From contig QZKW01000089.1 in NCBI GenBank assembly GCA_003599885.1, forward strand, positions 1 to 64,000: a DNA stretch of 64,000 nucleotides. The letters run 5' to 3'. This document shows positions 1-64,000 of the stretch, in pieces (positions within the stretch are counted from its first letter, which is position 1; every line of letters begins with the position of its first letter). Origin of the DNA: Desulfobacteraceae bacterium (GTDB lineage Bacteria > Desulfobacterota > Desulfobacteria > Desulfobacterales > Desulfosalsimonadaceae). The position numbers and the translations under genes were made by a program. The notes beneath the pieces were generated by a model. That model was not told the DNA's origin, did no database searches, and saw nothing but the letters and a program-made list of their open reading frames with translations.

Positions 1-1314
1 TGTCTGGACCGGCAGGGCAAGCTGCTCCATAACGATACGGTGTATCCCCTGATGTCTGAAAAAAAGGCTGAAGAAGAGGCCAAAAAAATTCGTCTGCTGT
101 GCGAAAAATTTGAGATAGAGGCCATAGCCGTGGGCAACGGTACTGCGGGCCGGGAAACCGAAGCTTTTGTCCGGGCCATACCCTTTGCCCGGCCGGTCCA
201 GATCATCATGGTTAATGAGAGCGGGGCTTCCATTTATTCCGCGTCCGAAGCGGCCAGGGAGGAATTTCCCGACCATGACCTGACGGTGCGCGGTTCTGTG
301 TCCATCGGGCGGCGGCTCATGGACCCGCTGGCGGAGCTCGTTAAGATCGATCCTAAATCCATTGGCGTGGGCCAGTACCAGCATGATGTGGACCAGATCG
401 CCCTCAAGCAGTCGCTGGATGATGTGGTGATGAGCTGTGTGAACCGGGTGGGGGTGGATTTGAACCGGGCCAGCGTGCAGCTTCTGACCTATGTGTCGGG
501 ACTGAGTGCGGGCGTGGCCAAAAATATTGTCCTGCATCGGGAAAAGAACGGTCCGTTTGCATCCAGGCGTCAGTTGACGGACGTGCCGCGCCTGGGGCCG
601 GTGGCGTTTGTTCAGTCCGCAGGCTTTTTGCGGATCCCGGACAGTGAAAATCCCTTAGACGGCAGCGCCGTGCATCCGGAAAGCTATCATATCGTGGATG
701 CCATGGCCAGAGATGCCGGTGTCTCGGTGGCGGAGCTGATGAAGCAGCCGGAGATCCGGGACCGGATCGATGTCTCACGGTATGTGACCGATACCATCGG
801 CCTGCCCACGTTAAACGATATCATGGCCGAACTGGCCAAGCCCGGCCGGGATCCCCGCGAGAAATTCGAGGCATTCGCGTTTGCGGACGGGGTGGAAAAA
901 ATAGACGATTTGCTGCCCGGCATGAAACTGCCCGGTATTGTGACCAATATTACGGCATTCGGCGCGTTTGTGGATATCGGGGTGCATCAGGACGGCCTGG
1001 TGCATGTCAGTCAGATGGCGGACCGGTTTGTGAAAAATCCCGCAGATATTGTCAAAGTCCAGCAAAAAGTCATGGTCACTGTGCTGGAAGTGGATATTGC
1101 CAGACGCCGCATCTCCCTTTCCCTCCGGTCGGATGCCGGGCAAGCGGCCGTAAATGAGAAAAAGCCGGATGATAGAAAAACCGGCGAGAAAAAACCATCC
1201 GGGCCAAAAGCGCCGGACCGGCCTGAAACACCTGCGCAAAAAAGGGGGAAAAACTCAGAAACGGGGTTTGCCGGTTCCCTGGCCGATGCCCTGCGAAAGA
1301 GCGGGTTGAAATAA
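1..1314 (+). CDS. tex: Tex, transcription accessory protein (3' part)
   Basis: The reading frame is open from the first base, so the N-terminal part lies outside the window; 437 residues remain. Tex is a cytoplasmic nucleic-acid-binding protein linked to transcription and RNA handling. Visible in order are the end of the YqgF/RuvC-like domain, the hallmark stretch SIGVGQYQHDV near residue 120, the helix-hairpin-helix region (about 150-215), and a C-terminal S1 RNA-binding domain (about 303-378, with ITAFGAFVDIGVHQDGLVH). A Lys/Pro-rich tail follows. The GTG at 40 that could open an ORF is internal to the domain and not a real start. No truncation or frameshift is seen. The motif order leaves little doubt about identity. 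Confidence 0.96.
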   Translation, partial: CLDRQGKLLHNDTVYPLMSEKKAEEEAKKIRLLCEKFEIEAIAVGNGTAGRETEAFVRAIPFARPVQIIMVNESGASIYSASEAAREEFPDHDLTVRGSVSIGRRLMDPLAELVKIDPKSIGVGQYQHDVDQIALKQSLDDVVMSCVNRVGVDLNRASVQLLTYVSGLSAGVAKNIVLHREKNGPFASRRQLTDVPRLGPVAFVQSAGFLRIPDSENPLDGSAVHPESYHIVDAMARDAGVSVAELMKQPEIRDRIDVSRYVTDTIGLPTLNDIMAELAKPGRDPREKFEAFAFADGVEKIDDLLPGMKLPGIVTNITAFGAFVDIGVHQDGLVHVSQMADRFVKNPADIVKVQQKVMVTVLEVDIARRRISLSLRSDAGQAAVNEKKPDDRKTGEKKPSGPKAPDRPETPAQKRGKNSETGFAGSLADALRKSGLK

Positions 1315-1454
1315 ATGATTCGCAATTTTGTTTATTATCTGATATTAAAAGAAAAAAATAACCAGACAAACCGGGCGCCGGTGTCGATTGCTTTTGCGCT
1401 ATCCCCCGGTTTGTCATTTCAAGCCAAAGGAAAAGGTCAATTAATCGAGACGCT

Positions 1455-3458
1455 ATGGACAATGAAAAAAAAACCGCATCCCCGAAACCGGAGTCCGTTC
1501 AGCCGGAACAAGAGATCGTAGAAACATCCACTCCGGAATCGCCCCTACAGGAGCCATCCAAACCCCAACGAAGCCGACGGCCGGCCGCTGGAAAGCGCAA
1601 AACCAAACCGGCTGAACCCGCCGAACCAGCGGAAGCCGAGGTGGTAAAATTTAAACTTCCTGCCTGGATTTTGCCGGATTCTCCCGAACCCGTCGCACCC
1701 AAACGGAGTACCCGGCCTGCCGCTGGAAACCGCAAGACAAAGTCGCCTGAGCCGACAGAGCAACTTGGTGATGCGGATCGGGCAGCGTCCACTCAGCCGG
1801 AACAAGAGACTGTTGATGCAACCACTCCGGAATCGCCCGCACAGGAACCTGCCAAACCCAAACGAAGGCGTCGGCCTGCCGCTGGAAAACGCAAAGCAAA
1901 ACTCTCTGAGCCTGTCGAAGAAGCAGCGGTCGAAGTGACGGAAATCAAACTTCCGGCCTCGATTCAGCCGGAAGGTTCCCAGGCAGTGCAGGACATTCAG
2001 GAGCCGATGGGTCCGGAGTCATCCGAAGAACAGCCATCCGAAACCGTTAAACCCAAACGAAGACGCCGCCCGGCTGGTAGAAACCGCAAAAAAAAATCAC
2101 CCGAATCCGCGCCGGTGGAGGAGACTTCTGCCCCGGAACCGCTGCCGGCGGTGGATGACTGGACGATTGACGCGTTTCATGTCCCGCCCGAGGAGGGCCG
2201 GGTCCGGTTTCACGATCTCTCTCTTCCTGCTCCCCTGATGCACGGCATTTCTGATCTGAATTTTACTTTTTGCACCCCGATTCAGGCGGAGATTCTGCCC
2301 AGCACCCTGGCCGGCCGGGACGCCTTCGGCAAAGCCCAGACCGGTACGGGCAAGACCGCCGCGTTTTTGATCACCGTGATTACCCGGATGCTGAACAATC
2401 CGATTCAAGACCACAGGAAATCGGGGACCCCCAGGGTGCTGATTCTTGCGCCGACCCGTGAACTGGTGATCCAGATTTCCGAAGAAGCCAGGCAGCTCGG
2501 CAAATATTGCGGATTGACGATTATTTCTGTTTTCGGCGGAATGGATTACGACAAGCAGAGACGCCAGCTGGCTGGAAAACCGGTGGATATCATGGTGGCG
2601 ACGCCGGGACGGCTGCTGGATTTTCAGCAGCGCCGCGACCTTTTCCTGAACAAGGTGGAAACCCTGATTATCGATGAAGCGGATCGGATGCTGGACATGG
2701 GGTTTATCCCGGATGTCCGCAAAATCATTTACAGCACCCCGACCAAGGATACCCGCCAGACCCTTTTGTTTTCCGCAACCCTGACCGAGGCCATCACCCG
2801 GCTGGCCGAAAGCTGGACCCGCAATCCCGTCACCGTGGAAATCGAGCCGGAAATGATCGCCGTGGATACCGTGGATCAGGTGGTGTATATTGTGACGGCC
2901 AAGGAAAAATTCGCGCTGCTGTATAACGTCATAGAGCAGCAAAAGCTCGAACGGGTGCTGATTTTCTGCAATCGCAAGGATCAGGTGGTCAAGCTTTCCG
3001 AGATGCTGACAAGATATGGCATGACCTGTTCGATACTTTCCGGCGATGTGCCGCAGCAAAAACGCGTTCAACGGCTGGAAGCTTTTAAGGCCGGAAAGAT
3101 CCGCGTGATTGTGGCCACCGACGTGGTGGCCAGGGGCATCCATATCGAGGGAATGGACCATGTGATCAATTTCAAGCTGCCCCATGATCCGGAAGACTAT
3201 GTACACCGCATCGGCCGCACGGGCCGGGCCGGGTCCGCCGGCACGTCCATCAGTTTCGCCGATGACGATGACGCGTTTTATCTACCCGATATTGAAGCAT
3301 TTATCGGTAAAAAACTGCCGTGCATCCGGCCGGATGACGAGTGGCTGGTTATGCCGGAACCGCTTTACGCATATAAACCGGACAAATCCAGGCCGCCGCG
3401 CAAAACCGGTCAATCCCCGTCAGCCGGGAAAAACCGGCGTCGTCCGAACCGCAGATAA
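1455..3458 (+). CDS. DEAD-box ATP-dependent RNA helicase (RhlE/RhlB type) with repetitive basic N-terminal tail
   Basis: ATP-dependent RNA unwinding enzyme, probably acting in ribosome assembly or RNA decay. The helicase core begins near residue 250: Q motif (FCTPIQ, about 272), motif I AQTGTGKT (294-301), PTREL, DEAD (407-410), SAT, ATDVVARGIHI and HRIGRTGRAG. About 245 residues before the core are low complexity, with four copies of a basic box resembling RRRPAAGKRK (about 38, 84, 136, 201) separated by Glu/Pro-rich linkers. Residues 16-55 and 114-153 are near-duplicates. A shorter basic tail ends the protein. The ATG at 1455 was chosen because the repeats run back to it; its ribosome site is weak. 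The helicase call is secure; the subfamily is inferred. Confidence 0.93.
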   Translation: MDNEKKTASPKPESVQPEQEIVETSTPESPLQEPSKPQRSRRPAAGKRKTKPAEPAEPAEAEVVKFKLPAWILPDSPEPVAPKRSTRPAAGNRKTKSPEPTEQLGDADRAASTQPEQETVDATTPESPAQEPAKPKRRRRPAAGKRKAKLSEPVEEAAVEVTEIKLPASIQPEGSQAVQDIQEPMGPESSEEQPSETVKPKRRRRPAGRNRKKKSPESAPVEETSAPEPLPAVDDWTIDAFHVPPEEGRVRFHDLSLPAPLMHGISDLNFTFCTPIQAEILPSTLAGRDAFGKAQTGTGKTAAFLITVITRMLNNPIQDHRKSGTPRVLILAPTRELVIQISEEARQLGKYCGLTIISVFGGMDYDKQRRQLAGKPVDIMVATPGRLLDFQQRRDLFLNKVETLIIDEADRMLDMGFIPDVRKIIYSTPTKDTRQTLLFSATLTEAITRLAESWTRNPVTVEIEPEMIAVDTVDQVVYIVTAKEKFALLYNVIEQQKLERVLIFCNRKDQVVKLSEMLTRYGMTCSILSGDVPQQKRVQRLEAFKAGKIRVIVATDVVARGIHIEGMDHVINFKLPHDPEDYVHRIGRTGRAGSAGTSISFADDDDAFYLPDIEAFIGKKLPCIRPDDEWLVMPEPLYAYKPDKSRPPRKTGQSPSAGKNRRRPNRR

Positions 3459-3541
3459 CGGTTCGAGGTTTTTATGCCGGTAAAATGTGTTTATGCAGGA
3501 TTTATGAACAAATTTAACTATTTTCAGTAAAAGGCACCGAG

Positions 3542-3856
3542 ATGACGGGGGATAACGTTCATTTTGAGTTTTCCTGCAAAACGAATTTTTTTAGTGGGCA
3601 TGCCATTCAGAGAATGTTTGAAAGAGGGTTTTCCAAATCTGACATTCGCACCTGTGTTGAGCAAGGCGAAGTGATAGAGAGTTATCCAAACGATACGCCT
3701 TATCCAAGCGTGTTATTGTTAGGATCCATACAAGGCCGACCGGTTCATATAGTCTTGGCGGTAGACGCGCAAAATGAAACATGCATCATCGTTACTGCCT
3801 ATGAACCAAACATCAATTTATGGAAAGAAGGGTTTAAAAAAAGGAGATCATCATGA
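3542..3856 (+). CDS. DUF4258 protein, putative toxin of a toxin-antitoxin-like pair
   Basis: A protein of 104 residues showing the DUF4258 pattern: SGHAIQRMFERGFSKSDI near the start, an IESYPNDTPYPS segment in the middle, and VHIVLAVD followed by IIVTAYEP near the end. DUF4258 proteins are small, probably RelE/BrnT-like folds usually found beside zinc-finger antitoxins. The stop overlaps the start of the next gene as ATGA (3853-3856), so the two are translationally coupled. The toxin role is inferred from family and context; no catalytic residue can be assigned by eye. Confidence 0.75.
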   Translation: MTGDNVHFEFSCKTNFFSGHAIQRMFERGFSKSDIRTCVEQGEVIESYPNDTPYPSVLLLGSIQGRPVHIVLAVDAQNETCIIVTAYEPNINLWKEGFKKRRSS

Positions 3857-4077
3857 AATGTGTTATTTGCCGAAATGGGGAAACGCATTCCGGTCACGTC
3901 ACTGTGAGTCTCCAGCGCGGGGATACCAGCATCATCATTAAAAAAGTACCAGCCAATGTTTGTGAGAATTGTGGCGAATATTATCTGAACGAGGCTATAA
4001 CTGATCGCATCCTGTCTCAGGCGGAAGATGCTGTAAGAAAAGGGGCTGAAGTGGAAATTCTGCGCTTCGCAGCATAA
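3853..4077 (+). CDS. YgiT-type zinc-finger protein, putative antitoxin partner
   Basis: A protein of 74 residues with two Cys-x2-Cys pairs (CVIC at residues 3-6 and CENC near 37-40) as in the N-terminal zinc domain of MqsA/YgiT. It has no C-terminal helix-turn-helix, so it is the short form without the DNA-binding half. AAGGAGA precedes the start, which overlaps the upstream stop by four bases. The short YgiT-type proteins commonly follow DUF4258 genes and are annotated as antitoxin components; whether this one binds DNA or only its partner cannot be told from sequence. Confidence 0.78.
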   Translation: MKCVICRNGETHSGHVTVSLQRGDTSIIIKKVPANVCENCGEYYLNEAITDRILSQAEDAVRKGAEVEILRFAA

Positions 4078-4150
4078 TCATGTTCGCCGGAAGACATAAC
4101 TGGATACAGTGCAACGCAATGAAAATAAATCATTTTATAAACGGGGGTTG

Positions 4151-4182
4151 CCATTCCGGCTAAAATAACGAAACCGGAATGG
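4151..4182 (+). repeat. Inverted repeat downstream of the DUF4258/YgiT pair
   Basis: A perfect 9-bp stem, CCATTCCGG (4151-4159) and CCGGAATGG (4174-4182), with a 14-base loop. The sequence after it is only moderately T-rich (TCTTCT). It may end the upstream operon or be part of the leader of the ABC-F gene. A 14-codon ORF starting at 4119 (MKINHF...) ends inside its 5' arm, but has no clear ribosome site. Confidence 0.45.
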
Positions 4183-4261
4183 TCTTCTATGTAACAAAAT
4201 TCTATTCAAAAAATAACTATTTGAAATTAAATAAAATTCGTTATTTTTAGATTTGGTCTCG

Positions 4262-4285
4262 GCCCCGCTGAATGGGGCGCTTTTT
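4262..4285 (+). terminator. Rho-independent terminator-like hairpin just before the ABC-F gene
   Basis: GCCCC (4262-4266), a 7-base loop, GGGGC (4274-4278), then GC and five T. It ends only 18 bases before the start codon at 4304, leaving almost no room for a promoter between them, so transcription of the gene probably enters from upstream and crosses this hairpin. An additional AT-rich inverted repeat (AAAAATAAC 4209-4217, GTTATTTTT 4240-4248) lies just before it. Confidence 0.6.
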
Positions 4286-4303
4286 ATTGTCTGAACAGGA
4301 ACT

Positions 4304-6127
4304 ATGGCGTTAATCAGTATTCGTAATATGAGCATGGGGTTTGGAGGGCACCTGCTGTTTGATCAGGTTTCCCTCCACATTGAACCCGGTGAGCGGGCGT
4401 GTCTTGTAGGCAGAAACGGAGAAGGCAAAACCACGCTTTTGCATATTCTGCAGGGCGGCGTGGTTCCGGATCACGGGGAAATTTTTCGCCAGCCCGGTAT
4501 CCGGATCGCCTCGCTCCCCCAGGAAATCCCTTCCGATCTCCATGGAACCATCCATGAAATCGTTGTCAGCGGCCTTGAAAACAACGGATTGACTGCTCTT
4601 GCAGCAGGTCATGAAGCGGGCGATGAAGATGCCTGGAAGCGCCTGGCCCATGTCGATAAAACCCTTACCCAGCTGAACCTTTCCCCGGGTCTGAAGTTTG
4701 AAACCCTTTCTGCAGGCATGAAACGCCGGGTGCTTCTGGCCAGAGCTTTGGCCGGTGCGCCGGATATGCTGCTCCTGGATGAGCCCACCAACCATATGGA
4801 TATCCCGTCCATCGACCTGATGGAATCAATTCTGACAAAATTTGCCGGAACCCTCGTGTTTGTGACCCATGACCGGGCGTTTTTGGAAAAAATTGCCAAC
4901 CGGATCATTGAGATTGATACCGGCCGGATGACGTCCTGGGATTGCGGTTATGCGGCCTATCTGGAACGTAAGGCCGAACTGGTGGGTGTGGAAGCGGAAC
5001 ACAACCATCAGTTTGATAAAAAACTGGCCATTGAAGAGGCGTGGATCAGGCAAGGGGTCAAGGCCCGGCGCACCCGAAACGAAGGCCGGGTGCGGGCGCT
5101 CATGCAGTTGCGCCAGGAACGGCAAAACCGGCGGACCCGCGCTGGCAGTGCCAAGATGGAACTTCAGGAAGCCGAACGCACCGGAAAGCTGGTGCTGGAG
5201 GCGGCGGAGGTGTCCTTTGCCTGGGACGGGAAACCGGTGATGCGGGATTTCAATGTCATGGTGATGCGGGGCGACCGGGTGGGCATCATTGGGCCCAACG
5301 GCAGCGGCAAAACCACCCTCCTGGGCCTGATACTGAAACAGCTTGCGCCGGATGCGGGGAGCGTCCGGCATGGGGTCAATCTTCAGGTCGCCTATTTTGA
5401 CCAGAACCGCGAACAACTGGATGAGGAAAAAACCGTTCAGGACAATATCTCAAACGGCAATGAATTTCTGGAAATCAACGGCCGCCGGCGGCATGTCATC
5501 GGCTATCTCAAGGATTTCCTGTTTTCCCCGGACCGGGCGCGGAGTCCCTTGAAAACCCTTTCCGGCGGGGAGCGCAACCGGCTTCTGCTGGCACGCCTCT
5601 TCACCCGGCCATCCAATGTGCTGGTCATGGACGAGCCCACCAACGATCTGGATGTCCAGACCCTGGAACTTCTGGAAGAACTGCTGCTGGAGTATGCCGG
5701 GACCCTCCTGCTGGTAAGTCACGACCGGGCGTTTCTCAATAATGTGGTGACCAGTACCCTGGTGTTTGAAGGGAATGGCGCGGTCCGGGAATACATCGGG
5801 GGGTATGATGACTGGCTGCGGCAGCGGAAACCTATGGAAATTCCGAAAAAACCGCCCGAAAAACCAAAGGAGAAATCAAAAACCGCTGCGGCAGCAGGTG
5901 GCGGTAAGATGGGCTACATGGAAAAACGCGAACTGGCCGCACTCCCCCAGCAGATCGAAGCCATGGAACAGGAACTGGCCGGGCTTTTTGAACAGATGTC
6001 GGCCCCGGATTTCTATAAAACAGACGCCCAGACCGTTTCCCGGATGGTTGCCCGTCAAAAGGAACTGGAAGACAAACTGGAGTTCGCCTATGCCCGGTGG
6101 GAAGAACTGGAGGCGCGGGAGGCATGA
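4304..6127 (+). CDS. uup: ABC-F family ATPase, Uup-like
   Basis: A soluble protein of 607 residues with two ATP-binding cassettes and no membrane segments, the ABC-F plan; these proteins act on the ribosome. Cassette 1 has Walker A GRNGEGKT (36-43), signature LSAGMKRR and Walker B LLLDEPTNHMD. Cassette 2 has Walker A GPNGSGKT (about 330), signature LSGGERNR and LVMDEPTNDLD. The C-terminal roughly 75 residues form the coiled-coil tail typical of Uup (MEKRELAALPQQIEAMEQEL), after a Lys/Pro-rich linker. AGGA lies just before the ATG. The leader carries a terminator hairpin that may control expression. The subfamily is assigned from the tail; a role in antibiotic resistance is possible but not shown. 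Confidence 0.92.
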   Translation: MALISIRNMSMGFGGHLLFDQVSLHIEPGERACLVGRNGEGKTTLLHILQGGVVPDHGEIFRQPGIRIASLPQEIPSDLHGTIHEIVVSGLENNGLTALAAGHEAGDEDAWKRLAHVDKTLTQLNLSPGLKFETLSAGMKRRVLLARALAGAPDMLLLDEPTNHMDIPSIDLMESILTKFAGTLVFVTHDRAFLEKIANRIIEIDTGRMTSWDCGYAAYLERKAELVGVEAEHNHQFDKKLAIEEAWIRQGVKARRTRNEGRVRALMQLRQERQNRRTRAGSAKMELQEAERTGKLVLEAAEVSFAWDGKPVMRDFNVMVMRGDRVGIIGPNGSGKTTLLGLILKQLAPDAGSVRHGVNLQVAYFDQNREQLDEEKTVQDNISNGNEFLEINGRRRHVIGYLKDFLFSPDRARSPLKTLSGGERNRLLLARLFTRPSNVLVMDEPTNDLDVQTLELLEELLLEYAGTLLLVSHDRAFLNNVVTSTLVFEGNGAVREYIGGYDDWLRQRKPMEIPKKPPEKPKEKSKTAAAAGGGKMGYMEKRELAALPQQIEAMEQELAGLFEQMSAPDFYKTDAQTVSRMVARQKELEDKLEFAYARWEELEAREA

Positions 6128-6171
6128 TTTGCATATTATGACGACAGGCGCTGCAGATTTGATCTGTTATT

Positions 6172-7131
6172 TTATGTTTTTCCGCCTTCGCCAGTCATTG
6201 TCCGGACATATTCCTCAACCGCTTCTTTCGTCGTCATCCAGTTTCTGTTGAATTTTACAGCCGACAACCGGCCCTGCCGCGCCAAAAACGATAAATACTC
6301 CTGGGAATAATCACAATACCGGGTTGCTTCTTTCAGGGTGATGTAGCCCTGTTTTTCGCTTTTTTTAAAATCCGCCGGTGCCAGTGCGTTCAGATAGATG
6401 ATTAATGACCTTTCAACCGATTTCCCGATAAAGTCTGTAAATCCGTCATACTTTCCCATATCCGCTTCTTTTAATACCCGGTAATATTTTTTGCGATCCA
6501 CATTCATGATGACGGCGGGCGGAAAGCCGTTTTTCATCAACACCAGGTTCATTAAAATTCTGGCGGTGCGGCCGTTTCCATCCATAAAAGGATGAATATG
6601 GACGGTTTTGTAATGAATGGCAGCCGCTAATTCAGGCACTGACAAAGCATTCAGGTGCTGATAATACCATTCGATGAGTTCATCCATCAGCCGCGGAATT
6701 TTCCCCGCATCCGGGGGAAGATGCACGGCGCCCATAATTCGGACATTGTGGTCTCTGAATTTTCCCGCTTCCGTCTCATCAATATTTTTAAAAATCGTTT
6801 CATGAATATTTAAAATCAAATCAATGCTGATATCCTGTTTGTTCTGGATATAGTTTTTTAGCTGGGTTATGGCTTTTTTGTGATTGATGGCTTCAAAATG
6901 CTCCGCCAGTGATTTTCCACCCACGGTTAACCCCCGGTTGATCACCAGTTCCGTTTCCTGAAGAGAGAGGGTGTTCCCTTCAATGGCGTTTGAGTTATAG
7001 GTCCACTCCAGCGTAAATTGCTCATCTAATTTTCTCACAACAGCGGAAGGAAACGGCCGGAACCGGTCAATTTCTCTCTTTTTTCCTGTAATGCTGTTCA
7101 TCAAACCGTCATTCATTCGGATATTATTCAT
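6172..7131 (-). CDS. Fic family protein (AMP-transferase), class II autoinhibited type
   Basis: A protein of 319 residues. The Fic core motif HPFMDGNGRTAR carries the catalytic His and the phosphate-binding residues used to transfer AMP or another nucleotide monophosphate to hydroxyl side chains of target proteins. Before the core is an inhibitory helix with the S-x-x-x-E-G pattern (SNAIEG, about residue 43), which marks a class II protein whose activity is blocked in cis. The C-terminal 55 residues (ITLKEATRYCDYSQEYLS...) look like a small helix-turn-helix domain of the excisionase/MerR kind. AAGGAGA precedes the ATG. It converges with uup and is divergent from the cyclase gene. No antitoxin gene is adjacent; targets are unknown. 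Confidence 0.92.
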   Translation of the reverse strand: MNNIRMNDGLMNSITGKKREIDRFRPFPSAVVRKLDEQFTLEWTYNSNAIEGNTLSLQETELVINRGLTVGGKSLAEHFEAINHKKAITQLKNYIQNKQDISIDLILNIHETIFKNIDETEAGKFRDHNVRIMGAVHLPPDAGKIPRLMDELIEWYYQHLNALSVPELAAAIHYKTVHIHPFMDGNGRTARILMNLVLMKNGFPPAVIMNVDRKKYYRVLKEADMGKYDGFTDFIGKSVERSLIIYLNALAPADFKKSEKQGYITLKEATRYCDYSQEYLSFLARQGRLSAVKFNRNWMTTKEAVEEYVRTMTGEGGKT

Positions 7132-7257
7132 ATCGGTTTCTCCTTAATTGCTCCTATCCGATAATCTAATCCCAAAGACCGCAAACATCAAGACAAATGG
7201 GGGCAGGGCGCCAAAATTTTCTTGTTAAAAGCCGGTTGTTTATAGTATGTTCGGCCC

Positions 7258-8172
7258 ATGAATACCCAAACAGATACATTGGCCGTGCTTTTTGCGGATA
7301 TCGCCAAGAGCACCGCGATTTATGAAACCCTGGGCGACCAGCGCGCCCAGACCCTGATCGAATCCTGTCTGACCCTGCTTAAAAAAGTCACCGGAAAATT
7401 CAACGGGGTGGTGATCAAAACCATCGGTGACGAGCTGATGTGCACGTTCCCCACAGCCCGCGACGCTGTGAGCGCTGCAAAAGAAATGAACCAGACCCTG
7501 ACCCTTGCGTCTGTGGTGGATGACCCTGCCTGCCGGCCGCCCAATATTTATGTGGGCATCCACTATGGCCCGGTGATCCTGGAAAAAGGGGACGTGTTCG
7601 GCGATACCGTGAATGTGGCGGCCCGGATCGCCGGGTTTAAAAAACAGCGGCAGATTCTGATCAGCGAGCAAACGGCGGATGCGCTGCCCCCTGACCTGCG
7701 TTCAAGTGTCAAGTGCGTGGATCATACCACCATCAAAGGCAAAACCGGCGAATTCACGGTGTATGAATTTATATGGGAAGCCCAGGACCTCACCATCATT
7801 GTGAGCCAGCCCATGGAAAGCCTGTTTTCCAGGGAGCAGCCGGCGAAACTCGAACTGGTCTTCCATAGCCAGACCGTGACCATCGGCCCGGAAAAACACG
7901 GGGTCTCGCTGGGACGCCAAACCCATAACGATATTGTCATCGATACCCAATACGCTTCCCGGTCCCATGCCAGAATCGAATACCGCCGGGGGAAATTTTT
8001 TCTGATGGACCAAAGCTCCAACGGCACTTATATTCTTTATCCGGCAACCGGCGACACCTTTCACATCCGGCAGGAAGAAATCCAGCTCAACGGAAGCGGG
8101 ATCATCTGCCCTGGCCGTCAGCCGGAAGCCAACCGGCCGGATACGCTTTCTTTCAGGCTTCTCCAGGCTTAG
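7258..8172 (+). CDS. Class III adenylate/guanylate cyclase with C-terminal FHA domain
   Basis: A protein of 304 residues without membrane segments. The N-terminal roughly 170 residues are a class III cyclase homology domain: LFADIAKST holds the first metal-binding Asp, KTIGDELMCTFP the second, and GDTVNVAARI the conserved Asn/Arg region. The C-terminal part (about 205-300) is an FHA domain, which binds phosphothreonine peptides: VSLGRQTHNDIVI, RSHARI and DQSSNGTYI are the usual contact motifs. The enzyme probably makes cAMP under control of a Ser/Thr kinase, but substrate choice was not tested. No strong ribosome site is seen before ATG 7258. The end overlaps the convergent arsM gene by four bases. 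Confidence 0.9.
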   Translation: MNTQTDTLAVLFADIAKSTAIYETLGDQRAQTLIESCLTLLKKVTGKFNGVVIKTIGDELMCTFPTARDAVSAAKEMNQTLTLASVVDDPACRPPNIYVGIHYGPVILEKGDVFGDTVNVAARIAGFKKQRQILISEQTADALPPDLRSSVKCVDHTTIKGKTGEFTVYEFIWEAQDLTIIVSQPMESLFSREQPAKLELVFHSQTVTIGPEKHGVSLGRQTHNDIVIDTQYASRSHARIEYRRGKFFLMDQSSNGTYILYPATGDTFHIRQEEIQLNGSGIICPGRQPEANRPDTLSFRLLQA

Positions 8173-9497
8173 CCCCCCATCTGTTTGTCAGTAAAACCAT
8201 AAGCCGCGAGAATTTCATTTACCTTATTGTATGTTTCAAAAATCAGCGCACCGCAAATTTGCTTGCCTGCCGGAGTGCCCGCCTGATCACCCACGATATC
8301 CGTGCAGCTTGTGCCCTTAAATTTTGACGCGGTCTTTTGGCGAAACCATTCGCCCAGCTCCTGAAGCATCGGAAATAATTTTTCAGATTCAGCTTCATTG
8401 TCAGCGCCCTTGCCTCCGTACCAGGCCAGAATGCTGGCCGCGCTTGTCATAACCCCGCACGTTTCATTAAAATTTGAGCAACCGAGACCCAGGCCGGACA
8501 TGGCGCGCACCAGACCGGGATTTTCGTGTCCCCTCTGCTCCAGGGCGAGGCTCATCATAATCTGGCTGCAATTGTATTTATTCCCCGCCAATTGGATCAT
8601 TCGATGGATGGTTTCGTCCTTTGACCGCTTCATCTTCTCTGCCGGTTTTTTTGCATAAAACTCGGCGCTCCAGACGTTTCCCACCGCGTTCATTGTCATC
8701 TGCTGGATGAGATCGTCGCGGTTCTGTGCCGGTTCGCCGGCGATCATTTCCTTCAGGCCGGGTATTTCCCCGGTTTCAAAAAATGACTGTATTTGAGATG
8801 CGTCATAGACAAACCGGTTTTTAACTTCCACGCGATTCATGCCCGCCTCGCGAAGTCCGGCCAGGTAGTCTTCCTCGCTGATGGCGCCGCCCACACAGGC
8901 GGCATATGCCTGAGTGTCCTGACGAAACCAGTCCGGCAGATTTTTTGCCACAATATCCGACACAAGCATTTGTCCGCCGGGTTTGAGCACCCGATGAATT
9001 TCCGAAAAAACACGCCCTTTTTCCGGTGAAAGGTTGATCACGCAATTGGAAATCACCCAGTCCACGGACCCGGATTCAACGGGCAGATTCTCAATTAGGC
9101 CGTACCGGACTTCCACGTTGGTCAATCCCTCTTTGCTGATATTCTCCCTTGCTTTTGCGATCATGGCTTCGGTCATATCCACGCCGATGATCCGCCCGGT
9201 CGGCCCGACTTTTCTGGCGGCCAGAATCAGGTCAAACCCCGCGCCGCTTCCGAGATCCAACACCGTATCGCCTTCTTTGACGCCGCTGAACGCCAGTGGA
9301 TTGCCGCAACCGAAAGAACTGGCGGCGGCATCGGAATTCAGCGGAAGGATATCAGCCGTTTCATATCCCGCCATGCCGATGATGGAACCTTTTTCTTTTT
9401 GGGGCGAGCAACCGCAGCCGCAGCCGCCGACAGTTGAACTGATTGCTTTTCCATAAGCCGTTGAAACCATTTCCCGGATTTGTTCATTCGGATTCAT
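8169..9497 (-). CDS. arsM: Arsenite S-adenosylmethionine methyltransferase fused to a C_GCAxxG_C_C domain
   Basis: A protein of 442 residues. Residues 1-285 are ArsM, which methylates As(III) with S-adenosylmethionine: VLDLGSGAGFD (79-89) binds the cofactor, and Cys64 (FGCGNP), Cys152 (SNCVINL) and Cys201 (AACVGG) match the three arsenic-binding cysteines of known ArsM; an N-terminal CGCGC cluster is also present. Residues about 296-436 form a second domain of the C_GCAxxG_C_C type, with Cys310, Cys340, Cys347, Cys398 and Cys415 in the expected pattern, thought to be a thiol redox module. ArsM proteins usually stop after the first domain. It is the last gene of an arsR-led operon, 17 bases after the membrane protein gene. 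Activity is inferred. Confidence 0.93.
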   Translation of the reverse strand: MNPNEQIREMVSTAYGKAISSTVGGCGCGCSPQKEKGSIIGMAGYETADILPLNSDAAASSFGCGNPLAFSGVKEGDTVLDLGSGAGFDLILAARKVGPTGRIIGVDMTEAMIAKARENISKEGLTNVEVRYGLIENLPVESGSVDWVISNCVINLSPEKGRVFSEIHRVLKPGGQMLVSDIVAKNLPDWFRQDTQAYAACVGGAISEEDYLAGLREAGMNRVEVKNRFVYDASQIQSFFETGEIPGLKEMIAGEPAQNRDDLIQQMTMNAVGNVWSAEFYAKKPAEKMKRSKDETIHRMIQLAGNKYNCSQIMMSLALEQRGHENPGLVRAMSGLGLGCSNFNETCGVMTSAASILAWYGGKGADNEAESEKLFPMLQELGEWFRQKTASKFKGTSCTDIVGDQAGTPAGKQICGALIFETYNKVNEILAAYGFTDKQMGG

Positions 9498-9514
9498 TTT
9501 GATTCTCCTTAAAT

Positions 9515-10309
9515 TTATTTTTTGGGTTGATTATTGACGTGACGCCAGGGACGCCACTTGTAAGGGATCAGCATGGGTACGTTGCGCTGGTAGTTCCGGT
9601 ATGCATCGCCAAAGGAAGCAACCAGGTCTCTTTCCTCAAGCATTGCGCCGACGATAATCCATACGGTCCAGAGCCCGTTAAACAGCAGCCGGTCCGTGGT
9701 CACGGAGACCGTGGCCCATATCAGCAGAAGGCTGAAGAAATACAAAGGATGCCGGACCAGTCGGTAATTCCCGCGCACCGTAAAGACGGGTTCCTTTGCC
9801 GTCCTGCCCTTTAAATGGATGACAATTTCCCGGATGCCGAGGGGGTCAAACGGCCGCAGGGACCGGAAGGTGACATAGAAACCGATAATGGAGAGGAAGA
9901 ACAGGACGCGCATGAAAAAATAAGCCATTCCATCCAGATCAACCTGGAAGGAGGTGGATTTTTGCCAGAAAAGCATGAGTATCACTAAAAATATTCCGGA
10001 GAAAATCGAATAGATTGCGCCGAGGTAATCCTGGGGAATAAAACCGGATAACCATTTGCGAAAGCCGTTGCGAACCATGAGGCTGTGTTGAAGGAAAAAA
10101 AGAAAACAAAGCAGGGCGTCGATAAAAAGATTCGTTTGTTCATTAAAGCCCAAAGCCATCTGACCCGGCAATCCGGTATAAAGGAAAACACCGAAAAGAA
10201 TCGCGGAAACGCCTCCCAGTAAACCGGAAAGCGCCATCACCCCGTAAGAGGGGACACAGACTTTTGACATGCATGAAGTGTTGACTGGAAGTTGGTTTTC
10301 ATTTTTCAT
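9515..10309 (-). CDS. MddA/NnrU-like membrane methyltransferase family protein
   Basis: A membrane protein of 264 residues with about six hydrophobic segments. It carries LQHSLMVR in the first half and, near the C-terminus, YRLVRHPLY, WATVSVTTDRLLF, LEERDLVASFGDAYRNYQ and VPMLIP. This arrangement matches from memory the MddA (methanethiol S-methyltransferase) branch of the NnrU/isoprenylcysteine-methyltransferase superfamily, where the RHPxY...EERD motifs bind S-adenosylmethionine. It sits between arsR and arsM in one operon, with AGGAGCG before the ATG. A thiol, sulfide, selenide or arsenic-thiol substrate is plausible; the substrate is not shown by sequence. An alternative is an uncharacterised ICMT-like protein of other function. 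Confidence 0.72.
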   Translation of the reverse strand: MKNENQLPVNTSCMSKVCVPSYGVMALSGLLGGVSAILFGVFLYTGLPGQMALGFNEQTNLFIDALLCFLFFLQHSLMVRNGFRKWLSGFIPQDYLGAIYSIFSGIFLVILMLFWQKSTSFQVDLDGMAYFFMRVLFFLSIIGFYVTFRSLRPFDPLGIREIVIHLKGRTAKEPVFTVRGNYRLVRHPLYFFSLLLIWATVSVTTDRLLFNGLWTVWIIVGAMLEERDLVASFGDAYRNYQRNVPMLIPYKWRPWRHVNNQPKK

Positions 10310-10336
10310 GGCTCGCTCCTTTCTTTAGTGTAAAGA

Positions 10337-10355
10337 TGCACATTTATGCATATAT
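10337..10355. promoter_or_regulatory. Putative ArsR operator, copy 1
   Basis: TGCA-N6-TGCATATAT lies between arsR and the membrane methyltransferase gene. The same TGCA-N6-TGCAT-R-TAT arrangement recurs inside the arsR promoter on the opposite strand. Shared spacing and position in the operon suggest a regulator-binding site; binding by the encoded ArsR is inferred. Confidence 0.45.
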
Positions 10356-10389
10356 TTGGTTAAAAAATTTTCAGGTTTTTGTTCGGGCG

Positions 10390-10752
10390 CTACTTAGAAC
10401 AGCAATCCGGCGGGCAGCACACCGAAATGCTTTTCTTGATTTGCGTCAGAAACTTTTCAAGTTTATCGATAAATGCCTGGGCGTTAATGCTGTAATACAT
10501 GTGCCGGGTTTCCTTTTCACAACACAACATGCCGACCTCCTGCATTTGATTCAGATGCCGTGAAACAACCGACCGGTCCTGGGGCATATTCTCCGTAATG
10601 GATGCGATGTCAGACCGTCCGTTCTTCATCAGATAAGATAGGATCTGAATGCGGACCGGTTCCCCCAGGGTTTTGAAAAACCGGGCATCATAGGCGTCGG
10701 AAAATTCTTTCAGAATTTCATCTCGGGTTTTTATGTGGGTTTGTATTTCCAT
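10390..10752 (-). CDS. arsR: ArsR family transcriptional repressor
   Basis: A winged helix-turn-helix protein of 120 residues with FFKTLGEPVRIQILSYL and the recognition region SITENMPQDRSVVSRHLNQM. ArsR repressors leave DNA when As(III) or another metal binds cysteines. The classical CVC motif of helix 3 is missing; cysteines occur instead as MLCCE in the wing region and as CCPPDCC at the very C-terminus, so the sensing site would be of an atypical type. The start was placed at 10752 rather than 10782, because the longer ORF would run through the -10 region. The new start has no Shine-Dalgarno sequence and lies almost at the predicted transcription start. It heads the operon with the MddA-like and arsM genes. 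Confidence 0.9.
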   Translation of the reverse strand: MEIQTHIKTRDEILKEFSDAYDARFFKTLGEPVRIQILSYLMKNGRSDIASITENMPQDRSVVSRHLNQMQEVGMLCCEKETRHMYYSINAQAFIDKLEKFLTQIKKSISVCCPPDCCSK

Positions 10753-10759
10753 GGTTATG

Positions 10760-10789
10760 CTTATACATGCACACAAATGCACGTGTCAA
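10760..10789 (-). promoter_or_regulatory. Sigma-70-type promoter of the arsR operon
   Basis: On the minus strand TTGACA (10789-10784) is followed after 18 bases by TATAAG (10765-10760). The predicted transcription start falls within a few bases of the arsR ATG at 10752, which suggests a leaderless or nearly leaderless message. An operator-like site overlaps the spacer and the -10. Confidence 0.72.
10763..10781 (-). promoter_or_regulatory. Putative ArsR operator, copy 2 (within the promoter)
   Basis: On the minus strand TGCA-N6-TGCATGTAT lies between and overlapping the promoter boxes, where a repressor would block RNA polymerase. It matches copy 1 in both half-sites and spacing. Confidence 0.5.
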
Positions 10790-11029
10790 GAAAAAAATGC
10801 ATAATTTTTAAAACAATTATTTCTTGAATTTTTTTGTGAAAATTCGGAATGGTACATGAAACCCTTGTTAATCATAAATATATTGTGTAAACAGGTATAT
10901 ACATTTCTCAGGATATTTGTTGCCGATTACAGATTTTCCGGTTAACCGGTTAGAGTGAAATAGGCCTTTCCGGTTATAGGAGATATCCAGAAACTTTTGA
11001 ATCACTTGTTGGACCGAAGGAACGAGTAT

Positions 11030-12049
11030 ATGAAAGGCCATCTGCTTCACAATGATCTGAGTCGCCTACTTAGATATAGAGACTCCATTTATGCTTCGGA
11101 TTTGCTGGTATGTGCGATCGCTTACTTCGATTTCTTTACATTTTTGAACAAATGTCCAAAGACATTTGATGAGATTTGCAACAAATTACGAATCCAGCCG
11201 CGACCGGCAGATGTCCTGCTGTCGCTTCTTGTGTCCATGGAATTGGTTGAAACATGTGAGCAAAAATATGGTTTGACCGAATTGTCTGCCACATACCTTG
11301 TTAGCGACAAACCCGGTAGCCTGGTTCCTTATTATTGTTCTCTCAAGAACCGACCTCAGTGTGTGGAATTTCGTGAGATCCTCCAAACCGGAAAGCCTGC
11401 CGGATGGTCTAGTAAGAAAGATGGCAAGGACTGGATGAAAAGCATGCAAGACCAAGAATTTGCAGATACCTTCACGGCTGCCATGGATAGTCGTGGCGTT
11501 TTTCTTGCTCAGAGGCTTGCAGAGAGATTCAACCTCAGTCAGCACACCGCTCTTTTGGACATTGCCGGTGGATCAGGTACATACGCTTGTTCCATTGCGC
11601 AAATAAATAGTCATCTTGCTGCTACTGTCCTTGAGTTACCACCTGTAGACCTTGCAACGAAACGCTCAATTGAGTCAAAGGGCATGTCGTCACAAGTTAA
11701 CGTTGTTGCTGGAAATATGTTTGAAGAACTTCCCACCGGCTATGACGTCCATTTGTTTGCTAACGCTTTCCATGATTGGGATATAGATTCCGTGGAAAAA
11801 CTAACCGCTAATTCTTTCAGGAGTCTGACTTCAGGCGGACTTATTGCGATTTTTGACGCCCATTTGAACCAATTCAAAAACGGCCCTCTTTCCGTTGCCG
11901 AATATTCTTGTCTCTTGATGCATTCGACAGAAGGCAAATGCTATTCAATAACAGAAATAAGCGACATTTTTACGTCTATTGGTTTTGGCCAAATTGTAGT
12001 CACAAATGTGGCTGCGGATAGGACCTTAATTACTGGAAAGAAAGATTAA
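11030..12049 (+). CDS. SAM-dependent O-methyltransferase, acetylserotonin-OMT-like (Methyltransf_2 type)
   Basis: A protein of 339 residues. The N-terminal part is a winged-helix dimerisation domain (FDEICNKLRIQPRPADVLLSLL). The C-terminal part is a Rossmann methyltransferase with LLDIAGGSGTYACSIA for S-adenosylmethionine, and AFHDWD, which holds the catalytic His of this O-methyltransferase family. The start at 11030 was preferred to 10997 because GGAACGAG lies before it. The gene is visibly AT-richer than its surroundings and its codon use differs, suggesting recent acquisition. A CCGGTTAACCGG palindrome (10938-10949) lies in the upstream region. Substrates of such enzymes are small aromatics or polyketides; nothing here reveals the substrate. 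Confidence 0.86.
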   Translation: MKGHLLHNDLSRLLRYRDSIYASDLLVCAIAYFDFFTFLNKCPKTFDEICNKLRIQPRPADVLLSLLVSMELVETCEQKYGLTELSATYLVSDKPGSLVPYYCSLKNRPQCVEFREILQTGKPAGWSSKKDGKDWMKSMQDQEFADTFTAAMDSRGVFLAQRLAERFNLSQHTALLDIAGGSGTYACSIAQINSHLAATVLELPPVDLATKRSIESKGMSSQVNVVAGNMFEELPTGYDVHLFANAFHDWDIDSVEKLTANSFRSLTSGGLIAIFDAHLNQFKNGPLSVAEYSCLLMHSTEGKCYSITEISDIFTSIGFGQIVVTNVAADRTLITGKKD

Positions 12050-12173
12050 ATTCTATGGAACGATTCAGGATTAGTGTAATGCAATGAGCCAATAGCGAAA
12101 GTGGTCCAACCATCCAGTCCACCGGATGGTCAAAAGTCGCCGCCAGTGACCGGCGCGTTATGAGGTGATAAAA

Positions 12174-12506
12174 ATGAAAAAAATAAATCCATATCTTGGA
12201 AAATGGCGTTTTGTCGAAATGGAAATGTGGGACCAGGAGTACATTGATATGGAAACCGAAGGCTACTTCCTTTTCGAAAAAGATGAATCGGGGTCTTTCC
12301 AATTCGGTTTGGTTCAGGGTCAAATAGACTATCAGATTGAAAAAACACGCGAAATTGAGCGGCTTGAATTTTCATGGGAAGGCCGGGATGAAAATGATGA
12401 AGCAACAGGCCGCGGGTGGGCTCTCATAAAAAACGACCACCTCGAAGGCAGATTTTACTTTCATTCGGGGGATAATTCCTGGTTTAAAGCAAAGAAATAC
12501 AGATAA
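12174..12506 (+). CDS. Hypothetical protein
   Basis: A protein of 110 residues that I do not recognise. It is acidic and rich in Trp, Phe and Tyr, with alternating strands (GKWRFVEMEMW, GYFLFEKDESGSFQFG, LEGRFYFHSGDNSWFKAKKY), suggesting a small all-beta fold, possibly lipocalin-like or barrel-like. There is no signal peptide and no cysteine. The ATG at 12174 was chosen because GAGGTG (12162-12167) precedes it. The next gene starts two bases after its stop, so the two are probably co-transcribed. Confidence 0.7.
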   Translation: MKKINPYLGKWRFVEMEMWDQEYIDMETEGYFLFEKDESGSFQFGLVQGQIDYQIEKTREIERLEFSWEGRDENDEATGRGWALIKNDHLEGRFYFHSGDNSWFKAKKYR

Positions 12507-12508
12507 TC

Positions 12509-13105
12509 ATGCTAACCTTTGAAGAGGGACAAGTAAAAGTGGCCGATGGAAAAAATCGCGTTTGCCCGGTTGAAAGAGCCGGCAGGCTTGACAGCCGGGT
12601 CCGGAGATGGTTTCAGAATCCCCGGAAAATATTGAAGCCGCATATTAAAAAAGGAATGACGGTCCTGGATATGGGATGCGGGCCGGGCTTTTTTTCTGTT
12701 GAAATGGCTGAAATGGTTGGTAAATCAGGCCGGGTGATTGCGGTTGATTTGCAGGAGGGGATGCTCCGGAAATTAGGAGACAAGATTAAAGGAACAGAAT
12801 TTGAGAAACGAATCTTGCTGGTTAAATGTGAAAAGGGCAAAATAGGCGTTTCGGAACCTGTTGATTTTGTTCTGGCATTTTATATGCTTCACGAGATTCC
12901 CAATCAGGATAAATTTTTCAAAGAGATCCGATCAATCCTGAAACCGAACGGACAAATTTTCATCGTGGAACCGCCAATCCATGTTTCAAAGACGGCATTT
13001 GAAGAAACTGTCGGAAAAGCCGTGGCTGCAGGTTTTACTCCTTTAGAGAGACCGAAGGTGTTTCTCAACAAAGCAGTGCTTTTGAGTAATAAAGTGAGAA
13101 TTTGA
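12509..13105 (+). CDS. Class I SAM-dependent methyltransferase
   Basis: A cytoplasmic protein of 198 residues. After CPVERAGRLDSRVRRWFQNP comes the cofactor site TVLDMGCGPGFFSVEMA (about 50-66), then VIAVDLQEGML and the later strands FVLAFYMLHEIP and IFIVEPP, all standard for methyltransferases of the Methyltransf_11/25 kind. The start lies two bases after the stop of the preceding gene, with no ribosome site of its own, so translation is probably coupled. The substrate is unknown. Composition is AT-richer than the flanking core genes. Confidence 0.86.
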   Translation: MLTFEEGQVKVADGKNRVCPVERAGRLDSRVRRWFQNPRKILKPHIKKGMTVLDMGCGPGFFSVEMAEMVGKSGRVIAVDLQEGMLRKLGDKIKGTEFEKRILLVKCEKGKIGVSEPVDFVLAFYMLHEIPNQDKFFKEIRSILKPNGQIFIVEPPIHVSKTAFEETVGKAVAAGFTPLERPKVFLNKAVLLSNKVRI

Positions 13106-13117
13106 AGGAATTGCAAG

Positions 13118-14917
13118 ATGTTCCGTATCCGCCGCATATTCGATGATGTCGTCCCTGCCAATCGCCATGCGCTGGAGCAGGTGAGAACCATTCTGCGTTC
13201 CCAGTTTGAGCTGCTTGACCGCCAGAAAATCGACCGCATTCCTGAATCCCTTCGGCATCCTTTAAAATACGGTTTCCGTTCGATTCTTTATGTAGCCGAA
13301 GATCAGAGATCCACCGTCCGGGGCTTGGCATTGCTTGATTATGATGCGGATCTGAAGTTCTGTTACCTTGATTACCTTGCCAGTGACAGCCGGCTGGCAG
13401 GACGCGGCGTGGGCGGAGCGCTTTATGACCGGGTCCGGAGCGAGGCCCTGTCCCACGGCGTCACCGGCGTATTCTTTGAGTGTCTGCCGGACGACCCGAA
13501 GCTTTGCCGCGACCCGGATGTCCTTAAACAAAACAAGGCGCGCCTGAAGTTCTATGCGGCATACGGGGCGCGTCCCATCGTGAACACGGCCTATGAAACC
13601 CCGGTTCGCGAGGACTCGGATAATCCGCCGTATCTGGTTTTCGATGGTCTGGCCCAGAGCGGGGAACTGCGCGGAAGTTACCTGAGGCAGGTGATGGCCT
13701 GCATTCTTGAACGCAAGTACGCGGACATTTGCAGCCCGGAGTATATCCGGATGGTGCTGGCGTCCGTGGGTGACGGACCCGTTCAATTCAGGGCGCCGCG
13801 CCATGCGGTATCGCAGACGGTGGAGCAAAGAAACGCTGCCGCTGCCGCCAATCTCGCCAAAATCGCTTTTGTGGTGACGGACCAGCACGAGATCCACCAT
13901 GTGAGGGAACGCGGGTATGTGGAGGCACCGGTGCGAATTCGTTCGATTAAAAAGGCCCTGGATCCGACAGGCATCTTTGATCCCGTGCCACCGAGAGCCT
14001 TCGGGGATTCATGGATTACCGCCGTGCATGATCCCGACTATGTGAGATATCTCAAAAAGGTCTGCAAGAATGCAAAGCCCAATACGCCCATCTATCCGTA
14101 TGTCTTCCCCATCCGCAACCGGGCAAGGCCGCCGGTGGAATTGCCCATTCGCGCCGGATATTACTGCATCGACACGTTCACGCCGATCAGCGGTCATGCG
14201 TATGTCGCTGCCCGCCGCGCCGTTGACTGTGCGCTGACCGGCGCCCATGAGCTTCTTTCCGGCAGACGGATCACTTACGCCCTGGTCCGCCCGCCGGGGC
14301 ACCACGCCGAAAGGGGATTCTTTGGGGGATTCTGTTATTTTAACAATGCCGCCATTGCCGCCCAATATCTCAGCCGGTTCGGAAAGGTCGCGATGTTAGA
14401 CATTGATTACCACCACGGCAACGGGCAGCAGGATATCTTCTATAATCGAAAGGACGTGCTGACAATTTCGATCCACGGGCATCCGCGCTTTGCCTATCCC
14501 TATTTTACAGGGTTTGCGAGTGATCGCGGCGAGGGAGAAGGGGTGGGCTTTAATGTGAATTACCCCTTGCCTGAGACGATAGACGCTGCCGATTATATTA
14601 AAACGCTTCAGCACACCCTGGCCCGCGTTCGGGATTTCAAGCCCTCCTTCTTTGTCGTGTGTTTCGGACTGGATACGGCAAAAGGAGATCCTACGGGCAC
14701 ATGGAGCCTTGCGAGCAAGGACTTTACAGCCATCGGCGCCGAGATCGGCCGTCTCCGGATGCCGTGCCTTGTGGTACAGGAAGGGGGCTACAACAACCGG
14801 TCCATCGGAACCAACGCAAAGAGCTTCTTTTATGGACTGCTGGCAGGAATGGGCCAGCCGCAACCGTCGCACAGGCATATGAAAAAGGATAATGGCATCA
14901 CGGGCGCCCGTCCTTAA
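13118..14917 (+). CDS. GNAT-type acetyltransferase domain fused to a histone-deacetylase/acetylpolyamine-amidohydrolase domain
   Basis: A protein of 599 residues. Residues about 1-190 look like a GNAT acyltransferase (LDYLASDSRLAGRGVGGALYDRV holds the acetyl-CoA pyrophosphate loop). Residues about 245-580 are a zinc-dependent deacetylase of the HDAC/AphA superfamily: RPPGHHAE (about 391), DIDYHHGNGQQDIFY (about 427, zinc Asp and His) and FGLDTAKGDPTG near the second zinc Asp. The two domains would add and remove acyl groups, perhaps on polyamines or protein lysines; the substrate is unknown. GAAGGAATTGCAAG precedes the ATG. It follows the two methyltransferase genes on the same strand. Its last 20 bases overlap the convergent ABC-transporter gene. 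Confidence 0.88.
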   Translation: MFRIRRIFDDVVPANRHALEQVRTILRSQFELLDRQKIDRIPESLRHPLKYGFRSILYVAEDQRSTVRGLALLDYDADLKFCYLDYLASDSRLAGRGVGGALYDRVRSEALSHGVTGVFFECLPDDPKLCRDPDVLKQNKARLKFYAAYGARPIVNTAYETPVREDSDNPPYLVFDGLAQSGELRGSYLRQVMACILERKYADICSPEYIRMVLASVGDGPVQFRAPRHAVSQTVEQRNAAAAANLAKIAFVVTDQHEIHHVRERGYVEAPVRIRSIKKALDPTGIFDPVPPRAFGDSWITAVHDPDYVRYLKKVCKNAKPNTPIYPYVFPIRNRARPPVELPIRAGYYCIDTFTPISGHAYVAARRAVDCALTGAHELLSGRRITYALVRPPGHHAERGFFGGFCYFNNAAIAAQYLSRFGKVAMLDIDYHHGNGQQDIFYNRKDVLTISIHGHPRFAYPYFTGFASDRGEGEGVGFNVNYPLPETIDAADYIKTLQHTLARVRDFKPSFFVVCFGLDTAKGDPTGTWSLASKDFTAIGAEIGRLRMPCLVVQEGGYNNRSIGTNAKSFFYGLLAGMGQPQPSHRHMKKDNGITGARP

Positions 14918-16709
14918 ACCACTGGGGGTGGGAAAAAACATACCCCTCGCCGTATTTCAGGAGCATATCAAGGTTGTATCCCCGGATATTCCGGCTGCTT
15001 GCCAGAACGGCATTCGGCCACCACAGCCAGGCATCCTCATAATTGGAGTAAAGGGTTTTTTCCAGGTCAAAATAAATTTTGGTCCGTTTGGTCTCATCAA
15101 GGGTTTCGCGTCCTTCCAGAATGAGTTCTATCGCCTTTTTGTTATGACTCCGGCCGTTGTTAAACGGGCTTGCCGGGTCATAAAGCAGGGTGGCAATATG
15201 GTCGGGCTCCTGGATCCAGGGGTATAAGTTGCCGACCACATCAAAATCCAGGTTCCGGAAGGGTTCGATCATGCCGGTAATGCTTAAAAAAACCGGTTTC
15301 CAAGTAATGCCGACCTTGTCCAGCATGGCCATGATGGCTTTTGCAAACGCCTGGGCTTCCGGCAGGTTGATGGTAAAACCGGTGAGGGTAAGGCCGTTTG
15401 CATAGCCGGCTTCGGCCAGGAGTTTCTTAGACAGCTCCGGATCATAGCTGACAGGCTGAAGGTCCGGGTTATGGGCCCAATGGTCGTCCGGATACATGCA
15501 GCTGGCGGTCCTGCCGAGGCCGAACTGGGTTCCCATCACCAGGGCCTTCCGGTCAATGGCATGGGAAATGGCCTGCCGGACCCGGATGTCCGCGCACGGA
15601 CCTTTGGCGTGGTTGAAGGTCAGAAACACCAGCCAGTTGATGGGAAAGGTCGCCACATTGAAATTCGGATCGTCTTTTACGAGGCGGTACTGGATGGCGT
15701 CCAGTATGATGGAATCAATGGCTCCGGCTTTTAGATTTGCCAGGCGGACGGAAGGGTCGGGGATGACCGACACCTTGATGCCGTCAAAGTAGGGCATGTC
15801 CGGCATGCCGATGCTCGGGCCGAACCACCAGTTTGGGTTGCGTTTTAAGGTGATATGGTTGTCCGTGCTGAAGGATTCCAGCATATACGGCCCTGAACCC
15901 ACGGGATTCGTATCCAGCGGTTTGGCGGTTTTTGCAATAGGGGCGAATGCTTCAAGCTGTTTTTCAAGTTCGTCGAGCTTCTTTTTTGCCTCATGGGCTT
16001 TTTCAATATGTTTATTATCCGCCGCTTTACGTCTTGCGCTTACGATTTCCCGCTCGATCCGCTTGACTTTTGTCAAAGCGGCATCCCCTTCAAGGGCCTT
16101 GGCGGAAATCATAAATCCGGGCACACTGGCCATGGTGCCCAGAAAAGATCCCCAGGGTCTTTTGAAATGCCACTTGACCGTATAGTCGTCCACCACCTCG
16201 ACGGATTCCAGGGGTTCGATCCAGGACCGGGTCCATGCGGCGTTGTCCTTGTCCATGATCCAGTCCATCTGGTATTTGAGGCTCCGGGCATTGAAAGGGG
16301 ACCCATCGTGAAACACAACGCCTTCCCGGAGCTTCATGACCATGGTGGTGTCGTCAATCGCTTGCCAGGATCTGGCCAGCCAGGGAATTGTCGGTTGATA
16401 GTTTGCATCAAGGAGGATCAGTTTTTCATACATCTGGCTCATGGTCATCCAGTCCAGCACCGGCATATGGTTCGGGTTCATGACCCCGATGTAAAGAGGC
16501 CATGCCAGGCGCAGATATCCGCCTCTGACCGGTTTGTCCGGGCAGTAGGTTTCACTCCAGTCCATCCATCCGGGTTGGGTGTTCTGGCCGGGATTGACAT
16601 TCTGGCCCGGTTTAGCTTCCTGCGCCATGGCATCCGGCAGGTGCGTTATCGCCAAAATCATCATGAACAGGATGCCGGTTATGGTTAATAGCCTTTTGAG
16701 ATAATTCAC
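14898..16709 (-). CDS. Periplasmic substrate-binding protein of a peptide/nickel-type ABC importer
   Basis: A family 5 solute-binding protein of 603 residues that delivers a peptide or similar ligand to the permease encoded just upstream. A signal peptide covers about residues 1-29, cleaved near DAMAQ, followed by a Gln/Pro-rich linker. Typical motifs are MKLREGVVFHDGSPFNA and NPVGSGPYML. Between them, residues about 208-262 form a highly charged coiled-coil segment (KKKLDELEKQLEAF) not found in usual family members. The GTG at 16709 was chosen: AGGAGCG lies before it and it is 11 bases after the dppF stop, whereas the longer ORF overlaps dppF. The ligand cannot be deduced. Confidence 0.9.
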   Translation of the reverse strand: MNYLKRLLTITGILFMMILAITHLPDAMAQEAKPGQNVNPGQNTQPGWMDWSETYCPDKPVRGGYLRLAWPLYIGVMNPNHMPVLDWMTMSQMYEKLILLDANYQPTIPWLARSWQAIDDTTMVMKLREGVVFHDGSPFNARSLKYQMDWIMDKDNAAWTRSWIEPLESVEVVDDYTVKWHFKRPWGSFLGTMASVPGFMISAKALEGDAALTKVKRIEREIVSARRKAADNKHIEKAHEAKKKLDELEKQLEAFAPIAKTAKPLDTNPVGSGPYMLESFSTDNHITLKRNPNWWFGPSIGMPDMPYFDGIKVSVIPDPSVRLANLKAGAIDSIILDAIQYRLVKDDPNFNVATFPINWLVFLTFNHAKGPCADIRVRQAISHAIDRKALVMGTQFGLGRTASCMYPDDHWAHNPDLQPVSYDPELSKKLLAEAGYANGLTLTGFTINLPEAQAFAKAIMAMLDKVGITWKPVFLSITGMIEPFRNLDFDVVGNLYPWIQEPDHIATLLYDPASPFNNGRSHNKKAIELILEGRETLDETKRTKIYFDLEKTLYSNYEDAWLWWPNAVLASSRNIRGYNLDMLLKYGEGYVFSHPQWFKDGRP

Positions 16710-16720
16710 ATGACGCTCCT

Positions 16721-17722
16721 TTATTCCAAAGATTTCAGATGACATGCCACCTTATGCCCGCTCCCGTTTACGGTTTCAAGAACGGGCCGCAAATTTCTGC
16801 AGATATCCATCATGAATGGGCACCGCGGATGAAACCGGCAGCCCTGCGGCATGCTTAAAAGTCCCGGAACCTCGCCCTTTATCATTACGTGCTCCCTGGT
16901 TTTTTCTATTTCGGGGTCCGGAATGGGCACAGCCGAAAGCAGTGCCCGGGTGTACGGATGCCCCGGATTCCGGTACAGATCCTGCCGGTCTGCGATTTCA
17001 ACGATTTCCCCAAGATACATCACCGCGATGCGGTCGCTGATGTGTCTCACCACTGCCAGATCATGGGCAATGAAGAGGTATGTCAGGTTAAACCGCTCCT
17101 GAAGGTCTTCCAGCAGATTGATGATCTGGGCCTGGATGGACACGTCCAGGGCGGATACCGGCTCGTCGCAGACAATAAAGTCCGGTTTTACGGCCAGGGC
17201 GCGGGCAATGCCGATGCGCTGCCGCTGTCCGCCGCTGAATTCGTGGGGATATCTGCCTGCCATGGCCGCGTTGATTCCCACCACTTCAAGCAGGTTTTCC
17301 ACCGCATCCGCATATTCGGCAGGGCTGCCGGCCATATGATGGATACGGAGGGGCTCACCCACAATATCTCCTATCTTCATGCGGGGGTTCAGGGAGCCGA
17401 AGGGGTCCTGGTAGATGATCTGGATATGCCTGCGAAGCCTTCTTGTTTCGGCCTTGCCGAACATCGTTATGTCACGGCCATCATAGATCACTGCGCCGGA
17501 CGTGGGTCGCTCAAGCTGCAGGATGGTTCTGCCCGTAGTGGTCTTTCCGCATCCGCTTTCGCCCACAAGGCCCAGGGTCTCTCCCCTTCGGATGTCAAAG
17601 CTCACGTTGTCCACAGCCTTCAGGTCGCCGAGCTTTTTCCTGAAAATTGCACCCCGGTACAGTGGAAAGATCTTGGTGAGGTTTTTTACCTGAATGAGGG
17701 GTTCCTTATTATTTTTAGGCAT
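16721..17722 (-). CDS. dppF: ABC transporter ATP-binding protein, OppF/DppF type
   Basis: The second of two ATPases of a peptide-type importer, working at the inner face of the membrane; 333 residues. Visible are Walker A GESGCGKTT (about 55-63), signature FSGGQRQRIGIARAL and Walker B FIVCDEPVSALDVS. The C-terminal oligopeptide/dipeptide extension with cysteines (CRFHPRCPFMMDIC) is the region that carries an iron-sulfur cluster in some relatives. The start overlaps the end of dppD by eight bases. dppF-type symbols are used for family position only; ligand specificity is unknown. Confidence 0.93.
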   Translation of the reverse strand: MPKNNKEPLIQVKNLTKIFPLYRGAIFRKKLGDLKAVDNVSFDIRRGETLGLVGESGCGKTTTGRTILQLERPTSGAVIYDGRDITMFGKAETRRLRRHIQIIYQDPFGSLNPRMKIGDIVGEPLRIHHMAGSPAEYADAVENLLEVVGINAAMAGRYPHEFSGGQRQRIGIARALAVKPDFIVCDEPVSALDVSIQAQIINLLEDLQERFNLTYLFIAHDLAVVRHISDRIAVMYLGEIVEIADRQDLYRNPGHPYTRALLSAVPIPDPEIEKTREHVMIKGEVPGLLSMPQGCRFHPRCPFMMDICRNLRPVLETVNGSGHKVACHLKSLE

Positions 17723-18686
17723 AATTCCAGCACGCCACCTCGTGGTTTTCAGAGATTTTTATTAATGCCGGGGGTTCCCGGCGGCACCTCTCAACACAAA
17801 AAGCGCATCTGGGCGCAAAGGCGCATCCTTTCGGCAGGTTCGCAAGATCCGGGGGCTGGCCCTCGATGGGCCGGAGTTTCTGCCGGATGTCCTGGTCCAG
17901 TCTGGGGATGGATGCCATGAGACCCTTTGTGTAAGGGTGCCGGGGCCGGCGGTAAAGATCCGGAGTTAATGCCTTTTCAATGGCCTTCCCGGCATACATG
18001 ACCATTACCTTGTCCGCATACCTAGCCACTACGCCCAGGTTGTGGGTGATGATGATCATGGCTGTTCCATGGTCTCTGGTGAGCCCCTTCATGATTTCCA
18101 ATAATTCTGCCTGAATCGTCACGTCCAGGGCAGTGGTGGGCTCGTCCGCAATGATGAGCCGGGGGTTGCAGGACAGGCCCATGGCGATCATGGCCCGCTG
18201 CCCCATGCCGCCGCTGAACTGGTGGGGATAAGCGCCCACCCTGGAAGGGGCGTCGGGGATCTGGACGGATTTGAGAAGTTCGATGCACTTGAGAATGCCT
18301 GCTTTTTTGTTCATACCCTTGTGGACCAGGAGGGGTTCCATGACCTGATACCCGATGGTCAGTACCGGGTTGAGCGATGTCATGGGCTCCTGGAAGATCA
18401 TGGCGATCCGGTTGCCCCTGATACTGCAGATCTCATCCTGGCTCAGCTTCAGAAGATCCCGGCCTTCAAAAAGGATCTCGCCCCTGACGATCCTTCCGGA
18501 AGGCCCGGGTATGAGGCGAAGCAGGGATAATGCGCTCACGGTTTTTCCGCAGCCGCTTTCGCCCACAATGCCCATCGTCTGGCCTTCCTCCAGCTCATAG
18601 GAGACATCATCCACGGCCTTGACAGTGCCCTGGCCATTAAAGAAATAGGTGGTGAGGTTCCTGACCGCAAGCAGCATGGGCCTCAC
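17715..18686 (-). CDS. dppD: ABC transporter ATP-binding protein, OppD/DppD type
   Basis: The first ATPase of the importer; 323 residues. It shows Walker A GESGCGKTV, the Q-loop region IFQEPMTSLNPV, signature FSGGMGQRAMIAM and Walker B LIIADEPTTALDVT. The C-terminal CAFAPRCAFCVERC stretch belongs to the oligopeptide-transporter extension. A GTG at 18686 overlaps the dppC stop as GTGA, giving coupled translation; an ATG three codons later is an alternative start. The fourth gene of the operon, counted from tatT. Confidence 0.93.
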   Translation of the reverse strand: MRPMLLAVRNLTTYFFNGQGTVKAVDDVSYELEEGQTMGIVGESGCGKTVSALSLLRLIPGPSGRIVRGEILFEGRDLLKLSQDEICSIRGNRIAMIFQEPMTSLNPVLTIGYQVMEPLLVHKGMNKKAGILKCIELLKSVQIPDAPSRVGAYPHQFSGGMGQRAMIAMGLSCNPRLIIADEPTTALDVTIQAELLEIMKGLTRDHGTAMIIITHNLGVVARYADKVMVMYAGKAIEKALTPDLYRRPRHPYTKGLMASIPRLDQDIRQKLRPIEGQPPDLANLPKGCAFAPRCAFCVERCRREPPALIKISENHEVACWNYA

Positions 18687-19594
18687 CGCATCATTGGGCT
18701 GTTGCTGCGCAGGCGCGGGTCAAGGGCATCCCTGAGGCCGTCTCCCAGGAAGTTGAAGGCAAGGACGGTCAGTGTTATCATCAGTCCCGGCGCCAGAGAA
18801 AAGAGCGGCACGATTTCCAGATAAGAATATCCGATTCGAAGCTCATTGCCCCAGCTCGGCGTGGGCTGCTGGACGCCCAGGCCCAGGAAGGACACCGCGC
18901 TCTCCAGCATGATGTTGCCGCCCAGAGCAATGGTTGCGGTGATGATGACAGGGGCCATGACATTGGGCAGAAGGTGCCTGAACATGATTCTGAATCCGGA
19001 TGCGCCAAGGGCGCGGGCTGCCTCCACATAGGGCAGTTCGCGCACGAGCATGACCTGGCCCCTCACGATGCGTGCAAACCAGGTCCATGACAATACGGTG
19101 ATGGATATGATGACGCTGTGCATGCCGGGGCCCAGGGCGGAAACCATGACAAGTATGAGGACCAGGGCGGGGATGCACATAAAGGTGTCGGTGATGCGCA
19201 TCACGATCATGTCAATGACCCCGCCCTTGTACCCGGAAACCAGGCCGATGAACACGCCGATAATGGCAGAGAAGAAGGTGGAGACAGCCCCCATCAAGAG
19301 CGTTACCCTGGACCCGAAAATGACCCGGGAGAGCAGGTCGCGGCCCACATCGTCGGTGCCCAGAAGGTGCTGCCGGGAAGGGCCTTGCAACACCTGGTAG
19401 AGGTCCTGATCGTCGGGATTGTAAGGCGCAAGGTATGGGGCAAAGACAGCCACGACCAGCATGAACAGGAGGATTACAGCCCCTGCCAGGACAACCTTAT
19501 GGTGTATGAGCGTCTTTATGATACTGTTGGAATTGAAAACGGATGCCGGAACCGCATTACCGTCCCGGATCGGATTCTCCATGGATTTCATCAT
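18683..19594 (-). CDS. dppC: ABC transporter permease, OppC/DppC type
   Basis: An inner-membrane permease of 303 residues with an N-terminal anchor (VVLAGAVILLFMLVVAVF), the oligopeptide permease N-terminal sequence LLGTDDVGRDLLSRVIFGSR, and the ATPase-contact EAA loop (EAARALGASGFRIMFRHLLPN). The frame stays open far upstream into dppB, but the ATG at 19594 overlaps the dppB stop as ATGA and gives the normal family length, so the longer ORF is not real. It forms the membrane pore with dppB. Confidence 0.93.
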   Translation of the reverse strand: MMKSMENPIRDGNAVPASVFNSNSIIKTLIHHKVVLAGAVILLFMLVVAVFAPYLAPYNPDDQDLYQVLQGPSRQHLLGTDDVGRDLLSRVIFGSRVTLLMGAVSTFFSAIIGVFIGLVSGYKGGVIDMIVMRITDTFMCIPALVLILVMVSALGPGMHSVIISITVLSWTWFARIVRGQVMLVRELPYVEAARALGASGFRIMFRHLLPNVMAPVIITATIALGGNIMLESAVSFLGLGVQQPTPSWGNELRIGYSYLEIVPLFSLAPGLMITLTVLAFNFLGDGLRDALDPRLRSNSPMMR

Positions 19595-20550
19595 TGCTGC
19601 ACCCTTACCCTGGGGTCGATGTAGCCGTAGATCAGGTCCACGATCAGGTTGACAATTAAGATATTGATAGCGACCATGACCAGAGTTGCCTGGATCACGG
19701 GAAAGTCGTTGGAGAAAATGGCGTTTACACCCATGCGGCCCAATCCGGGGATGGCGAACATGTACTCCACGATAAAGGACCCGGCCACCACATACCCCCA
19801 GGCAAGACCGGCAATGGTTACCACAGGGATCATGGCGGGTTTTAACGCGTGACGGACAATCACCGCCCTTTCTTTCAACCCCTTTGCATGGGCTGTCCGG
19901 ATGTAGTCGTGGCCAAGGACTTCCAGCAGGCTGGAGCGCACGTACCTGCCCAGAAGCCCCGCGCCCTGGGTTCCCATGATGAAGGTGGGCATGGCCATGG
20001 ACAGGAGGTTCCCCTGGATGCTCTCGGAAAATGGCACATAGCCAGAGGGCGGGAAAATGTGCATAATGACGGCAAAAAGATAAATCATGATGATCCCTTC
20101 CCAGAAGACCGGGATGGAAACACCGATGATGGCGCCGGTGGTCAGCGTGACATCGAGCCATGAATTCCGCCGAAGCGCGGATATGATACCGAACGGAATG
20201 CCGATGATACACGACCAGAAGACCGACCCCAGAAACAGCTCCAGAGTAATTGGCAGACGGTGCATGAACATGGGCAGGACTTCCTCGCCCGTGGCAATGG
20301 ATCTACCCCACTCGCCACTTATAAATCCCCGTATCCAGAGGAGGTACTGAATGTGCAGCGGCTTGTCCAGGCCGAATTGAACTTTGAAATCGTCAATGAC
20401 ATCATCAGAGACAACCCCCATTCCCGTAGACATGACGGCGCTCTGGACGGGATCTCCGGGCAATGCCCTGCCTAAAACAAATATCAGTATGGAAACAAAG
20501 AACAGGATCACCAGGGAATAACTGATTCTTTGAATGATGTATTGTTTCAT
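19591..20550 (-). CDS. dppB: ABC transporter permease, OppB/DppB type
   Basis: An inner-membrane permease of 319 residues starting MKQYIIQRISYSLVILFFVS, the usual first segment of this family, followed by LGRALPGDPV, five further hydrophobic segments and the loop RTAHAKGLKERAVIVRHALKP that contacts the ATPases. GGGGAGCG precedes the ATG. It lies 33 bases after the TatT gene, probably in the same transcript. Confidence 0.93.
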   Translation of the reverse strand: MKQYIIQRISYSLVILFFVSILIFVLGRALPGDPVQSAVMSTGMGVVSDDVIDDFKVQFGLDKPLHIQYLLWIRGFISGEWGRSIATGEEVLPMFMHRLPITLELFLGSVFWSCIIGIPFGIISALRRNSWLDVTLTTGAIIGVSIPVFWEGIIMIYLFAVIMHIFPPSGYVPFSESIQGNLLSMAMPTFIMGTQGAGLLGRYVRSSLLEVLGHDYIRTAHAKGLKERAVIVRHALKPAMIPVVTIAGLAWGYVVAGSFIVEYMFAIPGLGRMGVNAIFSNDFPVIQATLVMVAINILIVNLIVDLIYGYIDPRVRVQQ

Positions 20551-20583
20551 GACGACGCTCCCCGGTTTACGGTTTTTTCAAGG

Positions 20584-21498
20584 TCAGTCAATGGGTTGGT
20601 TTGCTAAAAAATAATCATCTGAATGGCTTAGCAGTTTTTTGGCTTTTATTTTGACCGCTGCGTTGACAAATGCTTCTTCGGGAAGGAGATCGTCCGGCGC
20701 GGATATGATCTGATTCAAGGTGTCGACAAAGAGTTTTTTGTCCTTTGTCTCCACCGCATAATACCTTGCATACAGATACTGCCACAGCAAGTATTTGGAT
20801 CCGGATATCTCAAAGGCTTCATGAAAATGAAAATCCGCCTGTTCGGGCTGGCCGCCCAGCATCTGGGGCCTTGAAACATACCATGCCCCCAGAACCGCAT
20901 GGATGCCCCCGTAGTTGAATGTGTCATCCAGTTCAAGGGTCCGGTCGATCATGGCCTCGACCTTTGGCAGGTCATTCAGTGCATTCGGGTTATCGGTGTG
21001 GGATAGTCGTATCCACTGGAGCCAGGCGTTTGTTGCTAAAAACAGGGGGGCGATATCCCGCTTATGGATGGTTTTCAGCGAGTCGGAAAACACCTGAATG
21101 TCATCTTGCGCCAGGCCATCGGCAAATGTTCGGGTGAGGCAGAGGCTCCTTAACGCATATTCCTTTGCCTGATAATAGAGTCCTTTCGCCCGATCCTTGT
21201 CCTCGTCCTCGACAAAAAGGAAGGCATACCCCATGTAGCTTTCGGCGGCGCTTCCCAGAAGATGCCGGTTTTCCGGGGAAACTTCGATAAATCCGTCCAT
21301 CTGAACCAACAATGCCGGCATGGCGTCCCGGACCGTCTCCACATCCGGATTGCTGCGTGAAGCATCACGCGTTTTTTCCATAATGGGTTTCATGCCGTCC
21401 ACTGTCATCTTTGTCCAGGTAGATGCGCAGCCTCCGGTAAACACCATGAAAAATATTAAGGCTGTCGCGCAAGGAAACAGTTTACGTGTTGATGCCAT
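20584..21498 (-). CDS. TatT family lipoprotein (TRAP-transporter-associated T component)
   Basis: A protein of 304 residues with a lipoprotein signal peptide (lipobox FTGGC, Cys near residue 24), so it is membrane-anchored outside the cytoplasm. The rest is helical with TPR-like repeats and matches the TatT family (AESYMGYAFLFVEDEDKDRAK, GGIHAVLGAWYVSRP). In Treponema the TatT protein forms trimers and docks to a TRAP binding protein. Here no TRAP genes are near; the following genes encode an ABC peptide-type importer, which suggests a partner of another class or a hydrophobic-ligand shuttle. The role is inferred. Confidence 0.82.
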   Translation of the reverse strand: MASTRKLFPCATALIFFMVFTGGCASTWTKMTVDGMKPIMEKTRDASRSNPDVETVRDAMPALLVQMDGFIEVSPENRHLLGSAAESYMGYAFLFVEDEDKDRAKGLYYQAKEYALRSLCLTRTFADGLAQDDIQVFSDSLKTIHKRDIAPLFLATNAWLQWIRLSHTDNPNALNDLPKVEAMIDRTLELDDTFNYGGIHAVLGAWYVSRPQMLGGQPEQADFHFHEAFEISGSKYLLWQYLYARYYAVETKDKKLFVDTLNQIISAPDDLLPEEAFVNAAVKIKAKKLLSHSDDYFLANQPID

Positions 21499-21556
21499 GT
21501 GTTCACCTTCCCTTTCCAGGTCGCGGATTTCAGATTATTAAAAAAAGTAAAACCTG

Positions 21557-21590
21557 CCGTTTTCATCACCCGAACATCTGTTGAAAACGG
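21557..21590 (-). terminator. Hairpin after the small secreted-protein gene, possible terminator
   Basis: A perfect 9-bp inverted repeat, CCGTTTTCA (21557-21565) and TGAAAACGG (21582-21590), with a 16-base loop, starts right after the stop at 21597. On the minus strand a seven-T run follows after about 10 bases. The long loop and the gap before the T run make this a weak case. Confidence 0.35.
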
Positions 21591-21596
21591 ATCTCA

Positions 21597-21959
21597 CTAA
21601 TCCTCGTATGGCCAGACCATCCGGCAATCACTGCAATCGTAACCAAGGCCGAATCCCGCGCTCGTCGTCGTTTCGGGGCCTTTGAAGCTTACCCCGAAAC
21701 CGATCATGCCTTCATTGAACCCAAATCCGATTAAGACACCAAAGGTCTCGCCCCCCAAACCGATGCCGATACCGAAATTGTTATCACATCCGACTTTGTT
21801 GTTAAATGTCCGGACACCAAAACCGGCGACAAAGTTGCCCATCATGAGCCCTAACCCCCCTTTTTTGCAATCGCAGTCCAGTTCCGAATCCTTTGCAAAT
21901 GCTGACGTCCCAAACCCGATAAAAACAATAACCAATAATACGGAAATGAGCTTTTTCAT
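21597..21959 (-). CDS. Small secreted glycine- and cysteine-containing protein of unknown function
   Basis: A protein of 120 residues. The signal peptide MKKLISVLLVIVFIGFGTSA ends near AFA. The mature part begins with CDCKKGG, is rich in Gly and Phe in repeated short strands (NFVAGFGVRTF, FGIGIGLGG, FGVLIGFGF, MIGFGVSF, AGFGLGY), and ends CSDCRMVW. The alternating pattern suggests a beta-rich or glycine-rich surface or periplasmic protein, stabilised by disulfides or binding metal. The start at 21959 was chosen because AAGGAGG precedes it; the longer frame adds an unlikely leader. I do not recognise the family. Confidence 0.72.
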   Translation of the reverse strand: MKKLISVLLVIVFIGFGTSAFAKDSELDCDCKKGGLGLMMGNFVAGFGVRTFNNKVGCDNNFGIGIGLGGETFGVLIGFGFNEGMIGFGVSFKGPETTTSAGFGLGYDCSDCRMVWPYED

Positions 21960-22067
21960 AGTGAAGGCCCTCCTTGCAGATTTTGGAAGCATATATAGAT
22001 GATGTGTGATTTCAATTATTTTTAGCATACATGGAGTGGTAAGGAAATAAAATATGAGGTGACCGGA

Positions 22068-22286
22068 TTATTTACGTCCGGCGATGGCTGCTGCCAGACG
22101 GACAAATCCTTTCGGAAACATCCGCGTTAAAAAGTCCAGCACATACGCATCCAGCTGGAGACCATTCATGTCAATGTCCGAGATAGCGACCGCGCATCCT
22201 TTAGCGGAAAGATTAACCGCCAGCATCTGTCCGATGCCGGAAGCCGCACCCGTGATTGCGGCGACCTTGTTTTTAAGTTCTTTCAC
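22068..22286 (-). pseudogene. Internally deleted short-chain dehydrogenase/reductase (SDR) remnant
   Basis: Only 72 codons. The first 40 or so are a normal SDR beginning, with the NAD(P)-binding TGAASGIGQ motif and ISDIDMNGL after strand 2. They run directly, in frame, into a sequence like the SDR C-terminus (DAYVLDFLTRMFPKGF). The middle of the protein, with the catalytic Ser, Tyr and Lys, is absent. The likely start is GTG at 22286, with GAGG nine bases before it. It lies 65 bases after the acyl-CoA dehydrogenase gene and was probably the third gene of that operon. An in-frame deletion is inferred; an enzyme function is not possible. Confidence 0.7.
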
Positions 22287-22351
22287 TTTTTGTAACCTCG
22301 CATTCCCAATTTTTACTGCCCCCATGCCCGGTGGGCACGGAGGCTCAGATA

Positions 22352-23572
22352 TTACATGAACTCTGTGGCCTTGATCGCCAAGACCTCATTGACCCCGTCT
22401 TCAATCATGCTGGCCCGGGCATCCCGGAATATTTTTTCAATGGGATATTCCTTTGCCAGGCCGTACCCGCCGAATATCTGCATGGCATCGCTGGCAACCT
22501 GAGTGGCGGTTTCCGTGGAAAAACATTTGGCGGCTACGGCGTGAACAACGGACGGGTTCATGGGATTTTTCAGGTTATAGAGAGCCATCCGGCGGGCGTT
22601 TGCACGGGCCGCCTCCACCTGGGTGAACATCTGCATCAGTTTCAGCTTGATATTTTTGTGCTCAAAAATAGGCATTCCGCCTTGAATCCGTTTACGGGTA
22701 TACCGGTAGGCTTCATCATAGGCCGCCTTTGCCAGGCCGGCAAAAACGATGGACATGCCGCCGTTTACGTTGGCCAGGCCCTGCCCGGCGGTGGCTTTAA
22801 GAAAATCCGGATTGGGAACTACCATGAATTTTTTGGGAATCCGCGCATCCTGAAAGATTATCGCACCCTGATTCAAGGGGCGCTGCCCCATTTTATCCAA
22901 TGGTTTTCCCCGCGAAATCCCCGGCAGATCCAGGGGAATAATGGCAAGCCCCTGGCCTTCCATCCCCCGTTCCGGGTAAAGCCCCACATGGAGTACCGCG
23001 TGGGTGGCGATGGTGCCATTGGAAACCCACTCTGATTTTTCGCCATTGACGATGTATTCATCGCCTTTTAATATGGCGGTCACCGAAGGTCCGCATTTCG
23101 GTTTGCTGCCGCCAAGGCTCCAGTCCGTCCCATGGTCCGGCTCCGTGATGGCCCAGCAACCGATCATTTTGCCGGACTTATCCGCACAATAATCCTTTGC
23201 CAGCTCCTGCATTTCAGGCATCGGGAACATGGCAGCCATATTAAACGGCAGGCTGGATACGCCGAGACTGATGGTCAGGCCGGCATCCGCATAACCGAGC
23301 TGTTCCGTAATCCGGATGGCGGCCATAGGATCCAGGTCATCCGCTGTTCCGCCCAGGCGCTTGGGAATTTGAAGCGAATGCAGATCCATTTCCCGAAAGC
23401 CCTTAAAAACATCCCACAACACCGATTCTTTTTTAACCACATCCGCCGGATTACTCAGCCGGTCAAGTTCAATCCCTGCCGGCCGCATCACTCCCATGCT
23501 GAATTTTTCCACTTCTTTCAGCATGGATTTTGTTTCTTTGTTGATGTTGATGTCTATGTCACGTATTGTCAT
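22352..23572 (-). CDS. Acyl-CoA dehydrogenase family flavoprotein
   Basis: A protein of 406 residues with the acyl-CoA dehydrogenase plan: a helical N-terminus, the FAD-binding CWAITEPDHGTDWS region (about 140-160), a beta domain with VNGEKSEWVSNG, and the C-terminal helical domain with QIFGGYGLAKEYPIEKIFRDAR. The segment MIEDGVNEV occupies the place of the usual YEGTNEI and keeps a Glu where the catalytic base is expected. It oxidises an acyl-CoA at the alpha-beta bond; the substrate is unknown. GGAGGA precedes the ATG. It lies 19 bases after the acetoacetate-decarboxylase-like gene in one operon. Confidence 0.92.
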   Translation of the reverse strand: MTIRDIDININKETKSMLKEVEKFSMGVMRPAGIELDRLSNPADVVKKESVLWDVFKGFREMDLHSLQIPKRLGGTADDLDPMAAIRITEQLGYADAGLTISLGVSSLPFNMAAMFPMPEMQELAKDYCADKSGKMIGCWAITEPDHGTDWSLGGSKPKCGPSVTAILKGDEYIVNGEKSEWVSNGTIATHAVLHVGLYPERGMEGQGLAIIPLDLPGISRGKPLDKMGQRPLNQGAIIFQDARIPKKFMVVPNPDFLKATAGQGLANVNGGMSIVFAGLAKAAYDEAYRYTRKRIQGGMPIFEHKNIKLKLMQMFTQVEAARANARRMALYNLKNPMNPSVVHAVAAKCFSTETATQVASDAMQIFGGYGLAKEYPIEKIFRDARASMIEDGVNEVLAIKATEFM

Positions 23573-23591
23573 ATATAAATCCTCCGGTTTT

Positions 23592-24386
23592 TTAGACCAT
23601 GTCCCATTTCAGGAATGCATACGGCGCAAATTCCATTAAACCGGTTTCCGCGACCACCTTGCCGCCCAGCATGGAATTATTGCCCTTCGTGTAAATGCCG
23701 CCCAGCATTTTCACCACTTCCACTTCAATCCAGGGGTCATAGTCCGAATGTCTGAAGATGATTTCCGCTTCACCGATTTCCATAACCTTGGGTTTTAGCA
23801 CTGTCTCCTGTTTCACCAGCCGGGGGTCATAATCGAGCATGCCGGTTTCCGGTGCGGGGAAATGCTTAAAATTATAGGACACCCCTTTAATAACGCCTTC
23901 TTCTTCACCCGCCCCGCTTGCAAACAGATCCAATGCTTTGGGATCATTGGGCTGGCCGCTTAACGTTGCCTTGACTTCCATAAATCGGATACCCCGCCGT
24001 TCGGTCCAGCCGCTGATGATGTTGCCTTCTTTCTTAAATTCAATGTTTGCCATTTTTTTGGGAAATCCGAACACTTCGCGGCCACCGGCCATGGCAATAT
24101 CGCTGGTGACGGGCATGGCCAGGCAATAACTGCCTTCTTCCCCTTCATATTCGGCACGAATAAACAGCGCGCTTTCTTTGTAGATGCAATCAAAATTGGT
24201 GGCCGGGTAATCCGCTACAAAGGCCATGGCGATGGGGTCCTTTGCCGGTTTTAAAGGCGGCGGCAGCAGCTTTGCGATAACTTCCGGTTTGGTTTCCCAG
24301 AACACCATCAGCATTTCCGCGTCATAAAAATCCGCAGTTGCGCGGGTGTTGGCCATAATTTCTTCAAATGATTTGACAAATCCCAT
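23592..24386 (-). CDS. Acetoacetate decarboxylase family protein
   Basis: A protein of 264 residues of the acetoacetate decarboxylase fold. The motif EVFGFPKKMANI contains the Lys-Lys pair of which the first forms the Schiff base in the clostridial enzyme. Members act as decarboxylases or as related aldolase-dehydratases. The start at 24386 is preferred over the longer frame because GGAGG lies five bases before it. It is the first gene of an operon with an acyl-CoA dehydrogenase and the SDR remnant, suggesting breakdown of a keto acid or CoA ester. The reaction is not certain. Confidence 0.88.
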   Translation of the reverse strand: MGFVKSFEEIMANTRATADFYDAEMLMVFWETKPEVIAKLLPPPLKPAKDPIAMAFVADYPATNFDCIYKESALFIRAEYEGEEGSYCLAMPVTSDIAMAGGREVFGFPKKMANIEFKKEGNIISGWTERRGIRFMEVKATLSGQPNDPKALDLFASGAGEEEGVIKGVSYNFKHFPAPETGMLDYDPRLVKQETVLKPKVMEIGEAEIIFRHSDYDPWIEVEVVKMLGGIYTKGNNSMLGGKVVAETGLMEFAPYAFLKWDMV

Positions 24387-24498
24387 GACATCCTCCCTGG
24401 CCGGAATTCCCGGCATTAAAAGATTGTTGCCGACTCTTTCTTGTTTCTTTCAGACAAATCCAAAGACAACCAAGTGGTTCAGAATATAATTATAAATT

Positions 24499-24532
24499 TT
24501 AAAAACACTTGTTATATAACAAGTGTTTTTAA
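24499..24532. repeat. Perfect 34-bp palindrome upstream of the decarboxylase operon
   Basis: The arms read TTAAAAACACTTGTTAT and its exact complement, centred between 24515 and 24516, with A-runs and T-runs at the ends. It can be a bidirectional terminator after yyaL (stop at 24614), or an operator about 110 bases before the decarboxylase start at 24386. The core GTTATATAAC fits the symmetric GT-N2-TA-N2-AC pattern bound by some GntR repressors. No regulator gene is adjacent. Confidence 0.6.
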
Positions 24533-24613
24533 TTAATGTCAATAAAATTCCGATAGCATAAAATCCCGCTATATCTCCATCCCAAAGAAAAGTAAAAATG
24601 AGCACTACTCAGG

Positions 24614-26845
24614 TTATTGTTTGAGCCGCCGGGCGAATTCCGCAAGATCGGTTGTTGGCAGGCTGCACTCGCCGTTAGTGCAGAGGTAAGCGGTGGTCCG
24701 GCCGTCCGTGGCGGTTTTTTCAGCCGTGAGCCGCAGGATATTACCATGAGGTCCCACCTGATCTTCAGGGACAACCGCCAGAACACGATTGGGGACAAAC
24801 GTCCGTCCCAGTTCCGCAAGCCACGATCCTGCATCCTCCGGCTGTCCGGCCGGGGTCACAAGAACGATTTCTTTGGCGTCATCCAGATAAAAATCCACCG
24901 CCAGAAGCATGTCGGACAAGGCGGCCGGATTTTCGGCCAATGGTTTGGCAAATGCGGTGAGGGCCTTTTCCGCGCGCGCCAGATAACGGTGATTGGTGGT
25001 GAAGGCGTGAAGCCGCAACAGGTTTAACAAGGCATAAGCATTGCCGGACGGTATGGCGTTATCATAGCAGGGTTTTTCCCGGAAAATCAGGGTTTCATGA
25101 TCGGAAGGCGTCATGAAAAATCCCCCATTCTCAATATCTTCATAATATTGCTCCAGCATCCCGTCCAGTGAAACAGCTTTTCCCAGCCATTCCGTATCCC
25201 CGGTGGCCTCATACAAATCAATGAAGGCTGCGGTCAGAAATGCGATATCCTCCAGATATCCGTTGTGCCGGGCTTGACCATCTTTGAAGCTGCGGTACAC
25301 TCTGCCGTCGACAAAGAGCCGGTCCAGAATAAACCGGGCGGCCCGGATCGCCAGTCCTGTATAATGTTTATTGCCCAGAGCCAGACCCGCGCTGGCAAAC
25401 GCGGATATCATGAGACCATTCCAGGCGGTCAGGATTTTTTCATCCCGAAGCGGGGCCGGGCGATGGTTGCGGGCCTGATAGAGCAGGGACCGGGATCTTT
25501 CGATTTCTGTCATCAGTTGTTCTGTGGAAATGTTCAGCATCCGGGCGGTTTCCGCCGCAGATTTATTGGTATGCAGAATGTGGCGGCCTTCAAAATTCGG
25601 GGCAGGGCCCACGGAATAGTAAGTTTTGACGATTTTCGCCCGGTCTTCACCCAGAACAGCTTCAAGTTCTTCCGGCGTCCAGGTGAAAAAATATCCTTCG
25701 TCCACATGCCCGTCCGGTTTTCGGCTGTCTGCGTCCGTGGCTGAATAAAATGCACCTTCCGGAGCGGTCATATCCCGTTCAACGTACCGGAGTATATCGT
25801 CGACAATGTTTTTATAGTGTATATTGCCGGTAACCTGCCAGGCCTCCAGATAGGCGACAGCCAGCAGGGCGTTGTCGTAAAGCATTTTTTCAAAATGCGG
25901 CACCAGCCATTGGTCGTCGGTGCTGTACCGGTGAAATCCGCCGGCCACCTGGTCATACATGCCGCCCCCGGCCATTTTGCGGAGGGTGTTTTCTGCCATT
26001 TCCAGAATGTCCGGCTTCCCGGTATGGTGATAATACCGGAGCAGAAACCGGACTGGCAGACTGCTGGGGAATTTCGGCGCGCCGCTGATGCCGCCAAAGG
26101 CCCGGTCATAATGCTGCCGGTAGAAATCGACCGCCCTGTCCAGGATCCAATTTTCGGGTAACCGGCCGCCGGGTTTGGGAGCCATCATTTTTTGAATGGC
26201 GTCGGTGATCTGTTGCCCTGCGTTTTCAACCCGTCCGTACGCCAGGTGAAAACTTTCCTGAAGCTTCTCAAGCAGGGTCAGAAACCCGATGTTGGCGCCC
26301 CGATCCCCGTCCCTGGCCGGAAAATAAGTGCCGCCGTAAAAGGGTTTCCGGCCTGCGGTCAGCCAGACGCTCATGGGCCAGCCGCCCCGGCCGGTCAGCG
26401 CCTGCACTGCGCTCATGTAGATGGAGTCAATGTCTGGCCGCTCTTCCCGGTCGACCTTCACGCATACGAAATTTTCGTTGAGAAAGCGGGCGATTTCCTC
26501 GTCTTCAAAGGATTCCTCTTCCATCACATGGCACCAGTGGCAGGTGGCGTATCCCACGCTCAGAAATACGGGCCGGTTGAGTCGGGCGGCAGTTTCAAAG
26601 GCTTCGTCGCCCCAAGGATACCAGTTGACCGGGTTGTGGGCGTGCTGGAGCAGGTAGGGGCTGGATTCCAGAAACAGCCGGTTGGTGTATTTTGCCCACC
26701 CGTCGGCCCGAAGATGACGGGTTCGGGGTAGATACGCCGTCTCCCGTGATGCTTTCATCTGCTCAAGTTGCTGCACCAGCGCCTTATCATAGGGGGCGGC
26801 TCCGGGCTGGGATATTGAAAATAAGGGGGTCGCCGGGGATGTCAT
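24614..26845 (-). CDS. YyaL/spermatogenesis-associated-protein-20-like protein with thioredoxin domain (DUF255)
   Basis: A cytoplasmic protein of 743 residues. The N-terminal domain (about 50-210) is thioredoxin-like with [14 protein letters not shown] and the CHWCHVME active-site region. The rest is an alpha/alpha-toroid resembling N-acyl-glucosamine epimerases and glycosidases ([24 protein letters not shown]). The family is widespread and its biochemical role is unsettled. The second of two close ATG codons was chosen (26845), as GGAG lies seven bases before it but only one base before the first. Length is normal. The 270-base gap before the next gene holds no clear signal. Confidence 0.9.
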
Positions 26846-27114
26846 GGCCATTCTCCTGTTGTCGCCGTATGGCGCGTTAAAGCAATTCGTTCGCTCTTCA
26901 CGGACTTTTGAAAAAAGAAGTGCGTTATGGCTTTTTCATAAAGATAGGACTTGTTTGTGAAAATGCGACGTTGTGGCAGGCTTTTTTGGAGTTTTTCAGG
27001 AACTGTCAGGCGGGAAAATGAGGTTCTGGCCGTTGCACCATGGCTTGATATCAGAAAGCAGGGCGCGTTTTATGCCGTCAGCAGCCGGTGCGTTTTTTTC
27101 TATATTTGATGGTA

Positions 27115-28434
27115 TCAAAACACCATCAGCACCCCCATCCCGGCCAGGGTGGCGGCCATCAGAATAACGCCCACTTCAACCCCGAACCGCCAGCCGCCAG
27201 AGTATAGGGCGATGCCGCTTTTCACGACACTGTTTGCCACAACCGCAATGGTTATCGCGATAGCGCCGGTCTCGTGGGCTAGTTGAACCGTTTTTGTCTG
27301 CTGGGCGATGGACAGGGTGATGGCGTCCACATCCGCCAGCCCGCTGACCAGAGATGCAAGATACAGGCCGGTGTCACCCAGGTATATTTTGGCGATTTTT
27401 GCAGTAAACAGGATTCCCACAAAAAAAACGGCGAACTTGATCGCCGGCCCCAGAGAAAACGGGTTTTTCAGGCGGAGGCCTTCTGATGCGCCGCCGTCCC
27501 GGGGTTTTTTATTTTTGGAGCAAAGCCAGAGATAGATTACAGCCAGCGAAGCAACTATCGTCATGGTTCCGATGGACCAGATCAGGCGCAGCATCAGCGT
27601 CCGGTCCAGAATGCCCGAAACCACCAGCACCCGGCCGAACATGGTGGCATTGGCAATAATGGTGGCGAAGGCGCAGGCGTCTCTCAGGGCCGGAGTCTGT
27701 CTGGCCTGGGCTGCCATGGCCGCCGTCACCGCAGTTGAGGAAGTCAGGCCCCCGAACAGTCCCGTCAATCCTAAACCTTTTTGCGGTCCGAGAAATTTGG
27801 TGAGAAAATACCCCGTAAAACTGATGCCGGAAATTAAAATCACCAGAAACATCACCTTGTGAGGGTTGAACGCCCCGTAAGGGTCCAGGGCCCGGTTGGG
27901 CAGAAGGGGCAGCACCACCAGAATAATGGCCAGAAATTTTAAGGTATCGGTGAGTTCAACCCGTTTCAACTGCATGAGAGTGGTCGCCATATACCGCTTA
28001 ATTGACAGAAGAAACGTGACCAGAAGAGCCAGAACGCCGGCGGCATGGGGGTGTCCCTGGCACATGAAGCCGAGACCGCAGCACATCACCGCCGCAATTT
28101 CCGTGGTGATGCCCGGATCATCATGGCAGGAGCGGAAATACATGACAATGATAAGGGCCACGAGTCCCGCCACGATGACCCCGGCCGCGGCGGGGCTGGT
28201 ATCCCCGATGAGGGCAGCCGAAAATCCGCCCAGGGACAGGATGGAAAACGTCCGCACACCCAAGAGTGTGTCCGGCAGTTCCGGGGGCTGCGGGTGGGTT
28301 TTCGAGGTCCGGGGAATATCCGTATCTTCACAGGTTGAAGTAAACGGCGGAATCATCGACCGTTCGAGTCCGATAAGCACCCCGATGCCGAGGGCGTAGA
28401 AAATTTTTAAGAGAAGGTCCGGATTGACGTCCAT
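27115..28434 (-). CDS. MgtC/SapB-DUF4010 family membrane protein
   Basis: A membrane protein of 439 residues with about 11-12 hydrophobic segments. The N-terminal half has the MgtC-like features (IGVLIGLERS at the start, GVRTFSILSLGGF). The C-terminal half (about 190-430) is the DUF4010 domain with GLFGGLTSSTAVTAAMA and LVSGLADVDAITLS. The transport or regulatory role of this family is unknown; MgtC itself affects magnesium stress and ATP synthase in pathogens. Probably its own transcription unit or the end of the mobB unit, 62 bases upstream. Confidence 0.88.
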   Translation of the reverse strand: MDVNPDLLLKIFYALGIGVLIGLERSMIPPFTSTCEDTDIPRTSKTHPQPPELPDTLLGVRTFSILSLGGFSAALIGDTSPAAAGVIVAGLVALIIVMYFRSCHDDPGITTEIAAVMCCGLGFMCQGHPHAAGVLALLVTFLLSIKRYMATTLMQLKRVELTDTLKFLAIILVVLPLLPNRALDPYGAFNPHKVMFLVILISGISFTGYFLTKFLGPQKGLGLTGLFGGLTSSTAVTAAMAAQARQTPALRDACAFATIIANATMFGRVLVVSGILDRTLMLRLIWSIGTMTIVASLAVIYLWLCSKNKKPRDGGASEGLRLKNPFSLGPAIKFAVFFVGILFTAKIAKIYLGDTGLYLASLVSGLADVDAITLSIAQQTKTVQLAHETGAIAITIAVVANSVVKSGIALYSGGWRFGVEVGVILMAATLAGMGVLMVF

Positions 28435-28496
28435 GGACAGAAATCCTGTTGAGATTGGGTTTTTGAATTCAGGCGGGGATATGCTCCGTTTGTCCG

Positions 28497-29057
28497 TCAG
28501 ACGGTTATATTCAGCTTGTGCAGCATAAAATCAGCCAGATCCGAAACAGCCTCGATCCCGAACTGCGGCACATCCCACTCCAGGGGTGTGTCGCTGACCA
28601 CGGCGATAAGGTTCCGGTCGTACCGGCAGGCGGGCGGCTTGCCGTTTTCCGGCCGGAACACCTCGATTTTCGGGTGGTCGGCGCGTTTATAGCCTTCCGC
28701 CAGCACGATATCCATGTCCGGCATCAGTTCCATCAGTTCCGGAATCTCATGGTCATGGTCCACATTCTTTACCATGCCGATGCCGAAGCGGGAACTGATG
28801 ACAGCGGTTTTGGCGCCGGCCTGCCGGTATTTCCAGGTGTCCTTTCCCGGCTGGTCCATTTCAAAATCCGGTTCAAAATTCGGCCGATCGCTGTTCGCAA
28901 CAACATGCCCGTGATGTTTGACGGCCCCCACGCGAAGCCCCCGTTGAGACAGGATTTCTATCAGCCGGGTCATGAGCAGGGTTTTACCGGAATTGGCGAA
29001 TCCGACGATGAGCATGATGGCAGGGCCGGTTCGGGGCTCGACTGGGTGTAATGTCAT
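28497..29057 (-). CDS. mobB: Molybdopterin-guanine dinucleotide biosynthesis adapter protein MobB
   Basis: A GTP-binding protein of 186 residues that assists insertion of the guanine dinucleotide form of the molybdenum cofactor. It has the P-loop GFANSGKT (about 19-26), VGAVKHHGH, the DTWKYRQAGA helix and VLAEGYKRADHPKIEVFR, all MobB hallmarks. It starts five bases after the preceding gene. mobA is not in the window; moaA lies 29 kb away. Confidence 0.92.
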   Translation of the reverse strand: MTLHPVEPRTGPAIMLIVGFANSGKTLLMTRLIEILSQRGLRVGAVKHHGHVVANSDRPNFEPDFEMDQPGKDTWKYRQAGAKTAVISSRFGIGMVKNVDHDHEIPELMELMPDMDIVLAEGYKRADHPKIEVFRPENGKPPACRYDRNLIAVVSDTPLEWDVPQFGIEAVSDLADFMLHKLNITV

Positions 29058-29062
29058 TCCCG

Positions 29063-29380
29063 TCAGTCCTGATTTTTTTCCAGCACCTCATCGACCCATC
29101 CCATGGCCGCGATCATGGCTGGAAACCCAACCGTGGTCAGGGACAGTAAAATGGCGTGATGGATGTCGTCAGCAGTCGCGCCCGAAGCCATGGCTTTTCG
29201 TGCGTTGGACATGACCCCGCCTTTGGAGTTCTGGCCAATGGCGATCCCCAGTTTGACGAGATCCTGGGTTTTCTGATCAAGGGGTCCGTAGTCGCGGCAT
29301 GACTTTGCCAGCTGTTCATAGCTCGCGTGAACGGCAGGGAATTTTTTTTTAAAGTTTTGAAAATGTTTGGGTAAATACAT
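29063..29380 (-). CDS. Carboxymuconolactone decarboxylase (AhpD-like) family protein
   Basis: A small helical protein of 105 residues of the AhpD/CMD fold (LVKLGIAIGQNSKGG, SGATADDIHHAILLSLTTVGFPAMIAAM). The usual redox CxxC is absent: the corresponding stretch reads GGVMSNARKA, so the peroxidase-linked disulfide chemistry of AhpD is not expected. Its role is unknown. It is placed directly before mobB with a five-base gap. Confidence 0.85.
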   Translation of the reverse strand: MYLPKHFQNFKKKFPAVHASYEQLAKSCRDYGPLDQKTQDLVKLGIAIGQNSKGGVMSNARKAMASGATADDIHHAILLSLTTVGFPAMIAAMGWVDEVLEKNQD

Positions 29381-29619
29381 GGGTTTTTCCTCCTGATTTC
29401 AGAGTTGCCGGTTCCGGCGGTCAGCCGCCTTTCCGAAGGGCAAAAACTAGTTAAACCATGGCACGTTTCAATAAAATGTTCAATAGGGATGCGGCCGGCG
29501 GTTTCGGCTTTTTATTGAAATCAGCCGGTGAAAAGAATACACTCCCTGTACTAACAAGAATTGAAAAATCCGGCGGATACCAGGGCGCCATCCATTTAAA
29601 CGATTCAGGGAGGAAAAGA

Positions 29620-30081
29620 ATGAAAAACGGGTTTAAAACATTTGCTGAAGTGATTGCTTTTGCCGTGATGAGGGAAGAAGAGTCTCATGATGTTTATCAA
29701 AATCTGGCGGCAAAAACCGATGATCCGTTCCTTTACCCCTTGTTTCAGGAGTTCGCCCGGGAGGAGTTAAAACATAAACAAAAGCTGCTGGATCTGGATA
29801 CGGGCGGGCTGAACGGGCTGCTGGAAAAGATTATGGAGAAACAGGCCGATTTGGGATTGGCCCAAGCCTTCCAAAGGGTGACGCCGTCCTCCGATATGGC
29901 GTTTCAGGACGCGCTGGTCTTTGCCATGCAGCGGGAGGACAAGGCCTGTCAGTTGTATTCGTTTCTGGCGGAAATATCCCCGGATGATGACGTCAGCCTG
30001 CTGTTTTCAGGGCTTGCCAGGGAAGAGGCCCGGCATCAATTCCGGGTGGAAAAAACGTATAAAGATCTGTTCGGCCAATAA
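29620..30081 (+). CDS. Rubrerythrin-like ferritin-family protein
   Basis: A protein of 153 residues forming a four-helix bundle. Two similar halves each carry a Glu-rich helix followed by a Glu-Glu-x-x-His helix (REEESHDVY/REELKHKQ and REDKACQLY/REEARHQF), the ligand set of a di-iron site. There is no rubredoxin Cys4 domain. It probably reduces peroxide or handles iron under oxygen stress in an anaerobe. The start at 29620 was chosen because GGGAGGAAAAG precedes it; the longer frame to 29458 adds a segment without homology to the fold. Confidence 0.87.
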   Translation: MKNGFKTFAEVIAFAVMREEESHDVYQNLAAKTDDPFLYPLFQEFAREELKHKQKLLDLDTGGLNGLLEKIMEKQADLGLAQAFQRVTPSSDMAFQDALVFAMQREDKACQLYSFLAEISPDDDVSLLFSGLAREEARHQFRVEKTYKDLFGQ

Positions 30082-30164
30082 GCGGCCTGTCGGTTTATTT
30101 GGTAAAAAATGCCTTTTTTATGAATAAGGCCGCAAGGCCAGGTTGACATGATAAAGGAAAAACA

Positions 30165-30413
30165 ATGAATCTCATCAGATTGAATTTTTTAGACCGGATT
30201 CCTTTTTCCATCCTTATTATTATTTCCGTGTCCCTGGGCCTGGCGCCGTTTACGCCGGAGCCCCATTTGATGGAAAAAGCCCGGATGCTGTTTCATGGTC
30301 AATTGTCGAGACCCATCGACATTTTTGATCTTTTCCTTCATGGGACAGCTCCTTTGCTATTGCTGGCAAAAGGTGTTCGGCAGGTTTTTAAAGAGAAAAA
30401 GCGTGGTCAGTAA
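30165..30413 (+). CDS. Small membrane protein, two predicted helices
   Basis: A protein of 82 residues with hydrophobic segments near 12-28 and 56-70, separated by FTPEPHLMEKARMLFHGQL and RPIDIFDLFLHG. I have seen this short pattern in small hypothetical proteins of proteobacteria (sometimes annotated RND transporter by neighbourhood), but a function is not known. AAAGGA precedes the ATG. It is followed by the DUF547 gene in the same direction. Confidence 0.75.
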   Translation: MNLIRLNFLDRIPFSILIIISVSLGLAPFTPEPHLMEKARMLFHGQLSRPIDIFDLFLHGTAPLLLLAKGVRQVFKEKKRGQ

Positions 30414-30484
30414 AGGGGGAATTGTCCGCCATCTGAACATTTTTATCAGCGAATCTAACCATTTATATTCACAAGGGCGGTTTC

Positions 30485-31267
30485 ATGAAATCCAAAAAAC
30501 AATGGGTTTTAACAATGATTGGCGCGGGAATGATTTTTTGTCTGATTTCGGGTGCATCCTCCGGATATGCGGCGACCGGCAGCAGCGCCAGTCCGGTTCC
30601 GGACAACGGCATCTATGCCGGTTTGCTGGCAGCCCATGTTAAAAACGGTGTGGTCGACTATGGGGGGTTCAAGAGGGATGAACCTCTTCTCGACCAGTAT
30701 TTAAACCTTCTGGAGAGCACAGATGTCTCCCGCCTGCCGCGCAACGGTCAGATGGCCTATTATATCAATTTATATAATGCATGGACCATCAAGCTGATTC
30801 TGTCTAAATATCCGGATGTTCAATCCATAAAAGATCTGGGCGGATTTTTCAGCGGCCCCTGGAAGATAAAACTGGTCCGGCTGAAGGGTGATTTAGTAAC
30901 CCTGGACCATATAGAGCATGACATTCTCAGGCCCATATTTAAGGATCCCCGGGTTCATTTTGCGGTGAATTGCGCGTCAAAAGGGTGCCCGCCGCTTTTG
31001 TCCGAACCTTTTGAAGCGGCCCGGCTGGACCGGCAGCTGGATCAGGTTACCCGGGCGTTTATTAATGATCCCGGCCGCAATTATCTGGCCGGGAATAGCC
31101 TGCATGTCAGTTCGATTTTCAAGTGGTTTTCGGAAGATTTTAACGATGATGTGGCGGCGTTTTTGATCCAATATGCGGATAAACCGTTAAAAAAAATGCT
31201 GGAAGGCAAACGGTCCGGAATAAAAATTAAATATCTGGATTATGACTGGTCGTTGAATGGCCGCTGA
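30485..31267 (+). CDS. DUF547 secreted protein
   Basis: A protein of 260 residues. An N-terminal signal peptide (about 1-29, IFCLISGASSGYA) exports it. The body has the DUF547 pattern: AYYINLYNAWTIKLILSKYP, DHIEHDILRP, HFAVNCASKGCPPL, and FKWFSEDF near the end. The conserved Asn/Cys/His residues suggest a papain-like or other hydrolase fold, but no activity is established. It lies 70 bases after the small membrane-protein gene. Confidence 0.88.
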   Translation: MKSKKQWVLTMIGAGMIFCLISGASSGYAATGSSASPVPDNGIYAGLLAAHVKNGVVDYGGFKRDEPLLDQYLNLLESTDVSRLPRNGQMAYYINLYNAWTIKLILSKYPDVQSIKDLGGFFSGPWKIKLVRLKGDLVTLDHIEHDILRPIFKDPRVHFAVNCASKGCPPLLSEPFEAARLDRQLDQVTRAFINDPGRNYLAGNSLHVSSIFKWFSEDFNDDVAAFLIQYADKPLKKMLEGKRSGIKIKYLDYDWSLNGR

Positions 31268-31394
31268 AAGCACCCGCAGCAAAACCGGATTGACCGCGGA
31301 AATTCGTAGCTCCACTAAGCTGAGTCCATCTGTTTTGTCCAAAAGAAACAGGAAGTTTGGAATTTAACAACTTAACAGGCCGGGGAAAGGGCTT

Positions 31395-33128
31395 ATGAAC
31401 GGCGGGGAGATCATTGCGCAGGTGCTGAAAAACCAGGGCGTTCAGTTCCTGTTCACCCTGTGCGGAGGGCATATTTCGCCCATTCTGGTGGGGGCGAAAA
31501 AGCTGGGCATCCGCATCATTGATGTGCGGCAGGAACCCACGGCTGTTTTTGCCGCAGATGCCGTGTCCCGCCTGACCGGTATCCCCGGAGTGGCCGCAGT
31601 GACCGCCGGGCCGGGCGTGACCAATGCCGTTACGGCCCTGAAAAATGCCCAGATGGCCCAGTCGCCCCTGATTCTCCTGGGCGGTGCTCCGGCAACAGCC
31701 TTAAAGGGCCGGGGCGCGCTTCAGGATATTGAGCAGCTAAAACTGCTGGAAACCATTGTTAAATGGTCGGCATCCATTACCCAGGACTGCGATATCGTGC
31801 CGGTTCTGGAGGAGGCCTTTGATGTGGCCACATCCGGCATCCCCGGCCCGGTGTTTGTGGAATGCCCTATTGATCTGCTCTATGACCGGGAACTGGTGAG
31901 CGAGTGGTATGTGCAAAAAACCGGGCCGGCGAAAGGGTGGAAGGACAAGGTGACGAACTGGTATCTGCGCCGCCATGTGGATAAACTTTTTGCTTGTTCG
32001 GCAAAAAGTATTGAACTGGCCGAGCAGGACCAGATTGCGCCGTTTTTTGTGGACCCGGATGATATCGAAACAGTAAAGGAGATGCTTAAAAACTCAAAGG
32101 CGCCGGTCCTGATTGTCGGCAGTCAGGCCGCGCTGCAGCCCAGGGTTCTGAACACCCTGGCCGGGCAGCTCAAAAATTTTGGTGTCCCGGTATTTCTGAC
32201 CGGCATGGCCCGAGGATTGCTGGGACCGTCCTGTCCGTTGCAATTTCGTCATGGCCGTGCTCATGCGTTAAAAGAGGCGGATCTGGTGATCATCGCCGGC
32301 ATGCCTTGCGATTTCCGGCTGAATTACGGGCGAAGTATAGGAAAAAATGCCCGGTATGTCGCCATTAATCGCAGCAGGGAAGACCTGAAAAAAAATAAAG
32401 TCCCGGATGCCGCGGTTCTGGCCGATCCATCCGCCTTTTTACTGGAGCTGACGGCAGCCATTCAGTTTGGTCCCCATCATTTTGCGGACTGGATGGCAGA
32501 ATTATCAAAGCGGGAAGTAGCCGGGGAACAGAAAATTCAGGAGTTTTTGCGGGCAGACACCGAACATATCAACCCATTATATTTATGTGAAAAAATTAAT
32601 CGGGCCCTGGCTTCCGACAGCGTGGTGATAGGTGATGGTGGTGATTTTGTTGCCACTGCTTCATATATCGTCCATCCCCGCGGCCCCCTTTCGTGGCTCG
32701 ATCCCGGGGCATTCGGCACCTTGGGCGTCGGGGCCGGATTCGCTATTGCCGCCAAGCTGGTTCAGCGGGAAGCCGAAGTCTGGCTGCTGTATGGCGACGG
32801 GGCTGCCGGATACGGGTTAATGGAGATCGACACCTTTGTGCGGCATAACCTCCCGATTATCACCGTAATCGGCAATGACGCGGGCTGGACCCAGATCGCC
32901 CGGGATCAGGTGGAACTCCTCGGTGATGATGTGGGGACAGTGCTGAAACATAACCATTACCACCTTATCGCCGATGCTTTGGATGCCAAGGGGATACTTC
33001 TGGGTAAGGGGGATGATATTGAAACAGCGCTGAAAACCGCCCAGAACATCAGCCGGAGCGGACAGCCGGTGGTGATTAATGCACACATTGGCCGCACAGA
33101 TTTCAGAAAAGGATCGATTTCCGTATAG
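31395..33128 (+). CDS. Thiamine-diphosphate enzyme, acetolactate-synthase-like / ILVBL (HACL2) type
   Basis: A protein of 577 residues with the three domains of the acetolactate synthase superfamily. [10 protein letters not shown] (about 47) carries the activating Glu; the middle domain runs about 190-340; the C-terminal ThDP site starts [17 protein letters not shown] and ends [18 protein letters not shown]. The last motif is characteristic of ILVBL/2-hydroxyacyl-CoA lyase 2 rather than of IlvB. No small regulatory subunit gene is adjacent. It may cleave 2-hydroxyacyl-CoA or join 2-keto acids; the substrate is not determined. Confidence 0.85.
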
Positions 33129-33219
33129 GGACAGATTTTATCCCTTCATCGCTGCGACAATCTATCGAATCCACTGCGGCTTTTTGAGAACAACCATCCA
33201 TATATGCAAGGAGGCCCCA

Positions 33220-33804
33220 ATGAAGACGATCAGAAATATTTTTTGTTTATTCATTTTCATGGCGTTGTTGCTGACTGCCGGGACGACCGCCAGGGCTGCC
33301 GACACGTATGCCGTTGATCCGGTTCACACGTTTATCGTATTTAAAATCAGGCATCTGGATATTGGCTATGTCCTCGGCATGTTCGTGGATTTTTCAGGCA
33401 CGATTGTAGCGGACAAGGAAAATCCAGAAAAAAGTTCCGTGGAGATGGTGGTTACGGCAAAAAGTGTCGATACTAATGTGAAAAAGCGGGATGATCATTT
33501 GCGGAGCGACAGTTTTCTGGATGCCGTTAAATTCCCTGAAATCCGTTTCAAAAGCACGAAAGTCAAAAAAATTGATGAAACAACTCTAGAAGTAACCGGT
33601 AATATGACGCTGCACGGGATTTCCAGGGAAATTACCGTCCCTGTTGAATTTCTTGGCGAGGGAAAAGATCCCTGGGGAGGATACCGAATGGCTTTTTCGA
33701 CGGATTTTGATATCCTGCGAAGCGATTACGGTATGGATAAGGAACTCCCGGGGGTTGGGGACAAAGTACATATTTCGCTGGTGACGGAATCAATCAAAAA
33801 GTAA
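33220..33804 (+). CDS. YceI family periplasmic protein
   Basis: A protein of 194 residues: signal peptide about 1-26 (ends TARAA), then a lipocalin-like YceI barrel starting YAVDPVHTFIVFKIRHL, with VTAKSVDT, DHLRSDSFLDAVKFPEIRF and VTGNMTLHGISREITVPV. Members bind isoprenoid-like or amphiphilic molecules in the periplasm. AAGGAGG stands before the ATG at 33220; the longer frame upstream overlaps the preceding gene and lacks a ribosome site. Confidence 0.93.
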   Translation: MKTIRNIFCLFIFMALLLTAGTTARAADTYAVDPVHTFIVFKIRHLDIGYVLGMFVDFSGTIVADKENPEKSSVEMVVTAKSVDTNVKKRDDHLRSDSFLDAVKFPEIRFKSTKVKKIDETTLEVTGNMTLHGISREITVPVEFLGEGKDPWGGYRMAFSTDFDILRSDYGMDKELPGVGDKVHISLVTESIKK

Positions 33805-34051
33805 TTTTTATCGCTTCCACCATATTCGCAGTCAGGAGAACGACCGGGTGCTATTGCTGCGTCGGTTGTGAGAGGCAGCATGTTTTACAATCCTGCCGGT
33901 GAGATGTGCGGTGTTGATCAAAAAAATACCCATGCTAACCAATGGCGGCCTTAGCTCAGATTTTTTTCAGACGCTGTTTTAGTACTTCGGTGAAAATTCT
34001 AAAGCGAAGGCGGGGGTGGGGTATACTGTTGGGCGTGAAATATTTGGGCAC

Positions 34052-34085
34052 AAAAAAAGGACTTAGAGAAGCTCTCTAAGTCCTT
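34052..34085 (-). terminator. Rho-independent terminator after tRNA-Asp
   Basis: On the minus strand a 13-bp stem (34085-34073 with 34069-34057), a 3-base loop, then seven T in all, two of them shared with the stem. It starts nine bases after the tRNA-Asp 3' end and closes the lon-tRNA-Val-tRNA-Asp unit. The stretch from 33805 to here contains no gene I can support. Confidence 0.9.
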
Positions 34086-34093
34086 GATATTTG

Positions 34094-34171
<78 letters not shown>

Positions 34172-34187
34172 ACAAAGGATAGTTTAT

Positions 34188-34263
34188 TGGTAGGCGGAAC
34201 AGGGCTTGAACCTGTGACCCTCGGCTTGTAAGGCCGATGCTCTCCCAACTGAGCTACCCGCCC
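34188..34263 (-). tRNA. tRNA-Val (TAC)
   Basis: 76 bases with encoded CCA. The anticodon loop CTTACAA gives TAC between stems TCGGC and GCCGA; the T loop is TTCAAGC. It lies between lon and tRNA-Asp on the same strand, 16 bases before the latter. Confidence 0.97.
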
Positions 34264-34333
34264 TCAAGTTTGCATCGTTAATTATAGAAGTCGTTAACTA
34301 ACAATTAAATTTTTTCATGTCAAGTTAAAATTG

Positions 34334-36793
34334 TTAAATATTGGCGGCCACAATGTCGGAATCATCCAGCTGGCCTGTATCGAATTTATGATTATGGTTG
34401 AAAATCAGTTTGCCGTCGAGCTCGATAATGGCGTGCTTCACCACTTCGTCCATATGCTCCACCGGAATAATCGTGATCTGTTTGGCGATGCTGGCAGGGA
34501 TGTCGCTGATATCCTGTATATTTCCTTTAGGGATCAATACTTTTTTAATCCCCCCGCGATGGGCGGCCAGCATTTTTTCTTTTAAACCGCCAATGGGAAG
34601 CACCCGGCCCCGGAGCGTTATTTCACCGGTCATGGCCAAGCCCCGGTCAATGGGGAGCCGGGTTAATGAGGATATGATGGCCGTGCACATGGCAATTCCT
34701 GCGGAAGGCCCGTCTTTGGGAGTTGCGCCGTCCGGCACATGAATATGGATATCGAGTTTTTCATGAAAATGCTGGTCGATATTAAACTGTTTGGCTCGGG
34801 ACCGCACATAGCTGATGGCTGCGCTGGCGGATTCCTTCATTACATCACCTAGTTTACCGGACACAGTGAAATTCCCTTTACCGGGCATGGTCACCGTTTC
34901 CACACTGAGCAACTCGCCGCCGAACTGGGTCCATGCCAGTCCCGTGACAATGCCGATCTGATCTTTTTTTTCAATCAGGTCGGTGCGGATTTTTCCCGGA
35001 CCCAGATATTTTTGAACCGACGTTGAAGAAATATTGACCGGTATATTTTTGATGTCTTTTTTGTTCTTAAGAAGATCTTTTGCTATTTTGCGGCAGATGG
35101 ATGCGACTTTACGCTCCAGACTCCGAACTCCGGCTTCCCGTGTATAGTCCCGGATAATGGTATAAATTGCGTTTTTTGAAAAAGAAATTTTACTTGTTTT
35201 CAGCCCGTTTTCTTTGATTTGTTTAGGAACCAGAAACTTATTGGCGATATGGTATTTTTCCACTTCCGTATAACCGGGCAGGCGGATAATTTCCATCCGG
35301 TCCTGAAGGGGCAGGGGGATGTCCGGCAGCGTGTTGGCGGTGGTGATGAACATGATATCCGACAGATCGTATTCCACATCCAGGTAATGGTCATTAAAGC
35401 TGTTGTTCTGCTCGGGATCCAGAACTTCCAGAAGTGCGGCGGACGGGTCCCCCCGAAAGTCCATGCTCATTTTGTCCACTTCATCGAGGCAAAAAACCGG
35501 GTTATTCACGCTTACTTTTCGTAAAGACTGAATGATTTTACCCGGCATAGCGCCAATGTAGGTGCGGCGATGCCCGCGAATTTCCGCTTCATCACGAACG
35601 CCCCCGAGAGAAAGCCGGACAAATTTTCTGCCGGTGGCCCTGGCTACGGATTTGACCAGGGATGTTTTGCCGACGCCCGGAGGGCCCACCAGGCAAAGAA
35701 TGGGGCCCCGAAGCTTTTTCACAAGGCTTTGAACGGCAAGGTATTCCAGAATGCGTTCTTTGGGTTTCTCGAGCCCATAATGGTCTTCATCTAAAATTCT
35801 TTGGGCTTTTTCAATATCTTTTGCCACCTTGGTTTTTTTATTCCAGGGCAGGCTCGTGAGCCAGTCGATATAATTTCTGACAACCGTTGCCTCAGCTGAC
35901 ATGGGCGTCATCATTTTAAGTTTTTTGAGTTCCTGCCGGGCTTTTCCGTCAGCCTCGGCGGACATTTTGTTTTCCTCTATGCGGTTTTCAATCTCTTTTA
36001 ATTCATCGGCTTCCGATTCATCGGAACCCATTTCTTTTTTGATGGCCCGCATCTGCTCATTGAGATAATAGGTTTTTTGGCTTTTCTCCATCTGGTCTTT
36101 AATGCGGTCTTTGATTACCTTGTCGGTCTGGATGATGATGATTTCCTGTTTGATCAGTTCAATCAGGTGCGTCAGTCTTTCCTGAATTGATACAATTTCC
36201 AGCAGGCGCTGATTCTCAGGCGTTTTAAAGGAAAAATGACCGGCGACCGTATACAGCATGGTTACGGGATCGGAAATCACACCGATGCTTTTTATGGTAT
36301 CTTGTGAAAAGTTTTTGTTGAGTTGGGCATATTCGTTCAGCAATGCATTGATGTTTCGGAAAAACGCCTCTTTTTCACTGTCATTCATGTCCGTTTCGTC
36401 GATAATTTCCACCGACACTTCAAAGAAGCTGTCATTGGGCTTGAATTCAAGAATGCGGGCCCGGAATTGGCCTTCCACCACTGTTTTGACGGTGCCATCC
36501 GGCAGTCTGAGGATCTGCCCGACTTTAGCAACCGTGCCTATTTTATTGATTTCATTTTCTTTGGGTGATTCTTTGCCCGGATCTGATTGGGTGGACAGAA
36601 GAATATATTTTTCCTGGGAATGCATGGCTTCTGAAATGGCGTTAATCGACTTTGAGCGGCCAACAAACAGAGGCGACGTCATATAAGGGAACACAACAAT
36701 GTCCCTTAACGGCAGCAGAGGAATTGTTCTTGTGGACGGGTTGCCGTCAGCAGTAGCGTCATCGGGCTTAAAAAATCTGGGTATATTTACCAT
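34334..36793 (-). CDS. lon: ATP-dependent protease Lon (La)
   Basis: A cytoplasmic AAA+ serine protease of 819 residues that degrades damaged and regulatory proteins. The N-terminal substrate domain begins [15 protein letters not shown]. The ATPase domain has Walker [10 protein letters not shown] (about 367) and Walker [10 protein letters not shown]. The C-terminal protease domain has the catalytic Ser in DGPSAGIAM and Lys in the [14 protein letters not shown] region. Full length for bacterial LonA. It lies downstream of clpX on the same strand, separated by a 376-base gap that probably holds its own promoter. Confidence 0.97.
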
Positions 36794-37169
36794 AGGATCA
36801 GATATCCTTATTTTATCAATTGGTTTTTATTGAGTACTTCTTTTCTGCTCATGCTCCGAAGATCATTTTTTCTCTGAAGAAACCGCAGCAAACGCATTTG
36901 TAATTCTATTCGGGCATCGGTTAATTTTCTTGCGGCCGTGTCATGTTTAATGGCAAGCCCTTTCAGCCAAGTTAAATTAAGCACGAAACCAAAGGCACGC
37001 AAGTGTCATTTGAAAAAAGGATTGGGTAAAAAGATGCAACTGAAAGAATCCAGGGACACTGCGGTGTGGAAAACCAGCTGGTGATATGCAGGCAAACTAA
37101 AGGAAAGCACTTTAATAACCCGTTTTTACCAGTTATTAAAGTGCCGTTTTTAATTTAAAATTTAGGCAT
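36794..37169. other. Intergenic region between clpX and lon
   Basis: 376 bases without a well-supported gene. It contains the hairpin at 37107-37144 and a 64-codon minus-strand frame (36808-37002, TTG start, no ribosome site) that ends 15 bases before lon and could encode a small basic protein, though I do not call it. A heat-shock-type promoter for lon might be expected, but no clear sigma-32 boxes are visible. Confidence 0.5.
37107..37144 (-). terminator. Long hairpin downstream of clpX, probable terminator
   Basis: A perfect 13-bp inverted repeat, GCACTTTAATAAC (37107-37119) and GTTATTAAAGTGC (37132-37144), with a 12-base loop, 25 bases after the clpX stop. On the minus strand it is followed by TTTCCTTT, an imperfect T run; on the plus strand by CGTTTTT. 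It can also be an operator for lon. It is not the CIRCE heat-shock element. Confidence 0.5.
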
Positions 37170-38417
37170 TTATGCTTTTTTTTTAGAATTTTCGTACAAC
37201 AGGATCGGCCCTTCCTTATTAATGATTACCTCTTCACCGACCACGCACTCTTTAACGCCGCCAATGGATGGGAGTTCATACATGATGTCGAGCATGGCGG
37301 ATTCAAGAATGGCCCGAAGTCCCCGTGCGCCGGCTTTTCTTTTTAAGCTACCGGCAGCGATGGCCGACAGGGCGCTGTCCGTAAACCGCAGGTTGACCCC
37401 TTCAATTTCAAACAGTTTCTGGAATTGTTTGATAATTGCGTTTTTGGGCCGGGTCAGGATCTGAATCAGGGCTTGCTCATCCAGTTCCTGAAGCGAGGCC
37501 ACTACCGGGAGCCGGCCTACGAATTCCGGGATCATGCCGAATTTAATCAAATCCTCGGTTTCAACAAGCTTGAGGAGTTCGCCGGTACTGGTTTCTGACT
37601 GGCTCACCACTTTCGCGCCGAATCCCATGAGTTTTGAACCCAGACGGCGACGGATAATTTTGTCGAGCCCGGTAAATGTGCCGCCGCAAATAAACAGGAT
37701 ATTGGAGGTATCGACTTTAACAAAATCCTGCTGGGGGTGTTTTCGGCCCCCTTTGGGCGGGACGCTGGCGGTGGTGCCTTCAATGATTTTCAACAAGGCC
37801 TGTTGCACGCCCTCGCCGGAAACATCCCGGGTGATTGACGGATTGTCCGACATCTGCGCAATTTTGTCGATTTCGTCAATATAGACGATGCCCCGCTGGG
37901 CTTTTTCAACATCATAATCGGCGTTTTGAAGCAGCGCCAGGACAATGTTCTCAACGTCTTCGCCCACATATCCGGCTTCCGTCAGGCTCGTGGCATCCGC
38001 AATGGTGAACGGCACATTTAAAAACCGCGCAAGCGTCTGGGCCAGAAGGGTTTTCCCGCAGCCGGTGGGGCCGATGAGCAGAATATTGCTTTTCTGGATT
38101 TCAACATCATCCGTATTTACATTGGTTTCAAGCCGTTTGTAGTGATTGTGAACGGCGACGGAAAGAACCTTTTTGGCGTAATCCTGCTGAATGACGTATT
38201 CATCAAGTTTTTCCTTGATTTCAGCCGGGGTGATGATCCGTCCGCTGATATCCGTTTCTTTGACGATTTCCTCTTCTATGATTTCACTGCACAACTGGAT
38301 GCATTCATCGCAGATATAGACTGCAGGTCCGGCGATCAGTTTTTTGACTTCCTGCTGATTTTTTCCGCAAAATGAGCAGAACAGGTTGTCTGTTCCATTA
38401 TCGCTCTTTGCTGTCAT
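37170..38417 (-). CDS. clpX: ATP-dependent Clp protease ATP-binding subunit ClpX
   Basis: An AAA+ unfoldase of 415 residues that feeds substrates to ClpP. The N-terminal zinc-binding domain has CSFCGK and CDECIQLC; Walker A is GPTGCGKT (about 116-123), Walker B VYIDEIDK, and the pore-loop region GYVGEDVEN follows. GGAGG lies before the ATG, inside the end of clpP; the genes are one base apart and surely co-transcribed. Confidence 0.97.
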
Positions 38418-38418
38418 A

Positions 38419-39033
38419 TCAGGCCTCCGCTTTTATGATTTTATCAAGATCGTCCCGGTTGTTGATCACATAATCGATGAGCCCGTATTTCTGGGCTTCG
38501 TCACCCGACATGAAAAAATCCCGATCCGTATCAAATTCTATTTTTTTAATATCCTGTTTGGTGTGAAATGCCAGGATGTCATTCAGCTTGCCGCGCAGCC
38601 GGAGAATTTCTTCCGCCTGGATTTTAATATCCGATGCCTGGCCCTGGGCACCGCCCATGGGCTGATGGATCATGATACGGGAGTTGGGCAGGGAGTAACG
38701 CTTTCCCCGGGTTCCTGCCGCAAGCAGGAGAGCGCCCATGCTGGCCGCCTGACCGATACAGACGGTGGTGATGTCTGGCTTGATGTACTGCATGGTGTCA
38801 TAAATCGCCATCCCGGAAGTCACGGAACCGCCGGGAGAATTGAGGTACAGGTTGATATCCTTGTCTGGATCTTCCGATTCGAGAAAAAGCATCTGCGCAA
38901 TCATGAGGTTCGCCACGTCATCATTGATGGCAGTGCCAAGGAAGATAATGCGATCCTTCAGCAGCCGGGAATAAATGTCATAAGCCCGCTCCCCTTTGCT
39001 GGTTTGTTCGATGACCATTGGAATTAATGGCAA
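38419..39033 (-). CDS. clpP: ATP-dependent Clp protease proteolytic subunit ClpP
   Basis: A serine protease subunit of 204 residues. The catalytic Ser is in [12 protein letters not shown] (about 98), the catalytic His in MIHQPMGG (about 123), with [11 protein letters not shown] as the oxyanion/handle region. The start is a TTG at 39033 with AAGGAGG six bases before it; the next ATG is five codons later. Part of the tig-clpP-clpX unit. Confidence 0.97.
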
Positions 39034-39111
39034 AATAAGCCTCCTTTTATTTGTAGCTCTGGTATGTGTTTAAAACTGAAGCTGAATTCCGCGCCTTTGC
39101 AGCCTGAGTTT

Positions 39112-40419
39112 TTAAGGCTGGGCAGCTTCCGGTTCCACTTCTTCAATCACTGCTTTTTCAACTATAAGATCAAACACCTTTTTTTCAAGCAGGGCATGTT
39201 TGAAACCATCCAGTTTTTCCGGGTTTGATTTGTAATATGTTTTTATGAAATCAACTGGTTGACCGACAACTTGGGCGAATGATTCATATTCGAGATTCAA
39301 TTGTTCTTCGGTCAGTTCCATTTTTTCCTGTTCAATGATTTTGCTTAAGAAAAGATGGCGGCGAACCTGTTTTTCAGCAACATCCCGATACTCATCTCCA
39401 AGTTTTTCGCGGGAAAGGCCGAGCTGATCCAGAGTCATGTTATTTTGGGAAAATCGCATTTCCATGTCGTCGACGATGCCGTCGAGTTCGTATTTTACAA
39501 GCGTTTCCGGAAGCTCAAACGATTCGGTCAGGAGCTTTTCAAATATCTGTTCCTGGATTTCCTGCTGGGAGCGCTTGTCATATCCTTCCTGAAGGTTTTT
39601 GCGGATGGCGTTTTTGAGATCTTCAAGGGTTTCAAAAGGCCCCAGTTTTTTTGCAAAGGCATCATCCGCATCCGGAAGCACTTCCTTGCGGATTTCTTTC
39701 AGTGTCACGCTAAAAGAAACCTCCAGACCGGCCAGATCCTTGTTGTGGTAATCCTTAGGGAAGGTGATGGAAAAGGTTTTCTGCTGGCCGGGGGTCATGC
39801 CGGTGACCTCATTATCAAACGCCTCGGTGATCATTTTCCGGCCGATTTTAAGGGTGTAATTTTCCGTTTTTTGGGCCTGCGCAAAGGGAAGGCCATCTTT
39901 GAACCCTTCATAATCAATCACTGCGTAATCATCTTCAGCAACAGCCCGAACCTCGTCGATGGGCTGGAATTCAGCAAGTTGTTTCTGCAGCAGATCGATC
40001 TGTTTATCAACCTCGGCTTCCGACATTTTATAAAGCGTCTTTTTTAATTGCACGCCGTTAAAATCAATAGGAGACAGTTCCGGCTTCAATTCCAGAGTGA
40101 CATCATAAATAAAGGGAGCGGCCGGATCGAGTTCCGGCGGATCAATATCGGGCATCCCGATGAAGGCAAGGCTTTCCTGCTTGACGGCCTCCAGAAATGA
40201 GTTCTGGATCAGTGTGCTGGCGACATCCGCCTGCACATCTTTAGAAAACATCCGTTCCAGAACGGTGCGCGGGGTTTTGCCTGGCCGGAAGCCTTTCACT
40301 TTTGCGGTTTTTTTGAGTTCAAGGTATGCGGTATCGATTGCTTTGGCCACATCCGATTGTGGGATTTCAATCTGTATTTTTTTCTTAACTGAATTAATAT
40401 CCGTTACTGTGACTTCCAT
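39112..40419 (-). CDS. tig: Trigger factor, ribosome-associated chaperone
   Basis: A protein of 435 residues that meets nascent chains at the ribosome exit. The N-terminal ribosome-binding loop contains the GFRPGKTPR signature (about 44-52); the peptidyl-prolyl isomerase domain (about 150-245) includes DYAVIDYEGFKDG; the C-terminal chaperone arms are helical. The ATG at 40419 has GAGG upstream and gives the family start MEVTVTDI; the frame six codons longer has no ribosome site. tRNA-Leu lies just upstream on the same strand. Confidence 0.95.
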   Translation of the reverse strand: MEVTVTDINSVKKKIQIEIPQSDVAKAIDTAYLELKKTAKVKGFRPGKTPRTVLERMFSKDVQADVASTLIQNSFLEAVKQESLAFIGMPDIDPPELDPAAPFIYDVTLELKPELSPIDFNGVQLKKTLYKMSEAEVDKQIDLLQKQLAEFQPIDEVRAVAEDDYAVIDYEGFKDGLPFAQAQKTENYTLKIGRKMITEAFDNEVTGMTPGQQKTFSITFPKDYHNKDLAGLEVSFSVTLKEIRKEVLPDADDAFAKKLGPFETLEDLKNAIRKNLQEGYDKRSQQEIQEQIFEKLLTESFELPETLVKYELDGIVDDMEMRFSQNNMTLDQLGLSREKLGDEYRDVAEKQVRRHLFLSKIIEQEKMELTEEQLNLEYESFAQVVGQPVDFIKTYYKSNPEKLDGFKHALLEKKVFDLIVEKAVIEEVEPEAAQP

Positions 40420-40448
40420 AAATGTAATTCCTCTCATAAGATGAATTT

Positions 40449-40470
40449 CCGGCCGATGTTTTCAGGCCGG
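40449..40470 (-). repeat. GC-rich hairpin between tRNA-Leu and tig
   Basis: CCGGCC (40449-40454) and GGCCGG (40465-40470) with a 10-base loop. There is no strong T run on the minus strand, so it may be an RNA processing signal or a weak attenuator for tig, rather than a terminator. Confidence 0.35.
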
Positions 40471-40513
40471 GTAACTTTTTAAGAATGGCTGTTATATCTT
40501 AGTTTTTATGCAC

Positions 40514-40598
40514 TGGTGCGAGAGGGGAGACTCGAACTCCCACTCCTTGCGGAACTGGATCCTAAGTCCAGCGCGTCTGCCAATTTCGCCACTCTCGC
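40514..40598 (-). tRNA. tRNA-Leu (TAG)
   Basis: 85 bases with encoded CCA and the long variable arm of class II tRNAs. The acceptor is GCGAGAG; the anticodon loop CTTAGGA gives TAG between stems CTGGA and TCCAG. It is transcribed toward tig. Confidence 0.97.
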
Positions 40599-40839
40599 CG
40601 GTATTTGTATTCTTTTTTATTGATTTTTTTTGATTAAAAAAAATAAGGCAGGAAGCTGGGGCCTGTTTTACAAAAAACTAACAACATACTGAGATTATAA
40701 ACAAAAAAAATATTCCTGCTTCAAATTTGGTTAAAATAGTATCTATTTATAGGGGTGTCAAGGAAAATCGATGCAAGCAGTTGATACGACGGAGTTCATC
40801 AAGGGAGTCATTATTAATTGAAAAAAATGACGGTTCTCC

Positions 40840-40868
40840 TTGAATGTTTAAAAAAATGATGGTAGAAA
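40840..40868 (+). promoter_or_regulatory. Possible promoter of tRNA-Pro
   Basis: TTGAAT (40840-40845), a 17-base spacer and TAGAAA (40863-40868), about 18 bases before the tRNA. The -10 box is a poor match (four of six bases). The preceding 240 bases hold no gene. Confidence 0.4.
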
Positions 40869-40885
40869 CTCCCCCATCAAGATGT

Positions 40886-40962
40886 CGGGGCGTGGCGCAG
40901 TCTGGTAGCGCGCCTGCTTTGGGAGCAGGAAGCCGGAGGTTCAAATCCTCTCGCCCCGACCA
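40886..40962 (+). tRNA. tRNA-Pro (TGG)
   Basis: 77 bases with encoded CCA. The acceptor stem CGGGGCG pairs with CGCCCCG. The anticodon loop TTTGGGA gives TGG between stems CCTGC and GCAGG; the T loop is TTCAAAT. Confidence 0.97.
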
Positions 40963-41067
40963 ATTTTATTTCATACCTTTCAAAAACCTCAGAATAAGCT
41001 TCCTGAAAAATAATCGGCGACGGGTTGACAGGCATCTGAAAGCATTCGGGTTTTATATGTGCGCCTG

Positions 41068-41622
41068 CTACACCGGCAGCCGGCTGGATGCAATGTCTTC
41101 CAGTTTTTGGTTTTCCTGATCTTTTTGGGATAAAACCGGGCTGTCAATCGGCCAGTTGATTCCGATGGCCGGGTCATTCCACAAAACCCCGTATTCGTCT
41201 CCGGGTGTGTAAACGTCCGTGCATTTGTAGATGACATCCGCACTTTCGCTTAACACCACAAACCCGTGGGCGAATCCTTCGGGAACATAAATCTGTTTGT
41301 GGTTTTGCGCGGACAGGATTGCGCCGGTCCAGAGTCCGAAGGTGGGGGAACTGCGCCGGATGTCCACCGCCACATCAAAGATCTCCCCGGTTACTGCATA
41401 AACCAGCTTTCCCTGGGGCCGGTTGAGCTGATAATGAAGCCCCCGCAGCACATGGCGTTTGGAATGGGAATGGTTGTCCTGAACAAAGGTCTTGTCAAGT
41501 CCTGCCTGCCGGTATTTTTCCTGGTGATGGGTTTCCATGAAAAATCCGCGATGATCTTCAAAGCAATCCGGTTCGATCAGGCAGACACCGGGAATGGATA
41601 ATTGTTGAATGATTAAAGCCAT
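41068..41622 (-). CDS. rfbC: dTDP-4-dehydrorhamnose 3,5-epimerase
   Basis: The third enzyme of dTDP-L-rhamnose synthesis; 184 residues with a cupin fold. [26 protein letters not shown] (with the catalytic His) and [10 protein letters not shown] are the family motifs. The start overlaps the end of rfbA by 10 bases. Last gene of the rfbDBAC operon. Confidence 0.96.
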
Positions 41623-42506
41623 TTTGCTATTTCCGCCGGGGTGGAACCGGATACTTCATGAAGGTAATTGCCGTAATCGTTTTTGCCCATCTGGGATGCG
41701 ATTTCTTTTAACTGATCGCTGGTAATATAGCCCAACCGATAGGCGATTTCCTCCACGCAAGCAATTTTAAACCCCTGCCGGTTCTGAACAGCCTGCACGT
41801 AACTGGCCGCCTGCTGCATGGATTCATGGGTGCCCATGTCCATCCACGCAAACCCCCGGCCCAGGATTTCCACTTTCAGTTCGCCCCGGCGCAGATATTC
41901 CCGGTTGACGTCCGTGATTTCCAGTTCCCCCCTGGCTGATGGTTTGAGGTTTTCCGAAATTTCCACCACATCCTTATTATATATATAGAGACCGGAAACG
42001 GCGTATTTGGATTTGGGTTTTACCGGCTTTTCCTCAATGCCGATGACTTTGCCGGTCGGGTCAAATTCAACAACCCCGTAGCGTTCCGGATCATTTACCC
42101 GATACCCGAAAACCACACCGCCGTGACTTGATTTCTGGGTATTTCTCACGATTTCCGGCAGATTGTGGCCGTGAAAGAGGTTGTCTCCCAGGACCAGGCA
42201 TACCGGGTCTTCGCCGATGAATGTTTTTCCGATAATAAAGGCCTGGGCCAAACCTTCGGGCCGGGGCTGTTCCCTGTACTCTATGGAAAGGCCGAGCCAT
42301 GACCCGTCGCCGAACAGGGCTTTGAAATTGGGCAGGTCCTGGGGGGTGGAGATTATGAGAATGTTCCGGATGCCCCCCAGCATGAGCACGGACAGGGGAT
42401 AATAAATCATGGGTTTGTCATACACCGGCAGCAGCTGTTTACTGGTGATTCGGGTCAGGGGGTAGAGTCGCGTGCCGGAACCGCCGGCAAGAATGATTCC
42501 TTTCAT
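41613..42506 (-). CDS. rfbA: Glucose-1-phosphate thymidylyltransferase
   Basis: Makes dTDP-glucose from glucose 1-phosphate and dTTP, the first step of the rhamnose pathway. About 297 residues, the short RfbA form: [25 protein letters not shown] at the N-terminus is split here as [11 protein letters not shown] plus [42 protein letters not shown] and ITDVNREYL follow. The ATG at 42506 is used rather than a TTG one codon earlier. Confidence 0.95.
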
Positions 42507-42534
42507 CAATTGTCACCATGTCCTTATATGTATA

Positions 42535-43584
42535 TTATTGATATTGCATCTGTATCCACGATCGGTACGCCCCGCTTTTCACCCGTTCCATCCATTCTTT
42601 ATGATCCAGATACCAGTCAATTGTGGCCCGGATGCCGGTTTCAATGGATGTTGCAGGGATCCAGCCCAGGTGTTCTTTGAGTTTCGTGGCGTCGATGGCG
42701 TATCTCCGGTCATGACCGGGGCGGTCCTTGACAAAGGTGATGAGCGATTTCCGGGGTTTATTGTCCGCAAGTGGCCTGGCGATCTGATCCAGAGCATCGC
42801 AAATGGTCTCCACCAGCCGGATGTTTTCCATCTCACAATTTCCGCCGATATTATAGGTTTCGCCGTCTTTGCCGTTTTTGATGATTTCCCAAACCGCCCG
42901 GCAGTGGTCCGTTACATAGAGCCAGTCGCGCACATTTTTTCCGTCGCCGTATACGGGGAGGCGCTTTCCTTCAAGGGCGTTGCAGATCATGAGGGGGATC
43001 AGCTTTTCCGGAAACTGAAATGGTCCGTAATTGTTGGAACAATTGGAAATGGTCGCCGGCAGGCCGTAGGTGGTGTGGTAGGCCCGCACCAGGTGGTCGG
43101 AGGCTGCCTTGGAAGCGGAATAGGGGCTGCTGGGCTGGTAGGGGGTCTCTTCGTGGAAATATCCGTCTTTGCCTAAACTGCCGTAAACTTCGTCCGTGCT
43201 GATGTGATGAAACCGCTGCAGCCGGCCTTTTCTTTCCCGGCATAGTTCGAGCAGGGTGAAGGTGCCATTGATATTGGTCTGGATAAACGCATCCGGTGAT
43301 ACAATCGAACGGTCCACATGGGATTCGGCGGCAAAGTGGCAGACCGTGTCTATTGCATGGTCGTCAAAAATTGAAGCCATGGTTTTCCGGTCACAGATGT
43401 CGGCTTTGATAAATGTGTACCGGTCGCCGGCTGATTTTTCAATGTCTGCCAGATTTTCCGGGTTTCCGGCATAAGTCAGGCAGTCTACATTGATGATGTG
43501 CCCGGAAAAATCCGGCTGATCCAGCAGAAGCCGGATAAAATTGGCACCGATAAAACCGCAGCCGCCGGTGACGAGAAGGTTCAT
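42535..43584 (-). CDS. rfbB: dTDP-glucose 4,6-dehydratase
   Basis: The second rhamnose-pathway enzyme, an extended SDR of 349 residues. NAD binds at TGGCGFIGANFIR (about 6-18); the catalytic region has STDEVYG and YSASKAASDH with the active-site Tyr and Lys; IRDWLYV-like VRDWLYVTDHC follows. AGGAGT precedes the ATG. Confidence 0.96.
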   Translation of the reverse strand: MNLLVTGGCGFIGANFIRLLLDQPDFSGHIINVDCLTYAGNPENLADIEKSAGDRYTFIKADICDRKTMASIFDDHAIDTVCHFAAESHVDRSIVSPDAFIQTNINGTFTLLELCRERKGRLQRFHHISTDEVYGSLGKDGYFHEETPYQPSSPYSASKAASDHLVRAYHTTYGLPATISNCSNNYGPFQFPEKLIPLMICNALEGKRLPVYGDGKNVRDWLYVTDHCRAVWEIIKNGKDGETYNIGGNCEMENIRLVETICDALDQIARPLADNKPRKSLITFVKDRPGHDRRYAIDATKLKEHLGWIPATSIETGIRATIDWYLDHKEWMERVKSGAYRSWIQMQYQ

Positions 43585-43630
43585 GGGGATACTCCTGTTT
43601 GATATGTAGGTCTGATTGGTTGCATATGTT

Positions 43631-44515
43631 CTAATTCGTTTTCCGGCATTCTTCGATCAAGGCAGGCCCGAATCGGTTGATATAAAGGTCCAGATCCTGC
43701 TGCCAGGGTTCCATGATATTCAAATGCGCGTCGTTGAGCCGCCGGTTCTCCAGGATAGCGCATGGGGGCCGGGTGGCGGGCAGGGGGTACGCGTCTGTCG
43801 TGCATGGTGAGATTTGATGGGGAATGTCCAGTTTTTCCAGAAAATACCGGGCCAGACCGAACCAGGTGCAATATCCTTCCGCAGAGGCATGATAGAAGCC
43901 GCGGGCGTTATTCTCCAGCAGATGCCGTATCTGCTGGGCAAGACGAAAAGACCAGGTGGGAGACCCGTACTGATCGTCAACAATGGTCAGTCGCCTCTCC
44001 GGTTCAGCCAGTGTTTTTTTTAGAATGGTTTTTAGAAAATTATGCCCGTGAAATCCATACAGCCAGGCCGTGCGCAGGATGATGAAGTCATTTGTGGCGG
44101 CTGCGACCGCCTGTTCGCCGGCCAGCTTGCTTTTCCCGTAACCAGAAAGCGGGTTGGGCGTGTCGGTTTCCAGATAAGTTTCCGGCGGTGTTTTTCCTCC
44201 GTCAAATACGTAATCTGTTGAAATATGCACCAGGCGTGCGCCATGGGCAGAAGCCCAGCGCGCCAGGTTTTCAGGCCCTGCCGCATTCACGCGCCAGGCG
44301 GTCTCGGTCTGGGTTTCACAGGCATCCACCTGGGTGAATGCCGCGCAATTAATAATAGTATCCGGACGGATGCGGCCGGCCACCTGATTGACGGAATCGC
44401 TGTCCGTAATATCCAGCTCATCAATATCGATGCAGGTTACTTCATGGCTGGTTTTGAGCACCTGTTCGCAGTCGCTTCCAAGTTGCCCTCTGCCGCCGGT
44501 AATCAGAATGTTCAT
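43631..44515 (-). CDS. rfbD: dTDP-4-dehydrorhamnose reductase
   Basis: The last enzyme of dTDP-L-rhamnose synthesis; 294 residues. ITGGRGQLGSD binds NADPH, INCAAFTQVDACE and HISTDYVFDG are typical, and YGKSKLAGE contains the catalytic Tyr and Lys. It is the first gene of the operon on the minus strand and is divergent from lnt. Confidence 0.95.
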   Translation of the reverse strand: MNILITGGRGQLGSDCEQVLKTSHEVTCIDIDELDITDSDSVNQVAGRIRPDTIINCAAFTQVDACETQTETAWRVNAAGPENLARWASAHGARLVHISTDYVFDGGKTPPETYLETDTPNPLSGYGKSKLAGEQAVAAATNDFIILRTAWLYGFHGHNFLKTILKKTLAEPERRLTIVDDQYGSPTWSFRLAQQIRHLLENNARGFYHASAEGYCTWFGLARYFLEKLDIPHQISPCTTDAYPLPATRPPCAILENRRLNDAHLNIMEPWQQDLDLYINRFGPALIEECRKTN

Positions 44516-44816
44516 GCGAATTGTCCGCCTGTCTGCTCCGGTTGGATTTTAATGTATAAATTTTATTGATCGGGAATGTACATGAAAAACGGATTTTTTA
44601 CAAAGATAATTGATGTGTTGATTGGGGGTAAAGGATCAGTGGCGGATTTTGTATCAGGATATTTTTTAAAGTGCATCTTGAATCGCCGGAAACGCTGTTG
44701 ACAACATCCCTGTAAATGTTAAGTTGGGCTCCGTATTTGGAATGTATTTGCTATCAATTTAAACAGGTTGTTATCATCGATAAAAGATTTGGCATATCGC
44801 TGGTTAATAATAAACA
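44516..44816. other. Intergenic region between divergent rfbD and lnt
   Basis: 301 bases with no gene on either strand. It must hold promoters for both directions. A TTGACA occurs near 44699 on the plus strand, but no good -10 lies at the right distance. No hairpin or repeat of note. Confidence 0.5.
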
Positions 44817-46430
44817 ATGAAAACACTCCCCCTCGGCCTGGGCCGTGAGAAATTATTTTTATCTGTTTTAAGCGGGGTTTTTCTGACCGCCGGGTTCCCC
44901 CTGACAGGCATTTCCCTTGCCTCCTGGTTTGCACTCAGTTTTCTGCTGGTCGCCCTGCGTGATACGCCCCCCCGTCAGAGCTTTTTTTTAGGGCTCGCTG
45001 CTGGCAGTGTGCATTACATGACGCTGCTGTACTGGCTGGTATCGACAATAAATATATACGGTTACCTGCCTTTGTGGCTGAGCGTGGTGATTTTCATCCC
45101 TCTGGCTTTTTATCTGTCATTATATATCGGGGTTTTCGCATGGCTGGTTTCTTTTGCAGGGGGTTCACCGGGGATTGCTCTGGTGCTTGTCCCCTGCGGC
45201 TGGGTGTGTCTGGAATACCTTCGGTCGTTCATGTTTACGGGATTCCCCTGGGGGTTGATCGGCTATACCCAGGCAAACAGCCTGCCCATCATTCAGATAG
45301 CCGATCTGTTCGGCGTGTACGGGGTGTCCTTTATTCTGGTTTTTGCCAGCGGAGTGATTGGTTTCGCATGGATGCATGCCAGAGGATTGGCGTGGAAGGG
45401 GCGTATGGTCGGTCGCTTAACAGCGGCAGTATATGTATCGCTGCTGACGGGCGTCATGATTGTGGTCTGGTCCTATGGAATGATCCGGATCGGGTCAATG
45501 GACAAGATGATCGCCGAGTCCGGAACAGTCAATGTCGGCGTGATTCAGGGAAATATCGACCAATCGGAAAAATGGGACAGGGCATTTCGGGAAAGCATTA
45601 TTTCAACCTATATCCGCCTTTCCGAACAGGCTGCCCGGTCGAAATCCCTGGATCTCGTTATCTGGCCGGAAACATCAGCCCCGTTTTATTTCAATTATGA
45701 CGAAACCCTGACCGAAATGGTGCTGCAGGGCATCGGGAACATGGGGCCGGATTTTATCATCGGCAGTCCGACAGTTGAGTTCTCAGGCCCTGATGATTTT
45801 TATTACAACAGCGCTTACCTGATTTCCCCGAATGGCGAAGTCGCAGGCCGGGTCGACAAGGTCCATCTGGTGCCGTTCGGCGAATATGTGCCGTTCCGGA
45901 AATGGCTGCCGTTTATCAGCCCGATGGTCGAGCAGGTCGGGGAATTTAAAACCGGAAGGATTGGCGACACATTGGCATGGCCGCCAGCCGATATCGGCGT
46001 GCTGATCTGCTATGAAATCATTTTTCCGGAACTGGCCGCACACATGGTGGAAAACGGTGCGGGACTGCTGGTGAATATCACCAATGACGCATGGTTCGGC
46101 AACACCGGCGCGCCCTGGCAGCATTTCGATATGGCTGTGTTCCGGGCCGTGGAAAACCGGCGGGCCGTCATACGGGCTGCCAATACGGGCGTCAGCGGCT
46201 GGATCGATCCGGCCGGAAGGGTGGCGGCTGCATCCGGGCTTTTTGTAGAAGCTGCCTTGACCGGTACCGTGCCGGTGGTTAAAAATTTCAAAACGTTTTA
46301 TACCCGGCACGGGGATCTGCTGGTCCTGTGTTGTTTTATTGCCATACTGGGCATTGTCATGGTATCAATAGTTGAATCGAAAAAGCGAACAGGCGGATGG
46401 TTTCATCCTGAAGGCCTGTATAACAAATAA
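44817..46430 (+). CDS. lnt: Apolipoprotein N-acyltransferase
   Basis: An inner-membrane enzyme of 537 residues that adds the third acyl chain to lipoproteins. Several N-terminal membrane segments precede a nitrilase-fold domain (about 235-490) with the catalytic triad: Glu in WPETSAPF, Lys in DKVHLVPFGEYVPF and Cys in GVLICYEIIFPEL. VNITNDAWFG is also diagnostic. A last membrane helix follows (about 503-520). The ribosome site is weak at the ATG. It starts a plus-strand run through prfB to uppP. Confidence 0.95.
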   Translation: MKTLPLGLGREKLFLSVLSGVFLTAGFPLTGISLASWFALSFLLVALRDTPPRQSFFLGLAAGSVHYMTLLYWLVSTINIYGYLPLWLSVVIFIPLAFYLSLYIGVFAWLVSFAGGSPGIALVLVPCGWVCLEYLRSFMFTGFPWGLIGYTQANSLPIIQIADLFGVYGVSFILVFASGVIGFAWMHARGLAWKGRMVGRLTAAVYVSLLTGVMIVVWSYGMIRIGSMDKMIAESGTVNVGVIQGNIDQSEKWDRAFRESIISTYIRLSEQAARSKSLDLVIWPETSAPFYFNYDETLTEMVLQGIGNMGPDFIIGSPTVEFSGPDDFYYNSAYLISPNGEVAGRVDKVHLVPFGEYVPFRKWLPFISPMVEQVGEFKTGRIGDTLAWPPADIGVLICYEIIFPELAAHMVENGAGLLVNITNDAWFGNTGAPWQHFDMAVFRAVENRRAVIRAANTGVSGWIDPAGRVAAASGLFVEAALTGTVPVVKNFKTFYTRHGDLLVLCCFIAILGIVMVSIVESKKRTGGWFHPEGLYNK

Positions 46431-46446
46431 ACGGGCAGGAGGCGTT

Positions 46447-47545
46447 ATGTCATTTGAGCTAAAGCAGTCGATTAAGACATTTTATGAAAAACTGGGACAA
46501 TTACAGGAGTATCTTTGACCTCCCCGGAAAACAGCAGCGTCTGGATGAAATTGAACATGGCATGGCCGGGGAAAATTTCTGGAATGATCCGGAACAGGCT
46601 AAAATCATATTAAAAGAGCGATCCCTGCTCTCCACCGCCATTGACCGGTGGAAGGCGCTTTATGCCGATGTGGAAGAGTGTGAAATCCTGCTCGACCTGG
46701 CCCTTGAGGCGTCTGATGAAAAATCCGCAGATGAAGCCGGTAAATTATCTGAAAGAATTGAATCCAAATTAAAGAAATTCACTATTGAAGTCATGCTGGA
46801 CGGGGATGACGATACGTGTAACGCCATTGTGTCCATCAACGCGGGGGCGGGCGGCACCGAAGCCCAGGATTGGGCGGAAATGCTGTTCCGGATGTATTCC
46901 CGGTGGATTGAAAGCAAGGGATTTAAGCAGAATCTGATCGATTATCAGGCGGGAGATGAGGCCGGGATCAAAGGGGTGACGTTTTCCGTGGCAGGCGAAT
47001 ATGCGTTCGGGTATCTGAAAACCGAAAGCGGCGTTCACCGCCTGGTCCGGATTTCTCCATTTAACGCCAACGGCAAGCGCCATACGTCTTTTGCGTCCGT
47101 GTTTGTGTATCCGGAGCTGGATGACACGATTCAAGTGGATATCGATGAAAATGATCTCCGGATCGACACCTTCCGGGCCAGCGGGGCCGGGGGCCAGCAC
47201 GTGAACAAAACCAGCTCCGCCATCCGGATCACCCATGCGCCCACAGGCATTGTGGTGCAGTGCCAGCAGGAAAAATCCCAGATCCGGAATAAAGAAATGG
47301 CCATGAAGGTTCTCGCCGCCCGGCTGTATCAGATGGAAAAGGAGAAACAGAAGAAAAAATTGCAGGCCATGCACGACACCAAGGATGAGATTGCCTGGGG
47401 CAGCCAGATAAGGTCCTATGTGCTGCATCCCTATCAAATGGTCAAAGACCACCGCACCCACATGGAAGTGGGAAATGTGGACAGTGTGCTGGATGGCCGG
47501 CTCGATCCCTTTATCGAGGACGCTCTGCTTTCCGGAGCTGTCTGA
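46447..47545 (+). CDS. prfB: Peptide chain release factor 2, with programmed +1 frameshift
   Basis: RF2 ends translation at UGA and UAA. Reading begins at the ATG at 46447 (AGGAGG before it) and continues 23 codons to CTT, where an in-frame TGA (46516-46518) stops it; a +1 shift continues in the frame that ends at 47545, giving about 365 residues, the usual RF2 length. The shifted product has the SPF stop-codon-reading tripeptide (RISPFNANG) and the GGQ motif (GAGGQHVNK). The 46484 start seen in a naive scan lies inside the gene. Expression is expected to be self-regulated by RF2 supply. Confidence 0.96.
46505..46519 (+). promoter_or_regulatory. prfB programmed frameshift site
   Basis: AGGAG (46505-46509), TAT, CTT (46513-46515), TGA (46516-46518), C. 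The internal Shine-Dalgarno-like AGGAG three bases before CTT, and the C after TGA, are the elements of the known RF2 autoregulation signal. Confidence 0.95.
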
Positions 47546-47556
47546 TTTTTGCATAA

Positions 47557-48117
47557 ATGACCTTGTCGAATACAATAATAAATATTATCAATGAATTCTA
47601 CCCGACCGGTGCGCCGGCCAGGGATGTTTTTTTGAGTCATTCCGAAGCCGTGGCCCGAAAAGCGCTTCAGGTAGCCCGGAAAGTGCCGCACCTGAATCCG
47701 GACCTTGAATTTGTCGAACAAGCCGCCATGCTTCATGATATCGGCATTTTTTATGCCCGTGCCCCGGAAATCGGCTGTTTCGGGGAATATCCCTACGTCT
47801 GCCACGGATATCTGGGGCGGCAACTGATGGAAACCAAGGGGCTTTTTCGCCATGCCCTGGTTTGTGAGAGGCATGTGGGGGTGGGGCTGACCCTGGAAGA
47901 AATTCTAAAATACCCTCTGCCGCTGCCCCATCGGGATATGGTTCCGGTCAGCCTGGAAGAACAGATCGTATGTTATGCCGACAAATTTTTTTCCAAAAAA
48001 CCGGGTAAAAGTGAGGAATGGCCGGTTGAAATGGTGCTGAAAAGCCTTGAAACATATGGGCCGCAGAAAGTGGCGCGATTCAAGGAATGGCTTGCGGTTT
48101 TTGGCGAAAATAGTTGA
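47557..48117 (+). CDS. HD domain protein (putative phosphohydrolase)
   Basis: A protein of 186 residues of the small HD family. The metal ligands are a His in LSHSEAVARKA, the HD pair in AAMLHDIGIF, a His in YVCHGYLG and the later Asp in VCYADKFFSKK. Such proteins hydrolyse nucleotides or related phosphates; the substrate is unknown. The start lies 11 bases after prfB, with a weak ribosome site. Confidence 0.86.
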   Translation: MTLSNTIINIINEFYPTGAPARDVFLSHSEAVARKALQVARKVPHLNPDLEFVEQAAMLHDIGIFYARAPEIGCFGEYPYVCHGYLGRQLMETKGLFRHALVCERHVGVGLTLEEILKYPLPLPHRDMVPVSLEEQIVCYADKFFSKKPGKSEEWPVEMVLKSLETYGPQKVARFKEWLAVFGENS

Positions 48118-48127
48118 TAAGGCGCGT

Positions 48128-49732
48128 TTGTTGAATATACACCAAATATTGCGATTTTATTATATTACGGATGCCGATGCCCCTTTGTTTTCAACCCTCC
48201 GGCAGGTGGAAACCGCCATCGCCGCAGGGGCCACCGTGGTCCAATATCGCAACAAGTCGTTTTCATTAAAGGATATGGCGGAGGTCGAGGCCGTCCGAAA
48301 GGTGTGCAACACCCACAACGTGCCGTTTATTGTGAATGATCATATTCTGCTGGCAAAAGCCGTAAATGCGGACGGCGTTCATCTGGGACAGGCCGATGAC
48401 GCAGGGACGCTGGCCCGAAGGGTTTTGGGCCCGGACGCCATTATCGGTATTTCCGTTTCAACACCTGAAGAGCTGGCGAAAACCGATCTCTCGTGCTGCG
48501 ATTATGTCGGCTGCGGACCAGTCTTTGCCACCGCAACCAAACCCGACGCCCATCCGGTGGTCGGCCTTGCAGGATTGAAAACAGTTGTGGAAAAATCTCC
48601 CGTTCCGGTGGTCGCCATCGGCGGCATTGATGCGTTAAACGCCCGGAGTTGTTTTGAGTGCGGAGCTGCGGGCGTTTCGGTGATCAGTTGTATTTCCCGG
48701 GCCGAAGACCCGAAAGCCGGGGCGGAAGCTTTGGCAAAGGTCTGCGGGTGTTCCCACCGGCCCCTGGTTTCCGGCTGGAATGATGAGTTCGGCCTGATTG
48801 AAAAGATATTGGCTTTATGCCCCGATTCCGGGGGCGCGGTCCGGGTGCCGCCCGGAGATGATGCGGCCCTGCTGTCGCCCATTCAAAATCCGGTCATCAC
48901 CACCGACACCCAGAAAGAAGGGGTTCATTTCCGGCGAGACTGGCAGGCCCCTGATGAAATTGGACAAAAGGCAGTGGCCATCACATTCAGCGACCTGGCC
49001 GCATCTTATGCCCGGCCATTGGCCTTATTTGTGAATCTGTCGGTTCCGTCCCATATGCCGGACAGAGACATTGAAGCGATTTATCAGGGCATTAGTGCCG
49101 GAATCAAAGAATACGGAGGCGTCCTCGGGGGCGGAAATATTTCTTCAGGCAGCGCATTCTCCATGGATCTGTTTGCGATTGGGGACGGCCATCCGGATAT
49201 TTTTCCCCTTCGCGCCAATGCCCGGCCCGGTGACGGGCTGTATGTGACCGGCCCGTTGGGGCTGGCCCGGGCAGGTTTGGATTGCCTGAGAAAAAAAGAG
49301 GATCGGTTTCCGGATCTGATCCGGGCATTTAAGTACCCGAAGGCCCGGTTTGACGCAGCAGACGTTCTGGCTTCCTTTGGAGTGGCCTGCGTGATGGATA
49401 TCAGTGACGGTCTTGCCGGAGATGCGGTCCATATTGCCGCCGCATCCGTTGTTTCCATTACCTTTGATTCTTCTTTGTTTCATATTACGCCGGCCTTGAA
49501 GGATTATAGTGCCGTATGCGGGGTTGACCCTGCCTGGATGATGCTTGCGGGGGGGGAGGATTACCAGTTGCTGTTCGCCTGCCGTCCGGAAACGTTTGCC
49601 CGCATTCAATCCCTGATTCCCGAAGCATTTGCTGTGGGGCATTGCGGCCTGTTTTCCGGACAATTCATCACCAACCTGCCGGGAGATGTGATGTCCTATC
49701 AGCATGGCGGGGGAAACAAGCCCTATCTATAG
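48128..49732 (+). CDS. thiE-thiL: Bifunctional thiamine-phosphate synthase / thiamine-monophosphate kinase (ThiE-ThiL fusion)
   Basis: One chain with the last two steps of thiamine diphosphate synthesis. The N-terminal roughly 205 residues are ThiE: VQYRNKSFS, VNDHILLA, DGVHLGQAD, GCGPVFATATKP and AIGGI. The rest is ThiL of the AIR-synthase fold: PPGDDAALL, TTDTQKEGVHF, GGGNISSG, VMDISDGLAGD and GGEDYQLLF. The start is uncertain: TTG at 48128 with AAGG before it and 10 bases after the HD stop seems best; the frame is open to 48047, overlapping the HD gene. No TPP riboswitch is seen upstream. Confidence 0.9.
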   Translation: MLNIHQILRFYYITDADAPLFSTLRQVETAIAAGATVVQYRNKSFSLKDMAEVEAVRKVCNTHNVPFIVNDHILLAKAVNADGVHLGQADDAGTLARRVLGPDAIIGISVSTPEELAKTDLSCCDYVGCGPVFATATKPDAHPVVGLAGLKTVVEKSPVPVVAIGGIDALNARSCFECGAAGVSVISCISRAEDPKAGAEALAKVCGCSHRPLVSGWNDEFGLIEKILALCPDSGGAVRVPPGDDAALLSPIQNPVITTDTQKEGVHFRRDWQAPDEIGQKAVAITFSDLAASYARPLALFVNLSVPSHMPDRDIEAIYQGISAGIKEYGGVLGGGNISSGSAFSMDLFAIGDGHPDIFPLRANARPGDGLYVTGPLGLARAGLDCLRKKEDRFPDLIRAFKYPKARFDAADVLASFGVACVMDISDGLAGDAVHIAAASVVSITFDSSLFHITPALKDYSAVCGVDPAWMMLAGGEDYQLLFACRPETFARIQSLIPEAFAVGHCGLFSGQFITNLPGDVMSYQHGGGNKPYL

Positions 49733-49740
49733 GAGAGAGA

Positions 49741-50199
49741 ATGAAGTATTGCCAGGCGGCTCAGGGCCGCACATTTATTTTGCGTCTGGAAGATGGCGAT
49801 GTGGTTCATGAAACCATCGAGGCGTTTGCCAGGGCCCAGTCGATTCAGTCTGCCGCGCTTATCATTTTAGGCGGCGCAGACACCGGCAGCCGTTTGGTTA
49901 CCGGTCCCGAAAAAGGGCGTCCGAAACAGGATCAAACGGAAAAAATTATTCCCATGACCCATACCCTGGACGACGTCCATGAGGTGTCCGGCACCGGCAC
50001 CCTTTTCCCGGATGCAGCCGGAAACCCGGTGCTGCATATGCATATGTCCTGCGGCAGAAATGGCCATACAGTGACAGGGTGTGTCCGGACCGGTGTGAAG
50101 GTGTGGCACGTTATGGAAGTGGTTCTTTTTGAACTCATCGGAAATGATGCCAGACGGTTGCGGGATTCGTCTACCGGATTTGATCTGTTGACCCCGTAA
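49741..50199 (+). CDS. DUF296/PPC domain protein
   Basis: A protein of 152 residues consisting of a single plants-and-prokaryotes-conserved (PPC) domain. LHMHMSCGR and the following VTGCVRTGVKV form the conserved metal or ligand site; ALIILGGADTGS is typical of the N-terminal half. AGGAGAGAGA lies before the ATG at 49741. In plants this domain accompanies AT-hooks; in bacteria its role is unknown. Nine bases after the thiE-thiL stop. Confidence 0.87.
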   Translation: MKYCQAAQGRTFILRLEDGDVVHETIEAFARAQSIQSAALIILGGADTGSRLVTGPEKGRPKQDQTEKIIPMTHTLDDVHEVSGTGTLFPDAAGNPVLHMHMSCGRNGHTVTGCVRTGVKVWHVMEVVLFELIGNDARRLRDSSTGFDLLTP

Positions 50200-50286
50200 C
50201 CCCTGCAATTTTATAAAGACCCTGCAAGACCCGGACGAAATGTTCCGGTTTCGGAAAACTGTTCCTTCCAAAAGAGGAGAAAACCC

Positions 50287-51708
50287 GTGATCATACCCGT
50301 TATTCTGGCCGGTGGCTCCGGAACACGGCTCTGGCCAATGTCCCGTGAATTGCATCCCAAGCAGTTGCTGAGGCTGACCGGCAGCCATACCATGCTTCAA
50401 AATACCCTGTTGCGGATCGCTGAGGTGGACGGCATGACCGCCCCGATGATTATCTGCAACGGGAAACACCGGTTTATGGTCGATCGTCAGCTCACGGAGA
50501 TTGATATGCGGCCATCGGCTATTTTTCTGGAGCCTCTTGGCAGAAACACGGCCCCGGCATTGGCGGTTGGGGCGTTAAAAGCCATTAGCATCAATCCTGA
50601 CGCCCTGATTTTGGTTTTGCCGGCGGATCATCTGATTAAAGATGTTCCGGCCTTTCATGTGGCGTTAAAATCAGGAGAGTCATATGCGCGTCAGGGCGGT
50701 CTTGTGACATTCGGTATTGTGCCGGACCGGCCGGAGACCGGGTACGGTTATATTCGCAAAGGACAACCTGTTAAAGCCCATAAAAACCTGGGGCCGGATG
50801 ATGCTGTTTCGGGGTTTGCCATTGATGAATTTGTTGAAAAGCCGGACCTTCAAACCGCCCTGCAGTATCTGTCGTCCGGCGATTACTGTTGGAACAGCGG
50901 GATGTTTATGTTCCCTGCAGCAGGTGTTTTACAAGATCTCCGTCAGTTTGCGCCGGATATTGTCTGTGCCTGTGAACAGGCGTTGGAAGCTGGAAAATCA
51001 GAAGCGGATTTTTTTTATCTGGATTATGCGTCATTTGAAAAATGTCCATCCGATTCCATTGACTATGCGATTATGGAAAAAACCCATCATGGGGTCATGA
51101 TACCGCTGGATGCCGGGTGGGATGATGTGGGTTCCTGGGAAGCGTTATGGAAGGTCGGCGATAAAGATGAATCGGGAAATGTAATTTCCGGGGACGTGAT
51201 TTGCGTGGATACGGAGAACACATTGATCCGGTCCGAGAGCCGACTGGTAACGGTTCTGGGCATCAGGGATCTGGCGGTGGTGGAAACGCCGGACGCCATT
51301 ATGATAAGTTCATTATCCAATACGCAGGGGGTAAAGCAGATTGTTGACTTGTTGAAGCTGAACCATCGGCCGGAAACCCTGACCCATCAGGAAAAGGTTC
51401 TGTCATGGGGATATCTGGAGACCCTGGATAAGGGGGAAGATGTTCATGTCCGGAAAATCAGCCTTATGCCCGGGGCATCATTTTTATTGCCCGGCCACGC
51501 CTGCCAGTCGCTCACCTGGATGGTCCTGACAGGTGCGGCAAAATTGCGCATGAATCATACTGTATTTGAATTGACGAAAAGCAATTCTATGTGTATTGAG
51601 TCCGGCAAGCCTGTTGGGATCGAAAATCCGGGTCCGGATCCATTGGTTTTTCTGGAAATCGCCTTTGGGTATCAAACGGGAAGCGATCACTTTAGTGTGG
51701 GCGGTTGA
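50287..51708 (+). CDS. manC: Mannose-1-phosphate guanylyltransferase with degenerate phosphomannose-isomerase-like domain
   Basis: Makes GDP-mannose for polysaccharides; 473 residues. The N-terminal nucleotidyltransferase has GGSGTRLWPMSRELHPKQLL, LVLPADHLI, ETGYGYIRKG and FVEKPD; PLDAGWDDVGSW closes the domain. The C-terminal region (about 365-470) aligns with the cupin phosphomannose isomerase half of AlgA-type proteins, but the metal-binding Q-x-H and downstream Glu/His are not kept (FLLPGHACQSLTWMVL and GKPVGIENPG), so isomerase activity is unlikely. A GTG start at 50287 has AGAGGAG before it. Confidence 0.9.
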   Translation: MIIPVILAGGSGTRLWPMSRELHPKQLLRLTGSHTMLQNTLLRIAEVDGMTAPMIICNGKHRFMVDRQLTEIDMRPSAIFLEPLGRNTAPALAVGALKAISINPDALILVLPADHLIKDVPAFHVALKSGESYARQGGLVTFGIVPDRPETGYGYIRKGQPVKAHKNLGPDDAVSGFAIDEFVEKPDLQTALQYLSSGDYCWNSGMFMFPAAGVLQDLRQFAPDIVCACEQALEAGKSEADFFYLDYASFEKCPSDSIDYAIMEKTHHGVMIPLDAGWDDVGSWEALWKVGDKDESGNVISGDVICVDTENTLIRSESRLVTVLGIRDLAVVETPDAIMISSLSNTQGVKQIVDLLKLNHRPETLTHQEKVLSWGYLETLDKGEDVHVRKISLMPGASFLLPGHACQSLTWMVLTGAAKLRMNHTVFELTKSNSMCIESGKPVGIENPGPDPLVFLEIAFGYQTGSDHFSVGG

Positions 51709-51766
51709 TGTGCCAACAGGGGTTGGATCGGGAAAAAAATAATGAATTACACATAAAGGAATTTTG

Positions 51767-52600
51767 ATGGAGCCGATTCAGGCAGTGATTCTGGGAACCA
51801 TTCAAGGACTGGCGGAGTTTTTCCCAGTCAGCAGTTCCGGGCATCTGGTGATTTTTCAGAAAATGATGGGCTTAAAAGAACCAGCTTTGATGTTTGATAT
51901 TTGCGTTCATGTGGGAACACTGGCCGCCATATTTTTATATTATTTTAAAGATATACAGAGGATGCTGGCATCCTGGGGCAGGTCCCTGTTTTTTAAACTT
52001 ACCGGGAAAACCGGAGATTTTTCCACGGAGGAAATTGGTGAAATCCAAATGATCTGGTTTATTATTGCCGGCTGTGTGCCCACAGCCATCATAGGCGCCG
52101 GGTTGCAACGGATGGCCGATGTGTTGTTCTCCTCGCTGATGCTCGTAGCGGCCGGGCTGTTTGTAACGGCGGGTCTTTTGATGCTTACCCGATGGAAACG
52201 AATCGCCTCAGGGACCGGAGGGGAATTGACCCTCATACGGGCATTGACCATCGGGCTGGTTCAGGGAATAGCCGTTGTTCCAGGAATCTCCAGATCCGGA
52301 TCGACCATTGTCACGGGTCTTTTGATGGGCGTTCACCAGGATATCGCGGTAAGGTATTCATTTTTACTGTCCATCCCGGCGATTCTGGGGGCGTTGCTGC
52401 TGGAAGTGCTCACCCATCAGCACGGGAATGGGGACCTTTCGTTTCAGGTGATTGCTGTCGGGCTGATGACATCGTTTGTCGTGGGATATGGCGCGCTGAG
52501 CGGGCTGGTAAAAATGGTTCAAAAAGGGCGGTTGTACTTTTTCGCCCCTTATTGCGCCGTTGCCGGGATGGTGGCCATCGCGCTGCGATATATGGGATAG
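51767..52600 (+). CDS. uppP: Undecaprenyl-diphosphatase (BacA/UppP)
   Basis: An integral membrane protein of 277 residues that recycles the undecaprenyl carrier for cell-wall and polysaccharide synthesis. The two signature stretches are present: GLAEFFPVSSSGHLVI near the N-terminus and VPGISRSGSTIVTGLL in the second half. About eight hydrophobic segments. AAGGA lies before the ATG at 51767. It follows manC, fitting an envelope-precursor role. Confidence 0.95.
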   Translation: MEPIQAVILGTIQGLAEFFPVSSSGHLVIFQKMMGLKEPALMFDICVHVGTLAAIFLYYFKDIQRMLASWGRSLFFKLTGKTGDFSTEEIGEIQMIWFIIAGCVPTAIIGAGLQRMADVLFSSLMLVAAGLFVTAGLLMLTRWKRIASGTGGELTLIRALTIGLVQGIAVVPGISRSGSTIVTGLLMGVHQDIAVRYSFLLSIPAILGALLLEVLTHQHGNGDLSFQVIAVGLMTSFVVGYGALSGLVKMVQKGRLYFFAPYCAVAGMVAIALRYMG

Positions 52601-52645
52601 GCCGCCCTTCGGAAAATAATGCGCCAATGCGCCTTAAACTTTTTC

Positions 52646-53641
52646 TCAGTCTCCGGCGAGTTCAAATCGAACCACCTGGTTTTTCCCGTGGCTTTTTGCT
52701 GCATACAGCGCTTTATCCGCCCGGTCGATCATTTTTTCCGGAGAAACCGACGGTTCGGGTATGCACGATACGACCCCGATGCTGACCGTGACCCAGTCGG
52801 ACACGGACGAAGTTGAATGGGATATTTTTAATCCGAAAATATGTTCTCTGATGTTTTCTGCCAGGTCTGCTGCCGTCTTTGCCTCCACCCCAAAAAGAAC
52901 AATCACGAATTCTTCCCCGCCGTAACGGGCGATAAAATCGCTTTCCCGTTTGATGGTATCGTGAATCGCCCCGGAAATCAGCTTCAGACAGTCGTCTCCG
53001 GCAAGATGGCCATAGGTATCGTTATAGAGTTTAAAATTATCGATATCCATCAGGAGCAGAGAAATCGGAATCGCCAGACGAATGCCGGAGGCCAGGAGCT
53101 TTTTAAACATATAGTCAAAATACCGGCGGTTGGGGATACCGGTCAGTCCGTCGGAATTGGACAGGCGTTCCAGGAGGACATTCGCCCGTTCCAGTTTTAA
53201 TGTGGTTTCCACCAGATTTTTTTCCCGTTCGCGCAGCCGGTCCACTTCTGATTTAAAATGCAGGATCGAGCGGACCCTGGCGTGCAGTTCCAGCTTGTTG
53301 ATGGGCTTTGGCAGAAAATCAATGGCCCCGGCTTTAAAAGCGGTTTCAATATGTTCGGAAGAGGTGTATGCGGTGATAATCACAATGGGGATATGGGCGC
53401 TTCGCTGGTCATTTTTGATGAGACGGCAGGCCTCGATTCCATCAACTCCCTGAAGCACAATATCCATCAGGATCAGATCGATAGACGGCCGGCTGCCATC
53501 GCTTTCAGCATACAATCCGAGAATGTGAAAGGCGTTTTCAGCGGATTCCGCCTGAATAATGTCTGTATACCCCCCGTCTTTTAAAAAGGAGCTGATAATT
53601 TTGCGGGTAACCTGAACATCATCAATGATCAGAATGGCCAT
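52646..53641 (-). CDS. Response regulator with diguanylate cyclase (GGDEF) output
   Basis: A soluble protein of 331 residues. The receiver domain (about 1-125) has the phosphorylation Asp in LILMDIVLQG and the Lys in INKLELHARV-preceding LPKPIN. A short coiled coil follows, then the cyclase domain with the GGEEF active site (RYGGEEFVIVLF, about 245) and the inhibitory RxxD (RESD) five residues before it, so it probably makes cyclic di-GMP under product control. No partner histidine kinase is adjacent; an HPt gene is 1.8 kb away. Confidence 0.95.
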   Translation of the reverse strand: MAILIIDDVQVTRKIISSFLKDGGYTDIIQAESAENAFHILGLYAESDGSRPSIDLILMDIVLQGVDGIEACRLIKNDQRSAHIPIVIITAYTSSEHIETAFKAGAIDFLPKPINKLELHARVRSILHFKSEVDRLREREKNLVETTLKLERANVLLERLSNSDGLTGIPNRRYFDYMFKKLLASGIRLAIPISLLLMDIDNFKLYNDTYGHLAGDDCLKLISGAIHDTIKRESDFIARYGGEEFVIVLFGVEAKTAADLAENIREHIFGLKISHSTSSVSDWVTVSIGVVSCIPEPSVSPEKMIDRADKALYAAKSHGKNQVVRFELAGD

Positions 53642-53724
53642 GCGTTATTACTCCGAATACTATGTGAATTGATAGTTTAAAAAAACGATTGTTGTGCTGG
53701 GATTGATTCCGGTGTTTTTATTTT

Positions 53725-55281
53725 TTAATCCGCCGGCTGATGCCCTTTTCGCAGCAGGTCCGTCACTTCTTTCACCGGATTGAATGTGATCGGGGGAACT
53801 TCCACAAAAACGGTATTCCAGAAGGCCATGGCTCCGTTCCATAGTCCGGGCAGTTCTAGTGCTTTAATAGGGTGGCCCCCTTCTGTTTTGTTTGCAATAA
53901 AAACAGCCTTATCATCCACATATCGGGATAAATCAAAGGGTTTATTCCGCCAGTTTTTGATTCCGCAGACCAGATCCACCGGGTTGAAGTGGGTGAGTTT
54001 GTTTGCAATGGATAGTTGGTGCGGATTGCCGGTGTCTATTTGCGATGTTTCCACAATCTGGAGAGACGTTTCTCCATTGAGGCTCCTTGTCCAGAAAGGC
54101 CCGCCGCCGGGATCTCCGGCATTCGGCACCATGCCGCATATCCTCAGGGGCCGGTTCAGCAGGTCGATCAATAGTTGTTGTTTCAGTTCCATGGAACTGG
54201 CGTCAAAGGTATCCGGCAGGTCACGGGAAAGGGTCTTTTTAACAAATTCAGCAGCTTCAGGGATTAATCCGTGACCGGAAGAATGGCCGTGGAATTGTTC
54301 CAGAAAACGGAACACCTGTTGCTGAATCTGGATGAGAAGCCCGCACAGAATCTTTTTCCATTCAACAATTTGCAAAAGATAGCGTTCATGGGCGACATTA
54401 TCAATGTTTTTTATAAAAACCACATCCGCATCAAGAGTATTCAAGTTGTCAATCAGCGCCCCGTGACCCCCCGGCCGGAACAGGAGACTCCCGTCCGGTT
54501 GACGGTAAGGCCGGTTTTCCAGATCCACTGCAATGGTGTTGGTCTCATTTTTTTGGGTGGAAAATGATACGTGAAACTGCGTCAAAAGACGATCTTCATA
54601 AGCAGGTATCACTGGTTTCAAAAACGATACAATTTTTTCCTGGTGTTGCGGGGATACGGTAAAATGAATGGCGCATTCACCGGTCCGGGGCCTGGCGTAC
54701 CCGGCTCCCTCCACCAGATGTTCTTCAAAGGCGGTCCGGGCGCCCGTCTCATAATCATGGAATTTGATTGAGCCTTTGGGAAGGGCTGTGTAATGAAGCC
54801 ATTTATCGCTGATCAGGTGCTCAAATATCGGTAAAAAATGACGATCTGAAAGAAGTGTTTCGCAATGGAGCCCTTCCTGGGACAAGGATGCTTTCAGGTC
54901 TTCATAAAATGCGAATTTATGGCAATTTGTCACAAATTCAATAATTTCAGGGTCTGAGTGGTCGTCGGGAAACTGGGCGTCGGCCAGGAGACTGTTATAG
55001 GCAACGGTCAGGTGTTTGAACATCCGGGTTGCGGCTCCGGAGGCAGGAACAAATTTGATGAGTTTTTTGCCGGTTGCCTCTGTTTCATGCACCATCAGGG
55101 CCTGTTGGATTTGGTCTTTGGAAAGCCTCTGAATGCCGTCTCCAACCGTGCAGGGGCGAACCAGATCGGTAAAGGGCGCTCCCTGTTCAATGGTAGCCAG
55201 TTGATGATAAAGTGTATCTTCGGTCAGCCCGTTAGCCTTGATTTGATACGCATCTTTCTTGTGGAGTTTGAATGGTTCCAT
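53725..55281 (-). CDS. DUF4301 protein
   Basis: A protein of 518 residues matching the DUF4301 family as I know it: KLIKFVPASGAATRMFKHL (about 73-91) and later LFRPGGHGALIDNLNTLDADVVFIKNIDNV resemble the nucleotide-sugar pyrophosphorylase fold, where such Gly-rich loops bind a nucleotide. The function is not established. No membrane segments or signal peptide. It stands between the response regulator and the HPt gene. Confidence 0.85.
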   Translation of the reverse strand: MEPFKLHKKDAYQIKANGLTEDTLYHQLATIEQGAPFTDLVRPCTVGDGIQRLSKDQIQQALMVHETEATGKKLIKFVPASGAATRMFKHLTVAYNSLLADAQFPDDHSDPEIIEFVTNCHKFAFYEDLKASLSQEGLHCETLLSDRHFLPIFEHLISDKWLHYTALPKGSIKFHDYETGARTAFEEHLVEGAGYARPRTGECAIHFTVSPQHQEKIVSFLKPVIPAYEDRLLTQFHVSFSTQKNETNTIAVDLENRPYRQPDGSLLFRPGGHGALIDNLNTLDADVVFIKNIDNVAHERYLLQIVEWKKILCGLLIQIQQQVFRFLEQFHGHSSGHGLIPEAAEFVKKTLSRDLPDTFDASSMELKQQLLIDLLNRPLRICGMVPNAGDPGGGPFWTRSLNGETSLQIVETSQIDTGNPHQLSIANKLTHFNPVDLVCGIKNWRNKPFDLSRYVDDKAVFIANKTEGGHPIKALELPGLWNGAMAFWNTVFVEVPPITFNPVKEVTDLLRKGHQPAD

Positions 55282-55416
55282 TGATCCTGCCGGTTTTCTC
55301 TGATAGGGTTCCCTGGTGCCGTTTTTGAAGCTTCAGGGGAAATATAACGTATGGGTTAGTATGCGAGTTATGCTACCATAAAATTTAATTATTGACCAGA
55401 TGATTCATCCCTTCAT

Positions 55417-55857
55417 ATGATAGATAAATTATTTTTTTCCCGTATGAAAATTGAATCGTTTAAAGACGAAAGCGCCCCAATGATGAATGCCACTGATACA
55501 CATAATCCGGGTCTGCCGGTGTTTGATTATGATGATTTTCTGGAACGGATGGACGGGGATATTGATCTTTTAAAGGAAGTTATCGAGATATTCCTTGAAG
55601 ATTCGCCGAATCTGATGGCAGCGCTGCGTTCGGCCATTCTCGTCAGGGATGCGGAGGCGATGGAAAAGGCCGCCCATACCCTGAAAGGGGCGGCAGCCAA
55701 TATTTCCGCCAAAAGACTCCAGCAATTTTCCCAAGCCATGCAGGAACTGATAAAAAAAGGCCGGGATTCTCAACTGGAAAGGTTTTTTAGTGACATGGAA
55801 ACGCAGTATGAAGTTTTAGACCGGGAGTTGAGGGCGCATTTATGCGCCCTGAAGTAG
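55417..55857 (+). CDS. Histidine phosphotransfer (HPt) domain protein
   Basis: A helical protein of 146 residues. The phosphorylation site is the His in AAHTLKGAAANI (about 89), the canonical HPt motif, with the upstream helix FLERMDGDIDLLKEVIEIFLEDSPNL. It shuttles phosphate between kinase and response-regulator proteins. The start is uncertain: ATG 55417 is used, but 55444 or 55480 are possible, and none has a strong ribosome site. It converges with the kinase-like gene. Confidence 0.88.
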   Translation: MIDKLFFSRMKIESFKDESAPMMNATDTHNPGLPVFDYDDFLERMDGDIDLLKEVIEIFLEDSPNLMAALRSAILVRDAEAMEKAAHTLKGAAANISAKRLQQFSQAMQELIKKGRDSQLERFFSDMETQYEVLDRELRAHLCALK

Positions 55858-55886
55858 CCGGCCGTCCGGCACAACCGTCACAACCG

Positions 55887-57806
55887 TCAATATTCCTTTC
55901 CAGGATAGTCTTTATGGGTCCAGAACGGACGATACATGGCGTTCAGCACCCGGTTAAATAAAAAAATGATCAGTTCGCCGCAGGGCATTTCCCGATCCAG
56001 TTTCAGACTCAGGTTGTCATGGTTTTCTGTCAGCGCTTTAAGGCTTTCGATCGCATTCATGATGGTTATCATTTTATTGCGGTCCGCTAACGGTAGTTCC
56101 GCATCAATCTCTCCGTTCTCCCATCTTGTTCTGTATTGCGCGATTTTTTTGGAAGATGCCGTCATCAGTTTTTGACTGCGTTTCTGAAGAAACGGTTTTG
56201 AACGGATGCGGGCTTCAATCGTCTGATTAATGGTTTGTTTTTCAATGTGAAGTTCCTGTTTCAGCATTTTCACCACCGGTTCCGGAAGCGCGATATGCAA
56301 CTGGCTTAATTTGTCGTTGTGCAGGGCTATTTTTTGATGGCATTCGTTTGACGCTGTATTCCAGAAATTCCAGCTGATACTTTTCAACACGCCTGCCAGC
56401 GGTTGTTTTTCCAAAGCCGCTTTTTTCTTAATTTCAAATATTTTCTGCATCATCCGGGCCGTTTTCACAAACAGTATTTTTCCGGTGGCCACGTTGAACA
56501 TCATCCCGATGGCCGCATACCAGTCCTGCATATAGAGTATGCGGCAGATTTCTTTGCCGAACAACGCACGCAAAGATTTGTTCAAAAACAGATGATGGGG
56601 CGTCATGTAAGGGAATGTTCCGGCCAGCGGGGGCTGCTTCATCCGGTCAGGGTCCGATGCATGCAGATGCACGGCTGTTTCCAGATCGATCAGGCCCAGA
56701 GTATAAACATCCGGATTGCCAAGAAAGCTGTCTGCAGTGTCGGTATTGCCGGAGATAAATATATTGTCGGGTTTTAAATCCCGGATGGCGACTTGTTGAT
56801 TTTTTAAATTAAGCAACAAATTCAGTATATTGAGAATGAGGCCCTCAATGCTTTTCCGGTTATTGTCGAAGACTTTTTTGTGAATGTATTTTTCGGTAAT
56901 ACTCCGGTACTGAAAGACCGCTGCTTCTTTATCCTCCATTAAAATATCAATCAGCTGATTTAAATCTTCTGAAAATCCATCAGATAACGGGGAACTTTCC
57001 AGATCAAGTTTCTCACCAGCCAGTTTGCAGTAAAACCATTCCTGTTTTTTGTATGCCGGAACGGCGTCGTAATTATCATGCTGAGGCAGAAGAATATCGA
57101 TAATTTTTTTATACTCATTATAAAGTCCGTTGATTTTAAAGAAAATATCGTCGTAGTGGGTGCCGTAGAGCGCCTCAAACGCGTAGATGTCTTCAAAGAT
57201 ACCGGTTATATGGAGCATTTCACTTTGGATCCGGGTTTTATCATGTATTTTCTCAATGACCTGATTGAAAAAAGAACTTGTGGCCAGTTGCATGAAAAAG
57301 ACAAACCCATCGCCGATTTTCAAGTATCGTTGAAGGCGGGGGTGGGTTGTTAAAAGTTTAATGTATTTTTCTTCAAGGGCATCATCCTCCGTTATTTCAG
57401 GAAATTTCAGCTCCGGAACTTTATTTAATATGGCCGACAGGCTGGGGGACAGACAGGTGATTGCGGGGGTGAGTTGTGAGACAATATGGCGTTCATTGTT
57501 AATGTAGGCCATATACTTATTAAAATCCGTAAATGGTCTGGGCGGAATTTTGATTACCATCTGATCGTCATAGATCACTTTAAAACAGGTGCTTTTGCTC
57601 TCCACCATCTCCGACAGCTGGCAGATGCTCATGCGACGGGTTTCCCACTCCACGCCGGATCTCACCCGCAGCTCATAAATTTCATCTTTTCCCGGCCCCT
57701 GCGTCAGTAATTGGTATTCCTGCGACTGGCTTCCCGGATTCGGATTTTTGCATTGCAGTTTGAATAGGCTGAGAAAAAATTCGATGATCTGTTCTTTGTC
57801 GGTCAT
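55887..57806 (-). CDS. Atypical serine/threonine protein-kinase-like protein
   Basis: A protein of 639 residues with kinase landmarks: the ATP-binding Lys in QMVIKIPP (about 86), a candidate helix-C Glu (NNERHI, about 105), the catalytic loop IRDLKPDN (about 340-347) and DLE in place of DFG (GLIDLETAV, about 371). A long insert of about 230 residues separates the N-lobe from the catalytic loop, and the substrate lobe ends in coiled-coil-like helices. There is no Gly-rich loop or receptor domain visible. Catalytic Asp residues are kept, so activity is possible. It may act on the nearby HPt or FHA proteins; this is inference. Confidence 0.75.
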   Translation of the reverse strand: MTDKEQIIEFFLSLFKLQCKNPNPGSQSQEYQLLTQGPGKDEIYELRVRSGVEWETRRMSICQLSEMVESKSTCFKVIYDDQMVIKIPPRPFTDFNKYMAYINNERHIVSQLTPAITCLSPSLSAILNKVPELKFPEITEDDALEEKYIKLLTTHPRLQRYLKIGDGFVFFMQLATSSFFNQVIEKIHDKTRIQSEMLHITGIFEDIYAFEALYGTHYDDIFFKINGLYNEYKKIIDILLPQHDNYDAVPAYKKQEWFYCKLAGEKLDLESSPLSDGFSEDLNQLIDILMEDKEAAVFQYRSITEKYIHKKVFDNNRKSIEGLILNILNLLLNLKNQQVAIRDLKPDNIFISGNTDTADSFLGNPDVYTLGLIDLETAVHLHASDPDRMKQPPLAGTFPYMTPHHLFLNKSLRALFGKEICRILYMQDWYAAIGMMFNVATGKILFVKTARMMQKIFEIKKKAALEKQPLAGVLKSISWNFWNTASNECHQKIALHNDKLSQLHIALPEPVVKMLKQELHIEKQTINQTIEARIRSKPFLQKRSQKLMTASSKKIAQYRTRWENGEIDAELPLADRNKMITIMNAIESLKALTENHDNLSLKLDREMPCGELIIFLFNRVLNAMYRPFWTHKDYPGKEY

Positions 57807-57964
57807 TTTCCTGCCTCGGAAGGGATTAACGGAACGAGCGGTTTTATTTTTTTCTAATGATATTCATATAAACAGCTGGGATTTACAAGCGATTTTTTAT
57901 CCGACAAATCGGCGGTTCTGGAAGGTTGCCGTTTTTGGATATCTGTGCGGCGATTGAACTTCGG

Positions 57965-58960
57965 TTATCCGCCGATGGATACCATTTGTTCCGGCTGCTG
58001 GGAGGGCATCAGGGCTTCCGGATGGGAAAATGGTTTGCGTCCCACGGCCCGTAGGAAAACCGCCGCCAGATCATTGTCGAGCAGCCCCCGTCTCAGCGGC
58101 GTCTTGATGTCCTCGCTGATGTCCGACAGCAGGCAGGTCAGCAGACGGCCATCGGAAGTCAGCCGGAGCCGGTTGCAGCGGCTGCAGAAGTGGTTGCTGA
58201 CAGGGCTGATAAATCCGATCTCACCCTTACCGCCCCTCAATCGATACCGATCGGCCGGGCCATCGGTTGCGGCTTTTGTGACAGGAATCAGTTCACCTAA
58301 AGACTCAACACAGGCTCTGATTGCCGGAACCAGCACCGGGGGTGCGGTTTTGGCGGGTGGTTTGCCGATGGGCATTTGTTCAATAAAACGCACATGGAGC
58401 GGATGATTCAGAGACAGGCGGGCCAGTTCCCGGATTTCATCGTCATTGATGCCGCTTTGTACCACCATGTTGAGTTTGATGGGTGAAAAACCCCTGGCCA
58501 GCGCGAGTTGAATATTGGCCCAGACCCGGTCAAAGACATCATGACCTGTGATTTGGTGATATTTGTCTCGATTTAGGGAGTCCAGGCTGATGTTCAGGCG
58601 TTTGACGCCAGCAGCGTGAATCCCGTCGATATGTTCGTTGAGCAACACTCCGTTGGTGGTCAGGGAAATGTCCTTCAGCCCATCAATTTCTCCGAGTTGT
58701 TGTAAGAAATCGCAGCATCCTTTTCGGGCCAGGGGCTCTCCCCCGGTCACCCGGATTTTTGTGATACCCAGATGCACCCCGATGCGGGCGATGCGCAGGA
58801 TCTCCTCATACCTCAGAATTTCTTTATGAAGCAGTTTGGTTTCAGTCGACAGGGGGTTGCAATAGAGGCAATTGAGGTTGCAGCGGTCAGTAATCGATAT
58901 CCGCAAATAATCCAAGCGTCGTTTGTAGGAGTCAATAAGTCGGTTTTTTTCTAATTCCAT
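57965..58960 (-). CDS. moaA: GTP 3',8-cyclase MoaA
   Basis: A radical-SAM enzyme of 331 residues that starts molybdenum-cofactor synthesis from GTP. The first Fe-S cluster binds CNLNCLYC (about 27-34); the second cluster motif is FCSRCNRLR with a later Cys in LLTCLL; the GG end needed for activity is present (VSIGG). AGGA lies before the ATG. It follows the cobA-hemD gene after 61 bases. Confidence 0.95.
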   Translation of the reverse strand: MELEKNRLIDSYKRRLDYLRISITDRCNLNCLYCNPLSTETKLLHKEILRYEEILRIARIGVHLGITKIRVTGGEPLARKGCCDFLQQLGEIDGLKDISLTTNGVLLNEHIDGIHAAGVKRLNISLDSLNRDKYHQITGHDVFDRVWANIQLALARGFSPIKLNMVVQSGINDDEIRELARLSLNHPLHVRFIEQMPIGKPPAKTAPPVLVPAIRACVESLGELIPVTKAATDGPADRYRLRGGKGEIGFISPVSNHFCSRCNRLRLTSDGRLLTCLLSDISEDIKTPLRRGLLDNDLAAVFLRAVGRKPFSHPEALMPSQQPEQMVSIGG

Positions 58961-59021
58961 CCGTGTTCCTGGTTATGGCTTATTATAAATCGACCGGGGA
59001 TCGTTTTTAGACTTTCGATTT

Positions 59022-60551
59022 TTATTGCTGCGGCATGTCCTGATAATACTGAACAATCGCATCGCATAATCCGGGAATAGTATAAGTATCTGCGCTGATG
59101 TCCACCCGGAAACCATTTTTTTCAGCGGTTTCAGAGGTGATGGGGCCGATGGAGGCAATGGCGGTATGGGCCATTAATGTGGCAAACCGGTCTTCCGGAA
59201 TCAGTTTCTTAAAATTGGTGACGGTTGATGAACTGGTAAAGGTAATGAGGTCAATGGCCTGATCGTCGAGTTGCCGGATCAGCTGGTCGATGTTTTCCGT
59301 ATCATCCACTGTCTGATAAACCGCGACTTCATCAACTACAGCCCCCATTTTGGATAATTCTCCGGGAAGAATCATGCGGGCTTCCGCAGCTCGGGGCAGG
59401 AGAACCCGCATCCCGGCCATGGGTTCGTTTTTAAACGCGGCAATAATCGATTCCGCCCGGAAATTGTCCGGAAGGATATCGGTGATGATGCCGCGAGACC
59501 TCAGCCTTTCCGCTGTCACCGGTCCGATACAGGCGGTGCGAAGGCCGCCAAGGGACCTGGCGTCGCGGCCGGTTGCTTCCAGCCGGTTGAAAAAATATTC
59601 CACCCCGTTCACGCTGGTAAAAATAATCCAGTTATAGCTGGAAAGCGCATTAATGGATTGGTCGATCCGGGTATAATCAGCCGGGGGAATGGTTTTAATG
59701 GTCGGATATTCCAGGCATTCCGCTCCCATATCCGTCAGCTGGGCGACCATGTCGCTGGCCTGGGCCCGGGCGCGGGTGACGACAATTTTTTTACCGAACA
59801 GGGGCCTGTTTTCAAACCATTTCATTTTTTTCTGAAGTGACACGACCTCGCCCACCACAATGATGCATGGAGAGGTTAATCCGGCGGCCCGGACGTTTTC
59901 AATAATGGTCTCTATCGTGCCGGTCACCGCTTTCTGCTTACTGGTGGTCCCCCATCTGATGAGAGCCGCCGGTGTCTGTCCGTCCATGCCCTGTTGTCTG
60001 AGCCGGGAGATGATGTTCGGGAGGTTTTTAACGCCCATCAGAAACACCAGGGTGCCGCTCATGTCGGCCAAGGCCTTCCAGTTGATGGAGGATGCCTCTT
60101 TGTCCGGATTTTCATGCCCGGTGATGAAGGTCACGGTGGAGGTGAATTTCCGATGGGTCAGGGGGATTCCGGCATAGGCCGGCGCGGCAATGGCGGATGT
60201 GACGCCGGGAACCACTTCAAACTGGATGCCTGCGTCAATCAGGGCCTCAATTTCTTCCCCACCCCGACCGAATATAAAGGGATCCCCGCCTTTTAAACGG
60301 GTGACCGTGTGGCCCTGGCTGGCTTTTTGAACCAGAAGGGCATTGATTTCCGATTGGGTCAGGGTATGGTCCCCGCCTTTTTTACCGGCATAAATCAATT
60401 CCGCATCGTTGCGTGCATATTGCAATAATGCGTCAGCAGCCAGGTAATCATAGACGATGACATCCGCTTTTTCGATGCAGGCTTTCCCTTTTAGCGTCAG
60501 CAGCCCCGTATCTCCGGGACCGGCGCCTACCAGATAGACTTTATTGTTCAT
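59022..60551 (-). CDS. cobA-hemD: Bifunctional uroporphyrinogen-III C-methyltransferase / uroporphyrinogen-III synthase
   Basis: A fusion of 509 residues. The N-terminal roughly 245 residues are the methyltransferase (VYLVGAGPGDTGLLTLKG, RLKGGDPFIFGRGGEE, AYAGIPLTHR), which makes precorrin-2. The rest is HemD, which closes the tetrapyrrole ring (VVTRARAQASDMV, IFTSVNGVEYFFNRL, TFTSSSTVTNF). The start overlaps the hemC stop by 11 bases. This pairing is common in anaerobes and feeds siroheme and cobalamin. Confidence 0.95.
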   Translation of the reverse strand: MNNKVYLVGAGPGDTGLLTLKGKACIEKADVIVYDYLAADALLQYARNDAELIYAGKKGGDHTLTQSEINALLVQKASQGHTVTRLKGGDPFIFGRGGEEIEALIDAGIQFEVVPGVTSAIAAPAYAGIPLTHRKFTSTVTFITGHENPDKEASSINWKALADMSGTLVFLMGVKNLPNIISRLRQQGMDGQTPAALIRWGTTSKQKAVTGTIETIIENVRAAGLTSPCIIVVGEVVSLQKKMKWFENRPLFGKKIVVTRARAQASDMVAQLTDMGAECLEYPTIKTIPPADYTRIDQSINALSSYNWIIFTSVNGVEYFFNRLEATGRDARSLGGLRTACIGPVTAERLRSRGIITDILPDNFRAESIIAAFKNEPMAGMRVLLPRAAEARMILPGELSKMGAVVDEVAVYQTVDDTENIDQLIRQLDDQAIDLITFTSSSTVTNFKKLIPEDRFATLMAHTAIASIGPITSETAEKNGFRVDISADTYTIPGLCDAIVQYYQDMPQQ

Positions 60552-61485
60552 GGGTATTTAATTCCTGGGTGAGTCTGTTCAAAATATCTCCGGCGCCCCG
60601 GCTGATGAGTCGTTCGGCAAGTGCCGTTCCGATCCGGTGCGCATCGGTTTCCGGGCCGGTGATAACCTCTTTGATGATGCTGGAGCCGTCAATTTCCGCC
60701 ACCATGCCGGAGATCGTCAGCACAGATTTCCTGATTTCCCCGTAAGCGGCCATGGGCACCTGGCATCCCCCTTCCAGGCGGGAAAGGAAGGCCCGTTCGG
60801 CAATGATGACCTGATGGGTGATCGCATGATCCAGGAATCCGACAAGGGCGCGGGTGTCCGGATCATGCTGCCGGGTTTCAATGCACAGCGCTCCTTGTCC
60901 CACAGCCGGCAGGAGAACATCAAAATCAAGGTATTCTGAAATTTTTTCTTGCAGATTCAGTCGGTTGACGCCTGCTGCCGCCAGAACAACCGCATCCAGG
61001 TCCGCCGTTTCCAGTTTTTGAATGCGGGTGTTTAAATTGCCCCGCAGCGGCATGATCTGAATATCCGGCCGGACAAACCGCAGTTGAGACGCTCGTCTGA
61101 GACTGCTCGTCCCGATTCTGGCCCCAACGGGCAATCGGGATAAAGGGGTGTTGTCGCGGGATATCAGCACATCCCGAGGGTTTTCCCGTTCCGGCACGGC
61201 CGCAATACACAGTCCGTAGGGTATTTCCGCCGGCATGTCCTTCATGCTGTGAACGGCGAGGTCGATTCGCCCGTCGATCAAGGCTTCTTCAATCTCTTTG
61301 ACAAACAAACCTTTGCCCCCCACTTTTGCCAGAGGAACATCCAGGATAATGTCCCCTTTGGTTCTGATGATGGAGAGGTCAACAAAAAGGGACGGATGGT
61401 GTCGGATGAGCTCGGATTTGACCCAGTTGGCCTGCCACAGTGCAAGAGCGCTGCCTCGGGTGCCGATGATGAGGTGATCTTTCAT
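60541..61485 (-). CDS. hemC: Porphobilinogen deaminase (hydroxymethylbilane synthase)
   Basis: Joins four porphobilinogens into hydroxymethylbilane; 314 residues. IIGTRGSALALWQA opens the protein, DLAVHSMKDMP follows, and RLEGGCQVPMAAYG holds the Cys that carries the dipyrromethane cofactor. The start at 61485 overlaps the fmdB stop as TAATG, so it is translationally coupled; the 12-codon longer frame is not needed. Confidence 0.95.
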   Translation of the reverse strand: MKDHLIIGTRGSALALWQANWVKSELIRHHPSLFVDLSIIRTKGDIILDVPLAKVGGKGLFVKEIEEALIDGRIDLAVHSMKDMPAEIPYGLCIAAVPERENPRDVLISRDNTPLSRLPVGARIGTSSLRRASQLRFVRPDIQIMPLRGNLNTRIQKLETADLDAVVLAAAGVNRLNLQEKISEYLDFDVLLPAVGQGALCIETRQHDPDTRALVGFLDHAITHQVIIAERAFLSRLEGGCQVPMAAYGEIRKSVLTISGMVAEIDGSSIIKEVITGPETDAHRIGTALAERLISRGAGDILNRLTQELNTHEQ

Positions 61486-61715
61486 TACGACCCGCAACTG
61501 GAACAGTTGGACGAACTGCATCCGGCACAGGACGATGACCCGGCGGAATGGCTCACGGTTTCCCCGCCCCCGCCTTTACTGACAAAACCGCAGGCCGACA
61601 TCAGCCGTTTGACTGATGATGCGCTGCAATCAGGGCATCTGGGGACATCGCGGCCCATAATCAGAGCCTCAAATTTTTTGTCACATTTTTGACAAATATA
61701 TTCATATATCGGCAT
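61485..61715 (-). CDS. FmdB/zinc-ribbon regulatory-type small protein
   Basis: A protein of 76 residues with the FmdB start MPIYEYICQKCDKKFE and a second pair CPDC, forming a Cys4 zinc ribbon. The C-terminus is Ser/Cys/Gly-rich (CAGC, NCSSC). The role is unknown; regulation is suggested by family name only. AAGGAG precedes the ATG. First gene of the hemC unit. Confidence 0.9.
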   Translation of the reverse strand: MPIYEYICQKCDKKFEALIMGRDVPRCPDCSASSVKRLMSACGFVSKGGGGETVSHSAGSSSCAGCSSSNCSSCGS

Positions 61716-61863
61716 GGACTCGCTCCTTATATGCCATTATAAATAAATTATTTCAATTGGTTGATGATCAAATTTGCCGCGAGGGCAAAGACAGTTCTTT
61801 AGCCCATCCGGCTTACATTGTAAACACAATAACCATATTTTTGATAAAATCAAAGGTGAGACG

Positions 61864-63207
61864 CTATCTCTCGGAACCGATCAGTTTGAGGGTTTTAGTG
61901 ATATATTCATCTGATGGATAACTCAGCTCTTTGGCTTGCTGGAAAGCGTCCAGAGCCGCCTCAATCTGGTTCCGGTTTAAATACAGACGACCCAGCCGGT
62001 GGTGAAACAGTCCGTTTTTCGGGTCTATCCCAATGGACTGACGACAGAACATTAATGCGATTTCCGCGTTTTTCCCCTGCACTTCATACAGATAACCCAA
62101 AGCTGAAAGCGCTTCCGCATTTTCAGGGTTTAGTTTTAAAGACGTTTTATAGGCTGTAGTGGCGTCAGAAATCCGGTCCAGAAGGGTGTACGTGTCTCCG
62201 AGCAGACGAAAAGCGGCAGCGGATTTCGGGTTCAGGTTTGTGGCGGTTTCCAGATATTTTTTTGCATTTTCCGGCTGATTCAGCTCAAGATAAATTCTGC
62301 CGGTTTGAATCGCCAGTTCAAATACCGTGCTGTCGATCCGTTCCGCTTTGAGAAAATAGTCAAGGGCGGTCGTGTATTCTTTTTTCAAAAAATAAACGTA
62401 GCCTGCGTTGTAAATCGCCATAATCTCTTTGGGCGCCAGACGGATGCCGGTTTTAAATTCATGCAGCGCTTTATCAAAATCCTCTTTTATTCCGTAACAG
62501 ACACCCAGGCTGTTATGCACATTGACGTTGTCCGGATCCAGTTTCAGGGCCAGATGGAATTCATTCATCGCGCCCTTAATGTCCCCTGCCTGGTAATATT
62601 TATCCCCGCTGATATTCAAGCTGACGGAATCAAACGCCACGCAACTGTTCGGGCCGAAAAAATCCGCATGATTCAGGGCCTTTGTCGCATTATCAAGGAC
62701 ATGATGCTTCTCATAGGAGAGTGTCGGATAGACGGCCAGTCCCACGGAAACGGTTTCAGGACATTTGCCGGCAAGGTGTTGCCTGAGGGATTGAAACATG
62801 GCGAGGCATTTTTTTTCGTTTATCCCTGGGAAAAAACAGCCCAGGGAATCCTGCCCCACGATCCCCCAAACACCGGATGCTTTTTTGCACAGTTTGTCCA
62901 GAGCGGTGGCAAGGAGGGTCATGACATGACCCGGGTTGATGATATGATGGCTGTTATCGATTCGCACCACGGCAGCAGAAAAGCATTCGGCATCTGACAT
63001 AAGGGTCATGGCGGCATCCGAGAAATCCTCTCCGGTCAGGACAAAGGGAAATTTTTTCTGTAAATGTGATGTCGGGAAAATATCCGCAGGATCCGTTGAA
63101 TCCGGATCCAGTGGTTCCGGGTCTGCGTGGGGGTCGGTTCTGGCGAACAAGAACTCCTGGTTTGAAATCTGACTCCAGCGAATGTCCTCAGTGAGTAGTT
63201 TCATCAT
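61864..63207 (-). CDS. TPR protein with degenerate GGDEF-like domain
   Basis: A protein of about 447 residues. Residues about 65-195 resemble a GGDEF/cyclase fold (ETVSVGLAVYPTLSYE, ATKALNHADFFGPN), but the catalytic GGDEF place reads VGQDSLGCFF, so it cannot make cyclic di-GMP. Residues about 200-440 hold seven or more tetratricopeptide repeats for protein contact. No signal peptide or membrane segment. The start at 63207 (or the ATG one codon later) lies inside the end of selA, with AAAAGGGA before it, so the two are probably coupled. Confidence 0.82.
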   Translation of the reverse strand: MMKLLTEDIRWSQISNQEFLFARTDPHADPEPLDPDSTDPADIFPTSHLQKKFPFVLTGEDFSDAAMTLMSDAECFSAAVVRIDNSHHIINPGHVMTLLATALDKLCKKASGVWGIVGQDSLGCFFPGINEKKCLAMFQSLRQHLAGKCPETVSVGLAVYPTLSYEKHHVLDNATKALNHADFFGPNSCVAFDSVSLNISGDKYYQAGDIKGAMNEFHLALKLDPDNVNVHNSLGVCYGIKEDFDKALHEFKTGIRLAPKEIMAIYNAGYVYFLKKEYTTALDYFLKAERIDSTVFELAIQTGRIYLELNQPENAKKYLETATNLNPKSAAAFRLLGDTYTLLDRISDATTAYKTSLKLNPENAEALSALGYLYEVQGKNAEIALMFCRQSIGIDPKNGLFHHRLGRLYLNRNQIEAALDAFQQAKELSYPSDEYITKTLKLIGSER

Positions 63208-64000
63208 CAATCCCTTTTAAACAGGTTGTCAGTGCGTGGGCGATTATCGGCAGTTCATCAGTCTGGACGGTGCGCATATCCATTAAAAAAATTCCATCTT
63301 CGATACGCCCGATAATCGGCGGATCGTTTTTGCGCATTTTTTTTTCGATGGCGTCAGCGCTCATCGCTTCAATTTCTATCCCTACAGACCGACTCGGCAG
63401 ATGCATCAGCGGCAGAGCCCCCCCGCCGGCCATTGATACGGTGTCCATCAGGCCGGCATGAAGGCGCGGGTCGCCGGAAGCTTCGATCAGGTTTTTGAGC
63501 GATGCCGCTTTTTCTTCAACGGATTCAATCGGGCAGGTCAGCATGTTGAGCGTCGGGATGGACGCGATGGCGGTCTTTTCATCCCGGTAAAGCCGCAGGG
63601 TGCTTTCCAACGCCGCCAGGGTGAGTTTGTCTATTCTTAAGGCACGGGTCAGGGGGTTTTGTCTGATTTTGGCGATGATATCCGGTTTGCCCAGGATAAT
63701 GCCGGCCTGGGGCCCGCCGAGCAGTTTGTCGCCGCTGAACGTCACGATGTCCGCCCCGGCCCGGACGGAATCCTGGACAGTGGGCTCCCTTAGCGGCCCG
63801 TATTTTGAGAAATCGATAAAGGTGCCGGAGCCTAAATCTTCCATCACCGGGAGATGATGTTCTTTGCCTAAAGCCACCAGATCATTCAACGGAACGCTGG
63901 AAGTGAAGCCGACAATCCCAAAATTGCTGGTGTGTACCTTCATGAGCAGGCCGGTTGCATCTGTGATGGCCCGCTGATAATCATACAAGTGCGTCCGGTT
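63188..64000 (-). CDS. selA: L-seryl-tRNA(Sec) selenium transferase SelA (C-terminal part)
   Basis: Converts Ser-tRNA(Sec) to selenocysteinyl-tRNA using selenophosphate and pyridoxal phosphate. The frame is open to the right edge (NRTHLYDYQRAI), so the N-terminal part, roughly 200 residues, lies outside. The PLP Lys is in FSGDKLLGGPQAG (the Asp-Lys pair); VHTSNFGIVGFT, LMEDLGSG-like PVMEDLGSGTFID and the C-terminal RIEDGIFLMDMRTV are family motifs. It implies selenoprotein synthesis. Its last 20 bases overlap the TPR gene. Confidence 0.95.
   Translation of the reverse strand, partial: NRTHLYDYQRAITDATGLLMKVHTSNFGIVGFTSSVPLNDLVALGKEHHLPVMEDLGSGTFIDFSKYGPLREPTVQDSVRAGADIVTFSGDKLLGGPQAGIILGKPDIIAKIRQNPLTRALRIDKLTLAALESTLRLYRDEKTAIASIPTLNMLTCPIESVEEKAASLKNLIEASGDPRLHAGLMDTVSMAGGGALPLMHLPSRSVGIEIEAMSADAIEKKMRKNDPPIIGRIEDGIFLMDMRTVQTDELPIIAHALTTCLKGIDDETTH

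Follow-up and report, generated by a model that had tools for sequence, protein, structure and literature searches.

What would a membrane methyltransferase do between an ArsR repressor and the arsenic methyltransferase ArsM? The question is raised by three minus-strand ORFs in a 64,000-nucleotide stretch of DNA from a Desulfobacteraceae bacterium (the window, meaning the whole stretch that was analysed). A sequence-only reading had described an ArsR, a membrane protein resembling MddA, and an ArsM with an added thiol domain of the C_GCAxxG_C_C type, and all three were found where it had placed them. The membrane methyltransferase of the operon is labelled MddL here. Excerpts from PMC12904073 describe MddA as an enzyme of the membrane with H2S and MeSH as methylation substrates. 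Our literature search found no paper joining arsM with mddA.

The arsR-MddL-arsM operon and its candidate operators

The arsR-MddL-arsM operon is real. Its layout recurs in orthologous loci and pairwise dN/dS against the orthologs is 0.06-0.34 over four segments of the operon, so it is more than a chance arrangement. arsR precedes MddL in eight of the nine named orthologous loci, and the contig of the ninth begins at MddL; gene order and both operators are conserved among these loci. The three-gene unit is therefore found in other genomes as well, in line with the sequence-only reading.

The first gene, arsR (minus strand, 10390..10752), encodes a 120 aa winged-helix repressor with a C-terminal CC-PPD-CC motif. 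The ORF was listed as 10390-10782, opening at GTG 10782, but this codon falls within the promoter and the likely start is therefore ATG 10752. The protein carries the winged-helix domain HTH_5 (28.4 bits; cut-off, 22) and scores slightly under the cut-off of 55 against NF033788 (54.2 bits). In a nine-row alignment, C78, C112, C113, and C118 are invariant, and C117 is replaced by serine in one row. C112/C113/C118 resemble the type 2 As(III) site at the C terminus of ArsR, given as Cys95/Cys96/Cys102 in the available part of PMC11868830, but the spacing differs.

The near-consensus promoter that had been proposed can be read straight from the sequence (minus strand, 10760..10789) as TTGACA (10789-10784), an 18-nt spacer, and TATAAG (10765-10760), and similar promoters are present in the orthologs. 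It was missing from the output of a consensus scanner because the scanner requires T at the last position. Operator 1, TGCATTTGTGTGCAT (minus strand, 10767..10781), lies within the promoter spacer, and operator 2, TGCATAAATGTGCAT (minus strand, 10336..10350), lies between arsR and MddL. These are the only two exact TGCAT-N3-TGTGCAT sites in the 4.5-Mb genome, which has 16 sites with one mismatch; a regulon outside the operon was rejected on the exact pattern, both sites of which are within it. With the window included, operator 1 is exact (TGCATN3T[GA]TGCAT) in 7/9 upstream regions and variant in L036 and L041, and operator 2 is exact in 6/9 intergenic regions, with one mismatch in L034 and L038 and an altered form in L040. 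The second operator, before MddL, was absent from the sequence-only reading. Taken with the ArsR cysteines, the operators make it likely that arsenic controls the operon. The consensus scanner also returned two terminator-like matches (3.8 expected), neither of them downstream of arsM.

The last gene (minus strand, 8169..9497) encodes a 442 aa ArsM-C_GCAxxG_C_C fusion. Its ArsM part (residues 1-245; 8763..9497) scores 283.1 bits against PRK11873/NF008823 (cut-off, 263) and has an N-terminal CGCGC motif together with C64, C152, and C201; the latter align with cysteines of chain 4kw7, and we take them to be the three conserved As(III)-binding cysteines. The C-terminal domain (residues 297-434; 8196..8609), with C310, C340, C347, C398, and C415, belongs to the DVU_1555 family NF045669 (156.4 bits; cut-off, 103) and also matches PF09719 (72.3 bits; cut-off, 27). 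The same domain is a separate gene in L034 and L036, and in L106 a DVU_1555 protein (156.7 bits; cut-off, 103) adjoins MddL without ArsM. ArsM is a dispensable part of the unit because its core is lost, with MddL kept, in three of the nine orthologous loci. MddL stays open in such loci, with dN/dS of 0.31-0.39 (L035 versus L041).

The locus shares with arsRM-type operons an ArsR whose promoter is overlain by an operator, along with an ArsM that depends on SAM and belongs to the PRK11873 family. It differs from them by the membrane methyltransferase between arsR and arsM, the second operator, the fusion of ArsM to a DVU_1555 domain, and the missing ArsM core in those three orthologous loci. ArsM with an added redox domain is also known from the NCBIfam models NF041536 and NF041537 (named for DUF2284 or AhpD), whereas the domain added here is a C_GCAxxG_C_C domain of the DVU_1555 type that elsewhere is a separate gene or stands beside MddL without ArsM.

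With ArsC searched by one model, no ArsB, Acr3, or ArsC gene was found nearby, in agreement with the sequence-only reading. The only Acr3 in the genome is on another contig (C18), in an arsR-permease-acr3 cluster; ArsB had no match at E<=0.001, and the ArsC model gave three matches, all below cut-off and all on other contigs. The proposal that the arsenic response would be methylation rather than efflux is thus wrong genome-wide because of the acr3 cluster.

Relationship of MddL to MddA and predicted fold

MddL (minus strand, 9515..10309) is a 264 aa protein predicted to be an integral-membrane methyltransferase of the ICMT fold. Its best family match is MddA, more than 100 bits ahead of LmtA or ICMT, but its score against the MddA model NF045656 (139.6 bits) is under the equivalog cut-off of 270. 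A far weaker match to NnrU (PF07298; 30.1 bits) is over the gathering score of 24.7. In the tree, the four rows of MddA cluster as a clade apart (100/99), the MddL of the window falls within the arsR clade (98/99), and the ICMT-like rows are a separate clade (100/100). H75, R80, W115, G158, R186-H187-P188, E226, Y237, and Y240 are common to MddL and all four MddA rows. MddL Q116, D206, N211, and W217 stand against R (in three of four), G, A, and Y in the MddA rows, so the substrate of MddL may differ from that of MddA, and the invariant residues specific to MddL are mostly missing from the MddA rows.

Judged by its sequence, MddL is a relative of MddA and not MddA itself. Identity with MddA was rejected on cut-off, tree, and residues, and assignment to ICMT or NnrU proper was rejected on the much weaker scores as well as the separate ICMT-like clade. 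The likeness to MddA, proposed beforehand, holds as kinship: both are integral-membrane, ICMT-type methyltransferases with the H75, R80, W115, RHP, E226, Y237, and Y240 positions in common, and MddL does not group as an ICMT-like outlier. As an identification it fails, and relatives of MddL, unlike MddA, occur in arsenic and mercury operons. Taken as a whole, the sequence-only reading is partly borne out: a conserved unit with MddA kinship is supported, whereas MddA identity and, for the genome, methylation in place of efflux are not.

An AF2 model of MddL (pLDDT, 90.1; pTM, 0.85) was superimposed on Ma-ICMT (4a2n) with Z of 7.5 and rmsd of 2.2 over 119 residues at 23% identity, where a Z below 8 may reflect a common arrangement only. 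Foldseek with the same model gave no match at E<=0.001. Sequence comparison points in the same direction as the fold, with 4a2n at E 0.014 and NF040696 at E 3.1e-5, the latter far under its cut-off. The C-terminal half of MddL, presumably the SAM-binding half, is predicted to adopt an ICMT-like fold. Spread of MddL by plasmids was rejected because a plasmid collection held no close MddL and gave only two weak matches (<36% identity).

MddL relatives beside arsenic and mercury genes

The neighbours of MddL were surveyed in 80 loci, 71 of them non-orthologous. hgcA, a mercury-methylation gene, adjoins MddL relatives in 7/80 loci, and acr3, arsM, or DVU_1555 genes are beside MddL in seven further loci of the 71 (arsC-acr3 in three and more loosely in one, ArsM in two, DVU_1555 in one). 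No hgcA, acr3, arsM, or DVU_1555 neighbour was seen in 57/80; several contigs end <5 kb from MddL, and so absence of a neighbour in such loci is not proof. This repeated association with hgcAB and acr3/arsC operons had been missed beforehand, and the genome of the window itself has no hgcA match to NF040863 at E<=1e-50.

The order hgcA-hgcB-MddL is found in all six hgcA-bearing genomes of one genus, and in L174 a more distant MddL relative is placed between hgcA and hgcB. One contig of one MAG carries a natural HgcB-MddL fusion, a 384-aa ORF with an HgcB score of 100.1 bits (cut-off, 99). On the tree, the hgc label changes five times (four without L110, three without L110 and L174) and the acr3 and arsM labels twice each; the hgcA-MddL link appears to have arisen separately about three to five times. 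L110 was left out of the links, with HgcA-like and HgcB scores of 166.2 and 85 bits (below 275 and 99, respectively). Viewed in reverse, MddL is nearby in one of the 30 best-scoring hgcA loci (approximately 1.5 kb flanks). Outside the window's clade, the ArsM-MddL link is seen in one close pair (L056 and L062) and in L184 at a distance of approximately 1.3 kb. No ArsM was found near the acr3 operons with MddL, and in these operons, therefore, methylated arsenicals do not suggest themselves as substrates.

These neighbours suggest that the MddL family takes part in a step, not yet described, that is common to the handling of arsenic and methylmercury. The presence of arsR, acr3, arsC, and arsM near hgcAB is already reported in the parts available of PMC7438021 and PMC10349881, the latter also reporting that ArsR controls hgcAB in strain ND132. 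hgcAB operons with ArsR or MarR regulators are, like this locus, metal-regulated methylation genes; they differ in that the window's own genome lacks hgcA. We found no paper joining hgcA with isoprenylcysteine or NnrU, and the literature, as far as its text was accessible, gave no paper on an MddA-like membrane gene that lies downstream of hgcAB or within it, or is fused to it.

Discussion

Our preferred reading, held tentatively, is an arsenic-switched operon in which MddL, using SAM, would act in the membrane as an S-methyltransferase of sulfide or of the thiolates that serve methylated metal(loid)s as ligands. We infer arsenic induction, S-methylation, and the MddL substrate as follows. ArsR would occupy the two operators and be released once trivalent arsenic binds its C-terminal cysteines. 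ArsM would then methylate As(III) on three conserved cysteines, as is known for its family, and the DVU_1555 domain may supply or hold thiols. MddL would S-methylate sulfide or, where a metal(loid) has been methylated or thiolated, its sulfur ligand, as in (CH3)2As-S(-), on the model of MddA's CH3-S(-) -> CH3-S-CH3; in hgcAB operons the substrate would be CH3Hg-S(-). The products would be neutral and membrane-permeant and could exit the cell. In favour of this reading are the conserved gene order and operators, the ArsR cysteines, the residues and predicted fold that MddL has in common with MddA and ICMT, and the recurrent placement beside arsM, acr3, and hgcAB. Against it stand the 57/80 loci without such neighbours, the scarcity of MddL among the best-scoring hgcA loci, the use of SAM by HgcAB itself (PMC11588087), the single contig behind the HgcB fusion, and the lack of hgcA in the window's own genome.

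MddL could instead be a plain H2S/MeSH methyltransferase that does MddA's job and relieves thiol or sulfide upset caused by As or Hg, with the metal(loid) never its substrate. We consider this explanation somewhat unlikely: the MddA-model score and the reported activity of MddA on H2S and MeSH, one or both of which raise mddA transcription (in excerpts from PMC12904073), agree with it, but the repeated separate placement with metal(loid) genes, including the HgcB fusion, and the MddL-specific invariant residues argue against it. The 57/80 loci with none of the metal(loid) neighbours also agree with it, and because of them the MddL family may have a general job and merely have been recruited by metal(loid) operons.

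Direct action on the metal(loid) or on a corrinoid, by which MddL would methylate trivalent arsenic once more to give volatile arsines or, beside HgcA, re-methylate the membrane corrinoid, is quite unlikely. Sharing operons with ArsM and HgcAB, the HgcB fusion, and the predicted ICMT-like fold are consistent with such a role, but the arsR-MddL operons held no recognisable corrinoid protein and arsenic methylation would leave the orthologs without an ArsM core unexplained. To our knowledge, SAM cannot methylate mercury(II) directly. Furthermore, according to the accessible part of PMC11588087, the HgcAB complex needs no partner to use SAM as methyl donor, and after purification it still methylates its corrinoid with SAM.

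The substrates of ICMT and LmtA are lipidic, and the kinship of these enzymes to MddL, seen in weak sequence matches and fold, raises the idea that the methyl acceptor of MddL is either a lipid of the membrane or a protein/prenyl thiol, with the membrane being changed in this way under metal stress. We regard this as improbable, given the lead of more than 100 bits for MddA over LmtA or ICMT and the separate ICMT-like clade. An accidental neighbourhood, or one inherited without shared function, would fit the 57/80 loci and the single MddL among 30 best-scoring hgcA loci but is very improbable against seven observed hgcA neighbours where a hand estimate puts the chance expectation for 71 loci at approximately 0.06, five separate gains at p ~6e-9 (a rough Poisson tail that ignores locus choice), the conserved operators before MddL, and the constant layout in the 6/6 genomes.

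S-methylation by MddL can be extended to a speculative proposal that we think unlikely as it stands, namely that MddL is a common, undescribed step in As and Hg biomethylation, in which the sulfur ligand of methylated metal(loid)s (dimethylarsenic sulfide, methylmercury sulfide) is S-methylated and a charged thio-complex becomes a neutral, volatile species that leaves through the membrane. If so, MddL would be a dedicated methylmercury exit route in hgcAB bearers, which touches on the reason for the retention of hgcAB in cells and on the tie between mercury methylation and arsenic regulation. By joining arsM, acr3, and hgcAB separately, and once fusing to HgcB, MddL offers a concrete third component of the As-Hg link, and its association with hgcAB and acr3/arsC turns the question from arsenic and thiols to what As and Hg methylation share. 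Volatile thio-arsenic and methylmercury species exist; S-methylation of metal(loid)-bound sulfur by MddL could explain them and could alter how methylators are scored from genomes.

Among the surveyed loci, three others were also left out of the links: L088 has an ArsR-like neighbour at 31%, L068 an ArsR-like gene 4.7 kb distant, and L046 a ferredoxin resembling HgcB. In L181, the sole true MddA, a neighbour matches the ArsM query at 27% and is probably a general methyltransferase.

Composition of the operon and family assignment of its products

The operon at 8169-10789 (minus strand) comprises three genes: arsR, the gene for the 264-amino-acid (aa) membrane protein MddL, and a gene for ArsM, which is 442 aa long and carries a C_GCAxxG_C_C domain at its C terminus. 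In the family scan, ArsM scored 283.1 bits with PRK11873 (cut-off 263), and its C-terminal domain was assigned to the DVU_1555 family (156.4 bits, cut-off 103). ArsM retains C64, C152, and C201, each aligned with a cysteine of 4kw7, an arsenic methyltransferase chain. ArsR exceeded the cut-off of HTH_5 (28.4, cut-off 22) and fell narrowly under that of NF033788 (54.2, cut-off 55). MddL, which is single copy in its own genome at E ≤ 1e-6, scored 139.6 bits with the MddA model, under the cut-off of 270, and 30.1 bits with the NnrU model, over the cut-off of 24.7; scores with the LmtA and ICMT models were far lower than with MddA.

Divergent from arsR and adjoining the operon is an O-methyltransferase with a dimerisation domain, a SAM methyltransferase (10997-12049, plus strand), and a class I SAM methyltransferase is also nearby (12509-13105, plus strand). 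A guanylate-cyclase and FHA-domain gene (7258-8172, plus strand) converges on arsM, the stop ends sharing 4 bases, and 6172-7131 (minus strand) encodes a Fic-domain protein whose C-terminal part matches a helix-turn-helix.

arsR-MddL is a stable pair

Named species genomes were scanned with a 15-row alignment, giving 119 relatives, the best 80 of which were kept (L033-L112). Among these 80 are nine orthologous loci with MddL identities of 65-80%. arsR lies upstream of MddL in eight of the nine, and MddL opens the contig of the ninth. The ArsM core is present in six and missing in three: L041 has an uninterrupted 240-aa frame that links the N terminus of ArsM to the C_GCAxxG_C_C domain, L040 retains that domain and a short remnant of ArsM, and in L035 ArsM is reduced to a 46-base remnant. 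ArsM and the domain are two neighboring genes in L034 and L036; in genome G007 the domain was not found, though ArsM is present. The stable pair is therefore arsR-MddL; ArsM and the thiol domain behave as modules that can occur apart. The three-gene neighborhood described in the sequence-only reading thus recurs in other genomes as regards arsR-MddL (8/9), but its ArsM core is absent from three of nine loci. MddL is under purifying selection, with dN/dS values of 0.20-0.34 against the window and 0.31-0.39 between L035 and L041, both of which lack the ArsM core. Transposase-like open reading frames (ORFs), identified by eye, lie 3' of the pair in L035 (6357-7420).

A conserved, probably arsenic-responsive switch

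The arsR promoter (10789-10760, minus strand) reads TTGACA-18-TATAAG. Operator 1 (TGCATTTGTGTGCAT; 10781-10767, minus strand) lies within its spacer, and operator 2 (TGCATAAATGTGCAT; 10350-10336, minus strand) is in the arsR/MddL intergenic region. TGCATN3TGTGCAT has no other exact match in the 4,510,827-base genome; with up to one mismatch there are 18 matches in all, compared with one for the backwards control. Conservation was counted over nine regions including the window, L037 and L039 being outside the count. Operator 1 is exact in seven (changed in L036 and L041) and persists among orthologs although DNA farther upstream diverges; operator 2 is exact in six, with one mismatch each in L034 and L038 and an altered sequence in L040. 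ArsR C78, C112, C113, and C118 are invariant in a nine-row alignment and resemble the type 2 As(III) site at the C terminus reported in PMC11868830. Because the operators are conserved and the cysteines are invariant and near this site type, the ArsR switch of the operon is likely to sense arsenic. The -10 box TATAAG is 7 bases from the arsR ATG (10752), and 6-7 bases in the orthologs read (region 10750-10765); with the box so near the ATG, the arsR transcript may be leaderless.

Arsenic and mercury genes beside the wider MddL family

Neighbors within 5 kb of MddL at the 80 loci were clustered and then checked with tblastn and NCBIfam. Metal(loid) genes adjoin MddL in 14 of the 71 non-orthologous loci (seven hgcA, four acr3/ars, two arsM, one DVU_1555); the other 57, L110 included, have no such neighbor, some of their contigs being short. 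The order arsR-permease-arsC-acr3-MddL occurs in L042, L047, and L059, and more loosely in L049. Against an Acr3 cut-off of 282.8 bits, the L042 and L047 proteins scored 443.8 and 453.2; ArsC of L042 was under its cut-off. In two loci ArsM immediately precedes MddL: L056, where it scored 342.3 bits against a cut-off of 263, and L062, whose copy shares 84% identity with that of L056. A DVU_1555 protein takes this position in L106 (156.7 bits, cut-off 103). L056 also has a MarR, which falls into one cluster with the MarR adjoining hgcAB.

hgcA adjoins MddL in seven of the 80 loci, in the order MarR-hgcA-hgcB-MddL in L045, L048, L072, L096, and L105; the others are L093 and L100, the latter with hgcBA convergent. 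HgcA scored 459.6 (L048), 471.0 (L105), 410.2 (L093), and 423.8 bits (L100) against a cut-off of 275, and those of L045, L072, and L096 are 68%, 81%, and 76% identical to that of L048. In L093, a single 384-aa ORF matches HgcB (100.1 bits, cut-off 99) and then MddL (150 bits, MddA model): a natural HgcB-MddL fusion, seen on a single metagenome-assembled genome (MAG) contig. L174 (genome G213), which is not among the 80, has a more distant relative (33% identity; MddA-model score 116.9 bits) flanked by hgcA (407.7 bits) and hgcB. L110 was considered as an eighth hgcA locus and left uncounted, its HgcA-like protein scoring 166.2 bits, below 275. In L146 (genome G435), a short, 183-aa ICMT-like membrane methyltransferase (183-734, plus strand) is directly 5' of MarR-hgcA-hgcB; it is approximately 29% identical to L048 MddL over part of its length and is a different protein.

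Frequency of the arrangement in a context-free sample

Searching 395 genomes, an even sample of the phylum, with the MddL alignment gave 21 matches in 19 genomes, one of them a true MddA (G173, contig C146) and one the window. Some contigs end too close to these matches to judge neighbors. hgcA adjoins two (G340 and G213), ArsM (333.0 bits) lies approximately 1.3 kb from the match in G286, and in G401 a C_GCAxxG_C_C gene (L212, 4961-6430, minus strand) is immediately 5' of MddL, with ArsM not found there, as in L106. HgcA was over cut-off in 113 of the 395 genomes, and MddL occurred at one of the 30 best-scoring hgcA loci (flanks of approximately 1.5 kb). With so few linked matches and one such hgcA locus, the hgcA- or arsenic-linked arrangement is found in a minority of cases. 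Of the 51 genomes in the family of G340, 35 have hgcA, 17 have an MddL-model match, and six have the two side by side, always as hgcA-hgcB-MddL; these six are every hgcA-bearing member of one seven-genome genus. They are not additional evidence because five, judged by equal identities, are probably hgcA loci already named. Adjoining the one true MddA of the sample is a methyltransferase-like match, 27% identical to ArsM (L181, 5661-6173, minus strand).

Phylogeny, conserved residues, and predicted fold

A careful IQ-TREE analysis of 99 proteins, its bootstrap not fully settled, supported the arsR clade at 98/99, the four MddA rows at 100/99, and the six ICMT-like rows at 100/100. The resemblance to MddA put forward in the sequence-only reading is borne out by the model match (139.6 bits), but MddL forms a clade separate from the MddA rows. 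Q116, D206, and W217 occur in 86/86 MddL rows and N211 in 84/86 (L174, L186, and L187 excluded), whereas the four MddA rows have R (3/4), G, Y, and A, respectively. The hgc label (nine rows, including L110 and L174) needs five changes, five being forced by starred branches; four suffice with L110 as unlinked, and three with L174 unlinked too. The acr3 and arsM labels take two changes each, and pooled arsenic and mercury labels 11. By hand estimate, chance would place approximately 0.06 hgcA neighbors among the 71 loci, and five gains would have a Poisson tail of 6e-9, a calculation that ignores how the loci were chosen.

The AlphaFold2 model of MddL (80-row alignment) had a pLDDT of 90.1 and a pTM of 0.85. 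Foldseek gave no match at E ≤ 0.001. In a further structural comparison, Z was 7.5 both for eukaryotic ICMT and for Ma-ICMT (4a2n; 119 residues aligned at an rmsd of 2.2), with steroid and sterol reductases ranking alongside (Z 7.4-8.1); residues before approximately 40 are barely covered by the match list.

Proposed role of MddL

What the MddL settings share is the presence of a thiophilic metal(loid), in many cases methylated. MddA methylates H2S and MeSH at the membrane (PMC12904073), and the simplest chemistry common to the settings would be S-methylation by MddL of sulfide or of metal(loid)-bound sulfur, with both substrate and direction inferred. Because the HgcAB complex already takes SAM as its own methyl donor (PMC11588087), MddL would act downstream of methylation and not within it.

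In the own genome of the window, neither ArsB nor hgcA was found, and three matches to one ArsC model, on other contigs, were all under cut-off. The single Acr3 is on another contig in an arsR-permease-acr3 cluster (L178, contig C18, 3977-6886), beside which MddL was not found. A second ArsM-like gene of this genome (L179, contig C6, 3783-4355) is approximately 41% identical to L056 ArsM.
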